Source: Verrucomicrobiia bacterium (GTDB taxonomy: Bacteria > Verrucomicrobiota > Verrucomicrobiia > Limisphaerales > Fontisphaeraceae). Taken from it: DNA of 64,000 nucleotides. Location of the stretch: assembly GCA_026414565.1 (NCBI GenBank), contig JAOAIT010000053.1:124001-188000 (forward strand), in the 5' to 3' direction. Shown piece by piece: positions 1 through 64,000 of this stretch; within the stretch, counting starts at the first letter, position 1; each line of letters begins with the position of its first letter. Position numbers and translations under genes: made by a program. Below the pieces are notes generated by a model. It did not search any database, was not told the DNA's origin, and was given only the letters and a program-made list of their open reading frames with translations.

Positions 1-238
1 TCCGCGCGATGTGTTCCGGCTGGCCATTGCGGCCAATGCCTCGGCCATCATTCTGGTGCACAACCATCCCAGCGGCGATCCCTCGCCTTCGGAGGCGGAT
101 TTGCGCCTCACGCGCGATCTCATCCGGGCCGGTTATTTGCTCCGGATTGAGGTATTGGATCACGTCATCCTGGGACGGCCCGGCCCGGGACGCGAAAAAG
201 ACTATGCCTCCCTGCGGGCCATGGGCGCCTGGGCATGA
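1..238 (+). CDS. radC: RadC family JAB/MPN protein, C-terminal part (cut by left edge)
   Basis: Only the last 78 codons are present; the reading frame is open at the left edge, so the start lies outside the window. The visible part contains the JAB/MPN metal-binding signature [14 protein letters not shown] (residues about 20-33 of the fragment), followed by [12 protein letters not shown] and [10 protein letters not shown], the conserved end of RadC. RadC was once called a DNA repair protein, but its biochemical role is not settled; the metalloprotease-like fold is what the family knowledge supports. It ends 9 bases before the end of a convergent oxidoreductase gene. Family assignment is secure, function is not. 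Confidence 0.93.
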
Positions 239-247
239 CGCCCGGGG

Positions 248-1399
248 TTAACGGCTGAAGGACTTGGTAAAATCCTCGGCGGTGGTTTGCACCACTTTTT
301 TCTCGAAACGGGATTCTGCGATGAGTTGATTGAGTTTGGCCTCGTAGGATGCGCCGTCCAGCGGCAGTTCGATGGTTTGCTGCGTCAAGGAGGAATACAA
401 GATGGCGTTGGCCAGCTCCACACTATGCAGGCCCTCGGCGGCCGGTGCAATCAGCGGGGCACCGTCCAGGATGGCGTCCACAAAGTTTTGCGTGATTTCG
501 TGGTGAGCGGCGCCGGTGTTGGGAGCTGGGATTTCCACGTTCCAGATGTCCGGCCGCGCGAAGCCGGCCTTGGAGGTCTTGCTGAACTCCAGCATGGACA
601 CTTCATTGCGCGTGAAATTGATGCGCCCGCCTTCGAGCACCAAACGCCCGCGTTCGCCCACGATTTCCAGGCGGTTGGTGCCAGGGGCTTCTCCCGTGGA
701 GGTGATGAAGACGCCGGTGCCGCCGTTGGGGTATTCAAAGTAGGCAGTGACGTTGTCCTCCACCTCGATGTTGTGATAACGCCCCAACTGGCAAAAACCG
801 CGCACCCGGCAGGGGGCGCCCGCCAGCCAGATGAGCATGTCCAGATTGTGCGGGCACTGGTTGAGCAGCACGCCGCCGCCTTCGCCCTTCCAGGTGGCGC
901 GCCAGCCGCCGCTGGCGTAATAGGCTTCGGTGCGATACCAGTCGGTGACAATCCAGTTGGTGCGGACGATTTGGCCCAACTCCCCCGAGGTAATCAAATG
1001 TTTGATACGCTTGTAGCGGGGGTCGGTGCGCTGTTGAAACATGGCCGCGAAGACCAGGCGTTTATCCGTGTGCACGGCCAGCAGGCGTTCGCAGTCAGCC
1101 TTGTGTACCGAGATGGGTTTTTCCACCAGCACATGCAGGCCGTTCTTCAAGGCATCCATGCCGATGGTGGTATGGAGGAAGTGCGGGGTGGCGATGATCA
1201 CGGCATCTACGGCGCCGGAGCGAATCAGCGCTTCGCTGCTGTCAAAGGTTTTAAGCTGGGAATAGGCGGCCAGGTTGGGGGTGTAGGCGTCGCTGACGGC
1301 GGTCAATTCCGCCCGGGCCACCTGTCCTTTGAGGAGGTAATCCGCGTGAAAACGTCCCATGTTCCCCATGCCGATGATGCCCAAACGCACTTTTTTCAT
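248..1399 (-). CDS. Gfo/Idh/MocA family NAD(P)-dependent oxidoreductase
   Basis: A 383-residue protein. The N-terminal Rossmann fold shows GIIGMGNMG at residues 7-15, the family lysine motif EKP is at 93-95, and NQCPHNLDML (180-189) carries the second active-site histidine of the C-terminal sugar-binding domain. These enzymes oxidise or reduce cyclic sugars and inositols with NAD(P); the substrate cannot be told. There is no signal peptide, so it is cytoplasmic, unlike the Tat-exported relative at 44.9-46.3 kb. The start is placed at MKKVRLGIIG, directly before the nucleotide-binding strand; an in-frame start nine codons upstream adds nothing conserved. It diverges from the glycosyltransferase downstream. 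Confidence 0.88.
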   Translation of the reverse strand: MKKVRLGIIGMGNMGRFHADYLLKGQVARAELTAVSDAYTPNLAAYSQLKTFDSSEALIRSGAVDAVIIATPHFLHTTIGMDALKNGLHVLVEKPISVHKADCERLLAVHTDKRLVFAAMFQQRTDPRYKRIKHLITSGELGQIVRTNWIVTDWYRTEAYYASGGWRATWKGEGGGVLLNQCPHNLDMLIWLAGAPCRVRGFCQLGRYHNIEVEDNVTAYFEYPNGGTGVFITSTGEAPGTNRLEIVGERGRLVLEGGRINFTRNEVSMLEFSKTSKAGFARPDIWNVEIPAPNTGAAHHEITQNFVDAILDGAPLIAPAAEGLHSVELANAILYSSLTQQTIELPLDGASYEAKLNQLIAESRFEKKVVQTTAEDFTKSFSR

Positions 1400-1446
1400 A
1401 AGCCGGTACTGTTTGCTGAGCGGCAACTATTCCAAGCCGCGCTGGA

Positions 1447-1470
1447 GCCCCGCAAGCTTTTTCGCGGGGC
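1447..1470. repeat. Stem-loop in the divergent gap between oxidoreductase and glycosyltransferase
   Basis: Perfect 7-bp inverted repeat (GCCCCGC / GCGGGGC) around a 10-base T-rich loop, in the 125-base gap between two divergent start codons. It may be an RNA hairpin in the 5' leader of the glycosyltransferase or chance in GC-rich DNA. Confidence 0.35.
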
Positions 1471-1524
1471 CAATGGGCGCTTGCTTTGGCCAGGGACGCC
1501 CGCCACAATCCGCCCTCGGGCAAC

Positions 1525-2622
1525 ATGCGGTTTCTGATGCTTAACTGGCGCGACCCCCTCAGCCCCAAGGCCGGCGGGGCCGAGCGCGTTTCCCTGGCCC
1601 ACCTGCGGGAACTGGTGCGCCGGGGGCATGAGGTTTTCTGGTTTTCTTATGCGTTTCCCGGAGGCGCACCGCAGGAGGTGTACGATGGCATCACCGTGGT
1701 GCGCGCCGGGCAGATGTTTCAGGCGGTGGCCGCGGCGCGGCGGTGGTGCCGGCAACAGCCCCGTTTTGACCTGGTGATTGATCAGCATCATGGCATCCCC
1801 TGGTATGCGCCCTGGTGGTGTCGCACTCACTGTATTGCGTACATTCACGAGGTGCTTGGCCCGATTTGGAACTCCTTTTACCCGGAGCCCACGGCCACGC
1901 TGGGCCGCTGGCAGGAGCGGTGGACCCACTGGCTTTATCGGAAAGTGCCTTTCTGGACGGTGTGCCAGGGCACGGCCGAGCAGTTGCGCCGCAGCGGTGT
2001 CAGGCGGGTGTATGTTTTTTACAACGGCATTCATACGCCGGCCCTGCCGCAGCTTGAGCCCAAACCGCTGCTGGCGCCGGTGCGGCTGATTGTGGTTTCG
2101 CGGCTTGCACCCAATAAACGCATTGATCATGCCCTTCACACCCTGCCACTTTTGCGGCAGGCAGGCGTGCCCGCACACTTGACCATCGTGGGCGGGGGGG
2201 AAGATGAGTCCCGCTTGCGGGCTTTGGTGCAATCGCTGGGGGTGACGCACGAGGTGCGGTTCACTGGCCCGCTGGCAGAGGCGGCCAAGGATGAAGAATT
2301 GCGTCAGGCCCATCTGCTGCTCCACGCCTCGGTGCGGGAGGGATGGGGACTCAACGTGATTGAGGCCAATGCGATGGGCACCCCGGCGGTGGTCTATCCG
2401 GTGACCGGCCTCGCTGAATCCACGGTCCACCGCCAGACTGGTCTGGTGGTGGAGGAGGAAACTCCTGCGGCGCTGGCGCGAGGAGTGTTGTATTTTTGGA
2501 AACAGCCGGAGGAATATGAGAAGTGCCGCCGGGCCGCATGGGAACGCGCTAAAGCACTTCACTGGGACAACATCCTTCCGCGCACGTGTGACTGGCTGGA
2601 GTCCATGGCACGCGGGGGTTAG
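1525..2622 (+). CDS. GT4-type glycosyltransferase (GT-B fold)
   Basis: A 365-residue protein with the two-domain GT-B plan. The N-terminal domain begins MRFLMLNWRDPLSPKAGGAE, the acceptor-side glycine loop of GT4 enzymes. The C-terminal domain shows VVSRLAPNKRIDHAL and VGGGEDESRL, and the EX7E motif is in EGWGLNVIEANAMGTP, which binds the nucleotide-sugar donor. It probably adds a hexose to a lipid or polysaccharide in the cytoplasm or at the inner face of the membrane; donor and acceptor are unknown. ATG at 1525 is chosen because the preceding 13 in-frame codons are not conserved-looking. It stands alone, between a divergent oxidoreductase and a 236-base gap. Confidence 0.9.
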   Translation: MRFLMLNWRDPLSPKAGGAERVSLAHLRELVRRGHEVFWFSYAFPGGAPQEVYDGITVVRAGQMFQAVAAARRWCRQQPRFDLVIDQHHGIPWYAPWWCRTHCIAYIHEVLGPIWNSFYPEPTATLGRWQERWTHWLYRKVPFWTVCQGTAEQLRRSGVRRVYVFYNGIHTPALPQLEPKPLLAPVRLIVVSRLAPNKRIDHALHTLPLLRQAGVPAHLTIVGGGEDESRLRALVQSLGVTHEVRFTGPLAEAAKDEELRQAHLLLHASVREGWGLNVIEANAMGTPAVVYPVTGLAESTVHRQTGLVVEEETPAALARGVLYFWKQPEEYEKCRRAAWERAKALHWDNILPRTCDWLESMARGG

Positions 2623-2858
2623 AAGCGCAGAATGGGGGCGCAAGAGGGCGGTTTTAGTAGCTGATTCAGTTATGGAAGTTGTTGAGGCAGAATGTTTTGC
2701 GGCATAAATCCCCCGTCTGAATAATGCTTTTCATGGAGTGGTCTAATCTTTGGAATGAACAACAGGCCGCAAACTCCATGGGCGCGGCTGGCAAAAGCCG
2801 GGGAGATGGATTACCCTAATGAAGCGGCCCTAACTGGCAGCATGACTGCCTCCGCGAT

Positions 2859-5495
2859 ATGAAAACACCATTTCGACGAATGCTGCAAGGCCTTGGGGTC
2901 TTGCTGCTGGCGCCGTTGCTGAGCGCCTGTTACGAAGACCAGGCCGCCTCTTCCACCACGGCGGCCATGACCGGCACCATTTCCAATGCCCCACTGGCCC
3001 CGGCAGCGCCGGTGGCTCCGGCGGCTCCGGTGATTTCCAACGCCGTTGTGGCGGCAGCAGTTTCCACCAATTTGATGACCACCAATGCGGCTGGGACCAA
3101 TGCCGTGCCGGAGGGAGAGGTTTTATTCAAGAAACAATTTGATCCCTCCACGCTGAATCTCTCGCCGGGTGTGGCCGACATCGTCAAGATGGCGCAGGCC
3201 GGAGTTTCGCCTGCTTTGATGCTGGAATTCATCAACAAGGCGCCGCATGCGTTTCCGCTCACCGCGGATGAAATTGTGTACTTGAATGATTTGGGGATTC
3301 CTGAAGAGGTGATTAAGGCGATGTTACGGAAGGAAGGTCCCGCACCGGTGGCGCAACCGGCGCCGCCGGCGCCGGCCACCAATCAGGCGCCAGCACAGAC
3401 GAGCGCGCCAGCGCCCGCCCCTCCGGCGCCCCCGTCATCGCAGCCTGCGCCGGATCAAACCCAGGCTGCGCCGCCGGCCACCACCACGGTGGTGCAACAA
3501 CCGGTGTATGTCACCCAGCCGCAGACGGTGGTGACCTATCAATACTTCTATGATTCATTGGCCCCGTATGGCACGTGGTATTACGTCAGCGGTTATGGTT
3601 ACTGCTGGCGGCCCACGGTGGCGGTGGTGCATGTGGACTGGCGTCCCTATTGCCACGGCGGGCGTTGGATTTACACCACCTACGGCTGGTACTGGCAATC
3701 CGATTACACGTGGGGCTGGGCGCCTTTCCATTATGGGCGCTGGTATCTGCATGGCTCGTATGGATGGCTGTGGGTGCCGGACACGGTTTGGGGGCCTTCG
3801 TGGGTTACGTGGCGGTATGCCGATGGTTATTGTGGCTGGGCGCCCCTGCCTCCGGGCGCGCACTACGCGGTGGGAGTTGGTTTCACCTACCACGGCAGCC
3901 GGGTGAGTGTGGGATTTGGGTTTGGGTTGGGGCATGCCCACTACACGTTTGTAAGCGCACGGCATTTCACCTCGCCCCATGTGCATCAATACGTGGCCTC
4001 GGCTCAACAGGCGCAGACCATCTATAACAACACAACGATCGTTAATAATTACATTCACGGAGACAACAACACCATCGTCAATCGCGGCATCGCCCGCGAG
4101 GAAATCGTCCGGCACACCCGCAGCGAAATTCCGACCCTGGCGGTGCGTGATTTGCCTGCTACTGAGCGTGCGGACCTGCGGCCGGACCGGGTGGCCCGTG
4201 AAGGCAACCAGCCGGTGGTTTACCGGCAGACGTTGCCGACCGTCAGCCCGGCGGTGGCCAAGGGGGATGCGCCTCCGGTCAAAGGCCCGCCGCCCGCTGT
4301 GTCGGTCTTGAGCCGTGAACAACGTGCCGCCAATGTGGCCAATTTGGCTGCCGGAGGGACGCCCTCAGCGGCCCCTTCTGAGACTGGTTCTGGAAGGACA
4401 CGGACCGGGCTGGCGCCGGTTGGAGTGCCACCGGCTGCCGGACCGGCGGCAGGCGGTGAGACCAGGCCTCCTGCCGCGCGTCCCCCGGCAAGTGGTTCAT
4501 CCTCGCCCGAGGTGGTGATCTCGCCGCGTGGGCGTGGCGCCCGGCCTCCTACCGGCGTGACCCCTGCGCCAGAATCCAGCGGCACACCTACAGGCGTGGG
4601 CGAAAGAACGCGGCCCAATGCCGGGGAGCGGGGCACGCCTTCGGGCAACACTTATACCCCCCCACGGCGGGATTTGAGTCCCTCAGCTCCCGTGGCTCCG
4701 GTGGCCCCGGCAGCTCCGCAGGCTGAGCCGGCGAAACCGTCAGTGCCCAGTTACACGCCGCCTTCACCCAGTTACACCCCTCCAATGAGGCGCGAAGGCC
4801 CTAACACTCCCAACACGCCGACCGCGCCTTCCTATACGCCTCCGACCCGGCGTGAAACTCCGGCGGCACCATCGGCACCGTCCACACCCAGTTATACGCC
4901 GCCCGCGCGCCGCGAAACACCGGCGGCGCCTTCCACCCCTACGACACCCAGCTATACACCGCCGACACGACGGGAGAGTGTGCCGGCACCTTCCACGCCC
5001 AGTTACACACCGCCCACCCGGCGGGAAACGCCGTCCACGCCGTCCGCGCCTTCCTACACTCCACCCACCCGCAATGACAATCGGACTTCGATAACACCGC
5101 CAGCCACGCCAGCGCCGCCCACGGCTTCCTACACTCCAACTGCACCATCCGTACCGCCCAGCCGGACCATCGTGCCCCCACCCAGCGCGGCTCCGGTGGC
5201 ACCGCCAGCTCCGAGTTACACCCCGCCGGCTAGTACTGAAGTGCGCAACCAGGTTCCCATCAGTCCGCCTGAGTATCAACGCCCGGCCAACCCGCCGCCC
5301 ACCGCGGCCTACAATCCACCTGCGCGGCCGGCGCCGGTGGCACCATCCCCCTCCTATACGCCGCCCGTTCGCAGTTTGACGCCCAGCGCGCCGCCTCCGT
5401 CCAGTTATACTCCGCCGACGCGCAGTCCGGCGCCCAGTTATACGCCGCCTTCGAGTGGCAACAGCGGGGGCGAGCCTTCCCGGCGCAGCCGTTGA
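2859..5495 (+). CDS. DUF6600-type surface lipoprotein with a long Pro-rich repeat tail
   Basis: An 878-residue protein in four parts. Residues 1-24 are a lipoprotein signal with lipobox LSAC (Cys24). Residues about 95-155 form a helical segment. Residues about 225-345 are a Trp/Tyr/Gly-rich domain with repeated GW and GRW motifs (YGTWYYVSGYGYCWRP, WGWAPFHYGRWY, VWGPSWVTWR), which I recognise as DUF6600-like. From about 450 the protein is Pro/Ala/Ser/Thr-rich, ending in degenerate PSYTPPTRRE units (12 exact YTPP). Cys24 is followed by Tyr, so outer-membrane sorting is plausible. I infer a cell-envelope or surface role; the tail could span the envelope or be a flexible stalk. The molecular function of DUF6600 is unknown to me. 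uvrB follows after 49 bases but is unlikely to be functionally linked. Confidence 0.8.
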   Translation: MKTPFRRMLQGLGVLLLAPLLSACYEDQAASSTTAAMTGTISNAPLAPAAPVAPAAPVISNAVVAAAVSTNLMTTNAAGTNAVPEGEVLFKKQFDPSTLNLSPGVADIVKMAQAGVSPALMLEFINKAPHAFPLTADEIVYLNDLGIPEEVIKAMLRKEGPAPVAQPAPPAPATNQAPAQTSAPAPAPPAPPSSQPAPDQTQAAPPATTTVVQQPVYVTQPQTVVTYQYFYDSLAPYGTWYYVSGYGYCWRPTVAVVHVDWRPYCHGGRWIYTTYGWYWQSDYTWGWAPFHYGRWYLHGSYGWLWVPDTVWGPSWVTWRYADGYCGWAPLPPGAHYAVGVGFTYHGSRVSVGFGFGLGHAHYTFVSARHFTSPHVHQYVASAQQAQTIYNNTTIVNNYIHGDNNTIVNRGIAREEIVRHTRSEIPTLAVRDLPATERADLRPDRVAREGNQPVVYRQTLPTVSPAVAKGDAPPVKGPPPAVSVLSREQRAANVANLAAGGTPSAAPSETGSGRTRTGLAPVGVPPAAGPAAGGETRPPAARPPASGSSSPEVVISPRGRGARPPTGVTPAPESSGTPTGVGERTRPNAGERGTPSGNTYTPPRRDLSPSAPVAPVAPAAPQAEPAKPSVPSYTPPSPSYTPPMRREGPNTPNTPTAPSYTPPTRRETPAAPSAPSTPSYTPPARRETPAAPSTPTTPSYTPPTRRESVPAPSTPSYTPPTRRETPSTPSAPSYTPPTRNDNRTSITPPATPAPPTASYTPTAPSVPPSRTIVPPPSAAPVAPPAPSYTPPASTEVRNQVPISPPEYQRPANPPPTAAYNPPARPAPVAPSPSYTPPVRSLTPSAPPPSSYTPPTRSPAPSYTPPSSGNSGGEPSRRSR
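4744..5452 (+). repeat. Degenerate tandem repeat encoding SYTPP(T/A)RRE units
   Basis: Inside the lipoprotein gene, codons for S-Y-T-P-P followed by a short basic or Ser/Pro linker recur at irregular spacing of about 8-25 codons. Eleven exact YTPP copies lie here and one more just upstream; diverged copies read SYTPTAP and AYNPPAR. DNA copies differ at third positions (tacacgccg, tatacgcct, tacactcca), so the array is old and kept at protein level rather than freshly amplified. Confidence 0.85.
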
Positions 5496-5544
5496 CGGCC
5501 CTTGCGTTGACACACTGTCAGGAGGGGCCTAGTGTTGGCCTGGC

Positions 5545-7599
5545 ATGTTTGAACTTGAGGCGCCCTACCAACCCGCGGGAGATCAACCCACGGCCATCGA
5601 GCAACTATGCCGTTTTCTGGAGGCCGGGCATCGGCACCAGACGTTGTTGGGGGTGACCGGCTCCGGCAAGACCTTCACCATTGCCAACGTGATCCAGCGG
5701 GTGCAAAAACCCACGCTGGTCATTTCCCACAATAAAACCCTGGCCGCCCAACTGTACGCGGAGTTCAAGTCCTTTTTTCCGCGCAACGCGGTGGAGTACT
5801 TCATCAGTTATTTCGATTACTACCAGCCGGAAGCCTACATTCCGCGCACGGACACCTATATCGAGAAAGATTCCAGTATTAACGAGGCCATTGAGCGGAT
5901 GCGGCTCTCCACCATGAGCGCGCTGTTCACCCGCTCCGATGTCATTGTGGTGGCCAGTGTGTCATGTATCTACGGCATCGGCAGCCGCGAGGATTATGAG
6001 GCCATGATTGTCAAAGTGCGGGTGGGGCAGGAAATGACCCGGGAGCAGTTGCTGGAAGGGCTGGTGAATCTGCAATACAACCGCAACGACATTGAGTTTA
6101 CCCGCGGCCAGTTTCGTGTGCGCGGCGATACGGTGGAAATCTGCCCTGCCGGGACGGAGGATGCCTTGCGGGTGGAGTTTTTTGGCGACGTGATTGAACG
6201 ACTGACCCGGTTTGACCCCCTGACCGGCCATCGTCTGGAAGAGCTGCAAGCGGCCACCATTTTTCCGGCCAAGCAGTTTGTGACGCCCGCCGAAAAGCTG
6301 CGGCCGGCTTTGCTGGCCATTCGGGAGGAGCTTTCCGAGCGCATTGCGTGGTTCGAGAAGCACAACAAACTTATTGAAGCCCAGCGCATTAAAATGCGCA
6401 CCGAGTATGATCTGGAGATGCTCGAGGAAATGGGTTTTTGTCCGGGCATTGAGAATTACTCCCGGCATCTGGCGGGGCGGCCGCCGGGATCGCGTCCTTG
6501 CACGCTACTGGATTTTTTCCCCAAGGACTATTTGCTGGTGATTGACGAATCTCATGCCACCGTGCCCCAAATTGGCGGGATGTACGCCGGGGACCGTTCG
6601 CGCAAGCAGGTGTTGGTGGATTACGGCTTTCGTCTGCCCAGTGCGCTGGACAATCGTCCCCTTAACTTTGAGGAGTTTCAGAGTCTGCAGGGCCAGACCA
6701 TTTACGTCAGCGCCACGCCGGGGGAGCGTGAGCTGGCCTGGAGCGAGGGGCGGGTGGCTGAGCTGATTGTGCGGCCCACCGGCCTGCTGGATCCCAAAGT
6801 GACGGTGAAACCCTTGCGTGGCCAGATTGATGATTTGATCGAAGAGGCCCGCAAACGGGTGGAGCGCAAAGAGCGTGTGCTGGTGACTACTTTGACCAAA
6901 CGCACCGCAGAAGAGCTGACGGATTATCTGCGGGACATTGGCATCAATGTCCGTTATCTACACAGTGAAATTGACGCGCTGGAGCGGGTGGAGATATTGC
7001 GTGACTTGCGCCGGGGGGCCTTCGATGTGTTGGTGGGCATCAATCTTCTGCGCGAAGGGCTGGATTTGCCGGAGGTTTCACTGGTGGCGATTCTGGATGC
7101 GGACAAGGAGGGTTACTTGCGGAGCGCCACCAGTTTGATCCAGACGGCGGGGCGGGCGGCCCGACATCTCCATGGAGAGGTTATTCTCTATGCGGACGTG
7201 ATGACTCAAAGCATTCAGAAATTTCTGGAGACTTCGCGTTACCGCCGGCAGAAACAGGAGGAGTACAACCGCCGGCACAACATTACTCCCCGCAGTGTGA
7301 GTCGGGCCCTGGAATCCGGGCTGGCCGAACGCGAACAACAGCAGGAGACGGCGGCTGCAGTGTTGCGCGAGACTGCCGGGGATCTGGATTTGCAGGAGAC
7401 CTTGCGTGAATTGGAGGAGGAGATGCTGGAAGCCGCCAACAACTTGGAATTTGAGAAGGCCGCCTTGTTGCGGGATCAGATTCGCGAGCTGCAGCGCCTG
7501 GCGGGGCAGGGTGGGGTAGCCGTGGCCGGACGTCCCATCCATTACGGGAAACGTTCCTCCCGGGGCGGCCGGCGGAGGACGGCAAAAAAAGTGGTTTGA
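5545..7599 (+). CDS. uvrB: UvrABC excinuclease subunit B
   Basis: A 684-residue DNA helicase-like damage-verification subunit of nucleotide excision repair. Seen in order: Walker A GVTGSGKTFT (residues 36-45), the beta-hairpin region around YFDYYQPEAYIPRTDTYIEK that clamps the damaged strand, the DESH Walker B box (334-337), helicase motifs through GRAARH, and a C-terminal UVR domain (LEEEMLEAANNLEFEKAALL) that binds UvrC. Length fits the family (about 660-690). ATG 5545 matches the usual N-terminus; a GGAGGGG stretch about 17 bases upstream is the only Shine-Dalgarno-like element. uvrA lies 5.8 kb downstream on the same strand. Confidence 0.98.
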   Translation: MFELEAPYQPAGDQPTAIEQLCRFLEAGHRHQTLLGVTGSGKTFTIANVIQRVQKPTLVISHNKTLAAQLYAEFKSFFPRNAVEYFISYFDYYQPEAYIPRTDTYIEKDSSINEAIERMRLSTMSALFTRSDVIVVASVSCIYGIGSREDYEAMIVKVRVGQEMTREQLLEGLVNLQYNRNDIEFTRGQFRVRGDTVEICPAGTEDALRVEFFGDVIERLTRFDPLTGHRLEELQAATIFPAKQFVTPAEKLRPALLAIREELSERIAWFEKHNKLIEAQRIKMRTEYDLEMLEEMGFCPGIENYSRHLAGRPPGSRPCTLLDFFPKDYLLVIDESHATVPQIGGMYAGDRSRKQVLVDYGFRLPSALDNRPLNFEEFQSLQGQTIYVSATPGERELAWSEGRVAELIVRPTGLLDPKVTVKPLRGQIDDLIEEARKRVERKERVLVTTLTKRTAEELTDYLRDIGINVRYLHSEIDALERVEILRDLRRGAFDVLVGINLLREGLDLPEVSLVAILDADKEGYLRSATSLIQTAGRAARHLHGEVILYADVMTQSIQKFLETSRYRRQKQEEYNRRHNITPRSVSRALESGLAEREQQQETAAAVLRETAGDLDLQETLRELEEEMLEAANNLEFEKAALLRDQIRELQRLAGQGGVAVAGRPIHYGKRSSRGGRRRTAKKVV

Positions 7600-7630
7600 A
7601 AAGATTTTTCACAGCATATTGAGCAGCGAC

Positions 7631-8515
7631 ATGCGGCAGATTGGGATCATAGCCAACGAGAGTCAGGCCCGGATTTTCAGCCATTGCCTGGTGGCGAAGG
7701 GCATTGCCAACGAGGTCGAGGCCGAGGGGCCGAACCGGTGGGCGGTCTGGGTGCACGATGAAGACCGTCTGGCCGAGGCGGCGGGATTGTTGCAGCGTTT
7801 TCTTTCCAATCCCACGGCGACTGAATGGAAGGAGGCCGCGCGCCAGGCCGCCCGTTTGCTGGAGGCGGAGCGCCGGGAGCTGAAGGAATACGCCGAGCGG
7901 GTGCGTGACGCCGAAGAGGTGATGCCGCGAAGCCGTCCTTTTGGGGTGGGATTGCTGACGCTCGTCCTGATAGGCATTTGCGCCTACGTGGCGGTGGTGA
8001 GCAAGGCCGGGAAAAACTTGGAGGTGGTCTATCCCTTGATGATTGCCGATCCCAGCCGCTGGGCCGGCCAGTTAACCGAGGTCAGGCACGGGGAGGTCTG
8101 GCGGCTGGTCACCCCCATTTTCATCCACTACGGACCGCTGCATCTGATTTTCAACATGCTCTGGTTGTTCCAACTGGGATCGCTGCTGGAGGCGCGCAAG
8201 GGCAGTCTTTATTTTTTGCTGCTCGTGCTCGTGATCGCCGCCGGCTCCAATCTGGCGCAGTACCTCATGGTTAATCCCCGCTTTGGCGGCATGTCGGGCG
8301 TGGTGTATGGCCTGTTTGGATATGCCTGGATGCGTGGCAAGTATGATCCCGCCTCTGGCATGACCCTGGCCAGCGAGGTGGTGCTTCTGATGCTGCTGTG
8401 GTTTGGGGTATGCTGGTTTGGACTGGTGGGGCCGATTGCCAACGCGGCCCACACAGCGGGATTACTGATTGGGATGGGTTGGGGATTCTTGTCCGCCAAA
8501 TGGCATCGCCGTTAG
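7631..8515 (+). CDS. Rhomboid-family intramembrane serine protease, GlpG-like
   Basis: A 294-residue protein. The first about 100 residues are a soluble domain like the cytoplasmic N-terminal domain of GlpG. Six hydrophobic segments follow from about residue 105. The catalytic serine is in GMSG (Ser222) and the catalytic histidine in AHTAG (His274); the HxxxN oxyanion helix appears as HLIFNMLWLF. All expected active-site elements are present, so it should be an active protease cutting transmembrane segments; substrates are unknown. ATG 7631 is preferred over an in-frame TTG four codons upstream. It starts 31 bases after uvrB, so co-transcription is possible. Confidence 0.92.
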   Translation: MRQIGIIANESQARIFSHCLVAKGIANEVEAEGPNRWAVWVHDEDRLAEAAGLLQRFLSNPTATEWKEAARQAARLLEAERRELKEYAERVRDAEEVMPRSRPFGVGLLTLVLIGICAYVAVVSKAGKNLEVVYPLMIADPSRWAGQLTEVRHGEVWRLVTPIFIHYGPLHLIFNMLWLFQLGSLLEARKGSLYFLLLVLVIAAGSNLAQYLMVNPRFGGMSGVVYGLFGYAWMRGKYDPASGMTLASEVVLLMLLWFGVCWFGLVGPIANAAHTAGLLIGMGWGFLSAKWHRR

Positions 8516-8545
8516 AAATGATGCTGCTCATTCATTAAAAGTTGT

Positions 8546-9571
8546 ATGAAACGCCGCGAATTCCTTGCTTCTCTGGCTGCCGCCACCGCTGGAGCGGCAG
8601 CGCTGCCGTCCTCCCTGCCGGGCGCCCCGGACGCAGCTTCGCCTGCCCGTGACCGTTTGGGCGCGTTATTGCCCACCCGGCCGCTGGGAAAAACGGGGGT
8701 GCAGGTGACGGCGTTCTGCCTGGGGGGACATCACGCGGAGTTGAAACGCACGCCGGCGGAGACACAGGCCATCATCGAAGCGGCGCTGGAACACGGATGC
8801 CGTTTTTTTGACAACGCCAAGAATTACAGCGATGGCGAGGCGGAGCGGCGCTATGGGCAATACCTCGTGCCCAAGTACCGGGACCTGGTTTTTATCATGA
8901 CCAAGAGCAGCGCCACCACGGCAGCGGAGGCCCGCAAGGAGCTGGACGGCTCGCTGCAGCGGATGAAGTGCGATTACCTGGATCTTTGGCAGATTCATCA
9001 CATCACCTCGCCGGAGGATGTTGAGACCCGCCTGAAGAACGGGGTTTTGGATGTGTTTTTGGAGGCTAAACGCTCGGGGAAAACCCGTTTTATTGGCTTC
9101 ACCGGCCATTCCAATTATCAGGCGCATTTGCGAATGCTGGCTCTCCTCAAGGAGCGTGGGCTGGACTTGGACACCTGCCAGATGCCCATCAATTTGTGCG
9201 ATCCTCATTATGAGTCCTTCATCACCAACGTGCTCCCGTTATTGCAACAGCGGCAATATGGTATTCTGGCGATGAAAACCATGGCCTACGGAACGATGGT
9301 GGGCCAGCCGGGTTTCGGCTCCCAACCTTACCCCAATCCCTTGACCCGCTCGGGCGTCACTCCGCGGCAGATGCATGAATACGTTTATTCCCTGCCGGTG
9401 TCGGCGCTGGTCAGCGGCTGCACCTCGCCCAAGGAGGTAGCCGAGAACACAAGCTGGCTGCGCGAATTCAAAGGGCTGCCGGAGGCGGAGCGCCAACGCC
9501 TTTTGGCCCTCTCCGCCAAACACGCCGGCCAGGCCATTGAAAGCTACAAATCGCCGCCTAAAAAGGACTGA
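8546..9571 (+). CDS. Aldo/keto reductase with Tat signal peptide
   Basis: A 341-residue protein. The N-terminus MKRREFLASLAAATAGAAA is a twin-arginine signal, so export of a folded, probably NAD(P)H-bound enzyme is expected. The (beta/alpha)8 aldo/keto reductase barrel starts at RPLGKTGVQVTAFCLGG. The catalytic tetrad can be read as Asp and Tyr in FFDNAKNYSDGEAE, Lys in IMTKSSATT and His in LWQIHH. C-terminal SALVSGCTSPKEVAENT is the nucleotide-binding end of the fold. Substrate unknown; exported members of this family are common in PVC-group bacteria. It begins 30 bases after the rhomboid gene. Confidence 0.92.
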   Translation: MKRREFLASLAAATAGAAALPSSLPGAPDAASPARDRLGALLPTRPLGKTGVQVTAFCLGGHHAELKRTPAETQAIIEAALEHGCRFFDNAKNYSDGEAERRYGQYLVPKYRDLVFIMTKSSATTAAEARKELDGSLQRMKCDYLDLWQIHHITSPEDVETRLKNGVLDVFLEAKRSGKTRFIGFTGHSNYQAHLRMLALLKERGLDLDTCQMPINLCDPHYESFITNVLPLLQQRQYGILAMKTMAYGTMVGQPGFGSQPYPNPLTRSGVTPRQMHEYVYSLPVSALVSGCTSPKEVAENTSWLREFKGLPEAERQRLLALSAKHAGQAIESYKSPPKKD

Positions 9572-9696
9572 AGCGGCTTCCGGCAACCTGCCGTGTAATT
9601 GCGGCGACGAACTTCGCCGGAAATTCAGGAATACCGCCAGCCGCCTTTTTCCTTTTTCTGCTCGCCAAAGTTCTTCACGGCTGCTTGTTTGAAGTC

Positions 9697-12417
9697 ATGC
9701 CAAACCCTGTTGCCTGTTTTCGGCCCATGGGCCGCAGCGCATGGCGATGTTTCCTGCTGCTGGCGGGTTTCCTGGTGATGTTTTCCGACATGGTCCTTGT
9801 GGCGGCACCTTCCGGGGCCACGCACGAGCGGGTGGGACCGGCGGGCGGCAATCGCTTCGTGACGCCCGCCAATCAAGTGCTGACGCCGGCGGGCCTGCAT
9901 GTGCTTCTGCCCGGCACACGGCCGCAGGCCCTGGCCTTAAGCCCGGATGGGAAATTGCTGGTGGTCACCGGCAAAACCAACGCCCTGTTGGTGCTGGATC
10001 CCCGTACCGGGGCGCACCGGCAAACCGTGCCCATGCCCTCGGAAAAAGCCGTGGATCCCGAGCCGGATCCGGTTTCGACGCATATTCTGACGCCAGACAA
10101 ATCGGCCCAGGTCAGCTACACAGGGCTGATATTTTCACCGGACGGCACCCGGCTTTACCTGGCCAACGTCAATGGCAGCATCAAAGTGTTTCAGGTGGAC
10201 CGCGCCGGCCAGGTGGCGGCATTGTTCACCATCCCCCTGCCGGAGGTCAATGCGGTGGGGCGCAAGGCGGAAATCCCGGCGGGACTGGCCGTTTCGGCGG
10301 ATGGCCGGCGTTTGTACGTCGTCTTGAATCTCTCGAATCAACTGGCGGAAATGGACAGCCGCACCGGCAAAATCCTGCGCATGTGGCCGGTGGGGGTGGC
10401 CCCGTATGATGTGCGCCTGCATGGGACGCGGGCTTACGTGAGCAACTGGGGCGGGCGCGCGCCGGGCACCCATGATATTACCGGCCCGGCGGGCCGCGGC
10501 TATGCGGTGCGGGTGGACGGGGTGCGGTATGTGGCCAGCGAGGGATCAATAACCGTGATTGACCTGGCGGGCAACCGGGTGGAGCGGGAAATATTGACTG
10601 GACGGCATGCCTCCGGCCTGGCGCTTTCGCCTGAGGGGCGATATCTTTGCGTGGCCAATGCCGCCGAGGACACAATAAGTGTCCTTGAGACACAAACGGG
10701 GCGGCTGGTGGAGAACTTCACCGCCCGGCAAAATCCCGCCGACCTGTTTGGCGCGGCGCCCAATGCCCTGGCTTTTGGGCGGGATGGCCACACCCTTTAT
10801 GCCTGCAATGGCTCGCAGAACGCCGTGGCGGTGTTTGATTTCAAACCCGGCCGGACCACATTGCGCGGGCTGATCCCGGTGGGGTGGTATCCGGGTGCCA
10901 TGGTTTATGACCGGCACCGGGACACCTTGATCGTGGCCAACATCAAGGGTATCGGCTCCGGAGCGCTGTATCCGCCGGGACAAAAGGAGAAATACAACAG
11001 CCATCAATACCTCGGCAGCCTGTCCATTGTCAAAGCGCCGGGCCGCGCCGCGCTGGCTGGGATGACGCGCACGGCACTGCAGAATATGCGGTATCCGCTT
11101 CTGCGCGAAGCCGCGCGTCCGGCGCGCCCCCACCAGCCGCCCCGGCCGGTGCCCGAGAGCGTGGGCGAGGCCAGCGTGTTCAAGCACGTGGTCTATATCA
11201 TCAAGGAAAATCGCACCTATGATCAGGTGTTAGGCGACATGCCGGAAGGGCGGGGGAATCCGGAGCTGTGTATTTTTGGCGAGAAAATCACGCCCAACCA
11301 TCATGCGCTGGCCCGCGAGTTTGTGCTGCTCGACAACACCTATTGCTCCGGCATCTTGAGCGCCGACGGCCATCAGTGGACAGATACCGGCATCACCACC
11401 GATTACATGGAAAAATCCTTCGCCGGTTTTCCGCGCAGCTATCCCGACGGCATGGAGGATGACGATGTGGACGCCCTGGCCTATTCGCCTGCGGGCTTTA
11501 TCTGGGACCTCGTGTTGGGCCACGGCAAGACCTTTCGTTCCTACGGCGAATTTGGCATCACTGACAAATTCTGGCTGGATCGCCGGCGGGGTCCCAAGCC
11601 CTCATGGTTGGATGCCTACCGCCAGTTTCTCGGCCTGACCAACGGCATCCATATCAGCAGCCGGCCCGCCATTGAATCTTTGCGCGGCCATCTGGCCACG
11701 AATACGGTGGGTTGGGACATGGACATTCCGGATGTTTTTCGTGCCGCGCAATTCATCAAGGAACTTAAGGAGTTTGAATGCCTGGGGCAGTTTCCCCATC
11801 TGGTGATGATTTGCCTGCCGAATGACCACACCAGCGGCACCAAGGCCAACAGCCCCACCCCCGCGGCCTACATGGCCGACAATGATCTGGCTCTGGGCCA
11901 GATCGTGGAGGCCATCAGCCACAGCCGGTTTTGGCGGGAGACCTGCATTTTCGTGATTGAAGACGATCCCCAGAATGGCTGGGATCACATCAGCGGTTAT
12001 CGCACCGTGGCGTTTGTGATCAGTCCCTACACCAAACGCCGCGCCGTGGTGAGCACGCAGTACAACCAAACCAGCATCCTGCGCACGATTGAATTGATCC
12101 TTGGCCTGCCGCCCATGAACCAGCTCGATGCCACCGCCACGCCGATGTTTGATTGCTTTACCGAGACGCCTGATTTCACGCCCTACCAGGCGCGGCCCAA
12201 CAACATTGCGCTCGACGAGTTGAATCCCCCGCCGAAACGGGTGGCGAACGCCTTGCTGCGCCGGCATGCCCAGGCCTCGCTGACGCTGCCGTTGGAGCAG
12301 GTGGACCGTTGTCCCGAGGATTTGCTCAACCGCATCCTCTGGCATGCCATGAAAGGCCCGGAGGCGCCCTACCCCACGTGGGCGGTGCGTTGGGTCAAGG
12401 CGGAGGACGATGACTGA
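9697..12417 (+). CDS. Secreted YVTN-type beta-propeller / phosphoesterase fusion
   Basis: About 906 residues. A hydrophobic signal segment (CFLLLAGFLVMF) lies near the N-terminus. Residues about 65-450 form a seven-bladed propeller with repeated LALSPDGKLLVV, LIFSPDGTRLYLAN, GLALSPEGRYLCVAN and ALAFGRDGHTLYACN blades. From about residue 490 a phosphoesterase domain of the phospholipase C/acid phosphatase superfamily starts at HVVYIIKENRTYDQVLGD and includes DDPQNGWDHISGYRT, typical of alkaline-phosphatase-like metal sites. It likely cleaves phosphomonoesters or phospholipids outside the cytoplasm; the propeller may bind substrate or the envelope. ATG 9697 is chosen; an in-frame TTG at 9685 and ATG at 9727 are alternatives. 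It stands apart from the aldo/keto reductase by 125 bases. Confidence 0.88.
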   Translation: MPNPVACFRPMGRSAWRCFLLLAGFLVMFSDMVLVAAPSGATHERVGPAGGNRFVTPANQVLTPAGLHVLLPGTRPQALALSPDGKLLVVTGKTNALLVLDPRTGAHRQTVPMPSEKAVDPEPDPVSTHILTPDKSAQVSYTGLIFSPDGTRLYLANVNGSIKVFQVDRAGQVAALFTIPLPEVNAVGRKAEIPAGLAVSADGRRLYVVLNLSNQLAEMDSRTGKILRMWPVGVAPYDVRLHGTRAYVSNWGGRAPGTHDITGPAGRGYAVRVDGVRYVASEGSITVIDLAGNRVEREILTGRHASGLALSPEGRYLCVANAAEDTISVLETQTGRLVENFTARQNPADLFGAAPNALAFGRDGHTLYACNGSQNAVAVFDFKPGRTTLRGLIPVGWYPGAMVYDRHRDTLIVANIKGIGSGALYPPGQKEKYNSHQYLGSLSIVKAPGRAALAGMTRTALQNMRYPLLREAARPARPHQPPRPVPESVGEASVFKHVVYIIKENRTYDQVLGDMPEGRGNPELCIFGEKITPNHHALAREFVLLDNTYCSGILSADGHQWTDTGITTDYMEKSFAGFPRSYPDGMEDDDVDALAYSPAGFIWDLVLGHGKTFRSYGEFGITDKFWLDRRRGPKPSWLDAYRQFLGLTNGIHISSRPAIESLRGHLATNTVGWDMDIPDVFRAAQFIKELKEFECLGQFPHLVMICLPNDHTSGTKANSPTPAAYMADNDLALGQIVEAISHSRFWRETCIFVIEDDPQNGWDHISGYRTVAFVISPYTKRRAVVSTQYNQTSILRTIELILGLPPMNQLDATATPMFDCFTETPDFTPYQARPNNIALDELNPPPKRVANALLRRHAQASLTLPLEQVDRCPEDLLNRILWHAMKGPEAPYPTWAVRWVKAEDDD

Positions 12418-12484
12418 AGGCCGTCTGGCCGCGGCTTGCTAAATCGGCGGTTTTAGGCCAGTTTCAAACAACGACATCAACCTG

Positions 12485-13297
12485 GTGCAGGATTACCGAA
12501 CGGCATACAACAAGCGCGCCCGGGGCGAATCACTTGGAGCGAAACTGGTGATTGCCGTGGTCTTTCTTTCGACGCTGGGGCTGACCTTGTGGTTGTGGCG
12601 GCGTGAGGCGGCCCCGCCCATCAGTGTCGAAAACCTCCAGGGCGAGTTGATCCTTCCCCCAAACACCAATGCAACCGCCGGGCCGGGAAAAGTGCGTTAC
12701 AAACCCGGTTCGCTACCTCAGCGCCTGGTGCAATTTCAGTACCGGGTGGAGAAGGAAGGGCTGAGCAATGCCCTGAGTTCTGAATTGAAGATGGCCAATC
12801 TGCCGCCGGGGTTTGTCATTTACACCAATGACATCAGCCTGCCCACCTCGCTGGTCCCCGACAGCCGCGGTTTTTTAACCTTGGGCTTTGATTATCTGGC
12901 AAGCTTTCCCTTCAATCTGGACGCCGAGCTGGCGGCCGGGCGCCGCAACCCTGCCCTGGCGGGGGAGAAAGTCCGTGCCCAAATACCTGAGCATATCCGC
13001 CAGCTTGATCGGCGTCTGGTGCGTTTGCGCGGGTTTCTGGTGCCGGTGCGCATGGATGAGGAGCTGACGGTGGAATTTTTGCTCATGCGCGATCAGACCC
13101 TGTGTTGCTATGGCAAGGTGCCACGGGTCAATGAATGGGTCCACGTGCAGGTCAAGGGGCGCGGGGTCAGACCCATCATGGACATTCCCATTACCGTCGA
13201 AGGGGAGCTGCGGGTGGGTGACCGCTGGGAAAACGGCTATTTTGCCGGCATCTATTATCTGCACGCAGCGTCAGCGGTGTTTGAGCGGCGCGAGTGA
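12485..13297 (+). CDS. Membrane-anchored DUF3299-like protein
   Basis: A 270-residue protein with one N-terminal transmembrane anchor (LVIAVVFLSTLGLTLWLW) and an extracytoplasmic domain. Its C-terminal half, LRGFLVPVRMDEELTVEFLL, then DQTLCCYGKVPRVNEWVHV and an ending VEGELRVGDRWENGYFAGIY, follows the pattern of DUF3299 proteins: a CC motif followed by a G-x-x-P-x-x-N-x-W segment. The function of this family is not established; metal or redox handling has been suggested by its Cys motif, which is inference. The start is uncertain: GTG 12485 gives the full anchor, while GTG 12548 has a better Shine-Dalgarno (GGAG) but would begin inside the anchor. Confidence 0.75.
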   Translation: MQDYRTAYNKRARGESLGAKLVIAVVFLSTLGLTLWLWRREAAPPISVENLQGELILPPNTNATAGPGKVRYKPGSLPQRLVQFQYRVEKEGLSNALSSELKMANLPPGFVIYTNDISLPTSLVPDSRGFLTLGFDYLASFPFNLDAELAAGRRNPALAGEKVRAQIPEHIRQLDRRLVRLRGFLVPVRMDEELTVEFLLMRDQTLCCYGKVPRVNEWVHVQVKGRGVRPIMDIPITVEGELRVGDRWENGYFAGIYYLHAASAVFERRE

Positions 13298-13352
13298 TGC
13301 GGGAAATCCTTGGATTCTTCGCCCTGGCAAGTTAAACTGAGGAGCTTGGTCT

Positions 13353-13409
13353 ATGCGGCCCTTTTGCGGGTATGGCAAAAGAATTCATCAGAATCGGCGG
13401 GGCGCGTGA
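13353..13409 (+). other. Short upstream ORF overlapping the uvrA start codon (18 codons)
   Basis: ATG at 13353 is preceded at good spacing by TGAGGAG, the best Shine-Dalgarno sequence near uvrA. The frame reads 18 codons and stops at 13407-13409, so it runs through the uvrA start codon (13372) in another frame. uvrA itself has only a weak GCGGG before its ATG. This arrangement could limit uvrA translation or couple the two; it may also be an accident. Confidence 0.4.
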
Positions 13410-16332
13410 GCACAACCTCAAGAACCTCACGCTGGAGATTCCCCGGGAACGGCTGGTGGTCATCACCGGCCTGAGCGGGTCGGGGAAGTCGTCCCTGGCC
13501 TTTGACACGCTGTATGCCGAGGGACAGCGCAAATATGTGGAATCACTGTCCGCCTATGCCCGGCAATTCCTGGACCAGATGCAAAAGCCGGACGTGGACT
13601 ACATCGAGGGGCTGTCCCCCGCGATTGCCATCGAGCAGCAGAGTTCGGGAGCCAATCCCCGCTCCATCATTGCCACCACCACCGAGATTTACGATTACCT
13701 GCGGTTGCTGTTCGCACATCTCGGCCAGCCACATTGTCCGGACAGTGGCGCCCCCATGACGCCGCAGACAGCAAGTGATATCGTGGACAAGATACTGGCC
13801 CTGCCGCCGCGCACGCGAGTGATGCTGCTGGCGCCGGTGGTGCGCAATGAGAAAGGGGAGTTTCGGGATGTCATTGAACGGCTGGCCCGGGAGGGCTTTG
13901 TCCGCGCCCGCGTGGACGGCCAGATGCACGAACTGGCCGCCAACACCCGCATCAAGCTCGATCCCAAGCTGCGTCACACCATTGAGGTGGTGGTGGACCG
14001 GTTGGTGGTGGACGAGAAAATTCGCATCCGCCTCAGCGATTCCGTGGAGACGGCCCTCAAGTGGGGCGAAAATGCGGTGGTGGTTTTGCATCAGCCGCCG
14101 GAGGCATCCGCCAGTGAGGTATGGACGGAAACCCTGCATTCCACGCGCGCCTGCAGTCCGGTCACCGGGCGCAGTTATGAGAAAGTAACGCCCAAGCATT
14201 TTTCGTTCAACGCGCCGCAAGGGGCCTGTCCGGTGTGTCATGGACTGGGGCAGAAAATGGTGTTTGATCCAGCGCTGGTGGTACCCGTCCCGGAAAAGTC
14301 TTTGGAGGACGGGGCGATTCTGCCCTGGCGCCGCGGGGGCAAGCGCATGATTGTGTACTATAAGGCGTTGTTGCGGGGGCTGGCGGCGCATTATGGGCAA
14401 AGTCTGGAAACTCCCTGGAAAAACCTGCCTGAGCATTTTCGGCACAAAGTGCTTTATGGCACGGGCCCGGAGGAGATTGAATTCACTTTTTGGCGGGCCG
14501 GCAAGATGAGCAAAATCACCCGGCCTTTCGAGGGGGTGCTGCCCAATCTCGAGCGTCTGTATCAGGAAAGTGAAAGTGAATTCACCAAAAACCGGCTCAA
14601 GGCTTTCATGAATCCCCAGCCTTGTGACGCCTGTGGCGGCAAACGGCTCAAACCGGAGATCCTGGCCGTGACGCTGGGCGATGAGGCGCTGGCGGCCCGG
14701 TTCAAGAAAAGCGCCTTGGTAAATAAAGAAAACAAGACGCCACAGATTCCGGGTCTGTCCATCATGGACGTATGCGCCTTGTCCATTGAAGAGGCGGATG
14801 CCTTTTTTGCGGCCCTGCAATGGACCGATTTTCAGAAACAAATTGCCCAGGACCTGGTGCGGGATATCCGGGCCCGGTTGGGCTTTCTTAAAGATGTGGG
14901 GCTTGGTTACCTTACGTTGGATCGGGAGAGCGGGACGTTGAGCGGGGGCGAGGCCCAGCGGATCCGGCTGGCCACGCAAATTGGGGCCGGCCTGGTGGGT
15001 GTGCTTTACATTCTGGATGAGCCGAGCATCGGGCTGCATCCGCGCGATAACGAAAAATTACTGCGCACGTTGGAGGGATTGCGCGATTTGGGCAATTCGG
15101 TGATTGTGGTGGAGCATGATGAAGACACCATCCGGCGGGCCGATTACATCATTGACCTGGGCCCTGGCGCCGGCGTGCATGGGGGGGAGGTAGTGGCAGC
15201 CGGGCGGTTGTCCGAGATTCTGAACAATCCTCGTTCCCTCACCGGCCGTTATCTGAGCGGGGATCTCAGCATCCCCGTGCCGCGCAAGCGGGTGGCGCCG
15301 GCTCCCGAGCGCGGCTGGCTGGAAATCCTGGGGGCCCGGGAAAACAATCTTAAAAACATCCATGTGCGTATTCCGCTGGGCACGTTGACGTGCGTTACGG
15401 GGGTGAGCGGCTCGGGCAAAAGCACGCTGGTGGATACCATCCTGCGGCGCGCCCTGTTCCGCCAGTGGTATGGTTCCAAGGAGCAGCCAGGGGCGCATAC
15501 CGCCATTCTGGGGGCCGACAAGCTCAGTAAAATTGTGGTGATTGATCAGACGCCCATCGGGCGCACGCCGCGCAGCAATCCGGCTACGTACACCGGCATT
15601 TTCAATCACATCCGGGAATTGTTCGCGCGGCTGCCGGCGGCGCGGGTGCGGGGTTATGATGCCGGCCGGTTCAGTTTTAATGTGCGCGGCGGGCGTTGCG
15701 AAAAGTGCCAGGGGGACGGTTTGATCAAAATCGAGATGCACTTTTTGCCGCCGGTGTATGTCACGTGTGAAGCCTGTGGCGGCCGCCGCTACAACCGCGA
15801 AACGCTGGAGATTAACTACAAAGGATTGAATATTGCAGACGTGCTCAACCTCACGGTGGACGAGGCGGTTTCCTTCTTCCGGGCGGTGCCCCAGATTTGC
15901 GAAGTCTGCCAGACGATGGCCGAGGTCGGACTGGGCTATCTTAAGCTGGGCCAATCTGCCACCACCCTCAGCGGGGGCGAAGCCCAACGGTTGAAGCTGG
16001 CCGCGGAGCTGAGCCGCAAACAAAGCGGCCACTCGCTCTATATTTTGGACGAGCCAACGACGGGTCTGCATTTTCACGATGTAGCCAAATTGCTGGAGGT
16101 GTTGTTCAAGCTGCGCGCTCCGGGGAACACGCTGGTGGTGATTGAGCATAATCTCGATGTGATTAAAACCGCCGACTGGATCATTGATTTGGGCCCGGAA
16201 GGGGGGGACGCCGGGGGGCAGGTGGTGGCTTGCGGCACCCCGGAGCAGGTGGCGGCCACGCCGGGCAGCCATACCGGCCGTTTTTTAAGTCGCGTTTTGG
16301 GCTTGCCCGCGGCACAATCCTTCCCTGCATGA
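13372..16332 (+). CDS. uvrA: UvrABC excinuclease subunit A
   Basis: A 986-residue damage-sensing ATPase of nucleotide excision repair with two ABC modules. The first has Walker [11 protein letters not shown] near residue 32 and LSGGEAQR; the second has [10 protein letters not shown] and a second LSGGEAQR. The zinc module of the second half is intact (CEKCQGDG ... CEACGG). The first zinc site is not: where other UvrA proteins have CxxC, this one has Cys261-Ser-Pro-Val, with only the distal CPVC pair kept. The C-terminal end is about 40 residues longer than E. coli UvrA. ATG 13372 fits the conserved N-terminus. Its stop overlaps the next gene by ATGA, so translation of the TPR protein is probably coupled. 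Confidence 0.98.
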
Positions 16333-19010
16333 GGCTGCCGTTGACCATGCGTGCCCGCTTGTGGCTGTGGCTGAGCGGCGTGATTGTCGCCCTGGCCATG
16401 GGGGGCGCTGTGCCCCTGGAGGGGGCCACCAGCGCCGCGGAACGCCGCGCGCTGACAACAGCGCAAATATTATTCAATGACGGCTCGTATGATCTGGCCG
16501 AGCGCGAGCTGGCTGATTTTGTGCGGCGCTATCCCAACTCTGACCGGTTGGCCGAGGCCGTGCTCCTGCAAGCCCAGGCCCGATTCAAAATGAAAAATCT
16601 GGCCGGCGCCATTGAGTTGTTGCAGAACTACTTTCCCCAGTCAGGCACGTTGGCCGACGAATATCGGTTCTGGATTGCGGAGGCCCATTATGAGGCCCGA
16701 CAATATGGGCCGGCGGCTGCGGCCTATGCCCAGCTTTTGCGGGATTTTCCCAAGTCGCGCCGGCGGCTGGAAGCCATCTACGGTGAAGCCCTGTGCCGCT
16801 TTCAGTTGCAGGAATGGAATCGCGTCAAGGAGCTGCTGGGACAGCCAGAGGGTGATTTTCAGCGCATGACGGCGGGGCGTTTGCAAGACCCTCCCGTGGT
16901 CCGTGCCTACCTGTTGTTGGGCGAAACTTACTGGCATACGCGGGAATACCGCGCGGGTGAGGCCGCCTTGCTCAAGCTTAATGCCGACCGGATGCCGCCC
17001 GAGCTGGCCTGGGAGCATCACCATTTGCTGTGCCGCCTGCAGATGGCCGACCAGCGGTTGACGAACGCCCTGGCCACCTCCCACAAGCTCATGCAATACG
17101 CCCGGGCAGGCAACTTGCGGCAGCGCATTGCTGACACGCTGGCGCTCCAGGCTGGCCTCTATGAGCAGTTGCAACAGTGGGACGAGGCGGTGCGGGTGTA
17201 CGAAGCCAATCTGTCCGACATTGCCACCCCGGCCCAACGCCGGCAGGCCCTTCTCAAGGTTATCGAGTTGACCCTGGCGCAAAAGCAGCACGCCCAGGCC
17301 CTGCAAAAACTCGAGGCCTTCGTGGCGGCCTATCCCAACGATCCGGTGCAGGATTTGGCCCAATTTACCCTGGGTGAGCTGAAGCTGCGGCTCTACGTGG
17401 AACGATCCTCGGCTGTCTCCGGCGCCGTGACCACCGCCGGCGAGACGAATCTGTTGCAGGTGGCCTTGGGACACTTCAACCGCGTGATCACGGATTTCCC
17501 ACAAAGTCCCTACACGCCCAAGGCGTTGCTCTTGCGCGGGTGGTGCCAGTGGCTCGACGGCAATTACGTGGCCAGTCAGGCTGCTTTCCGTCAGGCGGCG
17601 GAACGACTGCCCCCCGGGCCGGATCAGGCGGTGGCGCAGTTCAAGCTGGGCGATACCTACCTTTATCAAAAAGATTACTCCAACGCATTGGTGCAATTTC
17701 AGCTCGTGCTAAGCAATTATGCCGGAGTGGCGGAGATTCGCACGCAGTTGCTGGATCAGGCGCTGTATCAGGTGTTGCGCGCCAGCATTGAACTGGGGGA
17801 TTTGCACAGTGCCGAGTCGGCTTTCCGTCAATTGGTGGAGTGGTTTCCGGAGAGTTATTACAGCGATCGCAGCATGTTGCTGCTCGGCCAGGCGCTCAAT
17901 CGCGTGAATCAGCCCGCCCGCGCGCGCGAAGTCTTTGCCCAACTGGTGCAACGTTTTCCGCAATCACCCCTGGCGGTTGAAGCCCGGCTGGCCATGGCGC
18001 GCACCTATGCGCAGGAAAACCGCTGGGAGGAGGCGCTGGAGCACTACAATGCGTGGGCGGCGGAGGAAACCGCCCGCCGCAAGGTGCCCACCGCCGAGTT
18101 TGACCGGGCCTGGCTGCATTACCGTGCAGGGCGGGAGAGCAATGCGCTCGAATTGTTTGCCCGTTTCGTGCAGGATTTCCCGCAGCATTCCCTGGCGCCA
18201 CGGGCGGAGTATTGGATTGCCAACTATTATTTTCGCCACAACGATTTGACCAACGCCGAAACCCACTACCAACGGCTTTTTCTCAACACGAACTGGCCGC
18301 GCTCGGAATTGACCTACCAGGCGCAATTAATGGCCGGCCGAGCTGCTCTGGCCCGGCAGAGCGTGCGGGATGCCACCAATTATTTTCTTGTGTTGATCAA
18401 TGACACCAATACGCCCACCCCCTTGTTGTTGTCGGCTTACTTCGCCTATGGCGACACCATGGTGGACCTGCCGGTTTTCGGGGCCACCAATGTTTATGAG
18501 CAATTTGCCACCGCCATCACGATTTTGAGCAAAATCCCGCAGACAGATCCCACCAGCCCGCTCGTGCCGGCGGCCTGGGGGCGCATAGGGGATTGCTACC
18601 TGCAGCTCGCCGCCCAGGACCCCAAGTATTACGACAGTGCGGCGGAATTTTATCAACTGGCCATGACCAATGCGGCGGAGGTTTCCGTGCGCAGCCAGGC
18701 CGAAGTGGGGCTGGGATTGGTGCGAGAAAAACAGGCGGCGCTTCAGCCGGCCCAGCGCGAGGCTTTGCTGGCCGAGGCCTATGAGCACTACCGGAATGTG
18801 CTTTATGGCCGCAACCTGGTGGGCGAAGAGACGGCGGACCCCTTCTGGTTGCGGCGGGCCGGGCTGGCGGCGGCGGCCCTGAAAGAAAACCAGAAAGACT
18901 TCCCGGCTGCGCAGGCCATCTATCAGCGGCTTAAGACGCTCCTGCCCGTGATGGCCGAGTATTGCGATCGCCGCCTCGAACGTCTGCGTGAACTCTCAGT
19001 CTCCCCCTGA
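16329..19010 (+). CDS. Large exported TPR-repeat protein
   Basis: An 893-residue protein with an N-terminal signal segment (LWLWLSGVIVALAMGGAV) followed by arrays of tetratricopeptide repeats along its length (for example LFNDGSYDLAERELADFVRR, then a unit starting QALNRVNQPARAREVFAQLV). The repeat class resembles periplasmic BamD/YbgF-type TPRs, with recurrent FPQSPLAVEA linkers. It probably acts as a protein-protein scaffold in the periplasm or at the outer membrane; partners are unknown. ATG 16329 forms a 4-base ATGA overlap with the uvrA stop, which fixes the start and suggests coupled expression, although a shared function with DNA repair is not evident. Confidence 0.85.
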   Translation: MRLPLTMRARLWLWLSGVIVALAMGGAVPLEGATSAAERRALTTAQILFNDGSYDLAERELADFVRRYPNSDRLAEAVLLQAQARFKMKNLAGAIELLQNYFPQSGTLADEYRFWIAEAHYEARQYGPAAAAYAQLLRDFPKSRRRLEAIYGEALCRFQLQEWNRVKELLGQPEGDFQRMTAGRLQDPPVVRAYLLLGETYWHTREYRAGEAALLKLNADRMPPELAWEHHHLLCRLQMADQRLTNALATSHKLMQYARAGNLRQRIADTLALQAGLYEQLQQWDEAVRVYEANLSDIATPAQRRQALLKVIELTLAQKQHAQALQKLEAFVAAYPNDPVQDLAQFTLGELKLRLYVERSSAVSGAVTTAGETNLLQVALGHFNRVITDFPQSPYTPKALLLRGWCQWLDGNYVASQAAFRQAAERLPPGPDQAVAQFKLGDTYLYQKDYSNALVQFQLVLSNYAGVAEIRTQLLDQALYQVLRASIELGDLHSAESAFRQLVEWFPESYYSDRSMLLLGQALNRVNQPARAREVFAQLVQRFPQSPLAVEARLAMARTYAQENRWEEALEHYNAWAAEETARRKVPTAEFDRAWLHYRAGRESNALELFARFVQDFPQHSLAPRAEYWIANYYFRHNDLTNAETHYQRLFLNTNWPRSELTYQAQLMAGRAALARQSVRDATNYFLVLINDTNTPTPLLLSAYFAYGDTMVDLPVFGATNVYEQFATAITILSKIPQTDPTSPLVPAAWGRIGDCYLQLAAQDPKYYDSAAEFYQLAMTNAAEVSVRSQAEVGLGLVREKQAALQPAQREALLAEAYEHYRNVLYGRNLVGEETADPFWLRRAGLAAAALKENQKDFPAAQAIYQRLKTLLPVMAEYCDRRLERLRELSVSP

Positions 19011-19066
19011 ATCGCGTGCCGCCCACGAAGGCGAGGGAGGCCGGCCAGGTGAATCATCCCTTTCAT

Positions 19067-19948
19067 CTATTCGACGTTCATGGCCTGCTCCCGGAATTTC
19101 TCCAACTCGGTCTTCAGGAGCACTACCTCGCGTGCGATGAGGGCATCGTTGGCCTTGGAGCCGATGGTGTTGATTTCGCGGTTCATCTCCTGCGCCAGGA
19201 AATCCAGCAGCCGGCCCACCGGCTCCGTGGCGCGGCGGGCATCCTCAAATTGCTGGAAATGACTTTCCAGCCGGGCCAGCTCCTCGCTGATGTCTGAGCG
19301 ATCCGCGAATAAGACGATTTCCTTGAGCAACCGTTCATCATCCTCCGGCAGATGGGCCAGGCCGGCAGCTCGCAGGCGCTCGACGAGCTGCTGGCGGTAA
19401 CGCTTTTGCACCAGGGGGGCGCGGCGGCGAATCCGGGCCGCACTGCGGCGCATGAGGGCCACGCGCCGCGCCAAATCTTTCTCCAAGTGAGCGCCTTCAC
19501 GCTGGCGGGTGCGCAGCATGGCCTCCAGCGCCTGACGCAGGGCGGTATGCAACGCCGGCCAGAACGTTTCGGCATCGAGCGCTTCCTCGTCGGATTCCAA
19601 CACGCCAGGCGCCTGCACCACCAGATCGAGCGTTACCGGACTGGTCAGCTTCAGTTCGCGGGCCAATTGTTGCAATTCCTTCAAATAGGCACGCGCGAGC
19701 TCATGATTCAGCCGGGGACACGCTTTGCCGCTGCGGTGGGAGAGGTGCAAGGTGACGCGGACGGTGACCTTGCCGCGGGAGAGGGACTGGGCCACCACAT
19801 CTCGCATTTGCGCCTCCAGCACCTCCAGGTCGCGCGGCAAAACCACCAGCAAATCCAGTTGCTTGCGGTTGACCGAACTGATTTCAACGCTGACTTTGTA
19901 ACCGTCACGGGCACATTCCGCGTGCCCATAACCTGTCATGGACTTCAT
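19067..19948 (-). CDS. yicC: YicC family endoribonuclease-like protein
   Basis: A 293-residue protein of standard family length, starting MKSMTGYGHAE, the hallmark YicC N-terminus, and ending with DISEELARLESHFQQF, RLLDFLAQEMNREINTIGSK and a helical tail. YicC proteins are reported to be stress-linked RNases; the middle part is an Arg-rich helical region. In many bacteria yicC is followed by gmk and rpoZ, but here it is alone, convergent with the TPR gene and divergent from the kinase. Confidence 0.95.
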   Translation of the reverse strand: MKSMTGYGHAECARDGYKVSVEISSVNRKQLDLLVVLPRDLEVLEAQMRDVVAQSLSRGKVTVRVTLHLSHRSGKACPRLNHELARAYLKELQQLARELKLTSPVTLDLVVQAPGVLESDEEALDAETFWPALHTALRQALEAMLRTRQREGAHLEKDLARRVALMRRSAARIRRRAPLVQKRYRQQLVERLRAAGLAHLPEDDERLLKEIVLFADRSDISEELARLESHFQQFEDARRATEPVGRLLDFLAQEMNREINTIGSKANDALIAREVVLLKTELEKFREQAMNVE

Positions 19949-20117
19949 AGAATGCCACTATGGGAAGGCGGCGGCCCTGCCGCAAATCAATTTTACAGCC
20001 AAATAAGCGCGTTGGCCCGGTCCCCACAGAGAAGGAAAACATTTGGTGGTCAGAAAAACGTTTCGCAGCTATTTTCTTTGTAACCCTTCCGCCCAAAGGC
20101 CTCAGAAAGAAGTTAGT

Positions 20118-23100
20118 ATGACAACTGATGCTACCAAGCCAGAGCGTTGCCCTCGCTGCGGGGCGGAAGTACCGGCCGAAGCACCCCAGGGATTGTGTCC
20201 GCGATGTGTCATGGTGGGTGCGGCGGCGCCGACGGACGGGATGGGAAGCCCCACTGGAACGTCGGAAATTCCGTCACTGCAACGCATTGCAGCGGCATTT
20301 CCACACCTTGAAATTGTGGGGTTAATTGGGCGGGGCGGCATGGGATTCGTGTTCAAAGCCCGCCAACCACACCTGGACCGCTGGGTCGCCTTGAAGTTGC
20401 TACCCGACAAGCTGGCCCGCGATCCATACTTTGCGGAGCGTTTCAACCGCGAGGGCCGGGTGCTGGCCAAATTGAATCACCCCAATATCGTTAGCGTATA
20501 CGACTTCGGCAAAACTGAGGAGTTTTATTACCTGCTGATGGAATATGTGGACGGCGTGAACCTTCGCCAGGCCATGCAGACGGGCCGTTTTTCCCCCACC
20601 GAGGCCCTGGCTATCGTGCCCAAAATCTGTGAGGCCCTGCAATATGCACACGAGCAGGGCGTGTTGCATCGGGACATCAAGCCCGAGAACATTCTGCTTG
20701 ACGCCAGGGGCCGGGTCAAAATTGCCGACTTTGGCATTGCCAAGGTGGTCGGCGAGGAACGACCACCATTGACCTTGACCGGCACGGGCGCCACGTTGGG
20801 CACGCCGCACTACATGGCTCCCGAACAATTGGAGTCTCCCAATCAAGTGGATCACCGGGCCGACATTTATTCGCTGGGGGTGGTGTTCTACGAAATGCTG
20901 ACGGGTGAGCTGCCCATTGGGCGTTTTGCCCCGCCCTCCGCCCGCACTCCGGTCAGTTCATCGGTGGATGAAGTTGTTTTTCGCACCCTGGAGAAGGACC
21001 GTGAGAGACGTTTTCAAAGCGCACTGGAAGTTAAAACCAAAGTGGAACTCCTGACTGCCAGCGGCTCAGCATCCGTTGCAGCAAGGCCGCTGCCGGTGCT
21101 GTTGCGGGAAACACGTGGTTACATCAGCACTTTGGCGCATATCCAGAGTTTGGCAGGACGTGTGTGCTCAGCGCATTTGGGGACTGGCCAGTGGAAATTG
21201 TATAGTGACCGCCTTGTTTATGTGGAGGGACCCCAAAGTCTTGCCCTGGCTTTGGACAGTATTCGCTCCATCACGCTGGGCCATTTCCCGGCCTGGGTGA
21301 AACCTGCGGGCAGGGCATTTCTGGCAATTTCCTTTCTGCAAGCGGGGGAGGTTCGCACGCTGTTATTTGCCCCCATTCTTCCCGGCACCGCAACGGTGGA
21401 GGCGGTAAATCGGCATACCGCAGAATGGCAACAGGCATTGAGAGAAGCAATCCATCAGGCCATCGGCCTGCCACTGTCCGAATCCTCCCCGGCCACCTTC
21501 CCTCTGCCTGCCTCACGTCTGGATGGCAAACATCTTTGGTTGTTGGGCTTGCTTGGGATGGTTTCGGCGCTGCCCGTCTTCTTCCAGTCCTGGCTCAAGG
21601 GCCGTCCTCCCGGCGGCTACCTGGAAGACTTGCTGCCCTACCTGCTGGCGCTGGTGCCGGGTGTTTTGTGGGCCAGTTGGTTGTTCTGGTCCAGGCGCAA
21701 GACCAGACGCGCGCTTTTCCCGCCCTCTTCTCCGCCCGCGAACCGTGGCCCAGCCGGGACTCAAGTCCTGGATTCTTCCAAGGTTTCGGTCAAAGCCATC
21801 ATCAGTGCAGCCTTAACGGGCCTGGCCTGGGTGCTGGCGGGAGCTCCCTTGGTGCTGGCCTTTGCCGGAGGAGGACTCGGTTGGGCGGAGCTGCTCCTTT
21901 TTGGTGTCCCGGCCTGTCTGGCAGGACTGGCCGGGTCTATTCTGGGTTGGGTGGCACTTGGCGATATGCGCTACAGCCAGGGCCGGCTGCGTGGCTTGCC
22001 GCTGGCGATCTATGGGGCGTTGGGCAGCCCCCTGTTATTGCTACTGGTACTGGCCATTGGCTTTCCGTTTGTCAATGTGATTGCGGGCCAGCCTTCCCTG
22101 GCTTTGCGGATGCTGGCCTGGCTGCTGCCGGCAGGTGCCTTGACTTTTGTTTTTTGGGCCATTTATGCCACCAGCCGTTGGGCGTCTCATGCGCCGCGCG
22201 AGCGCCGGCGCGGGGTGTTAAAGTGGGTTTGTGGTGCCTTGATCATGATTGGGCTGGTGATACTTGCGCCCGTATTTTTCTATTTGTCGCGCAAAACTTC
22301 GCAGGCGGGGTATGGTTATGCCTCCCTGCTGCAGAGCAACCCGCTGCCGCCGGGGATGGTCAAACTGGCTGCCTTGTCTGACCAGCGCGGCGATGGTTAT
22401 TGGTGGCAGCCCGACGGCTCGCAGGTGGACAAAACGCCGTCTGTGGCAATGAAAGCCGAACCCAACTGGCGAAATTCCCAGCCGGATGAAAGGCGGGTGC
22501 AGATGCTCTTGGAATTGCATGGGGTGCAGACCGGGGACTCCAGCCCTCGCTTGATTTTGCCGGAGGCTCATGGTTGGAGCGGTCAGACGGTGCAAAACCC
22601 ATCGGCCGGTGAAGGCTCCACCACGTTTTACCTCCTGAGTGCAGCCTTCCCGACAGAAAAGAAAACCACCACCATTTACGTGGGCCTGGCCCGTGGCCCG
22701 TGGCGCACTCTGGCTCAGGATGCCATCACGGCCTCTTCTGCTTATGCGGTAGCGCTGGACAAAACGAATTGGAAAATTGCCTTCCACGGGGCAACGGAGG
22801 AGAAGGAGGGCCACACGGTCGTTCAGGCCAGTTATGCATGTCGCGACCGTGATTTCTTCGAAATTCGAATATCAGCCATCTTGGCCAATGGTACCAAGGA
22901 AGCGGGGCTGGTGTTACGTGAGTCTGGCGGGCATCTGCGCGCCACCTTTCCCAAGCGTGCCCTTCGCGACATTCAAAACTTTATTTTTGAAGTGCGGCCG
23001 TACCAATGGACGGCCTTTAAGGAGGTTCATTTGTGGCCCGCGCCTGCTCAACAACATGCCAGTCGCGCCAATCTTGTCGGCTTCGCTGTGGTCAAGGTGC

Positions 23101-24371
23101 CCAAAAGCCAGGTGGCTGTTGTGACGCTGATAAGAGGAACCAACGCAATACCTGAAGTTGGAGGGTTTTTGGTGGCACCGGATGATGAAAATATCTCTGC
23201 CGAGGTGAAACTGGAGCCTGCCACAGATGCCGAGGGACGGGGCGACCCCGCAGAGTTCACCATGAACCTCAGGACTGCCGAGGGGCAGGAAGTGACAGCC
23301 GGCACAACAAGGCTGGAGAACGCACAGCTTTTGGCAATAGGCCCGCCGCCCTTGCGCCTGCCCCTCCCTCAACCGGGGCAGGATGCCGTAAAAGTGCCGT
23401 GGCTGCAACTGCGCGTGGGGGAGAAGGCAGAAACCATCTATATCCAGGTGGCTTATACCCACCGTTTTCGTCATCTGGCAGTCAGTGCTTCCCCCATCGT
23501 TGGCGGAGGTACCAACTGGCAGGAAGCCTTGGAATTGGTCTCGGCCGCCGCTGCGCGGGATGGCGAGACTGCGCTCGTGGTGCGTTTTACGATTACGGAA
23601 GTTGCCGTTGTGGAGGAAGCAAATCAACCATGGTTGCGCATCGATTACGTGGCCAATTTGAACACGAATTGGCTATCCCTCGTCAGGGCTCAGGGTGACG
23701 GATTTGAGACCGAGGTCAGGCGTCTGGCCTTGCGCGAAGGGGTGGCGGGATTGGCCTCGGTGCGCCATGAACGAGCCCTCATTCGTCTGCCGGCCGGATT
23801 ATCGGTTTCCGCCGCAGCCGAGCTGGCGCAAAGTCTCGCCGTGGCACTAGTCGCACAAAACTTGGAAGTACCTCCCGGCAGGGAAATCCCTCTCTTCAGA
23901 GTGCCGGTGGTCGAGGCAGGTATGTTGGAAGTGGCTTTGGGTGCGGCACCAGTCACCCAAGTGCCATCCACCAGTTTAACTTTTACCGGGGTGGCCATGT
24001 GGCAGGAGGGGCGGCACTTTTGCCTGGGCTTTGATTATACCCTGAACAGCGGCAGGGCGCAGGAGGTTTTCCGATTACAAAGTCCCGTTCCGGATGCATG
24101 GGTTACCTCCGCAAGCACAAAATTTGTGCGCCACGAAAGGGCGGACGCTCCTCCCCTGGTAACCTATCGGGCCACCTTGGCCTTGCCGCCGGCGGTGGAT
24201 GAAACTGAAGCCCGCCAGATGCAGCAGACCAACCGCCTTGGCTGGGTGGGACGCACGCTGGAATTGCGTGCCGGCGAGCGTCAAGCATTGTTCTCCTGGG
24301 CCCTGAAGCAGGGAGCGGTTTTGCACTTGACGGTAGAAAGCCGCATGCCCAGCGTTGATCGAAGCCGGTGA
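20118..24371 (+). CDS. Membrane serine/threonine protein kinase with zinc ribbon and large C-terminal domain
   Basis: A 1417-residue protein. Residues 11-30 form a CPRC...CPRC zinc ribbon. The kinase domain runs from about 64 to 330: glycine loop LIGRGGMGFVF (69-79), Lys93, HRDIKPEN (184-191), DFG (204-206), GTPHYMAPE (228-236). All catalytic residues are present. About five or six hydrophobic segments lie between about 470 and 725 (for example LVLAFAGGGLGWAELLLFG and LIMIGLVILAPVFFYL). The remaining about 690 residues are probably extracytoplasmic with no domain I recognise; they could sense a signal. The start at MTTDATKPERCP follows AGAAAGAAG; an upstream in-frame ATG lacks support. Its stop overlaps the ECF sigma gene by GTGA. 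Confidence 0.9.
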   Translation: MTTDATKPERCPRCGAEVPAEAPQGLCPRCVMVGAAAPTDGMGSPTGTSEIPSLQRIAAAFPHLEIVGLIGRGGMGFVFKARQPHLDRWVALKLLPDKLARDPYFAERFNREGRVLAKLNHPNIVSVYDFGKTEEFYYLLMEYVDGVNLRQAMQTGRFSPTEALAIVPKICEALQYAHEQGVLHRDIKPENILLDARGRVKIADFGIAKVVGEERPPLTLTGTGATLGTPHYMAPEQLESPNQVDHRADIYSLGVVFYEMLTGELPIGRFAPPSARTPVSSSVDEVVFRTLEKDRERRFQSALEVKTKVELLTASGSASVAARPLPVLLRETRGYISTLAHIQSLAGRVCSAHLGTGQWKLYSDRLVYVEGPQSLALALDSIRSITLGHFPAWVKPAGRAFLAISFLQAGEVRTLLFAPILPGTATVEAVNRHTAEWQQALREAIHQAIGLPLSESSPATFPLPASRLDGKHLWLLGLLGMVSALPVFFQSWLKGRPPGGYLEDLLPYLLALVPGVLWASWLFWSRRKTRRALFPPSSPPANRGPAGTQVLDSSKVSVKAIISAALTGLAWVLAGAPLVLAFAGGGLGWAELLLFGVPACLAGLAGSILGWVALGDMRYSQGRLRGLPLAIYGALGSPLLLLLVLAIGFPFVNVIAGQPSLALRMLAWLLPAGALTFVFWAIYATSRWASHAPRERRRGVLKWVCGALIMIGLVILAPVFFYLSRKTSQAGYGYASLLQSNPLPPGMVKLAALSDQRGDGYWWQPDGSQVDKTPSVAMKAEPNWRNSQPDERRVQMLLELHGVQTGDSSPRLILPEAHGWSGQTVQNPSAGEGSTTFYLLSAAFPTEKKTTTIYVGLARGPWRTLAQDAITASSAYAVALDKTNWKIAFHGATEEKEGHTVVQASYACRDRDFFEIRISAILANGTKEAGLVLRESGGHLRATFPKRALRDIQNFIFEVRPYQWTAFKEVHLWPAPAQQHASRANLVGFAVVKVPKSQVAVVTLIRGTNAIPEVGGFLVAPDDENISAEVKLEPATDAEGRGDPAEFTMNLRTAEGQEVTAGTTRLENAQLLAIGPPPLRLPLPQPGQDAVKVPWLQLRVGEKAETIYIQVAYTHRFRHLAVSASPIVGGGTNWQEALELVSAAAARDGETALVVRFTITEVAVVEEANQPWLRIDYVANLNTNWLSLVRAQGDGFETEVRRLALREGVAGLASVRHERALIRLPAGLSVSAAAELAQSLAVALVAQNLEVPPGREIPLFRVPVVEAGMLEVALGAAPVTQVPSTSLTFTGVAMWQEGRHFCLGFDYTLNSGRAQEVFRLQSPVPDAWVTSASTKFVRHERADAPPLVTYRATLALPPAVDETEARQMQQTNRLGWVGRTLELRAGERQALFSWALKQGAVLHLTVESRMPSVDRSR

Positions 24372-25120
24372 ACAAGACGCCTTCCTCTCATGGACATGGT
24401 TTCGGCCCAACGCGTTGGACGCTGGTTCTACGCAGTCAGGGGGGTACGCCGGAGGCCCGTGCTGCCTTGAGTGAGTTGTGCGAGGCTTATTATCAACCAG
24501 TACTTCGTTTTTTACAACGGGAGGGTCGCCATGAGGACGCGGCACGTGAACTGGCGCATGATTTTTTTGCGCGGCTGCTGGAACGGGGACAGGTAGGCGG
24601 GGCTCATCCCGCCAAAGGTCGCTTCCGTTCGTATTTATTGGGGGCGTTGAAGCACTACCTGGCAGATCGGCGCGAAAAAGAAGGGCGTTTGAAACGTGGA
24701 GGTGGTGTCATCCTTCAACCACTGGAATCCGAGACCACCCACCCCACTGCTGCCATTGCCAGGGAAGGGGCAGAGGCCACCTCGACCGTGACCGACGCCT
24801 GGTTTGACCGGCAATGGGCCCTGACGGTCATGGCCCGCGCCTTGAAGAATTTGGAGGAGCAAATGGTGTCCGAAGGTCGTGCCGAACATTTCAGGGTGTT
24901 GAAACCCTGGCTGGCTGGCGATGGAGCAGCATTGGACGCGGCTGCTGCTGCGGCTCAACTGGGACTGGGTGAGAGCGCTTTAAAGGTGGCTGTGCACCGA
25001 CTGCGCAAGCGTTTTCGCCATGCCGTGCGGGAGGAAGTGGCGCAAACCCTGCCGGAGGGAGCTGATTTGCAGGCGGAGTTGCGTTACCTGATCGAGGCGC
25101 TGTCGGCGCCATCGCCTTGA
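24368..25120 (+). CDS. ECF-type RNA polymerase sigma factor
   Basis: A 250-residue protein. Region 2 is seen in RWTLVLRS, LCEAYYQPVLRFLQR, LAHDFFARLLER and FRSYLLGALKHYLADRR. A linker of about 60 residues leads to region 4, LGLGESALKVAVHRLRKRFR, the helix-turn-helix that reads the -35 box. This layout matches the ECF sigma factors common in planctomycetes and Verrucomicrobia that sit beside serine/threonine kinases. GTG 24368 lies inside the kinase stop codon (GTGA), so translation is likely coupled and the kinase may control this factor by phosphorylation (inference). It is convergent with the next gene, 16 bases away. Confidence 0.88.
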   Translation: MNKTPSSHGHGFGPTRWTLVLRSQGGTPEARAALSELCEAYYQPVLRFLQREGRHEDAARELAHDFFARLLERGQVGGAHPAKGRFRSYLLGALKHYLADRREKEGRLKRGGGVILQPLESETTHPTAAIAREGAEATSTVTDAWFDRQWALTVMARALKNLEEQMVSEGRAEHFRVLKPWLAGDGAALDAAAAAAQLGLGESALKVAVHRLRKRFRHAVREEVAQTLPEGADLQAELRYLIEALSAPSP

Positions 25121-25136
25121 CTGGCCCCGTGGACGA

Positions 25137-26006
25137 TCAGCGCGCCAGGGCTACCAGATAGCGTTGCAGGCGCATGGCCTCCTCCGATTGCCGCTGCTGC
25201 TGGTAAATCTGGTGCAGGTTGGAACACATGCGCATGAGCATCCGCCGCGGGGTGACCGGGGTCAGGAATTCATCGTACAAGCCATGATGATGCGTGTGCA
25301 GATACTTTACGCAGTCGGCCTTGGTCAGCAGACGCCCCCCGTTGAAGGGATCAATGTAGATTTCCTCGGTGGGTGACTGATAACGGCAAATGAAGTGGCC
25401 GGGCAGGCCGATGCCGGCGACGGGCATTTTAAGGCGCCGCGCAATCAACAAATATACGGTGCACAGGCCGATGGGATTGCCTGTGCGCCGGTCAATCACG
25501 CGGTTGAGATAACTGTTGTCGGGGTGGTAATAATCCTCCTCGTTGCCGTGAAATTGTTCCTGAACAAAGAGGAAGTCGTTCATCACCCCCAGCATTTGCA
25601 CGGAGTTGGAGCAGGGGCGCAGGCGCTGGCGAAGTTCCTGGGCAAAGTAATCCAGCAGCGCCCGATACCCCTCCACCTGAATGTCGGCATACTGGGTGCG
25701 CGCCAGGAGCCAGGCGCCCTCCTCCAGGTCGAAGTCGTCGCCCTGCCGCAGGCAGAAGGCCAGAAATTCATTGTCGGCGTCCTGCCGGGCAAAGTGCAGC
25801 ACGATGCTTTTGGCACGTTGACGCAGCAGAGGATCGGGACTGGCCAGGTGGGGGCGCAGCCAATCCGCCGCTTCGTGGCCATAAGCCAGAAGCTTCTGCC
25901 GCACGGCCTGGTGGACAGCCGGGTCATCATCGCCCAGGAGGCTGATCAGCGCTTCGCGTTGGGCGTCAGACAACCTGGGCAGGACGGTGCCGGACGTTGG
26001 TTTCAT
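25137..26006 (-). CDS. SirB1/transglutaminase-like protein
   Basis: A 289-residue protein. The N-terminal part is HEAT-like (ALISLLGDDDPAVHQAVRQK). The C-terminal part has the SirB1 transglutaminase-like core NPIGLCTVYLLIARRLKMPV, GLPGHFICRY and IYIDPFNGG, with Cys, His and Asp in the order of the papain-like triad, then a TPR-like end. Molecular function is unknown. ATG 26006 is chosen over TTG 26036. It is divergent from purF with a 159-base gap that holds two hairpins. Confidence 0.85.
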   Translation of the reverse strand: MKPTSGTVLPRLSDAQREALISLLGDDDPAVHQAVRQKLLAYGHEAADWLRPHLASPDPLLRQRAKSIVLHFARQDADNEFLAFCLRQGDDFDLEEGAWLLARTQYADIQVEGYRALLDYFAQELRQRLRPCSNSVQMLGVMNDFLFVQEQFHGNEEDYYHPDNSYLNRVIDRRTGNPIGLCTVYLLIARRLKMPVAGIGLPGHFICRYQSPTEEIYIDPFNGGRLLTKADCVKYLHTHHHGLYDEFLTPVTPRRMLMRMCSNLHQIYQQQRQSEEAMRLQRYLVALAR

Positions 26007-26073
26007 GTCAACTAATGCAATTGGACTGCAAAACAATTGATGCTTATTTGGGCAAATTATTCAAATCAAAAGT

Positions 26074-26130
26074 GCAGGAGGCGCACCTGCCGTAGCTTGG
26101 CCGGTAATTGGACTTGCGCCAACCGGCCAA
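26074..26130. promoter_or_regulatory. Two inverted repeats in the purF leader / divergent promoter region
   Basis: Downstream on the plus strand: 9-bp perfect arms TTGGCCGGT (26097-26105) and ACCGGCCAA (26122-26130) with a 16-base spacer. Just upstream: GCAGG (26074-26078) and CCTGC (26086-26090). They sit 36-92 bases before the purF ATG and could be an operator or leader RNA hairpins controlling purine synthesis. Function is inference. Confidence 0.45.
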
Positions 26131-26165
26131 AGCCGTTGGAATAGGAGCGCATTGGGCGCGCACCT

Positions 26166-27629
26166 ATGCCGTACCACCCCAAACATTATTGCGGCGTTTT
26201 CGGCGTTTTTGGACATCCCAACGCCGCGGAACTGACGTATTACGGACTGTATGCCCTGCAGCATCGCGGGCAGGAAAGCGCAGGCATTGTCACCTGCGAC
26301 GAGAGCCGCCAGTTTCACGTGCACCGCGGCATGGGCCTGGTGTCCCAGGTTTTTGGCGCCGACGTGTTGCGCCATCTGCAGGGGCATGCTGCCATTGGAC
26401 ACACGCGGTACTCCACCACCGGCTCCTCGCATCTGCGCAACGCCCAGCCGCTCACCGTGGATTGTGCCCGGGGGCAGATTGCCATTGCCCACAATGGCAA
26501 CCTTACCAACGCCGCCATTCTGCGAGAGCAGCTTGAAGGGCGCGGTTCCATTTTCCAGACCACAGTGGACAGCGAGATCATTTTGCATTTATTAGCCCAG
26601 CCTTCGCTGGGCGGGGCGGAAAACAACCTCGTTCAGACGGTCCGGCGCATTGAGGGGGCGTATTCCCTGGTCATACTAACCGAGACGGAGTTGATCGGCG
26701 TGCGGGATCCGCATGGATTTCGTCCTCTGGCCCTCGGCACTCTGGACGGAGCCTATGTGTTGTCCAGCGAGACCTGCGCTTTTGATCTCATCCATGCGCG
26801 CTATCTTCGGGACGTTGAGCCCGGGGAAATCGTGGTGATCAGCCGGGAGGGGCTGAAGAGCATCCAGGCCTTTCCCGAGCATCAGCGGGAGGCCTTTTGC
26901 ATTTTTGAATACGTGTATTTTGCCCGGCCCGACAGCCACATCGCCGGGCGCAATGTGTACAAGGTGCGGGTGGAGATGGGCCGCCAACTGGCGCGGGAGC
27001 ATCGCATCGAGGCCGATGTGGTGGTGCCCGTGCCCGACAGCGGCAACTGCGCAGCGCTGGGGTATTCGCTGGAGAGCGGGATACCCTTTGAAATGGCGTT
27101 TGTCCGTAATCATTACATTGGGCGCAGCTTTTTGCAGCCGACCCAGTTGATTCGGGACATGAACGTCCGGGTGAAGTTGAACCTCATTCCGGACCTGGTG
27201 CGTGACAAGCGGGTGATTATTGTGGATGACTCCATCGTGCGGGGCACCACGTGCCGCACGCGCGTGCACAATCTCAAGGAGGCCGGCGCGCGGGAGGTGC
27301 ACGTCCTGGTGAGCTGTCCTCCCCACATGCACCCATGCGTTTATGGCATTGATTTTCCGGATCGCAGCAAACTCATGGCGGCCAATTGCAGTCAGGATGA
27401 AATTCGCCGCTACCTGAATGCGGATTCTTTGCATTACCTGTCCCAGGAGGGCATGGTGGCGGCCACGGGCCGGCCGGCTTCCTGCTTCTGCATGGCTTGT
27501 TATGATGGACGATATCCGGTGCCCTACGATCCCGCGCTGGACAAACATATCATGGAACGCCGCCGGGCGCGGCTCACCTCGGTGAGCGAAGCGCTGGAAC
27601 GGGAGCAGCGCCAGATCCGGCTGATATAA
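26166..27629 (+). CDS. purF: Amidophosphoribosyltransferase (first step of de novo purine synthesis)
   Basis: A 487-residue enzyme making 5-phosphoribosylamine from PRPP and glutamine. The N-terminal glutaminase nucleophile is Cys9 after a short propeptide (MPYHPKHYC), followed by LYALQHRGQESAG. The phosphoribosyltransferase PRPP loop is VIIVDDSIVRGTT. C-terminal cysteines (CPPHMHPC, ANCSQDE, CFCMACYDGR) match the iron-sulphur type known from Bacillus subtilis rather than the E. coli type. No other pur genes are adjacent. AGGAG lies about 18 bases before ATG 26166, an unusually long spacing. Confidence 0.97.
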   Translation: MPYHPKHYCGVFGVFGHPNAAELTYYGLYALQHRGQESAGIVTCDESRQFHVHRGMGLVSQVFGADVLRHLQGHAAIGHTRYSTTGSSHLRNAQPLTVDCARGQIAIAHNGNLTNAAILREQLEGRGSIFQTTVDSEIILHLLAQPSLGGAENNLVQTVRRIEGAYSLVILTETELIGVRDPHGFRPLALGTLDGAYVLSSETCAFDLIHARYLRDVEPGEIVVISREGLKSIQAFPEHQREAFCIFEYVYFARPDSHIAGRNVYKVRVEMGRQLAREHRIEADVVVPVPDSGNCAALGYSLESGIPFEMAFVRNHYIGRSFLQPTQLIRDMNVRVKLNLIPDLVRDKRVIIVDDSIVRGTTCRTRVHNLKEAGAREVHVLVSCPPHMHPCVYGIDFPDRSKLMAANCSQDEIRRYLNADSLHYLSQEGMVAATGRPASCFCMACYDGRYPVPYDPALDKHIMERRRARLTSVSEALEREQRQIRLI

Positions 27630-29267
<1,638 letters not shown>

Positions 29268-29313
29268 GGCTGCATTGGCACTGGCGGAATCCGCCAGACG
29301 CAAGCGAATCAAC

Positions 29314-29343
29314 GGCGGCTGGAGTAAATCCAGCCGCCTTTTT
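29314..29343 (+). terminator. Rho-independent terminator of gdhA
   Basis: Perfect 10-bp stem GGCGGCTGGA / TCCAGCCGCC around loop GTAAA, followed by five T. Another 7-bp inverted repeat (CTGGCGG / CCGCCAG, 29281-29297) lies just upstream. Confidence 0.92.
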
Positions 29344-29387
29344 GATTTGCATCTTGCGCCAAGGCCACAGTGGGATAACCTTTGATT

Positions 29388-29756
29388 GTGCACAGGAATC
29401 TCGCATTACTAGGCGCCCTGGCTGCAGGCTGGGCCATCAGCCTCGCCGCCGCTCCGGATGTGGCTTCAGCAGGCGAAACAGAGGCGGCGCTGGTGGCTGC
29501 CCGCGCCCGCTTGGCGGAACTTCGCCGCGTGTGCAAGGAGGCCCATCCCGCCGTGCAGGCAGAGTTGCGGCGCATACAAGATTTGGAACGCCAGCGCCGC
29601 ACGCCGGCCACCCCGCAAGCCGAACTGGCCCTGGCGCGAGAAAGACTGGCGGAATTACGCCGCACCTGCAAAGAGCAGCACCCGGCGGTCCAGATTCAGC
29701 TAAAACTGATCGCCGAATTGGAGCGCAAAGCTGGGGAGAAACCCGCAGCGCCTTGA
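29388..29756 (+). CDS. Small exported coiled-coil protein with an internal duplication
   Basis: A 122-residue protein. A signal peptide (LALLGALAAGWAISLAAAP, cleavage probably after DVASA) is followed by two copies of a roughly 36-residue helical unit: ARARLAELRRVCKEAHPAV followed by RRIQDLERQ, and ARERLAELRRTCKEQHPAV followed by KLIAELERK. Each copy holds one Cys and one HPAV motif, so the mature protein could form a disulphide-linked coiled coil. Function unknown. GTG 29388 is preferred over TTG 29382. It ends 12 bases from the convergent VKOR-thioredoxin gene, which could be relevant to its cysteines. Confidence 0.75.
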   Translation: MHRNLALLGALAAGWAISLAAAPDVASAGETEAALVAARARLAELRRVCKEAHPAVQAELRRIQDLERQRRTPATPQAELALARERLAELRRTCKEQHPAVQIQLKLIAELERKAGEKPAAP

Positions 29757-29768
29757 GGCGGTCGAAAA

Positions 29769-31217
29769 CTATTGCGGTTTGAAAAGATGCTCATTGAGCT
29801 GGCGAATTAAATCGCCGGGACTGTTGAGGCTTCCTGCGAGGGCCTTGTTGCCGAGGACCAGTTGTGGCATGGCGCCGGTGCCCAAAATCAAGTAATTCGT
29901 GTGATACAGGGAGATGCTGGTGCGCAATCGCGCGTCAATCCAGGGATCGGTTAATGCTCGTCCCAAGGCATCAGCTCCCACCAAATTGGCTGCGAAATCA
30001 CTGGCTTCGCCGACTGGGGGCGGCTGGGGCCGGGAAAACATGAAGTCATCAAACTGCTGGAAACGCTGCCGGTTGGCCCGCCACACGGCCAGTCCCAGCC
30101 GGGCATAGACGCAAGCGTTGCTCGCGGTGGGGTGGGTGCGGCGGATCAGCGGATTGCAGGTGCTGTCCAATGGCATCGGCAGACTGATGATGGCCAGGCG
30201 GTTGCTGAAATATTGCAAGGCCGTGCGCAGGTGCGCGTGCATGATGTGGCAGTGGTGACAGGTATAATCAAAGAGGCTCACAATAACGTAGGGGGCATCC
30301 GGTGACCCCAGGAGCGGGACGTCATTTAAATCAAACTGAAACGCTCCTTGATGGGTGGAAATAAGGCGACCGGTGCGTCCCGGCTGTGCCACGGGCGGGG
30401 CAGGGGAAGGAGCGGAGGTCTGGGCCAGGGGAAGCGGGGTCACCTGGTTGGTAGTCGGCGGGGGCGCGGAGGTGATGAGCTGTTGAGTGGGCGCCAGCGT
30501 TGGGGGGGGAGCGAGCGCAAGGGCAGGTGCAGGATTGGAATTGGCGGCCGCTTGGGCCGCTGGAGGGGCGATGGTTTTGATTACGTGCCCCGACTTCTTG
30601 AAAGCCAACTGGCCGCCAATCAGCGCCCCTACCGCTGCCAGACCGACCCCAGTGAAACGCCATGCCAACGCGGGTGCCAGATACACTTGTTTCTGCTTTT
30701 TGTTGGTTGATTTAGGTTCTGATTTAACAGGCGCTGAACGAATGATCCACAGGGCGGCGGCCACTGCCGAGCCATGCGCCGCGAGGCAGAAAGGACAGAG
30801 GCCCTTGATGGCGAAAAGCATGAGCGCCACAAACCAGGAAGCGGCTCCCACCACCAGCACCGACAAGCCTAGCACCACCGCCCAGAATTGGCGTCTGCGT
30901 TCTGTCGTCTGGCGGGGGTACAGAGTCATCAACGTGAAAAGGCTGGCATAGGCCAGGAACGCCGGGGCACTTACGGGCACGCCCAACCAATAGGCCCAGC
31001 GGCTGCGCAAAACACGGTCGCAGCCGGAATCCGGCCCGCAACCAGCAACGCCGCCGCCGCTTAGCGATACATACAGCAGGTATAAGGAACTCGCCATGGC
31101 CACCGCCAGCAGGGCGCGAATGGCCGTGCGTTGCCAGGAGGCCGCAAAACCATCCACGTCAGCAGGCGCACCAGAAGCCTGCATGGGAGCTGCTCGGGTG
31201 CCTGATTTGTCGCGCAT
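29769..31217 (-). CDS. Vitamin K epoxide reductase / DsbA-like thioredoxin fusion
   Basis: A 482-residue membrane protein that likely makes disulphide bonds in exported proteins. The VKOR domain has loop cysteines Cys60 and Cys66 (GCGPDSGCDRVL), the conserved WLGVPVSAPAFLAY, and the quinone-side CPFC (141-144). A further membrane segment (about 188-203) and a Pro/Ala linker lead to a thioredoxin-fold domain with YVIVSLFDYTCHHCHIMHA; its active site is CHHC (320-323). A VKOR fused to its own thioredoxin partner replaces separate DsbB and DsbA. Electrons would pass from substrate to the CHHC, then to the VKOR cysteines and quinone. Confidence 0.92.
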   Translation of the reverse strand: MRDKSGTRAAPMQASGAPADVDGFAASWQRTAIRALLAVAMASSLYLLYVSLSGGGVAGCGPDSGCDRVLRSRWAYWLGVPVSAPAFLAYASLFTLMTLYPRQTTERRRQFWAVVLGLSVLVVGAASWFVALMLFAIKGLCPFCLAAHGSAVAAALWIIRSAPVKSEPKSTNKKQKQVYLAPALAWRFTGVGLAAVGALIGGQLAFKKSGHVIKTIAPPAAQAAANSNPAPALALAPPPTLAPTQQLITSAPPPTTNQVTPLPLAQTSAPSPAPPVAQPGRTGRLISTHQGAFQFDLNDVPLLGSPDAPYVIVSLFDYTCHHCHIMHAHLRTALQYFSNRLAIISLPMPLDSTCNPLIRRTHPTASNACVYARLGLAVWRANRQRFQQFDDFMFSRPQPPPVGEASDFAANLVGADALGRALTDPWIDARLRTSISLYHTNYLILGTGAMPQLVLGNKALAGSLNSPGDLIRQLNEHLFKPQ

Positions 31218-31672
31218 AGTGGATTCCGCAAAGCGAACCTACACCGCCGGCCGCGCCGGGCCAACCTAAAAGCGCTTCCAGCCGCCTATTACTAAAGTCG
31301 TCTTGATGTAAATGGAATGGAGAAGTGATCGATGTCAAGTTGTGACGTGTGGCCGGACTGGGTGGAGTATGGCGATTTTATGAGCCGGCTTAGCTTACGC
31401 ACTACAAAATCCCCTTTTCAAGGCACAAAGCACCCCAGGGCCTCGGTCTTTAGCATACATTAGCTTCACTGGGGAGGGGAAAAGGGTTCGGTTTGGAATT
31501 GAGCTCGGCAGCTGGCGACTACCAGTCTGCGAGAATGGAGTGGTCAGTGTTGGTTGAGAAATGCCAGTTTTAGCCGGATTTTAGCTTGGTGATAGTGAAC
31601 AGGTTCGTAAGGCAATATATCCGGCAGAACCCCCTTGTTTTACCTTTTTTTCACACTCGTAACGCTTGGGGA
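31218..31672 (-). other. Gene-free region upstream of the VKOR fusion
   Basis: About 455 bases, AT-rich compared with neighbours. I see no tRNA, hairpin terminator or convincing ORF. A partial match to a sequence at 32572-32610 (shared GGCGACTACCA at 31514-31524) is the only structure noted. Confidence 0.5.
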
Positions 31673-32230
31673 TTATCTGTCCTCCTCCTTATGCAAGCGA
31701 ATGGTGGTGGTAAATATTCCCTTTTTCATTTGACGCTCATAATGCTCCTCCTCCTGAACGGCCAGCCGGGCACGCTGGATAAACGCTTCCAATACCCGTG
31801 GGTTGTGTCTCTTGGTATTAAGAAGACGCTCCGCTACGCGGATGACCTTGCGATGCCTTTCCTCCGCCGCCCAACGGCTTAACCGCTTCAGCTCCTCTTT
31901 TGCCAGTTCCACGTCGCCTGAATCGCTGTCCACTGAATCGAAAAAACCCCAAATGGCGTCTACCAACGATTGCGCCAACTTGTCGAACCAAGCAATGCCG
32001 ATACATCCCGAAGCAATACTACCAAGAATGACATAAGCGAATAAATCCCCACCGGTAAGGTCGTAAGCTGACTGAACTACCAAATAACATCCAATCGAAA
32101 AAGCCATCCGCAATGCCGTCTGAGGCGACTGATCGTGGCGGACCCACAACAAAAGCATGCCGAAAATCAATATGCTTGCTGGGTAAAAAAGAGTGTGGTA
32201 GTGATTTAGACAAATATCAATAACACTCAT
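31673..32230 (-). CDS. Hypothetical membrane protein
   Basis: A 185-residue protein with hydrophobic segments near the N-terminus (YPASILIFGMLLLWV, IGCYLVVQSAYDL, YVILGSIASGCIGIAWF) and a charged, helical C-terminal half (LAKEELKRLSRWAAEERHRK, HNPRVLEAFIQRARLAVQEE). No family is recognised. It lies in an AT-rich island and its base use differs from flanking genes, consistent with a recent arrival or a fast-evolving orphan. ATG 32230 gives a normal membrane N-terminus; TTG 32281 would add 17 residues. There is no close neighbour on the same strand. Confidence 0.6.
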   Translation of the reverse strand: MSVIDICLNHYHTLFYPASILIFGMLLLWVRHDQSPQTALRMAFSIGCYLVVQSAYDLTGGDLFAYVILGSIASGCIGIAWFDKLAQSLVDAIWGFFDSVDSDSGDVELAKEELKRLSRWAAEERHRKVIRVAERLLNTKRHNPRVLEAFIQRARLAVQEEEHYERQMKKGIFTTTIRLHKEEDR

Positions 32231-32827
32231 AACTTTGCGCAGATGATTTTCCACCCAATGGAAGGAAATCCAGCATGACAAGTCTTCTTTAATGCCTTTC
32301 GCAGATTACTAATGACCATATTGTATGTCGTCAAGTGGAAAGGGTTGGTTTAGCAATTAATCCAATAAATATTGGGATGTGAGTAGGGTTGACAATGGAA
32401 GGATGCCGAGGGGGAGATTTGGGCGGTCAAGAGGGAGGTTGAATGTCTTCAGGAGCCGCAGAGGCTTCCTGCGCCTCCAATAGCCCCCTTTTCTGGGGTC
32501 CGCTGTTGCCAAAACAGAGCTCCGCCGCGTTTCAACATCAAAATAGGGAAGAGAGGAGGGGTTCAGTTCGAGAGCTATCTCCGCCGGCGGCGACTACCAA
32601 GCCGGCGGGGTTGCGATGATTGGTGTTGGATGACGTAATTGAGCTCAAGCTGGATGCCTTGTTGATTTTGGCGGGTAAACCACTGAGACAGGACGATAAT
32701 GCGAAATGTCCGGAATTTAAATACCCCAATTTTCCTTGTTTCATCTCGTCCGAAAATGAAAAGGGGAATGTGGGAAAGGCTTGGTGTGGGTTGTCTGAAG
32801 CAACTGTTGGGGGTAGAATAGCTGGCC
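32231..32827. other. Gene-free AT-rich region before the glycerophosphodiesterase
   Basis: About 600 bases. It has a small palindrome CCAATA-AA-TATTGG (32362-32375), a second GGCGACTACCA (32589-32599) and, at its right end, a promoter-like sequence. Frames in the region look random. Confidence 0.5.
32791..32819 (+). promoter_or_regulatory. Candidate sigma70-type promoter, near-leaderless, for the GDPD gene
   Basis: TTGTCT and TAGAAT separated by 17 bases. The -10 ends nine bases before ATG 32828, so the expected transcription start lies one to three bases before the start codon. No Shine-Dalgarno is visible, in line with a leaderless mRNA. Confidence 0.4.
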
Positions 32828-33694
32828 ATGAATGATGCCCGGCACGATGCTGCCGTTTTTCGCCTGCTGTCAACAGCCGTGCTGCTGTGGGTGGGAAGCC
32901 TGATCAGTTTTCCCGCGCTGCCCGCCGCTCCCACGATCGAATTTGTTGCCCATCGCGGGGCTTCTTTTGATGCCCCCGAGAACACTCTCGCCGCCATGAA
33001 AATGGCATGGGAACAAGGGGCTGACGCTATTGAACTGGATTTATGGCTCTCCAAGGATGGCAAAATTGTGGTCTGCCACGATGCTGATACCGGGCGCACC
33101 GCCGGCGTGAAGCGTAAAATTGCCGAGCAAACCTGGGCGGAGCTGCAGCAGTTGGATGTCGGCGCGTGGAAAGCCCCTCGGTTCAAAGGTGAACGTATTC
33201 CCACCCTGGAAGCCATCCTCGGCACTATTCCCCCCGGCAAACGCGCTGTGTTGGAAATCAAGTGCGGCCCGGAAATCTTGCCCGCCCTGGAGGGCTGCCT
33301 GAAGGAAAGTCGGCGACGGCCTGAAGAAATGGCCATCATCAGTTTCAACTACGAGGCACTGCGGCAGTCCAAACAACGCCTACCGCAACATGCCCACTAT
33401 TTTTTGCACAGCTACAAACCCGACACTAAAACAGGCAGGCTGCCCGAATTGTCCGATCTGATTCGCCGCGCACGGGAGGCAGGCTTTGATGGTCTGGATT
33501 TACATTATGATTGGCCCATTACTAGCGCCTTCGTGGAACAGGTGCGTGCGGCTGGCTTGGAGCTGCTTGTGTGGACAGTGGACGATCCGGCCGTAGCACG
33601 CCGGCTCGTTACCGCCGGAGTGCGAAGCCTCACCACCAACCGCCCGCAGTGGCTCCGACAACAGCTTCAAAAATCGGCGCCAGAGCCGCGTTAA
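32828..33694 (+). CDS. Glycerophosphodiester phosphodiesterase, exported
   Basis: A 288-residue protein with an N-terminal signal (LLSTAVLLWVGSLISFPALPA). The TIM-barrel GDPD motifs are complete: HRG (42-44) and PENT (50-53), the metal ligands Glu69 and Asp71 in ELDL, and His84 in VVCHD. It should hydrolyse glycerophosphodiesters to glycerol-3-phosphate and an alcohol in the periplasm, for phosphate or lipid-headgroup salvage. C-terminal DGLDLHYDWPITSAFVEQV and VWTVDDPAVARRLVTAGV match the usual end of the fold. Confidence 0.93.
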   Translation: MNDARHDAAVFRLLSTAVLLWVGSLISFPALPAAPTIEFVAHRGASFDAPENTLAAMKMAWEQGADAIELDLWLSKDGKIVVCHDADTGRTAGVKRKIAEQTWAELQQLDVGAWKAPRFKGERIPTLEAILGTIPPGKRAVLEIKCGPEILPALEGCLKESRRRPEEMAIISFNYEALRQSKQRLPQHAHYFLHSYKPDTKTGRLPELSDLIRRAREAGFDGLDLHYDWPITSAFVEQVRAAGLELLVWTVDDPAVARRLVTAGVRSLTTNRPQWLRQQLQKSAPEPR

Positions 33695-33705
33695 CCTAAA
33701 AAACC

Positions 33706-33732
33706 GGGGGCGGAGTGGAACCCGCCCCTTTT
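33706..33732. terminator. Bidirectional rho-independent terminator
   Basis: Stem GGGGCGG / CCGCCCC (7 bp, loop of 8) followed by TTTT on the plus strand. On the minus strand the same stem is followed by CGGTTTTTT. It separates the convergent GDPD and acyl-CoA dehydrogenase genes. Confidence 0.82.
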
Positions 33733-33744
33733 CCCAGCAGTCCC

Positions 33745-35973
33745 TTACACCGGGTAATCCAATGCCTCGGGAATCATGACTTTGGTCAGCGCGGCCGCGG
33801 CACGATCCTTGGCCAGCCGCGCGCCAGTCAGACAGCCGTCCAGGCGAATGCGCAATCGGATAAAGCCCTCCAGGCCTTCCATGCACACACACGGGCCGGC
33901 CTTGAGGGGATGGCTTTCTCCTGGCGGCGTGACCTCCGGCGCACTGCCGGCAATGCCGGCAATCACCGACTCAAGGGCCTGCAAATCCTCTTCCAAATAA
34001 CAACGTTGACAGGCTTCCGGCGTCCATTCGGGATGGCGGTTGTAGCCAAAAACCAGCTCGGCACAAATCCGGCCCACCTCCCCCGCCGCCCGGGCACATT
34101 GGACATGAGCCAGGTCCTTCATGAAGCGCAACAGGCCCGGCAAGCCCGGGGCCACCGCGGGGTTTTCCGATCCACGGACGCCCAGTTCCAACACATCCAT
34201 AATGAAACTGCGGGCTGCCAGCAGCCAGCACAGCGCATCGGCCAGCGGGAAGGTGACCCCGTGACGGTTGCTCTGGTAAAGTTTGCGGCCCTCGGCGTCC
34301 CTGGCATTTTGCAGATGCTCCAGACTCCACAGCCACATCTGCATGGTCGTGGCCAGGGTGCAGGCCCCCGTATCAGGATGCTGGCTGCCGATCTGCCGCA
34401 TCTGCTGAATCCACTGCTTGAACTGGGCCAGAAAAACCTCCTGGGTCATGGTGATGGACAACTGGCGGCGCTGCACCGCCTCCGGGCCCTCATAAGTGGC
34501 CTCCAGTTGCGCGTCCATCCATTTGTGCCCCAAAAATCCGGGGCAATCCTCGGTGACACCGTACCCGCCCATGAGACTCACGGCTTCACGCATCATGTTG
34601 GCGCCATGGCCGGTGTTCCACAACTTGCAGGCGGGGCACAGCACATTGGCCAGCGAATCCAGGAGCACAAACTGCACCAGCTCATTGGCTTTTAATTCGG
34701 CGTAACGTGCCGCATCGCGCTCCGCCTCTGGTTTGGCCTCCAAGGCCAGCAACTCGATGGCCTGCTCACCCACCCGGGCCAGGAATTTCATTTGCGCGCG
34801 GCCGCCTTCAATTTTTTGCCCTTTGAGCAACTGATCCTTGCGTCGCTCCAGGGGGTCGAGCGTGTCAAACAAACGCGCCGCCTCAAACCCCAGCGACGCG
34901 CTGGCTTCGCCCGTCGCCCAGATGTCCACTAGCCGCTGCACGACGTCTTCCTTGGTTTGCAAACCCAGTTGGTTGCGCGGGGAGTCGGGATCTCCTTCGC
35001 CCCCCCGAAACCGTGTGCGCTGGTAGCGAATCACCGGCTCGATAGCTGACAGCAGCTTGGCCGAGGTCATGACGCCCACCGTCACACGGGTGCGGCGGAA
35101 AACGGCCTCGATAATTTCCCCATGAGTGTAGTTGGGGATGATGACCCCATCTTTGATCGTGTAACCGCCGATGATGCGACTGGCGGGCACTTTCAAACTG
35201 AACACCGGATCGCGGGTGGACGAAAGCTGATGCACGAGTTTGCGGGTGGGCACGCCGCGGTCGAAAATCCCGGGATCGTTCTGCTCCAGAATGATCATGC
35301 AACTGCCTTTGATGCGCGGGTCAGCGGAGTCTACCGCCGCGGTCACCACGTTGGCAAAGCCCATGTTGGTAATGAAGCGGCCGCGCTTGTCCACCTGCAG
35401 CAGGGGTTCTTCCCCTTCCTTCCACTCAGCCACGCGGACCTTGCCGCTGAGCAAACCCGTCTCCACCCCAACGTATGGCAGGGGCTCTGTGAGAGCAAAG
35501 GCGGCGCGCCACGGCTGCCGGTTCTCCCCCGGTTTGGGCGGGGCGCAAAGTTTCATGTATTTTTCGCGCTGTTCCGGGGTGCCTCGCTCATGAATGGGAG
35601 ACAATCCCAAATTGCCCGCGAGGCTGCCGGTAGCCGCTCCAGCGTCCACCCAGGCCAGTTCAAAGGCCATGAGTGCCAGCGCCAGGTTTTTGGGGCCTTC
35701 GATGAAACCACCATATTCCGGCTCCAGATAGGCGGCCGTGATGCCGGCGGCGTCAAAGACACTGAGCAGGTTGTTCTTTTCCTCGGTCCATTCATGCGTG
35801 TTGCGGCCCCCCGCCGCCACCAGGCGGGCCACCGGCCCGCGGGCCACTGCGCGGGTGGATTGAACCAGCATGGCCAGATCGTAGCGATCGGCAAAGCGCC
35901 ACATGATTTGGCGCACTTCGTCGGACGGCAGGGTTTGCAGGGTCTCTTGTGGTACTGCGCTTTCGGTTGGCAT
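33745..35973 (-). CDS. Acyl-CoA dehydrogenase family protein, long form
   Basis: A 742-residue protein, far longer than the usual 380-400-residue enzymes. The central part follows the flavin-dependent fold: FELAWVDAGAATGSLAGNLG, AAFALTEPLPYVGVETG, then a beta-domain stretch SCMIILEQNDPGIFDRGV. The C-terminal helical domain includes GHGANMMREAVSLMGGYGV and ATYEGPEAVQRRQL. A further about 150 residues at the C-terminus, with GVRGSENPAVAPGLPGLL, have no counterpart in short forms. It probably oxidises an acyl-CoA or a related thioester; chain length and substrate are unknown. MPTESAVPQ (35973) is chosen as start. It lies 74 bases after mnmA on the same strand. Confidence 0.85.
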   Translation of the reverse strand: MPTESAVPQETLQTLPSDEVRQIMWRFADRYDLAMLVQSTRAVARGPVARLVAAGGRNTHEWTEEKNNLLSVFDAAGITAAYLEPEYGGFIEGPKNLALALMAFELAWVDAGAATGSLAGNLGLSPIHERGTPEQREKYMKLCAPPKPGENRQPWRAAFALTEPLPYVGVETGLLSGKVRVAEWKEGEEPLLQVDKRGRFITNMGFANVVTAAVDSADPRIKGSCMIILEQNDPGIFDRGVPTRKLVHQLSSTRDPVFSLKVPASRIIGGYTIKDGVIIPNYTHGEIIEAVFRRTRVTVGVMTSAKLLSAIEPVIRYQRTRFRGGEGDPDSPRNQLGLQTKEDVVQRLVDIWATGEASASLGFEAARLFDTLDPLERRKDQLLKGQKIEGGRAQMKFLARVGEQAIELLALEAKPEAERDAARYAELKANELVQFVLLDSLANVLCPACKLWNTGHGANMMREAVSLMGGYGVTEDCPGFLGHKWMDAQLEATYEGPEAVQRRQLSITMTQEVFLAQFKQWIQQMRQIGSQHPDTGACTLATTMQMWLWSLEHLQNARDAEGRKLYQSNRHGVTFPLADALCWLLAARSFIMDVLELGVRGSENPAVAPGLPGLLRFMKDLAHVQCARAAGEVGRICAELVFGYNRHPEWTPEACQRCYLEEDLQALESVIAGIAGSAPEVTPPGESHPLKAGPCVCMEGLEGFIRLRIRLDGCLTGARLAKDRAAAALTKVMIPEALDYPV

Positions 35974-36047
35974 AATTGTGCAATCTGTTGCGCCTTTTGT
36001 ACCTGCCGGCACGCGGCGGCGCAAGTGAAAGCCTCCCCCCTTTCGCT

Positions 36048-37130
36048 TTAACGACGTATCCAGCCCCCGCCCACCACGAGTTCCCCCTGATAAAAAACAC
36101 ATGCCTGACCGGGGGTTACGGCTCGCTGCGGTTCAGCAAAGCGCACCTCCGCCGTGCCGTCCGCCGCCGGGAATACCACGGCACGGGCGCCCGGATGGTT
36201 GTAACGAATCTTGGCCTGGACATCCAACTGGGCGGGCGGTCGGGCAAAGGCAATCCAGTTGCATCGTTCCACTGTTAATTCCGTCCGCGCCAGTGACTCC
36301 GCCCCGCCCACGATGACCCGGTTGTGCACCGGATCCAAATCCACCACATAAAGAGGTGTGGGATGCGAAATCCGCAGCCCTTTGCGCTGGCCGATGGTAT
36401 AAAATTCGATCCCCTCGTGCTCGCCCAGCTTCCGGCCATGCAAATCCACTATGTCCCCCCGATGCGGCTTCACCAGCCCGGCCACGCGCAGGAATTTGCC
36501 GTAATCCTTGTCGGGCACAAAGCAAATTTCCATGCTTTCCTCCTTGGCCGCCGTTTTGAGCTGGCACTCGCGGGCCACCTCCCGGGTGTCATTTTTTGTG
36601 CGGTCTCCCAGGGGAAACAACACCTGCGCCAGTTGCTCCTGCCGCAAGCTGAATAAAAAATAACTCTGATCCTTCCGTGCATCCGTGCCGCGCAACAGCA
36701 GGTGGCGGCCGCTGCTCTCGTCACGCCGAATTCGGGCATAGTGTCCGGTGGCCACATATTGGGCGCCCAACGCCCTGGCCTTGCGCAGCAAATTGCCAAA
36801 CTTCAGATGTTCATTGCACATCACGCAGGGATTGGGGGTGCGCCCGGCCTTGTATTCGTCCGCAAAGTATTGGATCACCAGCCGTTGAAATTCCTCCGCC
36901 TCGTCCACCAGGTAATAGGGAATGTTCAGCCGGTGGCAAACCGCCCGGGCATCCATGACCGCCTGCGGCCCGCAACACTTGTCTTCGGCACGGTTGACAC
37001 AATCTTGGGGCCAAAGCTTGAGGGTGACCCCAATGACCTCGTAGCCTTGGGCCAATAAAAGCGCGGCGGCGGCGGAGGAATCCACCCCGCCGCTCATGCC
37101 CACCACCACCCGTTTGGGGTTGATGTTCAC
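36048..37130 (-). CDS. mnmA: tRNA 2-thiouridine(34) synthase MnmA
   Basis: A 360-residue enzyme that thiolates U34 of Lys, Glu and Gln tRNAs, using ATP to activate the base. PP-loop SGGVDSS is at residues 13-19, catalytic cysteines are in NPCVMCN and MEICFVPD, and QSYFLF with FPLGD matches the tRNA-binding core. The C-terminal beta-barrel (IGQRKGL, YVVDLDPVHNRVIVG) is complete. It is transcribed away from pckG; the large acyl-CoA dehydrogenase follows on the same strand, probably without a functional link. Confidence 0.96.
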   Translation of the reverse strand: MNINPKRVVVGMSGGVDSSAAAALLLAQGYEVIGVTLKLWPQDCVNRAEDKCCGPQAVMDARAVCHRLNIPYYLVDEAEEFQRLVIQYFADEYKAGRTPNPCVMCNEHLKFGNLLRKARALGAQYVATGHYARIRRDESSGRHLLLRGTDARKDQSYFLFSLRQEQLAQVLFPLGDRTKNDTREVARECQLKTAAKEESMEICFVPDKDYGKFLRVAGLVKPHRGDIVDLHGRKLGEHEGIEFYTIGQRKGLRISHPTPLYVVDLDPVHNRVIVGGAESLARTELTVERCNWIAFARPPAQLDVQAKIRYNHPGARAVVFPAADGTAEVRFAEPQRAVTPGQACVFYQGELVVGGGWIRR

Positions 37131-37278
37131 AATCAGGCCAACATAGGCGCAGCGCCCCCGGGTGTAAAGGGAGGCATGCTCAATTAGGCCCCCTCATCTC
37201 CCCTCTTCTGGCACCTTAAAGCAGGACGCGCCCACCAGTTTTTTGCTGGCTAACCCGGCCCCAAGTTTCTACTGTAAC

Positions 37279-37302
37279 CCGGCATTTATAAGCAAATGCC
37301 GG
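37279..37302. promoter_or_regulatory. Perfect 9-bp-arm inverted repeat upstream of pckG
   Basis: CCGGCATTT and AAATGCCGG with the six-base spacer ATAAGC, ending 40 bases before the pckG ATG and in the mnmA-pckG divergent gap. TATAAG inside it could be a -10 box. It could be an operator for a dimeric regulator or a leader hairpin. Confidence 0.5.
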
Positions 37303-37342
37303 TGACTAAGGCCGGCCTGCCAACAAGAATTGCCGCTAATTT

Positions 37343-39148
37343 ATGACCATGGCGCAAGCGCAGACGCAAAATCAACGCCTCCTCAAGTGGGTGGAGGACA
37401 TGGCCCAACTCTGCCAGCCCGCGCGGGTGCATTGGTGCGACGGCTCCGAGGCTGAAAACGCGCACCTCTGCAACCTGATGGTGCAATCTGGGACGTTCAT
37501 TCGCCTGAATCCAGAAAAACGGCCGGGGTGTTTTCTGGCTCGTTCGCATCCCAGCGACGTGGCCCGGGTGGAGGATCGCACCTTCATCTGCTCTCAACGC
37601 CGTGAGGATGCCGGCCCCAATAATAATTGGGCCGAGCCGGCGGAAATGAAGCAGACACTCCTGAAGTTGTTCCAAGGCTGCATGGCCGGCCGCACCATGT
37701 ACGTCATACCGTTTTCCATGGGCCCCTTGGAATCGCCCATAAGAAAGATCGGCATCGAATTGACCGACTCCCCCTACGTTGTGGTCAACATGCGGATCAT
37801 GACCCGGATGGGCAGCGAGGTCCTTCAGGCGCTTGGGCAGGGGGATTTCATCCCATGCATGCACTCCGTCGGCGCGCCGTTGACCCCCGGCCAGGCGGAT
37901 GTTTCCTGGCCCTGCGAGCCCGATCCGGCCAAAAAATATATTGTTCATTTTCCCGAAGAGCCCTCCATTTGGTCTTATGGCTCAGGTTACGGCGGCAATG
38001 CCCTGCTGGGCAAAAAATGTCTGGCGTTGCGAATTGCCAGTGTGGAGGCCCGGCGCGAGGGCTGGCTGGCCGAGCACATGCTGATCCTGGGTCTGACTTC
38101 GCCGCAGGGCAAAAAGTACTACATCGCCGCTGCTTTCCCCAGCGCCTGCGGTAAGACTAATCTGGCCATGATGCGCCCCTCCTTGCCGGGGTGGAAAGTA
38201 ACTTGCCTGGGAGACGACATCGCCTGGATTCGCCTGGGCCAGGATGGACGGCTCTACGCCGTCAATCCCGAAACAGGCTTTTTCGGCGTGGCTCCGGGTA
38301 CCTCCATGCGCTCCAATCCCAACGCCGTGGCCACCATCGCCCGCAACACCATTTTCACCAACGTCGCTCTCACCCCGGACGGCGACGTCTGGTGGGAAGA
38401 CATGGGGGTGCCGGCCCCTGCCACAGCCAATGACTGGCAGGGACAGGAATGGAAGCCGGGTTGTGGCCGCAAGGCGGCGCACCCCAACTCGCGCTTCACG
38501 GCGCCGGCAGCGCAATGTCCGGTGATTGATCCTGACTGGCAGCGGCCGGAAGGTGTGCCATTGTCAGCCATCCTTTTTGGCGGCCGCCGGCCCTCTACCA
38601 TCCCGTTGGTGAATGAGGCGCTCAGTTGGGAGCATGGGGTTTTCCTTGGCTCCGCCTGTGGTTCAGAAACCACAGCGGCGGCCTTGGGCAAAGCCGGGGT
38701 TCTGCGCCGCGATCCTTTTGCCATGCTGCCTTTCTGTGGCTACAACATGGCGGACTATTTTGCTCACTGGTTGTCCTTTGCGCAAAAAACTGATCCGGCC
38801 AGACTACCCAAAATATACTTTGTCAATTGGTTCCGTAAGAGTGACACCGACAGATGGCTGTGGCCGGGGTATGGCGAAAACAGCCGAGTATTAAAATGGA
38901 TTTGCGAGCGGGTCGAAGGTACAGCCAAAGCAGCAGCCACTTCCATTGGTAACTTACCCACTCCTGACGCCCTCGATTTGAATGGCCTAAACCTGCCGGC
39001 GGAAGATGTTCATGAACTTCTGTCTGTCGATAAACAAGGCTGGCTCAATGAAGTTAAAAATATTGAGGAATATTATCAAAAGTACGGCGACCGAATGCCA
39101 GCGGCATTATTTCAACAACTGGAGGAATTAAAGAAGCGCCTGGCCTAG
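37343..39148 (+). CDS. pckG: Phosphoenolpyruvate carboxykinase (GTP)
   Basis: A 601-residue gluconeogenic enzyme converting oxaloacetate plus GTP to PEP. The kinase-1a P-loop lies in [13 protein letters not shown] (Lys271), a Cys within it is the reactive cysteine of the GTP class, and the active-site region [20 protein letters not shown] follows. [20 protein letters not shown] is the guanine-binding region typical of GTP-dependent enzymes, which separates it from the ATP-dependent form. Length matches the family (about 600). It may start at ATG 37343 or 37349. Together with gdhA it suggests amino-acid-fed gluconeogenesis, which is inference. Confidence 0.97.
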
Positions 39149-39657
39149 AGCAGGGTGTCTGCGAAAAGTCCAATATAGCCGGGCAATACAAAACCTATAG
39201 ATTCAGTTTTTGGAATAGAATAATTTTTGTTGTAGGTATTCGGACTACAAACAAATCAGACTTTAATGCAGCGCCGACTCTGATCAGGCGGCAGGCCAAT
39301 AAAAAAACTCTTTTTCCCATGAGTGGATTTCCCTGACGGCGAATAAGCACAACTTTCCTTCCCAAATATTCTTGGGACATTTTAATTATTTGTGAATCAA
39401 TGAGGAATGCCTGCGCCAACCTGTAAATAATGTCAATTTTTTAGTCCAGGATGGATGCGTTTTGCTTATTTCAACATTTCTCCGGTCTGCTTGGAAAACT
39501 CTTCGATTGCTCGAAGATATCTATTTGGCCTGCTGATAGCGGAGAAGCAATGGATTAATGGCATTCCGTCTAACTTTTAGTTGTAAAAAATGAGTTGCAT
39601 TAACTAATATAAAAAAACTCTTGATAAATCAATTACTAAGAGTACTTTGGATCTTGT
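39149..39657. other. AT-rich gene-free region after pckG
   Basis: About 510 bases, clearly AT-rich. A 74-codon frame on the minus strand (39195-39419) has no recognisable features. Near the right end are a palindrome TTGAT-AA-ATCAA (39621-39632) and arms ACTCTT / AAGAGT (39617-39643) directly upstream of the next gene, possibly its control region. Confidence 0.5.
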
Positions 39658-40026
39658 ATGAAATCTGATGTTTTGAAAGAATTCGCTACACTACGGGCAC
39701 TTTTGGAAAAAGAACGCGACCAATTACAGGAGCGTTTGAACGCCATTAACGCCGTGTTGGCGGGACAAACGGCTGATGTTGAAAAAGCGGTCGCCGCTCT
39801 GGGCGGAAAGAAAAAGCGCGGACGCCAGAAAGCTGCGCCGAAAGCCGCCAAAGAACAGCAAACCCGGAAGCGCGGTCCTCGCAAGATGAGCGAGGCCGCC
39901 AAAGCCCGGATTGCAGCCGCGCAGAAACAGCGATGGGAAAAGATTCGCGCTCAGAAAGCGGCTGCCGCCGGGGCTGCCCCCTCGGCTCCAGCCGGGCAGC
40001 CTTCCTCGCCCGCCCCTCAAGCCTGA
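39658..40026 (+). CDS. Small basic DNA-binding-like protein (Lys/Arg-rich)
   Basis: A 122-residue protein. Residues 1-45 form a predicted coiled coil (FATLRALLEKERDQLQERLN). Residues about 50-80 are strongly basic (KKKRGRQKAAPKAAKE, RKRGPRK), with AT-hook-like RGRQK and RGPRK motifs. Then comes MSEAAKARIAAAQKQRWEKI, a short motif I recognise from small proteins of Verrucomicrobia, Acidobacteria and planctomycetes, and an Ala/Pro/Ser tail. I infer a nucleoid-associated, histone H1-like role with dimerisation through the coiled coil. It stands alone with its own terminator. Confidence 0.75.
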   Translation: MKSDVLKEFATLRALLEKERDQLQERLNAINAVLAGQTADVEKAVAALGGKKKRGRQKAAPKAAKEQQTRKRGPRKMSEAAKARIAAAQKQRWEKIRAQKAAAAGAAPSAPAGQPSSPAPQA

Positions 40027-40051
40027 ACCTCCTGAATTAATAAACAATACT

Positions 40052-40085
40052 CACAGGGCACCCAAGGGTGCCCTGTGTTATTTTT
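40052..40085 (+). terminator. Rho-independent terminator of the basic protein gene
   Basis: Perfect 12-bp arms CACAGGGCACCC / GGGTGCCCTGTG separated by AA, followed by TTATTTTT, 25 bases after the stop codon. Confidence 0.92.
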
Positions 40086-40183
40086 GTATGGCTTATAAAC
40101 GTGATTGTGCTGCCGCAGGGTAAAGTTACATTATCTGCAGGGATGAATCTGATTTTGAGGCTTGCAATGGTATATTATTTTAC

Positions 40184-40582
40184 ATGATCCCCAAGCCGCC
40201 ACCCCCACCGGAAAACAAACCCCGGCCAGAACCATCACTGGTTGTACCCGAGGTATTGCCAGCCGCGGCCGAGTCCACTTCCCAGCCGGCAATCGGCGCT
40301 CAATCCCTCCCCCGCTGGCTGAACCGCAAAAAGCTGATCCTGGCTTTCATTATTGCCGCCTTGTCCGATGCCCTTTCGATTGCCTTTCAACTGGTGTTGC
40401 CATTGCAATTGGGGCTGGACTTTTTGACGGCGCTGCTGTTGTTCGTGGTCTTGGGATGGCGGTGGCCTTTGCTGGCAGGTTTGCTCATGGAAGCCCTGCC
40501 CGGTGTGGCGGTTTTCCCCGCATGGATTTTGGTGGTCGCAGCCATCGCCGCGCTGGGGGAAGTGCGGCCCAGGTTCCGTTGA
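40184..40582 (+). CDS. Small membrane protein, unknown family
   Basis: A 132-residue protein: a Pro-rich cytoplasmic-looking N-terminus (MIPKPPPPPENKPRPEP), then about three hydrophobic segments (LILAFIIAALSDALSIAFQL, LLLFVVLGWRWPLLAGLL, VFPAWILVVAAIAAL) and a short basic end. No family is recognised. It precedes a lipoprotein and ResB/CcsA genes by 82 bases and may belong with them. Confidence 0.65.
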   Translation: MIPKPPPPPENKPRPEPSLVVPEVLPAAAESTSQPAIGAQSLPRWLNRKKLILAFIIAALSDALSIAFQLVLPLQLGLDFLTALLLFVVLGWRWPLLAGLLMEALPGVAVFPAWILVVAAIAALGEVRPRFR

Positions 40583-40664
40583 CCCGGCTGGGATGCGGCA
40601 CAACGCTGGAACGTTCATGCTTCACAGCTTCCCTTGCACTTTCCCAAAAGTGGGGAATAATAAC

Positions 40665-41783
40665 GTGGTGATTTGCATTCGCGAAATAACGAGGCGCAAT
40701 CTTGCATGGGTCTTCATAGCCGCAACCCTAAGTCTGACGGCATGCAAACCCACCGAAATTCATGTTTATCAGGCCCCCAAAGAGCAAAGTCAGCCGCGCA
40801 TGCCCGCCGATGACGTCCATGCCCATGGCATGGCCGGCATGGGCAGGCAACGTTCGCTCTCATTCAAACTCCCTGAGGGTTGGAGCGAAAAACCGGCCCA
40901 AAGAATGCGCGTGGCGCAAATTGTTGTTCCGGGCAAAGACGGTTTGGAGGCCGAAATATCCATTGTGCCACTGGCGGGGATGACCGCCAGCCGTGAGGAT
41001 ATTTTGAACATCTGGCGGGAACAATTGCGCCTGCCAGCCGTGGACAAGGCCGCTGCCGAGGCGGCCGTGAGCCGGGTCGAAATCAGCAGCGGCCAGGGGG
41101 ATTTGTATGATTTGGCCAGTGCTGAACCCCTCATCCAGGAAAAATACAAAATGCGGATTCTGGCCGCGGTTTATGAGCAGGATGGCGTCTCCTGGTTCAT
41201 CAAAATGAGCGGCCCGGATGAAACCGTGAGCCAGGCCCGCAAGGATTTCCTGGCTTTTCTGAAAAGCCTCAACTGGACCGCCGACACTCCGGATACCCCC
41301 CCGGCTATAGCCGCCAACTCTCCCGCTGGCTCCTCCGAGACCGCGGCGCTGCCCCAGTGGCAGGTGCCGCCGCACTGGCAGGCCCAAAATCCACCCGGCC
41401 CGATGCTGACGGCCAAGTTTACCATTAAAGATGAGCAGGGCCGGCAGGCGGAGGTCACGGTCAGCGCCCTGGCAGGCGACGGTGGCGGCCCCCTGCCCAA
41501 CGTCAACCGCTGGCGCGGGCAGTTGTTGCTGCCCCCGGTAACCGCCGAGGAATTGCCCAAACTCGGCACGCCGGTGGATGTCAATGGACGCAGCGTTACA
41601 CTTTATGAAATGGAAGGCACTTGGGCTAAAACCGGTGAACCGGCGCGCATGCTGGTGCTCAGTGTGGCCTCCGGCGGCCAAACCTGGTTCTACAAGCTCA
41701 CCGGCGACGCCCAACTGGCGGCCCGCGAAAAGGAAGCCTTTCTCTCGTTCGTGCGTTCCGTAAAATATCCCCATGCTCACTAA
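40665..41783 (+). CDS. Lipoprotein with two tandem related domains, next to ResB/CcsA
   Basis: A 372-residue protein. The lipobox LTAC puts the lipidated Cys at residue 27. Two related halves follow. The first (about 55-205) has LPEGW, AEISIVPLAG, WREQLRLPAV and, at its end, VSWFIKMSGPDE and FLAFLKS. The second (about 225-372) has VPPHW, AEVTVSALAG, WRGQLLLPPV, QTWFYKLTGDAQ and FLSFVRS. No family name comes to mind, but the duplication is clear by eye. GTG 40665 is chosen because GGGGA sits eight bases before it and gives a normal signal peptide. Its 3' end overlaps the ResB start by 11 bases, so a role in cytochrome c maturation or heme handling is a reasonable inference. Confidence 0.75.
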   Translation: MVICIREITRRNLAWVFIAATLSLTACKPTEIHVYQAPKEQSQPRMPADDVHAHGMAGMGRQRSLSFKLPEGWSEKPAQRMRVAQIVVPGKDGLEAEISIVPLAGMTASREDILNIWREQLRLPAVDKAAAEAAVSRVEISSGQGDLYDLASAEPLIQEKYKMRILAAVYEQDGVSWFIKMSGPDETVSQARKDFLAFLKSLNWTADTPDTPPAIAANSPAGSSETAALPQWQVPPHWQAQNPPGPMLTAKFTIKDEQGRQAEVTVSALAGDGGGPLPNVNRWRGQLLLPPVTAEELPKLGTPVDVNGRSVTLYEMEGTWAKTGEPARMLVLSVASGGQTWFYKLTGDAQLAAREKEAFLSFVRSVKYPHAH

Positions 41784-42945
41784 GATTTTGGACTGGCTCA
41801 GCTCAATGCGGCTGACCGTGTGGTGTCTCTGCGCCGCCATGGTGCTGGTTTTCATTGGCACCCTCGCCCAGGTGGAACATGGGCTTTACCGGGCCCAAAA
41901 GGAGTACTTTCAGAGCTTCATCGTTTTCTCCTCGCTGACGGTGCACTTCTTCGGCAAGAAGTTCATCCTGCCCGTCATCTTCCCCGGCGGCTACCTGATT
42001 GGGGGCGTGCTGGTGCTGAATCTTATTTTTTCCCAATTTCGCGCCGGCAACATCGTGCCGCGTAAAATCGGCCTTTACCTGGTGCATGGCGGATTAATCC
42101 TGCTGCTGTTGGGACAACTGGTCACCGACATGTTTCAGCGGGAGACGCACATGCGTCTGGTGGAAGGACAAGCCAGCAATTACTCGGAAAGCGCTTTTTA
42201 TCACGAGCTGGCCGTTATTGACACCTCCCACCCCCAGCACGACACGGTGGTGGCCATTCCGGAGCAGCTTCTGGCCACCCGCAGTCACATTGCACATCCA
42301 GCCCTCCCATTCACCATCCAAGTGCGCAAATTCTTTCCCAACTCACGTCTGGAAAACCGGCCGCCCAACGAAACCAACGAACCGGCCGCCACCCAGGGGT
42401 TTGGCCGCACCCTCGTGGTGCGCGAGGTCCCGCTGGCCACGCGCTCAGATGAAAAGAATCTGCCCTCCGCCATTATCGAGCTAAGCGGGGAGGGGGTGCC
42501 CAAGGGCACCTGGCTGGTGTCCACCCTGCTGAGCGAGGCCCAGACTTTCACCCACGGAAACAAACAATGGCAGCTCATCTTCCGTCCGGTCCGGGTTTAC
42601 AAACCCTTCAGCATCGAGCTGATCAAGTTTACCCATGAAAAATACCCTGGCACGGAAATCCCCAAAAACTTCGCCAGCCGCGTCCGCGTGATCAATCATC
42701 AAACCGGCGAAAACCGGGAGGTGCTGATTTACATGAATAATCCCCTTCGGTATGGGGGGCAGACATTTTATCAGGGCAGCTACGATCCCAATGATCCCCG
42801 CGTAAGCATTTTACAGGTGGTGCGCAACCCCGGCTGGTTGACACCCTACATCGCGTGCCTGCTGGTCGGCATCGGTTTAACCCTGCACTTTATCTTGACC
42901 CTGATGAACTTCACCCGCGCCCAAGGCAAAGGAGGCGCCCAATGA
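41773..42945 (+). CDS. resB: ResB-like cytochrome c biogenesis protein
   Basis: A 390-residue membrane protein. Hydrophobic segments lie at residues about 13-32 (LTVWCLCAAMVLVFIGTLAQ), at about 45-62, 70-85 (ILPVIFPGGYLIGGVLVLNL), 98-117 (YLVHGGLILLLLGQLV) and at the C-terminus (YIACLLVGIGLTLHFILTLM). A large periplasmic domain lies between, with NHQTGENREVLIYMNNPLRY and YQGSYDPNDPRVS, typical of ResB. With CcsA it forms the System II heme-export and cytochrome c synthase complex. The next gene overlaps by ATGA. Confidence 0.9.
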   Translation: MLTKILDWLSSMRLTVWCLCAAMVLVFIGTLAQVEHGLYRAQKEYFQSFIVFSSLTVHFFGKKFILPVIFPGGYLIGGVLVLNLIFSQFRAGNIVPRKIGLYLVHGGLILLLLGQLVTDMFQRETHMRLVEGQASNYSESAFYHELAVIDTSHPQHDTVVAIPEQLLATRSHIAHPALPFTIQVRKFFPNSRLENRPPNETNEPAATQGFGRTLVVREVPLATRSDEKNLPSAIIELSGEGVPKGTWLVSTLLSEAQTFTHGNKQWQLIFRPVRVYKPFSIELIKFTHEKYPGTEIPKNFASRVRVINHQTGENREVLIYMNNPLRYGGQTFYQGSYDPNDPRVSILQVVRNPGWLTPYIACLLVGIGLTLHFILTLMNFTRAQGKGGAQ

Positions 42946-44870
42946 AAAAGAACCTTCCCTGGATTCTCTTGAGTCTCGGCGTGCTCTATGTCCTGTCCGG
43001 GCTGCGTCCCATGCCCAAGCCCGGCGGCTTCGAGCTGTCCGAGTTTGGACGCCTGCCGGTGCTTTCCAATGGCCGCGTGCAACCGTTGGATTCGGTCGCG
43101 CGCAATTCGCTGCTGCAGATACGCACCCGCCAAACCGTATATGTGCCGGGACGCGGCTCCATGCCGGCCACCGAATGGTTGCTGGAGGTGTTCACCCAAC
43201 CCGATAAGGCCGACGGCCAGAAAATCTTCCGCATTGATAATGGCGAGGTGTTGAGCCTTCTGAAACTCTCGGAAAATGAAAAGTACTTCAGCTTCAATGA
43301 ACTGGAGCCGCAGTTGGATGAAATTGAACGCCAGGCCGCCCAGATCAATAAAATTGAAAACGCCCAGCGCACGGCTTTCCAGCGGGCCATGTGGCGCTTG
43401 TTTAATGCTCTGGCCCTCTACCAGCGGTTGAAATGGAGTGTCATGCCGGAAGGCACCACCAACTATCTGGCGGATTTACAGGAGTTTCAGCAACTGTTGC
43501 CGGGGGGGATTGCGGCGTTTCATGCCCGGCGGGAGGGCAAAGAATTTGACCAAAAGGCCCTCGAGCGCCTGATGCAACTGGCCCAGCGCTATGAGCGAAT
43601 GTCACGCAATGCCTATCCGTTGATCATACCGCCGCTGGACCCGCAGCAAAACCGCGAAGATTGGGCCAATATCGGGGTTAGTTTAATGCGTAGTTTAAGC
43701 TCGCAACAACTCCACCCGGCAATCCTGGCGTATGGGCGCATCACCACCGCCTGGCAAAAGGGTGACCCGGCTGAGTTTAACCAGGCCGTGCGCGATTACC
43801 GGGAATGGCTCATCAGCCACGACTTGACCAAAGAAGTGCGCAAGGCCCGCTGGGAATTCATGTACCAGGCTTTTCAGGGCTTTTACCACGCCCTGGTGCT
43901 TTATGTCGGGGCCTTGCTGCTTTCATTGGGTGGGTTGGTGGCCATGGGCACCCTCCCTTCCTGGTCCGAAACGTTGCGCAAGTCGTCCTATTGGCTCATC
44001 GTCCTGGGAGGATCGGTCCATACCCTGTGTCTGGTATATCGCATGGCCCTTGAAGGCCGCCCCCCAGTCACCAATCTCTATTCCTCGGCCATTTTCATTG
44101 GGTGGGCGGCCGTTGTCCTGGGGTTGCTGCTGGAAAGATTTTACCGCCTTGGCATTGGCAATTTAGCCGCCTCTTGTACCGGATTTGGTACTTTGATCAT
44201 CGCGCACAACCTCTCCCTCAGCGGCGACACCATGGAAATGATGCGGGCGGTACTGGACAGTAATTTCTGGCTGGCCACCCATGTCGTCACCATCACGCTG
44301 GGGTATTCCGCCATGTTCGTGGCCGGCTTGCTGGCCACGCTTTATGTGTTTCTGCGTTGGACGGGCCGCCTCCAGCAAAGCCTGCCCGGCAGCGTTGGCA
44401 CTACGCCCATCGGGCAGGCGCTGTCACGCATGGTGTATGGGGTGTTGTGCTTTGCCACCCTGTTCAGTTTTGTCGGCACTGTGCTGGGCGGCATCTGGGC
44501 AGACCAATCCTGGGGCCGGTTCTGGGGCTGGGACCCGAAGGAAAACGGCGCCTTGCTCATCGTTTTGTGGTGCGCGGTCTATTTGCACGCCCGGTGGAGC
44601 AAATTGTGGAGCGAGCACGCCCTGATGAATGTAGCCATTTTCGGCAATGTGGTGACGGCCTGGTCTTGGTTTGGCGTAAACATGCTGGGCGTGGGGCTGC
44701 ATTCCTACGGTTTCATGGATAAAGCCTCCCTGGCCCTCTTCGCTTATGCTGCTTTTAACGTGGGACTCATGGTTTGGAATGCCATGATGAAAGACGAGCC
44801 GCTCTCTGCTTGCAAACCTGAGATCAATGTTGCCAAAGCATCACCCGCCCCTTCGGACGCCAAAGCGTGA
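42942..44870 (+). CDS. ccsA: CcsA/ResC cytochrome c synthase subunit with long periplasmic insertion
   Basis: A 642-residue protein. An N-terminal membrane segment (WILLSLGVLYVL) is followed by about 285 soluble, probably periplasmic residues, then a membrane domain from about residue 314 with eight or so segments. The heme-handling WWD motif is in WGRFWGWDPKENGAL (about 525-540), and the external histidines appear in HTLCLVYRMALEGRPP and in VAIFGNVVTAWSWFGVN with nearby LHSYG. The soluble part is much longer than in plant-type CcsA. Translation is coupled to ResB by the ATGA overlap; it ends 15 bases from the convergent oxidoreductase gene. Confidence 0.92.
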   Translation: MKKNLPWILLSLGVLYVLSGLRPMPKPGGFELSEFGRLPVLSNGRVQPLDSVARNSLLQIRTRQTVYVPGRGSMPATEWLLEVFTQPDKADGQKIFRIDNGEVLSLLKLSENEKYFSFNELEPQLDEIERQAAQINKIENAQRTAFQRAMWRLFNALALYQRLKWSVMPEGTTNYLADLQEFQQLLPGGIAAFHARREGKEFDQKALERLMQLAQRYERMSRNAYPLIIPPLDPQQNREDWANIGVSLMRSLSSQQLHPAILAYGRITTAWQKGDPAEFNQAVRDYREWLISHDLTKEVRKARWEFMYQAFQGFYHALVLYVGALLLSLGGLVAMGTLPSWSETLRKSSYWLIVLGGSVHTLCLVYRMALEGRPPVTNLYSSAIFIGWAAVVLGLLLERFYRLGIGNLAASCTGFGTLIIAHNLSLSGDTMEMMRAVLDSNFWLATHVVTITLGYSAMFVAGLLATLYVFLRWTGRLQQSLPGSVGTTPIGQALSRMVYGVLCFATLFSFVGTVLGGIWADQSWGRFWGWDPKENGALLIVLWCAVYLHARWSKLWSEHALMNVAIFGNVVTAWSWFGVNMLGVGLHSYGFMDKASLALFAYAAFNVGLMVWNAMMKDEPLSACKPEINVAKASPAPSDAKA

Positions 44871-44885
44871 AGCGCCCGGACGGCC

Positions 44886-46337
44886 TCATATTAGCCAAGG
44901 CTCGCGATAAGTCTTGTGGCGCAAACGATTGGCGGTCGCGTCGCCAATGAACTCTTCTTTCTCGGGATCCCATTTCAGGGAGCGGCCCAGTTTCCAAGCC
45001 ATGATCACAAGCTGGCCCAGGGCGGCGGCGCGATGCCCAATTTCCTCATGCGCGCTGGGCTGGCGGCGATTGCGAATACACTCCAGCCAGTTGGCGTGAT
45101 GATCATTGGCCCCGGGCTGAACTTGCCGGTTGTGCAAGCCCAGCTCCGCCATTATTTCCGTCGGCCCGCCGTCAATTGGCCCGCCACTGGACATGCTGGT
45201 AAGCCACCCCCGCTCCCCCACAAAGATGCCGCCAAACAAACCCGAAAGTTGCGCATCGGCGGGCACGGCATGGTACAGGTCCTTGACCTGCCCGTAGTGC
45301 TCCACGTGATGCAAAAGTACTCCGTTGGCATACCGGCAGGTCAAAGTAGGAAAAACGCCATCGGCAGGATGATGAATCTCCACCGGGCCGCTTTCTTCCA
45401 TGCCCAACGCGTATTGAATGACATCCGCCGCATGGGAATGAAACCAGGTGGAAGAGGCCAGCCCAAAATCCTCGTGAAATGACCACGGCACCACGCCCGG
45501 CGGCGGGTTGATGTGATAAAGTGGATGGTAAGGATGCCAGGGCGCCGGGCCAACCCACAAATCCCAGTCCAGACCTGCCGGCACCGGCTCGGCGGGCAAA
45601 TCCACCGCCACGGGTATCTGCAAACGCCCCAGCTCGTTCCACGCTGCCGCGCGGGCATAAGGCTTGATGCGATCTCCCAAAAAGGCGGCGAGCGGATGCC
45701 AGATGGTAAACACAGACTTGATCCGCCCCAGGCCACCCTGGCGCACGAATTGGCAGATTTTGCGAATGACGGGAATGGAGCGGTACTGGGTGCCGGTTTG
45801 AAAAACCCGCCCGAAACGGCGAACGGCCTTGACTATTTCGCGCCCTTCCGACAGCGAGAGCGAAACTGGTTTTTCGCAATAAATATCCTTGCCGGCGCGG
45901 GCCGCATCCATGGCTTGCAGGGCGTGCCAGTGATCCGGGGTGGCGATCAGCACGGCATCCAGATCGGCTCGTTGTAACAACTCCCGATAATCGTTATAGG
46001 CCACACAACCCAGATAGTTCTCCCGCTGACGCGCCTGCGCGTAGATTTCGTTGACTAGCCGGCAGCCTTGCTCGCGCCGCGCCTGGTCCACATCGCAGAC
46101 CCCCAGGACTTGCGCCTGCCGGTCGTTGGCCATGCGGTTGACATGACCGGCCCCCATCAAGCCGCGTCCAATAATGCCCACCGTAATCCGCTCGGAAGGC
46201 GGTCGAAACCCATTCCGGCCCAGGGCCGCGGCGGAGGCCAGTTGCGGAAAAGTCAGCACTCCCACTGCAAGTTGCTGCAGGAAGTGGCGTCGAGAATTGG
46301 CGCTTGGTGCACCAGCTAAGGGACGGGAAGGGATCAT
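44886..46337 (-). CDS. Tat-exported Gfo/Idh/MocA family oxidoreductase
   Basis: A 483-residue protein. The Tat signal SRRHFLQQLAVGVLTF sits near the N-terminus, so the folded NAD(P)-bound enzyme is exported. Rossmann motif GIIGRGLMGAGH, then EKPVSLSLSEGREI and the YRSIPVIRKICQFVRQGGLG region identify the Gfo/Idh/MocA family. The C-terminal domain resembles exported members common in PVC bacteria. Substrate unknown. The start codon overlaps the end of the ThuA-like gene by four bases, so the two are coupled and probably work on the same carbohydrate. Confidence 0.9.
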   Translation of the reverse strand: MIPSRPLAGAPSANSRRHFLQQLAVGVLTFPQLASAAALGRNGFRPPSERITVGIIGRGLMGAGHVNRMANDRQAQVLGVCDVDQARREQGCRLVNEIYAQARQRENYLGCVAYNDYRELLQRADLDAVLIATPDHWHALQAMDAARAGKDIYCEKPVSLSLSEGREIVKAVRRFGRVFQTGTQYRSIPVIRKICQFVRQGGLGRIKSVFTIWHPLAAFLGDRIKPYARAAAWNELGRLQIPVAVDLPAEPVPAGLDWDLWVGPAPWHPYHPLYHINPPPGVVPWSFHEDFGLASSTWFHSHAADVIQYALGMEESGPVEIHHPADGVFPTLTCRYANGVLLHHVEHYGQVKDLYHAVPADAQLSGLFGGIFVGERGWLTSMSSGGPIDGGPTEIMAELGLHNRQVQPGANDHHANWLECIRNRRQPSAHEEIGHRAAALGQLVIMAWKLGRSLKWDPEKEEFIGDATANRLRHKTYREPWLI

Positions 46338-47977
46338 GCAACAAGAGACAGTACCGCCTGCTCGCAGGCACGCGTTGTTTCCAGTGCCGACGCAGTCAAC
46401 GAAACGGCAATCATAACCGGTCGGATACCTTGCTCTTTCAGCACAGGCAGGCATTCCCCCGCCTGGCCGGCATGGCCAATCTCAACCGCCAACAGTCGCT
46501 CCCGCAAGGCCAGCACAGCCCGGCGAGGGGCAATGCTTCGCGCCACGCCATAGGTGCAGTCCCACCACACACCCACTTCAGCCGGGGTGAGCTGGCATAC
46601 CTTTTGCGCCTGCATTAGAGGCTGAACCGCATCCGGCCTCACCGCCAGACGTACTTCAGCATCCACCGCACACTTTGCCGCCTTGGAGATGTCCCCCACC
46701 CGGGAAGCAGGCACCACCAACAGCTCGCACCCCATGCGCCGGGCGAAGTCGAAAACGGCGCGGCACTGGGCTTCATCTGCAGGCAGCTCCGGCGTTTCGC
46801 AGGCCAGCAGGCGCACCCCTGCGGCGTCCAGCTTGAAGCGCAACTGGCGCCGATGCTCACTGCTCAGGTTGGCATCGAACGGCTGTAACAGACCTTCCCC
46901 CAACGGTTGCATCATCCCCGCCGTCACACATAGCAAACCCAGACGCTCTGCCGACGCGATGCCCGCCCATACCGTGCGCTCCCGCGCCCCACAGAAACCA
47001 AGGCGCCACCCCAGCTTTTCCAGAGCTTTCACAGCGGGCGTCAAACGGGCGCTGGGCGTAACGGGCGCGGGCCAGTCGCCCAGAATAAATTGCGCGGCCG
47101 CAAGGTAAAAGGAAAGCAACACCGGCTCCCAGAACACATACGGATTATGGGCTATGGTGCAATAAAAACACCGCCCGCGCCCATACTCGCGCGCCCAGGC
47201 CACGGCGTAATCGCGATCGGGGCGTTCCACCTGTCCATACGCCGGCCCTTGAGCCAGTGGCATGCGCTCCAAGTCCATGCTTAACAACACCCGCAGCCGC
47301 TTGCGGGAGTAAGGCTCATGCACGCGAAAATACTCATCGCGATACTCAAAATGAGTGCCTGGGAAAGCCTGCACCAAAGGATGGCCCGGCTCCTCAATCT
47401 TCATTACCACTGGCTCGGTGCTCTCCCGATGGTTGGCCCCGCGGGCGCCAATCATCAAACCAAATTCCGGCCAGTCCTCAATGGCGCCGGGCCATTGGGT
47501 AAAGGCCACGGTGGCCCCGTGCACTCCCATCAAGCCGCCGCCGCTAAATACAAACTCCGCCAGATTCTCCCGGAGGGTGGCATCCGTGAACAAGTTGCCC
47601 ACGTTATTGTTAAAAAACACACCATCCACAGTGGCCAGATGATCGCGGCGGAACAGCTCCGGGTCACTGCCGGCCACCACCGAAAACGCGCCGGTCTTTT
47701 CGCCCATCAACCGAAATGCCGTGGTCGCGGTGGAAATGGAACGATGACCGCCATAATTGACATTCCGCTCAAAGATCAGCAGCCGGCGCGGCTTGCGAGG
47801 CTTGGCCCAAGCCTTGTGCGGAAGGGCCGCAGCAATCCGGTCCAGCTCCGCCTGAGGGAGCCCCGATTCCGCCGCCATTCCCCTACACCACGACACCGCC
47901 GCCAGCGCGCCGAGCGCGCCGAGAAAAGACCGGCGGGATGTAGGGCTGGCCCTGCCCGCATGCGCAAAATGATTCAT
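46334..47977 (-). CDS. Tat-exported ThuA-like domain fused to a TIM-barrel epimerase-like domain
   Basis: A 547-residue protein with Tat signal TSRRSFLGALGALAAV. The first about 300 residues are ThuA-like (class I glutaminase fold): LLIFERNVNYGGHRS, FSVVAGSDPELF, GVFFNNNVGNLFTD and FSGGGLMGVHGATVAF. The last about 210 residues look like a sugar phosphate isomerase/epimerase TIM barrel (GWRLGFCGARERTVW, CELLVVPASRVGDI, CTYGVARSIAPRRAVLALRE, LAVEIGHAG). ThuA proteins act on sugars such as trehalose or its oxidised forms, but the present substrate is not known. Coupled to the oxidoreductase downstream by a 4-base overlap. Confidence 0.8.
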   Translation of the reverse strand: MNHFAHAGRASPTSRRSFLGALGALAAVSWCRGMAAESGLPQAELDRIAAALPHKAWAKPRKPRRLLIFERNVNYGGHRSISTATTAFRLMGEKTGAFSVVAGSDPELFRRDHLATVDGVFFNNNVGNLFTDATLRENLAEFVFSGGGLMGVHGATVAFTQWPGAIEDWPEFGLMIGARGANHRESTEPVVMKIEEPGHPLVQAFPGTHFEYRDEYFRVHEPYSRKRLRVLLSMDLERMPLAQGPAYGQVERPDRDYAVAWAREYGRGRCFYCTIAHNPYVFWEPVLLSFYLAAAQFILGDWPAPVTPSARLTPAVKALEKLGWRLGFCGARERTVWAGIASAERLGLLCVTAGMMQPLGEGLLQPFDANLSSEHRRQLRFKLDAAGVRLLACETPELPADEAQCRAVFDFARRMGCELLVVPASRVGDISKAAKCAVDAEVRLAVRPDAVQPLMQAQKVCQLTPAEVGVWWDCTYGVARSIAPRRAVLALRERLLAVEIGHAGQAGECLPVLKEQGIRPVMIAVSLTASALETTRACEQAVLSLVA

Positions 47978-48443
47978 GGCTTATGCCTGAATCCTGCCCC
48001 TCCGCCTCGCCTTCCGTCGAGTGCAAAATCATGACATGGGGGTAATCCATCACCCATTATGGTGTAAATGCCGATGACAGTAGAAGCCTACGAAAGAGGG
48101 ATGTTCGGACAGGATAAGGATGGAGGCTGTGCGTTTTCTGGACCCGGCAAAGGCTCTATGCGCCCTGAAACAGTCTCCATTGGAGAGGCCGCCGTAGCCC
48201 CAGGTAAAGTTTATGCCACAGCTTCATTTGGTAAACGAAATGGGTTCAGTGCGGAAGTTACCTCAACCGCTCGCAACCACCAAGCCGACGTGGATGGAGT
48301 AATTAGTGTTGGTAATGAAATGCGAGCTTGAGGCGATTATCATGCATGATCATGGCGGGCACATTTATGAAGAGTACTCGATAATCAATTTCCTTTTTTG
48401 CGCTGTTTAGGCTGGCCTGTAGAGATTGAGAATTCCCCGCGGC
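47978..48443. other. Gene-free region between the ThuA-like gene and aat
   Basis: About 465 bases. An 87-codon frame (48068-48331, plus strand) has no recognisable features and I do not call it. A perfect 12-base palindrome ATCATGCATGAT (48339-48350) is present. The promoter of the minus-strand ThuA-like operon should be at the left end. Confidence 0.5.
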
Positions 48444-49112
48444 TCATACGAAGGAGCAGGGGAGCGCGATGGCGCGTTTCAGGCGCCGGAGGTATTCGTC
48501 GCGGCTGATTTCGATTGCTCCCAGGCGGGCGGTGATGGGGGTCACCATTTGAATGTCAAACAGCATGAATTGCCGTTGCCGTAATCGTTCCACTAGATGA
48601 TAGAGCGCCACCTTGGAGGCGTTGGGCACCCGATGAAACATGGATTCCCCGGCGAAAAATCCGCCGATCGCCACACCGTAGATGCCCCCGGCCAGCTCGC
48701 CGTTGAACCAACATTCCAGGCTGTGCGCATGGCCCGCCTCGTGCAGGCGCGTGTAGGCCTCGATAAATTCTTCCGTAATCCATCGCCCCGGTTCGTGGGG
48801 GCGGGCACAGCCTTCGATGACCTGGCGAAAAGCCTGATTGAGGGTGATGGTGAAGCGGCCCTGACGAATGATTTTAGCCAGACTGCGCGGCACGTAAAAC
48901 TGGTGCAGTTCAAAGATGGCGCGCGGATCCGGGGACCACCAGGTGATGGGGTCAGCAGTCCAGGGGAAAATGCCGCTGCGATAGGCCAGGAGCAAGCGGG
49001 GGATGGAAAAATCGCCGCCAATGGCCACCAAACCGTCCAGCGTGCCGCGCAAGGCCCGCCGGGGGTCGGGAAACCACAGGCGCTCGTCCAGTTGAACCAG
49101 AGCCGAACGCAT
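48444..49112 (-). CDS. aat: Leucyl/phenylalanyl-tRNA-protein transferase
   Basis: A 222-residue enzyme that attaches Leu or Phe to N-terminal Lys or Arg of proteins, creating N-degrons for ClpS and ClpAP. Motifs run LWFPDPRRALRGTLDGLVAI, GGDFSIPRLLLAYRSGIFPW, WWSPDPRAIFEL, then AGHAHSLECWFNGELAGGIY and GGFFAGESMFHRVPNASKVA, all typical of Aat. Length is normal. The upstream neighbour, 11 bases away, is a DUF2017-like gene, interesting because that family sits beside clpS elsewhere. Confidence 0.96.
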   Translation of the reverse strand: MRSALVQLDERLWFPDPRRALRGTLDGLVAIGGDFSIPRLLLAYRSGIFPWTADPITWWSPDPRAIFELHQFYVPRSLAKIIRQGRFTITLNQAFRQVIEGCARPHEPGRWITEEFIEAYTRLHEAGHAHSLECWFNGELAGGIYGVAIGGFFAGESMFHRVPNASKVALYHLVERLRQRQFMLFDIQMVTPITARLGAIEISRDEYLRRLKRAIALPCSFV

Positions 49113-49123
49113 CCCGTTGCTTA

Positions 49124-49603
49124 CTAATATCCGAGATTCTCCAACAACTCAATGATGTGCCATTCGAGGGAGCCGGCGATTTCCATGGCCCAGTATTTGT
49201 CCAAATGCCCTGGATTGCGCTTGAGGAGCACTTCAGGATTCATACTTTCAGGGCAGCCCAGCGCATGCCACAGGCCCACCCGCACATCGTTCAACACCTG
49301 CAGCAGGCGCTCGACTTCATGCCCTTTCAAGCGGAGATGATAGCCCCGGCCCACCCGTTTAAGGTGTTTTCCTTCCTGCATGAAGGTTTGCTTGAAACGC
49401 TGGTTTTCGGCCTTCTGTTCTGCCAATGCCTGCCGCAGCAATTCTTGGGCAGCTTCGACGATTCGGGGGTCCTGGGAATGGGTCAGAGATTGATAATCTT
49501 CTTTGAGGACTGGGTACTGGTCCACGACCATCAGCAACGCCTCCCGTTCGTCAGGATTCAGCCAGAATACCACCTCATCGTCACTCTTCTGCACCAGTTT
49601 CAT
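49124..49603 (-). CDS. DUF2017-like protein beside aat
   Basis: A 159-residue helical protein. The N-terminal stretch VFWLNPDEREALLMVVDQY and the C-terminal EVERLLQVLNDVRVGLWHAL with the ending YWAMEIAGSLEWHIIELLE resemble the DUF2017 layout known from actinobacteria, where the gene follows clpS. The middle is a charged helix (LLRQALAEQKAENQRFKQTF). The match is from memory and moderate; I know no biochemical function. Spacing of 11 bases to aat suggests one transcript; lysS lies 83 bases upstream. Confidence 0.6.
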   Translation of the reverse strand: MKLVQKSDDEVVFWLNPDEREALLMVVDQYPVLKEDYQSLTHSQDPRIVEAAQELLRQALAEQKAENQRFKQTFMQEGKHLKRVGRGYHLRLKGHEVERLLQVLNDVRVGLWHALGCPESMNPEVLLKRNPGHLDKYWAMEIAGSLEWHIIELLENLGY

Positions 49604-49686
49604 GGCTCCACCTTAATGTGCCGCAAAAGCACCCGGGCGACAACTCTGAGTGCCGAAGGCGGGCGGGAAGCAGCAGGCTGACGTCC

Positions 49687-51141
49687 TCAATCATTTTTCG
49701 GCCTGAGCTGCGGGAAAAGGATGACATCGCGAATGCTTTCCTGGCCCAGCAGCATCATGCAGAGGCGATCAATGCCCATGCCCATGCCGCCGGCGGGCGG
49801 CATGCCATGCTCCAGCGCCACCAGAAAGTCCTCATCCAGCTTCTGTTTTTCCCCGCCGGCCTGGTGTTCCAGCCGCTCGCGTTGTTCAAGGGGGTCATTT
49901 TGCTCAGTATATGCCGGAGCAATTTCCTGACCGTTGATGCATAATTCAAAAACCTCTACGCAGTCCGGTTCTTCGGTAGACAACTTGGCCAGCGGCACCA
50001 GCTCTTTGAGGAGGTGGGTGACAAAGGTTGGCTGGATGAGGGTTGGCTCGATCAATTTTTCAAATACTGCTCCGGTGACTTCAAAGTCCTCGTATTCGGG
50101 AGTGATTTCGGCGCCCAGGGCCTGGGCGCGCGTCCGCCGTTCTGCCGGCGTAAGAGTGAACCAGTCCACACCGGCTTTTTCACAAATCAAGTCCTTATAT
50201 TTGACCCGGCGCCACGGGGGGGTCAGGTCTATGGTGCGGATGACCTGCCCGTCGGCGTTTTTGTGCTCAATCACCAGCGTGCCGAGCACCTTTTGGGCGA
50301 CGTGGCAAATCATGGACTGGGTCAGTTCCATCATGCTTTCATAATCGCCATACGCCTGATAGGCCTCGAGCATGGTGAACTCCGGATTGTGGCGGCGGGA
50401 CAGGCCCTCGTTGCGAAAATTGCGGCCCAGTTCAAACACCCGGTCCATACCTCCCACCAACAGCCGCTTGAGATATAATTCGAGGGCAATGCGCAGGTAG
50501 AAATTGCAGCCCAGCGCGTTGTGGTAGGTTACAAAAGGTTGGGCTGCCGCCCCGCCCGGGATGCTCTGCATCATGGGTGTTTCCACCTCCACAAAGCCGC
50601 GGCTGTGCAAGAATTCGCGAATTTCGCGCACGATGGCGCTGCGCTTGAGAAAGACTTCGCGCACCTCATCACTGGCCATCAAATCCAGGTAGCGTTGGCG
50701 GTAGCGAATTTCTGTATCGGCCAGCCCATGCCACTTGGCCGGCGGGGGGCGAAGGGCCTTGGCCAGAATGGTGAACGATTCCAGTTTAACGGTCATTTCG
50801 CCTGTGCGGGTGGTGAAGAGGGTCCCTTTAACGCCGATGAAATCGCCGAGGTCCAGATGTTTGAAAATGTCGAAGCCCTCCTCGCCCAGCACATTTTTCT
50901 GGGCGTACACCTGTAGGCGGCCGGTGGTGTCCTTGATGTCCACGAACATGGACTTGCCCATGTCCCGGTGGGCCGTAATGCGGCCGGCCAGGGCCACCGG
51001 CCGGCCCTCGGCATAGCGGGTGCGCGCCTCGCCGATGGTTTCCGAAGGCGTGAACTTGTTCGCAAAGGGGTTGATGCCCCTGGCCCGCAGCGCCGCCAGT
51101 TTGGCCTTCCGCTGTTCGATCAAAGCATTGGTCTCTTCCAT
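49687..51141 (-). CDS. lysS: Lysyl-tRNA synthetase, class II
   Basis: A 484-residue enzyme charging tRNA-Lys. The N-terminal OB-fold anticodon domain is seen in VALAGRITAHRDMGKSMFVD and LQVYAQKNVLGE. The class II core has motif 1 around FLHSRGFVEVETPMMQSIPG, motif 2 in FELGRNFRNEGLSRRHNPEF and motif 3 in GGMGMGIDRLCMMLLGQ. All signature residues are present. Confidence 0.97.
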   Translation of the reverse strand: MEETNALIEQRKAKLAALRARGINPFANKFTPSETIGEARTRYAEGRPVALAGRITAHRDMGKSMFVDIKDTTGRLQVYAQKNVLGEEGFDIFKHLDLGDFIGVKGTLFTTRTGEMTVKLESFTILAKALRPPPAKWHGLADTEIRYRQRYLDLMASDEVREVFLKRSAIVREIREFLHSRGFVEVETPMMQSIPGGAAAQPFVTYHNALGCNFYLRIALELYLKRLLVGGMDRVFELGRNFRNEGLSRRHNPEFTMLEAYQAYGDYESMMELTQSMICHVAQKVLGTLVIEHKNADGQVIRTIDLTPPWRRVKYKDLICEKAGVDWFTLTPAERRTRAQALGAEITPEYEDFEVTGAVFEKLIEPTLIQPTFVTHLLKELVPLAKLSTEEPDCVEVFELCINGQEIAPAYTEQNDPLEQRERLEHQAGGEKQKLDEDFLVALEHGMPPAGGMGMGIDRLCMMLLGQESIRDVILFPQLRPKND

Positions 51142-51290
51142 AAAAGCCCGGTGCCACTAAACACGATATCCTCCATCCTGTTCAAGGATTTTGGCAATCC
51201 GGCCTCTGCACCGCACGCCACAGACGAGCAAATCCAGTTGACGTTGAGGCGGCTCTTCCGCAACCTTTCGCCGAAAAACAAGTCATAATT

Positions 51291-52181
51291 ATGAGTGATC
51301 CGGTACAAGCGCTGAAGGACTTGAAACCAACCAAAGCCTACTTCATCGGGATTGATTCAGATGGCTGTGTGTTTGACACGATGGAAGTGAAGCACAAGGA
51401 ATGTTTCACCCCGATGTTTGTCAAACACTTCAACCTGCAGCCGGTGAGCAAGTACGCGCGTGAGACCTGGGATTTTGTGAACCTGTATTCCAAAACTCGC
51501 GGGGTAAACCGCTTCCCGGCATTGTCCCGTGCGCTCAAATTGCTGCGGGAGCGTCCGGAGGTGCAGGCGCGGGGAGTCAAGATTCCTGATACCCAGGCGC
51601 TGGACGAGTGGATAGCGCGGGAGACCAAGCTGGGCAATGCCACCCTGAAAAAAGAGGTGGAGGGCGGCAACGTTGCCCTGAAACAGGTTTACGAGTGGTC
51701 GGTGGCGGTCAACAAGTTCATCGAAGAAATGGTTTATGGCGTGCCGCCGTTTCCGCTGTTCCGCGAGAGCTTGTTGCGCATGGTGGAAAAGGCGGATGTC
51801 ATAGTCGTCTCCCAAACGCCCACCGAGGCCCTCGTGCGGGAATGGCAGGAGCACCATATCGCCCAATATGTGCGCGTGATTTGCGGACAGGAAATGGGCA
51901 CCAAGACCGAGCACATCAAATATGCCGCGGGCGGGAAGTACCCGCCGGAAAAAATGTTGATGATTGGAGACGCCCCCGGTGATTTCAAGGCGGCCAAGGC
52001 CAACGGCGCGTTATTTTATCCCATCAATCCCGGCAATGAGGAGGCGTCGTGGAAGCGTTTTTACGAGGAGGCGTTGGATCGCTTCTTTAATGGCACCTAC
52101 GCGGGGGAGTACGAACAAAAATTAATTGCCGAATTTGATCGCTGCCTGCCGGAGCATCCGGCCTGGGAACGCAAAGTCTGA
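51291..52181 (+). CDS. HAD-superfamily hydrolase
   Basis: A 296-residue protein. HAD motif I is IDSDGCVFD (nucleophile Asp22, acid Asp24), motif II is the Ser in VIVVSQTPTEAL, motif III is probably a Lys in GTKTEHIKYA and motif IV is MLMIGDAPGDFKAAK. A large helical cap (about 40-160) separates motif I from II. It is likely a phosphatase for a small molecule; substrate unknown. The gene is convergent with dxr, six bases away, and divergent from lysS. Confidence 0.82.
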   Translation: MSDPVQALKDLKPTKAYFIGIDSDGCVFDTMEVKHKECFTPMFVKHFNLQPVSKYARETWDFVNLYSKTRGVNRFPALSRALKLLRERPEVQARGVKIPDTQALDEWIARETKLGNATLKKEVEGGNVALKQVYEWSVAVNKFIEEMVYGVPPFPLFRESLLRMVEKADVIVVSQTPTEALVREWQEHHIAQYVRVICGQEMGTKTEHIKYAAGGKYPPEKMLMIGDAPGDFKAAKANGALFYPINPGNEEASWKRFYEEALDRFFNGTYAGEYEQKLIAEFDRCLPEHPAWERKV

Positions 52182-52187
52182 GCGGCT

Positions 52188-53348
52188 TCAGGGCGCTTTG
52201 TCTTGCAGACGGCGGGCCACTTCGTCCGCCGTGGCCCGGGCCCAGGCATCCGCGGCGAGGATGGTATCCAGATCAGGGTGGGCACACACCGTGTGCGCCT
52301 CCATGGTGCGGGCCACCGTTTCGGTGATTTGCGGAAAATTGATGCGCCGCTCGCAAAAGGCGCTTACGGCGACTTCATTGGCGGCATTGAGGACGGCCGG
52401 GAGGGTGCCGCCAATTTCGCCGGCCTGGCGGGCCAGGCGCAGGGCGGGGAAGCGGTCCAAATCCGGCTCCTCAAAGGTCAGGGTGCCAATTTTCGGGAAA
52501 TCGGTTTGCACGCGCTGACTGGGAAGACGCACGGGATAGGTGAGGGCATACTGGATGGGCAGGCACATGTCGGGGGTGGAAAGCTGGGCGAGAATGGACC
52601 CATCCACAAATTCCACCATCGAATGAATGACGCTCTGCGGATGCACCAACACGCCGACGCGCTCCATGGGGATGTCGAAGAGCCAGCGGGCCTCAATCAT
52701 TTCCAGACCTTTATTGAACAAGGTGGCGGAATCAATGGTGATTTTGCGGCCCATGACCCAGGAGGGATGTTGCAGGGCGCGCTCGACGGTGATGGCTGGA
52801 AATTCACTGGCGGGTGTATTACGGAAAGGCCCGCCGGAAGCTGTCAACCACAGGCGGCGCACGGATTCCGGTGGCTTGCCGTCCAAACATTGAAAAATGG
52901 CCGAGTGTTCACTGTCCACCGCCAGCACTCGCACGCCGTGCCGGCGCGCCTCGGCCATGACAGTTTCGCCTGCCATGACCAGAATTTCCTTGGAGGCAAT
53001 GGCAATATCCTTGCCTGCCCGGATGGCGGCCAGGGCCGGCTGCAAGCCGGCGGTGCCGACGATGGCGATGAGCACAATGTCGGCCTCGGGCAGCGTGGCC
53101 AGTTTGACCAGCCCTTCCACCCCCGCGTGCACCGGCATGGGAAGGGTGGCACGCAGCGAGGCGGCCTTGGCGGGGTCCGCCACTGAAACTGCCAATGGCT
53201 GGTAACGGCGGGCCTGCTCGGCCAGCAATTGAATATTGTTGCCGGCGGCCAGCGCGACAATGCGCAAGTGCTCCGGCAAATCGTCCGCCACCTTCAAGGT
53301 GCTGGTGCCAATGCTGCCCGTGCTTCCCAGTAAGACCACCCGTTTCAT
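52188..53348 (-). CDS. dxr: 1-deoxy-D-xylulose-5-phosphate reductoisomerase
   Basis: A 386-residue enzyme of the MEP isoprenoid pathway, converting DXP to MEP with NADPH. The nucleotide-binding motif is GSTGSIGTSTLKV, the metal and substrate sites are in VDSEHSAIFQ and TASGGPFRN, and TIDSATLFNKGLEMIEARWL is a family signature. ATG 53348 is chosen; a GTG four codons upstream is possible. cdsA lies 12 bases upstream on the same strand, the common cdsA-dxr order. Confidence 0.97.
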   Translation of the reverse strand: MKRVVLLGSTGSIGTSTLKVADDLPEHLRIVALAAGNNIQLLAEQARRYQPLAVSVADPAKAASLRATLPMPVHAGVEGLVKLATLPEADIVLIAIVGTAGLQPALAAIRAGKDIAIASKEILVMAGETVMAEARRHGVRVLAVDSEHSAIFQCLDGKPPESVRRLWLTASGGPFRNTPASEFPAITVERALQHPSWVMGRKITIDSATLFNKGLEMIEARWLFDIPMERVGVLVHPQSVIHSMVEFVDGSILAQLSTPDMCLPIQYALTYPVRLPSQRVQTDFPKIGTLTFEEPDLDRFPALRLARQAGEIGGTLPAVLNAANEVAVSAFCERRINFPQITETVARTMEAHTVCAHPDLDTILAADAWARATADEVARRLQDKAP

Positions 53349-53360
53349 GTGAATTACCAC

Positions 53361-54287
53361 CTACACTTCCCCTAATCGCATCACGTAACGCAGATAGATA
53401 TACATCAGCGGCGCATTAAACAGCAAACTATCCAGTAAATCCAAAATCCCGCCAATTCCGGGAAACAATCGGCCGGAGTCTTTCAAGCCTGCTTCGCGCT
53501 TAAACAGGGATTCGATCAAATCCCCCACCACGGCCGCCGCTCCCAGCAGCAGTCCCAGGGCCAGGGCATGGGCCACCGTCATGCCCGCCAGCGTCTGGGG
53601 GGCCGCCAGCACCCACCCCAGGCTGGCCAGCAGACTGAAGAGCAAGGCTCCAGCCAGTCCTTCCCACGTTTTGCCGGGACTGATGCGGGGGATCATCTTG
53701 TGCCGGCCCATCAGGGAGCCGACGCTGTAGGCGCCAATATCGCTGAACTTGGTCACCACGATGAAATACAGCACATAGTAGCGGCCATCCACCGCGGGGA
53801 AGAAAATGATTTTTTGGATGAAGTTCAACAACCAGGGCACATACATCAAACTCAGCAAGGTGATGGCGATGGCGGTAAGTCCATGGGGATTGTCTCTGGC
53901 GGTGAGCTGCCGCAAGCACAGGCCGAGAACAAAAAGGATCAGGAATCCCACCTCAAAATCGTTCACCTCGCTGGGGGGGTGACGAAATGGCAGATATTTC
54001 TCGGCCTGAAAAAAAATAAAAGTCCCGCCAATCAGTAAAAGACCGCCCACAATGCCCCAGCCGCGAAAGCAGGCCAGTGAGCGGCGTTCGGCCATGCCAA
54101 AAAACTCCAACTGGCCGGTAACGGCCAGCAATGAAAGCAACAGCAAAACCACCGCGTCCGAAAGCCAGGGTAGGCCTGAAAACAACGCGGCAATGATGGT
54201 GCTCCACAACACCACAGAGCTGCCCAATCTGCGTAAAAATATGGCCCGTTTAGAGAGGCCCGGCGTGGCTGTTATTGCGTCTGCCAT
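53361..54287 (-). CDS. cdsA: Phosphatidate cytidylyltransferase
   Basis: A 308-residue integral membrane enzyme making CDP-diacylglycerol from phosphatidate and CTP. The signature near the C-terminus is GDLIESLFKREAGLKDSGRL with PGIGGILDLLDSLLFNAP; usual PGHGGxxDRxD positions are Ile and Leu here. About eight hydrophobic segments are present. It is followed by dxr, as in many genomes, but neither uppS nor rseP is adjacent. Confidence 0.95.
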   Translation of the reverse strand: MADAITATPGLSKRAIFLRRLGSSVVLWSTIIAALFSGLPWLSDAVVLLLLSLLAVTGQLEFFGMAERRSLACFRGWGIVGGLLLIGGTFIFFQAEKYLPFRHPPSEVNDFEVGFLILFVLGLCLRQLTARDNPHGLTAIAITLLSLMYVPWLLNFIQKIIFFPAVDGRYYVLYFIVVTKFSDIGAYSVGSLMGRHKMIPRISPGKTWEGLAGALLFSLLASLGWVLAAPQTLAGMTVAHALALGLLLGAAAVVGDLIESLFKREAGLKDSGRLFPGIGGILDLLDSLLFNAPLMYIYLRYVMRLGEV

Positions 54288-54375
54288 GCGGCGGGCATTA
54301 TCGTTTCCCCGTCAATAGTGTCGAGTGTGGAATCCGGTGGGGCTGAACGGCTGCAGCCTCCAATGTCACGCTGAA

Positions 54376-55371
54376 TTACCTCCCGGAAAGGGAGAACCAT
54401 CGCAGCCGTACCGACCCCTCGGAACGGGCGGCCACCACCATGCCTGGCGTCACCTCGTACAACGCCGGCCATGTATATCGGAAAGTAACGGGCCAGGCGT
54501 CATGTGGGAGCGGCCTCCAGCTCCGGCCGTCATCGTCACTGAGGGCCAAAGTGTTCTGACAGGAGGTCAACAGCAGACGGCCATCGCGCAAAGTTATCAC
54601 GTAAGGCGCGGCTTCGTGGCCTTCAATGGGAGTGCCCAGGCCCGCCGGCCAGTGCTCGCCGTCGGTCGAGATTTTATAGTGCACCAAACCCCGCCGCATG
54701 CCGACCACTTCATAGACCAGAAAAAATCGTCCATCGCGTAGCCGCGTCACCACTCCCATGCCGGGACGAAGCTTGCCTCCGCCTGGTTCTTCCACAATGA
54801 CTTTTTCCTCGCCCCAAGTGTGGCCTCCATCGGCGGAGGTTTTCTGGGCAAGAACCTGGCTGTAGCCGGCGTGTTTTTCCGAGGAATAGATCACGCTCAC
54901 GCGCCCGTCCGGGAGTTGTAGTAAAAACGGTTCCCACAGGCCCCTTTTTTGAGCGGCCGTTGCACCATCAATGGAATCAATGTTGCTAATTTTACGCCAA
55001 AGGCGGCCTTTGTTGGTGCTGGCGTACACGGGCAGATGATACGATTGGCCGTCCACCAGGGAGCGGCCGGTCAAGAGAAGGGTTCCGTGCTCGAGCCGCA
55101 ACAAATGGCCATTGTCAAACTTGCGTCCTGGCTCGCGCAGTTCAGTCAGGGACTTCCACTGGCGGCAGTCATCCTCGCTCAGCAGCAGTTCCAGGCGGCT
55201 GGGCTCGTTGGAAGAAAAGCGCGTAACGACCATCAACCAACGTGCATCCTCCAGGTGCTGCAAGCGTGCCCAAGCGCCTCGTCCAAGGTCCACCGGCGGC
55301 GGCACGGCAGCGGGGATAGGGTTGGTAACCATGAACAGGAAGGCAACGAATGGCAGCAAAATCCGAACCAT
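54376..55371 (-). CDS. Secreted BNR/Asp-box repeat protein (sialidase-like fold)
   Basis: A 331-residue protein with signal peptide (ILLPFVAFLFMVTNPIPAAV). The rest is a beta-propeller with Asp-box motifs SEDDCRQW, STNKGRLW, SADGGHTW, STDGEHW and SDDDGRSW. The fold fits exo-sialidases, but I see no FRIP-like arginine motif, so catalytic function is doubtful; a glycan-binding or other hydrolase role is possible. It is divergent from the D-apiose-type operon and shares its 235-base promoter region. Confidence 0.82.
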   Translation of the reverse strand: MVRILLPFVAFLFMVTNPIPAAVPPPVDLGRGAWARLQHLEDARWLMVVTRFSSNEPSRLELLLSEDDCRQWKSLTELREPGRKFDNGHLLRLEHGTLLLTGRSLVDGQSYHLPVYASTNKGRLWRKISNIDSIDGATAAQKRGLWEPFLLQLPDGRVSVIYSSEKHAGYSQVLAQKTSADGGHTWGEEKVIVEEPGGGKLRPGMGVVTRLRDGRFFLVYEVVGMRRGLVHYKISTDGEHWPAGLGTPIEGHEAAPYVITLRDGRLLLTSCQNTLALSDDDGRSWRPLPHDAWPVTFRYTWPALYEVTPGMVVAARSEGSVRLRWFSLSGR

Positions 55372-55471
55372 GAAAGGAGGGTAAGGTTCTCAGGGAACCA
55401 AGTCCAGCTTCACCACAACGGAGGCGCGATTTACCAGCCTGTCCTAATTCACATTGCAAAGGTTGAGCTTC

Positions 55472-55511
55472 TTGCCAATAAAGCTTGGCAACTGGGGTGG
55501 TAATATATATT
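55472..55511 (+). promoter_or_regulatory. Inverted repeat over a candidate promoter of the apiose-type operon
   Basis: Arms TTGCCAA (55472-55478) and TTGGCAA (55485-55491) with spacer TAAAGC. TTGGCA in the right arm resembles a -35 box; TATATT (55506-55511) is a -10 candidate at a 15-base spacing. The operon start codon (55607) is about 95 bases downstream. A repressor bound here would block RNA polymerase, which is inference. Confidence 0.5.
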
Positions 55512-55606
55512 GTGCCGCGCAATCAGCCTCGCCTTCGCGATGAACATGCATGCCCCGGCGGCCAGGACGGGTGACGAGCCGCCGGAGGGGGTGGTTTTTA
55601 GGGATT

Positions 55607-56638
55607 ATGTCTGAAATGCGTTTTGCCGTCATGGGCACGGGTTTTTGGGCGCGGTATCAGTTGGCCGCGTGGTATGAGCTGCCCGGAGTCAAATGCGTGG
55701 CGCTCTACAATCGTACGGTGGCCAAAGCTGAGGCTCTGGCCCGGGAGTTCGGGATTCCTGCGGTTTATGGAGACGTCGAATCTTTGCTCCGTCACGAGGA
55801 AGTGGACTTTGTGGACATCATCACCGATGTTTCCACGCATCGGGCGCTGGTGGAACTGGCGGCGCGTTACCGGCGGCCGGTCATTTGTCAAAAGCCCATG
55901 GCTCCCACCATGGCGGACGCGGAGGCCATGGTGCGGGCGTGCGCGGCCGCGGGCGTGCCCTTTTTTGTGCACGAGAACTGGCGCTGGCAGACGCCGCTGC
56001 GGGCTTTGAAAAAAGTGCTGGATAGTGGCGTGGTGGGCCGCATTTTTCGGGCGCGGGTGACTTACTGCAACAGCTTTCCCGTGTTTGACAACCAGCCCTT
56101 TCTCAAGGAGGTGGAGCAATTCATCCTCATGGATATTGGCACCCATATCCTCGATACCACCCGCATGCTGCTGGGCGAGGCGAAACACTTGTATTGCCGG
56201 ACCACGCGAGTTCGGGCCGACATTCGTGGCGAGGACGTGGCCACGGTGATGATGGAGATGGCCTCGGGCGCCACCGTGGTTTGTGAGATGAGCTATGCCA
56301 GCCGGTTGGAGCACGAGCGTTTCCCCGAGACATACGTCTTCGTCGAGGGCAGTCAAGGCTCGGTGGAATTGGGGCCGGATTACTGGGTTCGGGTCACCAC
56401 TGCCAACGGCACCTTGGCGCAACGGCACCCACCGCCCTTTTACCGCTGGGCGGATGCGCGTTATGCCGTGGCCCAAACGGCAGGCGTGGCCTGCAACGCC
56501 AACCTGCTGCAGGCATTGCGTGGCGCAGGACCGGCGGAAACCACTGGGGAGGATAATCTAAAGACCTTGCGCCTGGTTTTTGCGGCGTATGAGTCAGCGC
56601 GCACCGGGCGGGTGATCAGCCTGCCGGTTGGCGGTTGA
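55607..56638 (+). CDS. apsD: Gfo/Idh/MocA dehydrogenase, probable D-apiose dehydrogenase (ApsD-like)
   Basis: A 343-residue cytoplasmic enzyme. The Rossmann glycine motif is MGTGFWARYQ (9-18); where most family members have EKP this one has QKP (95-97) within VICQKPMAPT, and Asp176 and His180 lie in MDIGTHILD. FVDIITDVSTHRALVE, the QKP motif and RGEDVATVMMEMASG resemble what I recall of D-apiose dehydrogenases. If correct, it oxidises D-apiose to the lactone with NAD+. It heads an operon with ApnO-, OiaC- and ApnL-like genes and an ABC importer. MSEMRF (55607) is chosen as start. The family is certain, the substrate is inferred from motif and context. Confidence 0.8.
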   Translation: MSEMRFAVMGTGFWARYQLAAWYELPGVKCVALYNRTVAKAEALAREFGIPAVYGDVESLLRHEEVDFVDIITDVSTHRALVELAARYRRPVICQKPMAPTMADAEAMVRACAAAGVPFFVHENWRWQTPLRALKKVLDSGVVGRIFRARVTYCNSFPVFDNQPFLKEVEQFILMDIGTHILDTTRMLLGEAKHLYCRTTRVRADIRGEDVATVMMEMASGATVVCEMSYASRLEHERFPETYVFVEGSQGSVELGPDYWVRVTTANGTLAQRHPPPFYRWADARYAVAQTAGVACNANLLQALRGAGPAETTGEDNLKTLRLVFAAYESARTGRVISLPVGG

Positions 56639-56662
56639 AGTAACATAGAAGTGAAACAACAC

Positions 56663-57514
56663 ATGATCACCATCACTCTTATAGGGGCGGGCGGTAAAAT
56701 GGGCTGCCGCATCACGGACCACCTGAAAGATCATCCCGGCTATACGCTGCGCTATGTCGAGTGCAGTGAGCGCGGGGTGGCCCAACTGGCCACGCGGGGG
56801 GTGACCCCCACCCCCATGGAGCAGGCCGTGCCCGGCGCCGATGCGGTCATCCTTGCCGTGCCGGACAAGCTGCTTGGCAAGGTCTCCCATCAAGCGGCCC
56901 CGTTGATGAAGAGCGGGGCGATGCTCATCACCCTGGATCCCGCCGCCGCCCATGCCGGCGAGCTGCCCGCCCGCGAGGACATCAGCATTTTTGTTACCCA
57001 CCCCTGTCATCCCAGTGTGTTTGAATATGAGGAAGATCCCGAGGCGCGCGCTGATTTTTTCGGCGGCGTCAAAGCGCGCATGCCCATTGTTTGCGCTTTG
57101 ATGCGTGGGCCGGAGGCGCATTACGCGCTGGGCGAACAAATGGCGCGGGATTTTTTTGCGCCGGTCACCCGGGCGCATCGCATCACGGTGGAACAGATGG
57201 CCTTGTTGGAACCCGCCATGGCGGAGACCGTGGGCATTGCGCTGATCATGGCTCTGCGGGAGGCCTTGGAGGAAGTTGTGCGCCGCGGGGTGCCGCGCCC
57301 CGCGGCCGAGGATTTTCTCTACGGCCACATCAAGGTGCCGTTGGGCATTGCCTTCAACCGGGTGGATTTTCCGTTTTCTGACGGCGCCAAGCTTATCGCC
57401 GAGTATGGCCAGCAGCGGATTTTTCAACCGGATTGGAAGAAGGTATTTGAACCGGAGGATGTGCGCGCCCAGGTGCGCGCCATCGTGGAGGGACAGTTTA
57501 AGCCGCAAGACTAA
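56663..57514 (+). CDS. apnO: Probable D-apionate oxidoisomerase (ApnO-like)
   Basis: A 283-residue protein. The N-terminus ITLIGAGGKMGCRITDHL is a Rossmann fold; the C-terminal half is a 6-phosphogluconate dehydrogenase-like helical domain (HRITVEQMALLEPAMAETVG, FNRVDFPFSDGAKLI). That combination is the ApnO type, which converts D-apionate to 3-oxo-isoapionate with NAD+. It starts 24 bases after the dehydrogenase. ATG 56663 is favoured; GTG 56651 adds four residues. I cannot exclude activity on another aldonate. Confidence 0.75.
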   Translation: MITITLIGAGGKMGCRITDHLKDHPGYTLRYVECSERGVAQLATRGVTPTPMEQAVPGADAVILAVPDKLLGKVSHQAAPLMKSGAMLITLDPAAAHAGELPAREDISIFVTHPCHPSVFEYEEDPEARADFFGGVKARMPIVCALMRGPEAHYALGEQMARDFFAPVTRAHRITVEQMALLEPAMAETVGIALIMALREALEEVVRRGVPRPAAEDFLYGHIKVPLGIAFNRVDFPFSDGAKLIAEYGQQRIFQPDWKKVFEPEDVRAQVRAIVEGQFKPQD

Positions 57515-57528
57515 ACGCGGTAGGCGTC

Positions 57529-58344
57529 ATGAAATTGGGCATCGGCAGCTACACCTATCCTTATTCTGCCGGTCTGGGTTGGAGACCCGGAGTGCGGCGG
57601 TTGACCATCTTTGAATTGCTGGAACGTGCCCGCCAATTGGGCGTGCGAGTAGTGCAATACTGTGACAACCTGCCGCTCACCCGGTTGTCCGACGAGGAAT
57701 TGGGGCAATTTGAACAGGCGTTGCAACAAACCGGCTTGCAGGTGGAGCTGGGCACGCGCGGTCTTCAGGACACGGCTGAGTTGCTGCGTCACCTGCGGTT
57801 GGCGCAAAGATTCGGCGCATCTTTTGTGCGGCTGGTGGTGGACGCCGCCGGTTTTGAACCGTCGCCTGAGGAGTGTGTTGAGCGGTTACGGGCGGTGTTG
57901 CCGGAATTCAGGGAGGCAGGAGTCAAACTGGCGCTGGAAAACCATGACCGTTTCACCAGCCGCACCCTGGTGCGGATCATTGAACAAACAGACCCCGCGT
58001 GGGTGGGCATCTGCCTGGACACGGTCAATTCCTTTGGGTCTTTGGAGGGTCCGGAAGTGGTGGTGCCCGCACTCGCCCCTTACACGCTGAATCTCCACTT
58101 AAAGGACTTCACCATCGCCCGCGTTCCCAATCAACTGGGTTTTGTGGTGCAGGGATGTCCCCTGGGGCGGGGACGGCTGCAGGTGCCGTGGGTTCTTGAG
58201 GTGCTGCGCCGGTCGGGGCGGGATGTCAACGCCATCATAGAATTGTGGACATGCGTGCCGGATACCAACACTGACCCCTGGGCGTTGGAGCAGGAATGGG
58301 CGGAGCAAAGTGTGCGCCATGCGCGGCAATGGATTGACCTCTGA
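57529..58344 (+). CDS. oiaC: TIM-barrel isomerase/epimerase family protein, probable 3-oxo-isoapionate decarboxylase (OiaC-like)
   Basis: A 271-residue xylose-isomerase-like TIM barrel. It begins MKLGIGSYTYPYSAGLGWRP; metal ligands are likely in LALENHDRFTSRTL, VGICLDTVNSFG and LNLHLKDFTI. Members with this N-terminus and the LENHDRF and CLDTVNSFG motifs include OiaC, which decarboxylates 3-oxo-isoapionate to L-erythrulose. It lies 14 bases after apnO in the same operon. The family is certain; OiaC function rests on context and remembered similarity. Confidence 0.65.
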   Translation: MKLGIGSYTYPYSAGLGWRPGVRRLTIFELLERARQLGVRVVQYCDNLPLTRLSDEELGQFEQALQQTGLQVELGTRGLQDTAELLRHLRLAQRFGASFVRLVVDAAGFEPSPEECVERLRAVLPEFREAGVKLALENHDRFTSRTLVRIIEQTDPAWVGICLDTVNSFGSLEGPEVVVPALAPYTLNLHLKDFTIARVPNQLGFVVQGCPLGRGRLQVPWVLEVLRRSGRDVNAIIELWTCVPDTNTDPWALEQEWAEQSVRHARQWIDL

Positions 58345-58388
58345 AACGGAAGTCCGGCATGATACCGGGCACAAATCACCATAATGCC

Positions 58389-59447
58389 ATGAATCGCCAA
58401 AGCACGAGTTGGACAACCCTGGTGGATACAGTCACAAAACCTTGGCGTAACATTTCGCGTTGGACTGGGGCTGCCCTGGCCGGGCTGTTCTTGCTTACCG
58501 GCGGCTGCCAAAAGTCTGATCCGCCAACTACCGCCGGCAAGCCATCACTGACCATCGGCGTTTCTTTTGAGACCCTGCAAACGGAGTTCTGGGTGGCGGC
58601 TTTGGAGGCGTTCAAGGCGGAGTGCGGGCGGCGCAATTATAAAATGATTCAGGCGATTGCGGACGGCGATGCCAACCGGCAAATCGAGCAGGTCCGCAAT
58701 TTCATCACTCGCAAGGTGGATGGCATCGTCATGGTGCCCAAGGATGCCAAGGCCTGTTTGCCCATCATCAAAGCGGCCAACGCCGCGAACATACCTATTG
58801 TGTTGTTTAACCGTCCTCCGGAGAAGAGCGATGCCCGATCGGTGGCGGTGGTGGCCGACAATTTTGCGCTCACCCGCGAGACCGTGCGCTACATGATCGG
58901 CGAGGCCCGCAAAACCGGACGCAAACACAAGGCCATGGTTCTGATTGGGGATTTGGGCGACATCAACGCCATTGGGCGCCGGGATGGCTTCGATGAGGCG
59001 GTCAAAGAGGCCCCGGAGGTCATCGAGGTGGTGGCCCGCGTGCCCACCGAATGGAATCAGGAAAAGGCACAGGCGGGCGTGGTCAACGCGTTTCAAGCCA
59101 ATCCGGACATTTCCTTCATCTTCACCTCGTCGGATTTTTTGCTGCCCAGCATTGTGTCCGCGTTGAAGGCCACGGGACGCTACAAAAAAATCGGCGAACC
59201 GGGCCACGTGATTCTGGGCGGCTTCGATGGCGACGCGACGGCGTACCAGATGCTGGCAGAGGGTTACATGGACGCCACGGGGGTGCAGGACGTGTACTTC
59301 GAGGTCAACGCTTCGCTTCAGGCCATTGAAGATTTGCGGGCCGGCAAGGTAGTGCCCGAGATTCTCAAGGACCCGGGGTTTGTGATTCATCAGGGCAACC
59401 TTAAGGAGAAGGCCCCGCGCATGTGGGGCGCCAACGTTAAGCGTTGA
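58389..59447 (+). CDS. Sugar ABC transporter substrate-binding lipoprotein (ribose type)
   Basis: A 352-residue protein. Lipobox LTGGC places the lipidated Cys at residue 40 after an unusually long signal (ATG 58359 would make it longer still). The periplasmic-binding fold begins LTIGVSFETLQTEFWVAALE and includes VDGIVMVPKDAKACLPIIKA, VLIGDLGDINAIGRRDGFDE and HVILGGFDGDATAYQMLAEG. This is the RbsB/XylF class for pentoses and related sugars. In this operon, D-apiose is the expected ligand. Confidence 0.9.
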   Translation: MNRQSTSWTTLVDTVTKPWRNISRWTGAALAGLFLLTGGCQKSDPPTTAGKPSLTIGVSFETLQTEFWVAALEAFKAECGRRNYKMIQAIADGDANRQIEQVRNFITRKVDGIVMVPKDAKACLPIIKAANAANIPIVLFNRPPEKSDARSVAVVADNFALTRETVRYMIGEARKTGRKHKAMVLIGDLGDINAIGRRDGFDEAVKEAPEVIEVVARVPTEWNQEKAQAGVVNAFQANPDISFIFTSSDFLLPSIVSALKATGRYKKIGEPGHVILGGFDGDATAYQMLAEGYMDATGVQDVYFEVNASLQAIEDLRAGKVVPEILKDPGFVIHQGNLKEKAPRMWGANVKR

Positions 59448-59452
59448 GGGTT

Positions 59453-60406
59453 ATGACCTGGTGGAAGCGGTGGGCGAACTCTGAGCACTTGGTGCTGGGA
59501 TTGGCGCTGGCCTGTTTTGCCGCTCTTGTTCCCTTCACGCCGGGCATCACAAGCGCGGAGAACTTGGCCAACCTGGCCCTTACCTTGCTGCCGCTCTACG
59601 TGGTGGCCATGGGCCAGACGGCGGTGATGATCACCGGGGGCATTGATCTGTCGGTGACATCCACCATGGCGCTCACCAGTGTTTTGGGGGCGGCCATCAT
59701 GAGCGGCGATCAAGGCTGGCTGGCGGGGCATCCTCTGGCTCTGCCGGTGGCCTTGGCGGGCATGGTGGCGTTGGGTGCGTTGGTTGGTCTGCTCCATGGC
59801 GCAGCCGTGGTGTTGCTGCGGATGCCGGCGTTCATTGTCACGCTTACCGGCATGATTTTTTTCAGCGGGCTGGCCATTTGGCTGACCAATTCCCGCAACA
59901 TTGGTTCTTTGCCCCCCGCATTTAATGCCATAGGTGGCCAGGCCTGGCTGGCATTGCTGGTGGTGGCGCCGCTGGCGCTCGCCATGCACCTGGCTTTGCG
60001 TCAAACCGTATGGGGCAGGTGGCTTTTTGCCTGCGGGCAAAATCCGCGCGCGGCCCGTGTTTCCGGCGTGCCGGTGGGCGGGGTGGTGGTGAGTGCGTAT
60101 GTCCTGAGCGGCCTGCTGGCCGGAGTGGCTTCCATCCTTTACACCGGCCAGGCAGAAAGCGGCTCGCCGGTGCTGGGACAGCGTCTCTTGCTGGACATCG
60201 TAGGCGCCACGGTTTTGGGAGGCACCAGTTTGTTTGGTGGCCGCGGCAGCGTACTCTGGACCTTTTACGGGGTGCTGTTTTTCAAGCTGCTGGACAACGG
60301 GCTCAACCTGCTGGGGTTGTCGCATTACAACATCATGTTCATCAAGGGGGCGGTCATCCTGGCCGCCGCCGCCGCCGATGCCGTGCGCCGGCGAATCGCT
60401 GCATGA
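59453..60406 (+). CDS. Sugar ABC transporter permease (ribose type), first
   Basis: A 317-residue membrane protein with about eight to ten hydrophobic segments. GGIDLSVTSTMAL and VLGGTSLFGGRGSVLWTFYG are the conserved motifs of RbsC/XylH-type permeases. ATG 59453 has GAGGG just before it. Its stop overlaps the ATPase gene by ATGA. Two permease genes flank the ATPase, so the channel is probably a heterodimer. Confidence 0.93.
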   Translation: MTWWKRWANSEHLVLGLALACFAALVPFTPGITSAENLANLALTLLPLYVVAMGQTAVMITGGIDLSVTSTMALTSVLGAAIMSGDQGWLAGHPLALPVALAGMVALGALVGLLHGAAVVLLRMPAFIVTLTGMIFFSGLAIWLTNSRNIGSLPPAFNAIGGQAWLALLVVAPLALAMHLALRQTVWGRWLFACGQNPRAARVSGVPVGGVVVSAYVLSGLLAGVASILYTGQAESGSPVLGQRLLLDIVGATVLGGTSLFGGRGSVLWTFYGVLFFKLLDNGLNLLGLSHYNIMFIKGAVILAAAAADAVRRRIAA

Positions 60407-61914
60407 TTGTCTGCGAGTCCATCAGCAAAAGTTTTGGCGCCGCGCGGGTGTTGCGCGAGGTGAGCTTCTCCGTGCCGCCGGGGCAAACCGTGGGGTTGGT
60501 GGGTGAGAATGGCGCAGGCAAGTCCACCCTGATGAACATCTTGGGGGGCAACCTCCGGCCCGACAGCGGCCGGATGTGGTGGGCGGGAGAACCTTACGCG
60601 CCGCGTGATGCCCGCGATGCGGAACGGCGCGGGATTGCTTTTATCCACCAGGAATTAAACCTCTTCCCCAATTTGACGGTGGGCGAAAACTTGTTCCTGA
60701 CCGCCTTTCCCCGGCGGGGCGGACTGCCGCTCATTCACCGGCAAGTGTTGCGGAAGCGCGCCTTGGCCCTGCTGCAGGAAGTGGGATTGGACCTTCCGCC
60801 GGAGACGCCGGTGGAGCGGCTGACGATGGGGGAACGGCAACTGGTGGAGGTGGCCCGTGCCCTGGGGCAGGAGGCCCGGTTGATCATCTGGGATGAACCC
60901 ACCACCTCCCTGGGGGCGCGCGAGGCGGAAAACCTGTTTGCCCTCATGGGGCGCCTGCGAGCGCGTGGGCTTTCCATGATTTTCATCTCCCATGCCTTGG
61001 AGGATGTTTTGCGCCTGTGTGATGCCGTGGTGGTACTGCGCGATGGGGAGGTGGTGGGCGGGGGCCCGCGCGAGCAGTTTGACCAGCAACGATTGATCCA
61101 CTTGATGGTGGGCCGTCAACTTAATCAGCTTTACCCGGAGCGGCCCGCCTTCGTGCCGCGCCCGGAAGAACTGCCTCTGTTGGAAGCACGTCATCTGAGC
61201 CAGCCAGGGGTCGTGCATGACATCAGTTTTCGGCTGCATGCGGGGGAAGTGTTGGGGGTGGCCGGCTTGATGGGCGCCGGCCGCACCGAGCTGGCACGCA
61301 TTTTGTTTGGTTTGGATTCTTATCAATCAGGGGAAATTTTGGTGCGGGGGCATCCGCTGCAGCGCCCCAGCCCCCGCCAATGCCTGCGGCAAAGGCTGGC
61401 GTTTGTCACCGAAAACCGCCGCGAGGAGGGCCTCTGCCTGGAGGCCACTGTGGCCGACAACGTGGCGCTGGTAGCGTTGTCCCGGCATGCCCGCCGGGGA
61501 TGGATCAACCGGGCCGAACTGCAACGAGCGGTGCAGGAATTATGCGCGGCGGTGCGGCTGCCCGCTCCCCCGCCGTTGTCCCTGCCGGTGGGCCAGCTCA
61601 GCGGGGGGAATCAACAAAAAGTCGTCCTTGCCAAATGGCTGTTGAGCCGCCCGGAAATTTTGATTCTGGATGAACCCACCCGCGGTATTGATGTGGGGGC
61701 GAAATATGAGATTTACCAGCTCATCGCCCGGCTGGCGGAGCAGGGGACGGGAGTCCTCATGATCAGCTCGGAGATGGAGGAACTGCTGGGGATGTGTGAC
61801 CGTCTGTTGGTGATGGCCCGCGGCGAGATTCAGGCTGAGCTGCCGCGCCACGCCTTTCAACGTGAGCGCATCCTGGCCGCCGCGCTGGGAGGGCGAAAGG
61901 CCGGCCACGCATGA
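60403..61914 (+). CDS. Sugar ABC transporter ATP-binding protein (two ABC domains, RbsA/XylG type)
   Basis: A 503-residue double ATPase. Module 1 has Walker A GENGAGKST (34-42), signature LTMGERQLVEVARAL and Walker B LIIWDEPTTSLG. Module 2 has a degenerate P-loop GLMGAGRTEL, then SGGNQQKVVLAKWLL and LILDEPTRGIDVG. This asymmetric layout is normal for the family. It is joined to both permease genes by ATGA overlaps, so stoichiometric production by coupled translation is expected. Confidence 0.96.
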   Translation: MIVCESISKSFGAARVLREVSFSVPPGQTVGLVGENGAGKSTLMNILGGNLRPDSGRMWWAGEPYAPRDARDAERRGIAFIHQELNLFPNLTVGENLFLTAFPRRGGLPLIHRQVLRKRALALLQEVGLDLPPETPVERLTMGERQLVEVARALGQEARLIIWDEPTTSLGAREAENLFALMGRLRARGLSMIFISHALEDVLRLCDAVVVLRDGEVVGGGPREQFDQQRLIHLMVGRQLNQLYPERPAFVPRPEELPLLEARHLSQPGVVHDISFRLHAGEVLGVAGLMGAGRTELARILFGLDSYQSGEILVRGHPLQRPSPRQCLRQRLAFVTENRREEGLCLEATVADNVALVALSRHARRGWINRAELQRAVQELCAAVRLPAPPPLSLPVGQLSGGNQQKVVLAKWLLSRPEILILDEPTRGIDVGAKYEIYQLIARLAEQGTGVLMISSEMEELLGMCDRLLVMARGEIQAELPRHAFQRERILAAALGGRKAGHA

Positions 61915-62909
61915 AAAACGCCGCTTCCAAATGGCTGATGCGGGCGCTCAATGCCGCCCCGCTGCTTTTGTTTGCCCTCATGCTGGCGGGGTTTGGGCTC
62001 AAGTCGCCCAACTTTCTGTCCCTGGCCAATATCACCAACATTTTGGTTCAGGCGGCGCCTACGGCCATGGTGGCGGTGGGCATGACTTTTGTTTTGGTGG
62101 CTGCCGGCGTGGATTTGTCGGTGGGAGCGATTATGTTTGTAGCCGCCGCGCTGGCCGGCAAGTATGCCATGAGCTCCGGCTCCATTGTGCCCGCAGTGGC
62201 GGTGATGGTGGCGACGGGATTGCTGCTGGGCGCCGTGAATGCTGCCCTGATTACCTGGCTGCGCCTCATTCCCTTTGTGGTCACATTGGCCATGCAATTC
62301 ATCGGCCGGGGGCTGGCCCTGAACATTACGGAAACCCGCTCGCTGCCTTTGCCCGAGGCATTTTTAAGTTTGGGCACGGAGCGGTGGCTGGGTGTGCCTC
62401 TGCCGGTGTGGTGGCTGGCGGGTGTGGTGGCCCTGGCGCATGGTGTATTGGAACACACACCTTTCGGCCGGCAATTGTATGCCGTCGGGCATGATGCCGA
62501 GGCGGCCCGCAAAGCGGGACTCCACCCGCGCCGCATTGTAGCGGCGGTGTACGTGATCAGCGGGTTCTGTGCGGCCCTGGGGGCAATTCTCGCCATGGCG
62601 CAACTGGGGGCGGTGTCGCCCAAGTTTGGTGAAAACAAGGAATTTATGGCCATCGCCGCCGCTGTGCTGGGCGGCACCAGTTTGTTTGGCGGCCGCGGCA
62701 AGGTGTTTCCCGGCACGCTTTTGGGGGCCATATTGATTCAGACGATTGAAAACGGTTTGGTGATGCTCAATGCCAATCCCTACCTTTACCCCCTGATCAC
62801 CAGTGCGATCATCTTTGTGGCGGTGTTGGTGGACAGCCTGCGCAATCAATGGCAGGTCCAATGGAGCCGGCGCTGGATTCGCCGGGAGGAAGAACCGGAG
62901 CTATCATGA
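61911..62909 (+). CDS. Sugar ABC transporter permease (ribose type), second
   Basis: A 332-residue permease with VAAGVDLSVGAIMFVAAALA and AVLGGTSLFGGRGKVFPGTL, about ten hydrophobic segments and a short basic C-terminus. It is related to the first permease but not a recent copy. ATGA overlaps on both sides link it to the ATPase and to the lactonase-like gene. Confidence 0.94.
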   Translation: MKNAASKWLMRALNAAPLLLFALMLAGFGLKSPNFLSLANITNILVQAAPTAMVAVGMTFVLVAAGVDLSVGAIMFVAAALAGKYAMSSGSIVPAVAVMVATGLLLGAVNAALITWLRLIPFVVTLAMQFIGRGLALNITETRSLPLPEAFLSLGTERWLGVPLPVWWLAGVVALAHGVLEHTPFGRQLYAVGHDAEAARKAGLHPRRIVAAVYVISGFCAALGAILAMAQLGAVSPKFGENKEFMAIAAAVLGGTSLFGGRGKVFPGTLLGAILIQTIENGLVMLNANPYLYPLITSAIIFVAVLVDSLRNQWQVQWSRRWIRREEEPELS

Positions 62910-64000
62910 AAAAACGCTGCGCTTCTGAGCTGGATTGCCGTATTTTCCGCACAGGTTCCCTTTGTGAAACTCCGCCCCCCATGGAGCTGGTGGCCGGACC
63001 GCTGCGCCTCCTGTTTGAAATTGAATCCGGTTTTTTGCGGCGGGTTTGTCTGGGTCGGCGCGAGCTGCTGCGCGGGATTTATGCCGCCGTGCGGGATGAA
63101 AATTGGCGCACCATCCCGCCACAGATCCTGGACTTTCAACCTGAAGTGTATGCGGATCATTTTCTCCTGAAATTTCATTGCGAGCATCGCGAAGGCGGAA
63201 TTGATTTTCGCTGGGACGGGCAGGTCGAGGGCCATTCAGATGGGACGATTATTTACACCTTGGATGGCCGGGCGCATGCCACTTTCCGCAAAAATCGTAT
63301 CGGCTTTTGTGTCTTGCATCCCATTCGCGAGTGCGCGGGCGCGCGCACACGCCAGGTGCGCGTTGGCGGGGAGGTGATCGAGGGAAGATTTCCCAGCCTG
63401 ATTGAGCCGCAAATCTTTGGGCAAAGTCCCTTGCGTGATTTGTGTGCCCTCGCTCATGAAGTGCAGCCCGGCTTGTGGGCGGAGCTGAAGTTTGCAGGCG
63501 ACCTTTTCGAGATGGAAGACCAGCGCAACTGGACGGATGCCAGTTTCAAGACGTACTGCACACCGCTGGCTTTGCCTTTTCCCGTGCTGGTCAAGGCAGG
63601 CACGCGCATCCAACAGCGGGTCGAACTGCGCTTGAAAGGCGCGAAGGGGCGCATGCCCTCTGCACGGCCCACCTCGAGGAGGACCATCGTCCATCTGCGC
63701 CTGCCCGGAAACGCCAGCAAATGGCGGCCTTTGCCGTTGTTGGGTTTGGGGATGGCTACGCACGAGGAGCCCCTGTGCGAGCAGGAAGCGGCATGGCTGC
63801 GGGCTTTGCCACTGGCTCACCTGCGCTGCGACTTGCCCCTGAGCCAGCCCCATTGGCCGGCTCTATGGCGCCGGGCGGTCCGTCAGGCGCGACGGCTCAA
63901 TCTGCCCTTGGAACTGGCCCTGCACCTGCCTTCTGACTTGCAGGCGATCCCTGACACGCTGGCCCGCACCCTGGCCGCGTCTGGCGTGGCCCTGGCACGC
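62906..64000 (+). CDS. apnL: Probable D-apionate lactonase (ApnL-like), cut by right edge
   Basis: The frame is open from ATG 62906 to the window end (365 codons visible, no stop). The N-terminal half is a beta-rich domain: VAGPLRLLFEIESGFLRRV, RDENWRTIPPQI, FRKNRIGFCVLHPI, then FEMEDQRNWTDASFKTYCTP. These motifs I recognise from D-apionate lactonase, an enzyme of about 600 residues that opens D-apionolactone to D-apionate. From about residue 255 a TIM-barrel-like part begins (LLGLGMATHEE). The start lies in the stop of the permease gene (ATGA). The right part of the enzyme is missing from the window. Confidence 0.75.
   Translation, partial: MKKRCASELDCRIFRTGSLCETPPPMELVAGPLRLLFEIESGFLRRVCLGRRELLRGIYAAVRDENWRTIPPQILDFQPEVYADHFLLKFHCEHREGGIDFRWDGQVEGHSDGTIIYTLDGRAHATFRKNRIGFCVLHPIRECAGARTRQVRVGGEVIEGRFPSLIEPQIFGQSPLRDLCALAHEVQPGLWAELKFAGDLFEMEDQRNWTDASFKTYCTPLALPFPVLVKAGTRIQQRVELRLKGAKGRMPSARPTSRRTIVHLRLPGNASKWRPLPLLGLGMATHEEPLCEQEAAWLRALPLAHLRCDLPLSQPHWPALWRRAVRQARRLNLPLELALHLPSDLQAIPDTLARTLAASGVALAR

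Follow-up and report, generated by a model that had tools for sequence, protein, structure and literature searches.

A conserved pair of Hanks-type kinase and divergent ECF-type sigma factor genes preceded by a promoter-like element in Verrucomicrobiota

Two overlapping genes, one for a Hanks-type Ser/Thr kinase and one for an ECF-type sigma factor, form a genuine signalling unit whose general type is already known, and an autoregulated two-gene kinase-sigma signalling operon is the explanation that we favor, with somewhat better than even confidence. The genes lie in a 64,000-nucleotide stretch of DNA from a Verrucomicrobiia bacterium, hereafter the window (Table 1). The open reading frame translations agree with a first-pass annotation, made from the letters alone, that the kinase gene comes first and is joined to the sigma gene by a GTGA overlap. 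The flanking genes, which encode YicC (19067-19948) and a Transglut_core2 protein (25137-26036), are both on the opposite strand, indicating that the kinase and sigma genes form a unit of their own. An anti-sigma gene was looked for beside the pair and none is adjacent, since the adjoining genes are these two, as the first-pass annotation had it; the pair is without the adjacent anti-sigma gene of an anti-sigma-regulated ECF sigma factor.

Table 1. Coordinates of the features of the kinase-sigma pair in the window
Feature	Position	Strand	Remarks
Kinase ORF, Hanks-type Ser/Thr	20118..24371	+	1417 aa, ATG start, no internal stops
Sigma ORF, ECF-type	24368..25120	+	250 aa, GTG start, no internal stops
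GTGA overlap, kinase TGA stop / sigma GTG start	24368..24371	+	
-35-like element TGTAAC	20079..20084	+	conserved upstream of many kinase/sigma operons
-10-like element CTCAG	20101..20105	+	16 nt past GTAAC, 12 nt before kinase ATG
N-terminal CxxC...CxxC ribbon	20148..20207	+	residues 11-30; visible in sequence
Kinase domain with C-terminal lobe	20298..21077	+	residues 61-320
PH-like domain (predicted)	21078..21473	+	residues 321-452; between kinase domain and membrane helices
Membrane region (predicted)	21534..22295	+	residues 473-726; hydropathy; about seven helices
Domain d1, presumed outer part	22338..23045	+	residues 741-976
Repeat r1	23559..23909	+	residues 1148-1264
Repeat r2	23967..24305	+	residues 1284-1396
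Sigma2.2 motif AARE at DAED place	24539..24550	+	residues 58-61; alignment to solved ECF sigmas
Sigma2-sigma4 linker	24710..24805	+	residues 115-146; 8 Ser/Thr

Sigma homologues occur in 30 of the 39 genomes searched, the window's own included, and a sigma profile at E 1e-20 finds matches in at least 62 of the 387 genomes sampled from the phylum, a lower bound because few candidates per genome were scored. The 28 named assemblies with sigma loci carry 26 Verrucomicrobiota names, one Rubripirellula and one Acidobacteria label. The first set, composed of 28 loci, 60 regions from relatives (best-scoring matches first) and the window, holds 93 distinct sigma genes, and 90 full-length homologues remain after the partial L057, L116, and L119 are dropped. 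A same-strand kinase gene lies directly beside the sigma gene in 75 of the 90 (upstream in 32, downstream in 40, and on both sides in 3), and the other 15 have a kinase on neither side. Because only 7 Pkinase matches exceed the cut-off in the window's own 4.3-Mb genome, the pairing goes beyond chance. For the held-out set, 20 genomes of the profile search contributed a single region each. Its 22 sigma genes share no more than 73% identity with the first set, and 18 of them are paired (14 sigma-first, 3 kinase-first, and 1 with kinases on both sides, leaving 4 with neither). The two-gene unit proposed in the first-pass annotation is thus kept in relatives, and a lack of conservation, which that annotation had named as refuting the idea, is not what the relatives show. 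An adjacent kinase gene, as in ECF43, is also what the window pair has.

Among the 15 unpaired sigma genes, seven (L036, L039, L075, L092, L093, L100, and L110) have a kinase gene 455-1412 bp away, and five (L054, L061, L074, L087, and L091) lie within 3.4 kb of the end of their contig. For L045, L064, and L082, no kinase gene is found on either strand of the fetched region (more than 6 kb on each side), and these kinase-less sigmas retain the conserved residues of the family, which counts against the explanation that we favor. The search for conserved gene order, suggested as a check by the first-pass annotation, gives a divided answer: the pairing is conserved, but kinase first is just one of two orders found, with at least three changes among the 72 sigmas of unambiguous order on a quick maximum-likelihood sigma tree that leaves many forks unresolved. 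The start/stop overlap, which had been taken as translational coupling, recurs as a 4-nt overlap in 20 of the 32 kinase-first pairs of the first set but in 0 of the 4 held-out pairs with an upstream kinase.

Several arrangements differ from the simple pair. The sigmas of L045 (7965-8741) and L064 (7222-8040) are sisters on the sigma tree, two sigma genes in a row precede one kinase gene in L093, and kinase genes flank one sigma gene on both sides in L070, L072, and L104. The window's own genome carries a second, distant sigma (30% identity) with a kinase gene downstream (G000:C9:290369-292618, L079), and one genome, G014, has 25 matches to the sigma.

The first protein is clearly a Hanks-type Ser/Thr kinase, with predicted activity, by its domain score (Pfam Pkinase, residues 66-268, E 1.4e-53, 182.4 bits against a cut-off of 31.7) and its intact catalytic motifs (VALK 90-93, HRD 184-186, DFG 204-206, and APE 234-236). 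The zinc ribbon claimed for its N-terminus is partly borne out: the CxxC...CxxC pattern is plain in the sequence, but the Pfam zinc-ribbon models stay under their cut-offs (E 0.17 and 0.71). The domain that follows the kinase domain is modelled confidently (pLDDT 89.9), and comparison of the model with solved structures gives PH/PTB/FERM-type chains at Z 11-13, the closest being the Sac2 hSac2 domain (Z 13.0), followed by GRK2, Akt, and other PH chains (Z 11-12). By this model, the domain is predicted to have a PH fold of the PH-domain superfamily. Ten further open frames of the locus set, in other sigma-linked kinases, contain it as well. A Pfam search with the kinase pieces outside the kinase domain, the PH-like domain included, finds nothing over the cut-off, and the C-terminal part of about 690 residues remains without a matching Pfam family, just as the first-pass annotation had left it. 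The about six membrane segments of that annotation correspond to real hydropathy peaks, but the placement of basic loops, as we read it, suggests seven helices rather than six, in which case the C-terminal part would be outside.

The C-terminal part is beta-rich. Its domain d1 is common to a few other loci of the set, and r1 and r2 are weakly similar tandem repeats (hhalign E 8.4e-5, probability only 60; HMM E 0.003-0.06); one repeat copy of this type is also found in the kinase of L059. Of 286 genomes searched, the congener alone carries the entire part, two others giving short partial matches; the part thus looks fast-evolving and modular, as expected of a sensor. The structure prediction that the first-pass annotation had suggested for this part was of no help: the model, built on an alignment of six sequences, is poor (mean pLDDT 57) and gives no match in the PDB at E 0.001, and for these reasons the Ig-like chains listed for it are not taken as evidence.

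The window sigma appears to be a divergent ECF type that scores below the curated cut-offs, both against PF07638 (E 5e-4, 20.4 bits; cut-off 21.1) and against TIGR02937 (E 3.1e-6, 26.9 bits; cut-off 42.9), and the profile of its family aligns weakly with solved ECF sigmas (best E 0.0068). Canonical ECF sigmas have DAED in sigma2.2 and ECF43 members lack it (PMC8999054); EcfP, with STTA, is activated by Thr phosphorylation within the sigma2.2 motif (PMC8999054). In EcfK, which has QATE, the third residue of the motif is phospho-Thr51, and Thr106 of the linker is another key phosphosite; EcfK with T51A alone is still functional (PMC13147305). With AARE, the window sigma likewise lacks the full DAED, so that the canonical motif is lost as in ECF43. 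However, Arg60 occupies the third motif place, where EcfK has its phospho-Thr and where a Thr phosphosite would be expected for an ECF43 member, and Arg is found at that place in 38 of the 40 best-scoring sigmas. In the window's clade, no Ser or Thr is found in or beside the sigma2.2 motif, which again counts against the favored explanation. Given the Arg at the phospho-acceptor position and a motif free of nearby Ser/Thr, the published ECF43 sigma2.2 switch would not be available, and it is unlikely to operate the same way here.

The net charge of the four motif residues is 0 in 23 of the 32 kinase-first sigmas, whereas nine retain some negative charge, including five with DAED (-3), and these nine speak against the favored explanation. 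In the 40 sigma-first sigmas, the net motif charge is -2 in 23 and -3 in 9. The linker contains at least one Ser/Thr in 31 of the 32 kinase-first sigmas, but the positions vary, contrary to what the favored explanation would lead one to expect. The linker phosphosite of EcfK is a parallel to the Ser/Thr-rich linker of the window sigma, which is a candidate only. The nearly invariant T15, T18, S88, and T227 were dropped as phosphosites because they are largely kept in the 15 sigmas lacking an adjacent kinase (T15 in 15/15, T227 in 15/15, Ser/Thr at 18 in 15/15 and at 88 in 11/15). Beyond its last sigma4 helix, the sigma also carries a C-terminal tail (residues 220-250, window 25025-25117), with the near-invariant T227 and an E237 that is invariant across the 90 aligned sigmas.

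Upstream of the operon, the window contains GTAAC-N16-CTCAG at 20080-20105. The -35 elements of ECF sigmas commonly carry AAC. Of 90 upstream regions, 20 (16 of 32 kinase-first) carry the pattern GTAAC-N16-N[TC]CAG, whereas 200 shuffles give 0.16 on average and never more than 2. GTAAC-Nk-TCAGG stands at a single spacing in 17 regions, and 13 other spacings give no match; the related operons are not independent samples, and their spacer sequences differ widely. In other clades, GTAAC and the spacer are kept and the -10 element is GTCAG, TTCTGA, or GTAAT, and with these clade variants 41 of the 90 upstream regions are given a class. The -10 classes were set by eye on the first set, and the rules were then fixed before the held-out test. 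On the sigma tree, the classes require 4 changes, compared with at least 12 in 200 shuffles, when a fifth class (CCCA and like, 7 rows) is merged into CTCAG for the count. Under the same rules, 10 of the 22 held-out regions carry the element (shuffle mean 0.43, maximum 3 in 500), and the same regions reversed or reverse-complemented give 0 matches. By these rules 49 of the 90 first-set regions and 12 of the 22 held-out ones lack the element, which weighs against the favored explanation. Together, the recurrence at the same spacing and the -10 variants that follow the sigma tree point to autoregulation: the element resembles an autoregulated ECF promoter, which the window sigma would use. The AGGAA beside the -10 element may alternatively be a ribosome-binding site.

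Genome-wide, the exact GTAAC-N16-CTCAG occurs twice in the window's own genome (once in the reversed control) and twice in the congener (six times in the control). Each genome has one copy before the operon, which is its only intergenic exact copy, and the other inside a long open frame. The exact element is therefore no commoner than in the reversed control, and the case for it rests on place and spacing. A search with TGTAACC-N15-CTCAGGAA, allowing up to 2 mismatches, finds 3 sites in the own genome and 8 in the congener, with 4 and 7 in the reversed control; with counts this close to the control, no regulon beyond the operon can be named. The exact GTAAC-N17-TCAGGAA is matched 26 times across 39 genomes, the window's own among them, compared with 6 times in the reversed control. 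Nine of the 26 sites are just before zinc-ribbon kinase genes (L151, L154, L165, L166, L168, L171, L172, L150, and L169), the sites of L150 and L169 being those of L069 and L063. The wider regions of 4 of the 26 sites, two of them kinase ones, show no common target. L152 was rejected as a regulon candidate because no kinase gene follows its site.

In the mechanism that we propose for an autoregulated two-gene operon, the beta-rich C-terminal part would sense a signal outside the membrane, and the membrane helices and the cytoplasmic PH-like domain would relay it to the N-terminal Ser/Thr kinase. The active kinase would then phosphorylate the sigma made from the overlapping gene. Unmodified, this sigma would be a weak binder of core RNA polymerase, as proposed from the loss of net negative charge in sigma2.2 (AARE for DAED). 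Its phosphosite would be other than the sigma2.2 Thr of ECF43, with the Ser/Thr-rich sigma2-sigma4 linker as the first candidate, and the active sigma would transcribe its own operon from GTAAC-N16-CTCAG.

By analogy with characterized systems, it is likely that the kinase phosphorylates its paired sigma. Kinase-activated ECF sigmas without an anti-sigma are already established for ECF43 and predicted for five more groups (PMC8999054, PMC13147305), so the idea put forward in the first-pass annotation, that phosphorylation may replace the anti-sigma, is not new in kind. Like PknS-EcfK of Xanthomonas citri and PknT-EcfP of Vibrio parahaemolyticus, both of ECF43, the window has a membrane Hanks kinase beside an ECF sigma and no anti-sigma. 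Unlike PknS-EcfK and PknT-EcfP, it has Arg rather than Thr at the phospho-acceptor position and belongs to another phylum, and its kinase combines the PH-like domain with the beta-rich C-terminal part, whereas PknS is described with a periplasmic TPR-rich domain. The predicted kinase-regulated groups ECF59, ECF61, ECF62, ECF217, and ECF283 also have a sigma gene near a Ser/Thr kinase gene and no usual anti-sigma, and by our reading four of their five named representatives carry planctomycete names (PMC8999054); these groups, compared here by description, are reported to retain DAED or a comparably acidic motif, in contrast to AARE in the window. SigH-PknB of Mycobacterium tuberculosis, in which a kinase acts on an ECF sigma at phosphosites in the sigma2-sigma4 linker, is comparable, but SigH has the anti-sigma RshA, itself phosphorylated (PMC13147305), while the window pair is without an adjacent one. 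The tested kinase-driven ECF sigmas in these sources are few: EcfP, EcfK, and one from Hyphomonas (PMC8999054, PMC13147305). Our search of the open-access literature found no study addressing either kinase-sigma pairs in Verrucomicrobiota or the GTAAC-N16-CTCAG element. What the window adds is AARE with its Arg, a recurring promoter-like element, and a kinase with a predicted PH-like domain and an unmatched C-terminal part.

It is also conceivable, though rather unlikely in our judgment, that the kinase protein holds the sigma at the membrane, with the ribbon, kinase, or PH-like domain serving as the anti-sigma surface, and that signal-driven autophosphorylation frees the sigma, which is then not a substrate. 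Strict pairing and overlap suit a stoichiometric partner of this kind, and the sigma offers no conserved residue that could be named as its phosphosite, but such holding would be superfluous if the sigma is inactive alone, as the uncharged motif suggests, and the measured cases, EcfP and EcfK, are ones of direct phosphorylation (PMC8999054, PMC13147305). Sigma and kinase-domain distances also co-vary over 64 pairs (r 0.56, a value reached by none of 5000 permutations), as a holding partner would suggest, but this correlation includes shared ancestry; it is r 0.89 for 29 kinase-first pairs and r 0.27 for 35 sigma-first pairs. Within G014 the picture is mixed: r is 0.44 for all 15 pairs (3/5000) and 0.61 for 6 kinase-first pairs (71/5000), but co-divergence is absent among the 9 sigma-first pairs (r -0.06), a result against the favored explanation. 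Owing to the confounding by shared ancestry and the mixed result in G014, co-divergence was set aside as evidence for interaction.

Somewhat less probable still is that the sigma acts upstream of the kinase, being controlled by its amount only and mainly driving its own operon, while the kinase has other substrates. The operon element as the only intergenic exact copy in the own genome and the congener, and the lack of a nameable further regulon, fit this arrangement, but it leaves unexplained both the linkage through order changes and the loss of charge in sigma2.2. That the linkage is merely inherited or incidental, with neither protein acting on the other, is very improbable: close relatives do share ancestry and some sigmas have no nearby kinase, but pairing in 75/90 and 18/22 through at least three order changes, in held-out sigmas this diverged and with so few kinases per genome, argues against it.

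Returning to the autoregulated operon, we raise a broader possibility, tentatively and at well under even confidence, that these pairs are self-contained, insulated bistable circuits, in which a signal would act on the kinase, the kinase on the sigma, and the sigma would make more of both, with a clade-tuned -10 element used chiefly or only at the own operon and with an activation site other than the sigma2.2 phospho-Thr, whose place is now held by a conserved Arg. If this is true, many such switches could run side by side in one cell, given the number of sigma matches in G014. The family is large and belongs to a phylum other than those of the tested cases, and its pairing, promoter-like element, and sigma clades are all visible in the sequence. 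The window pair supplies a promoter for reporter assays and a clear mutational test at sigma2.2, and the clade-specific -10 elements might become orthogonal promoters.
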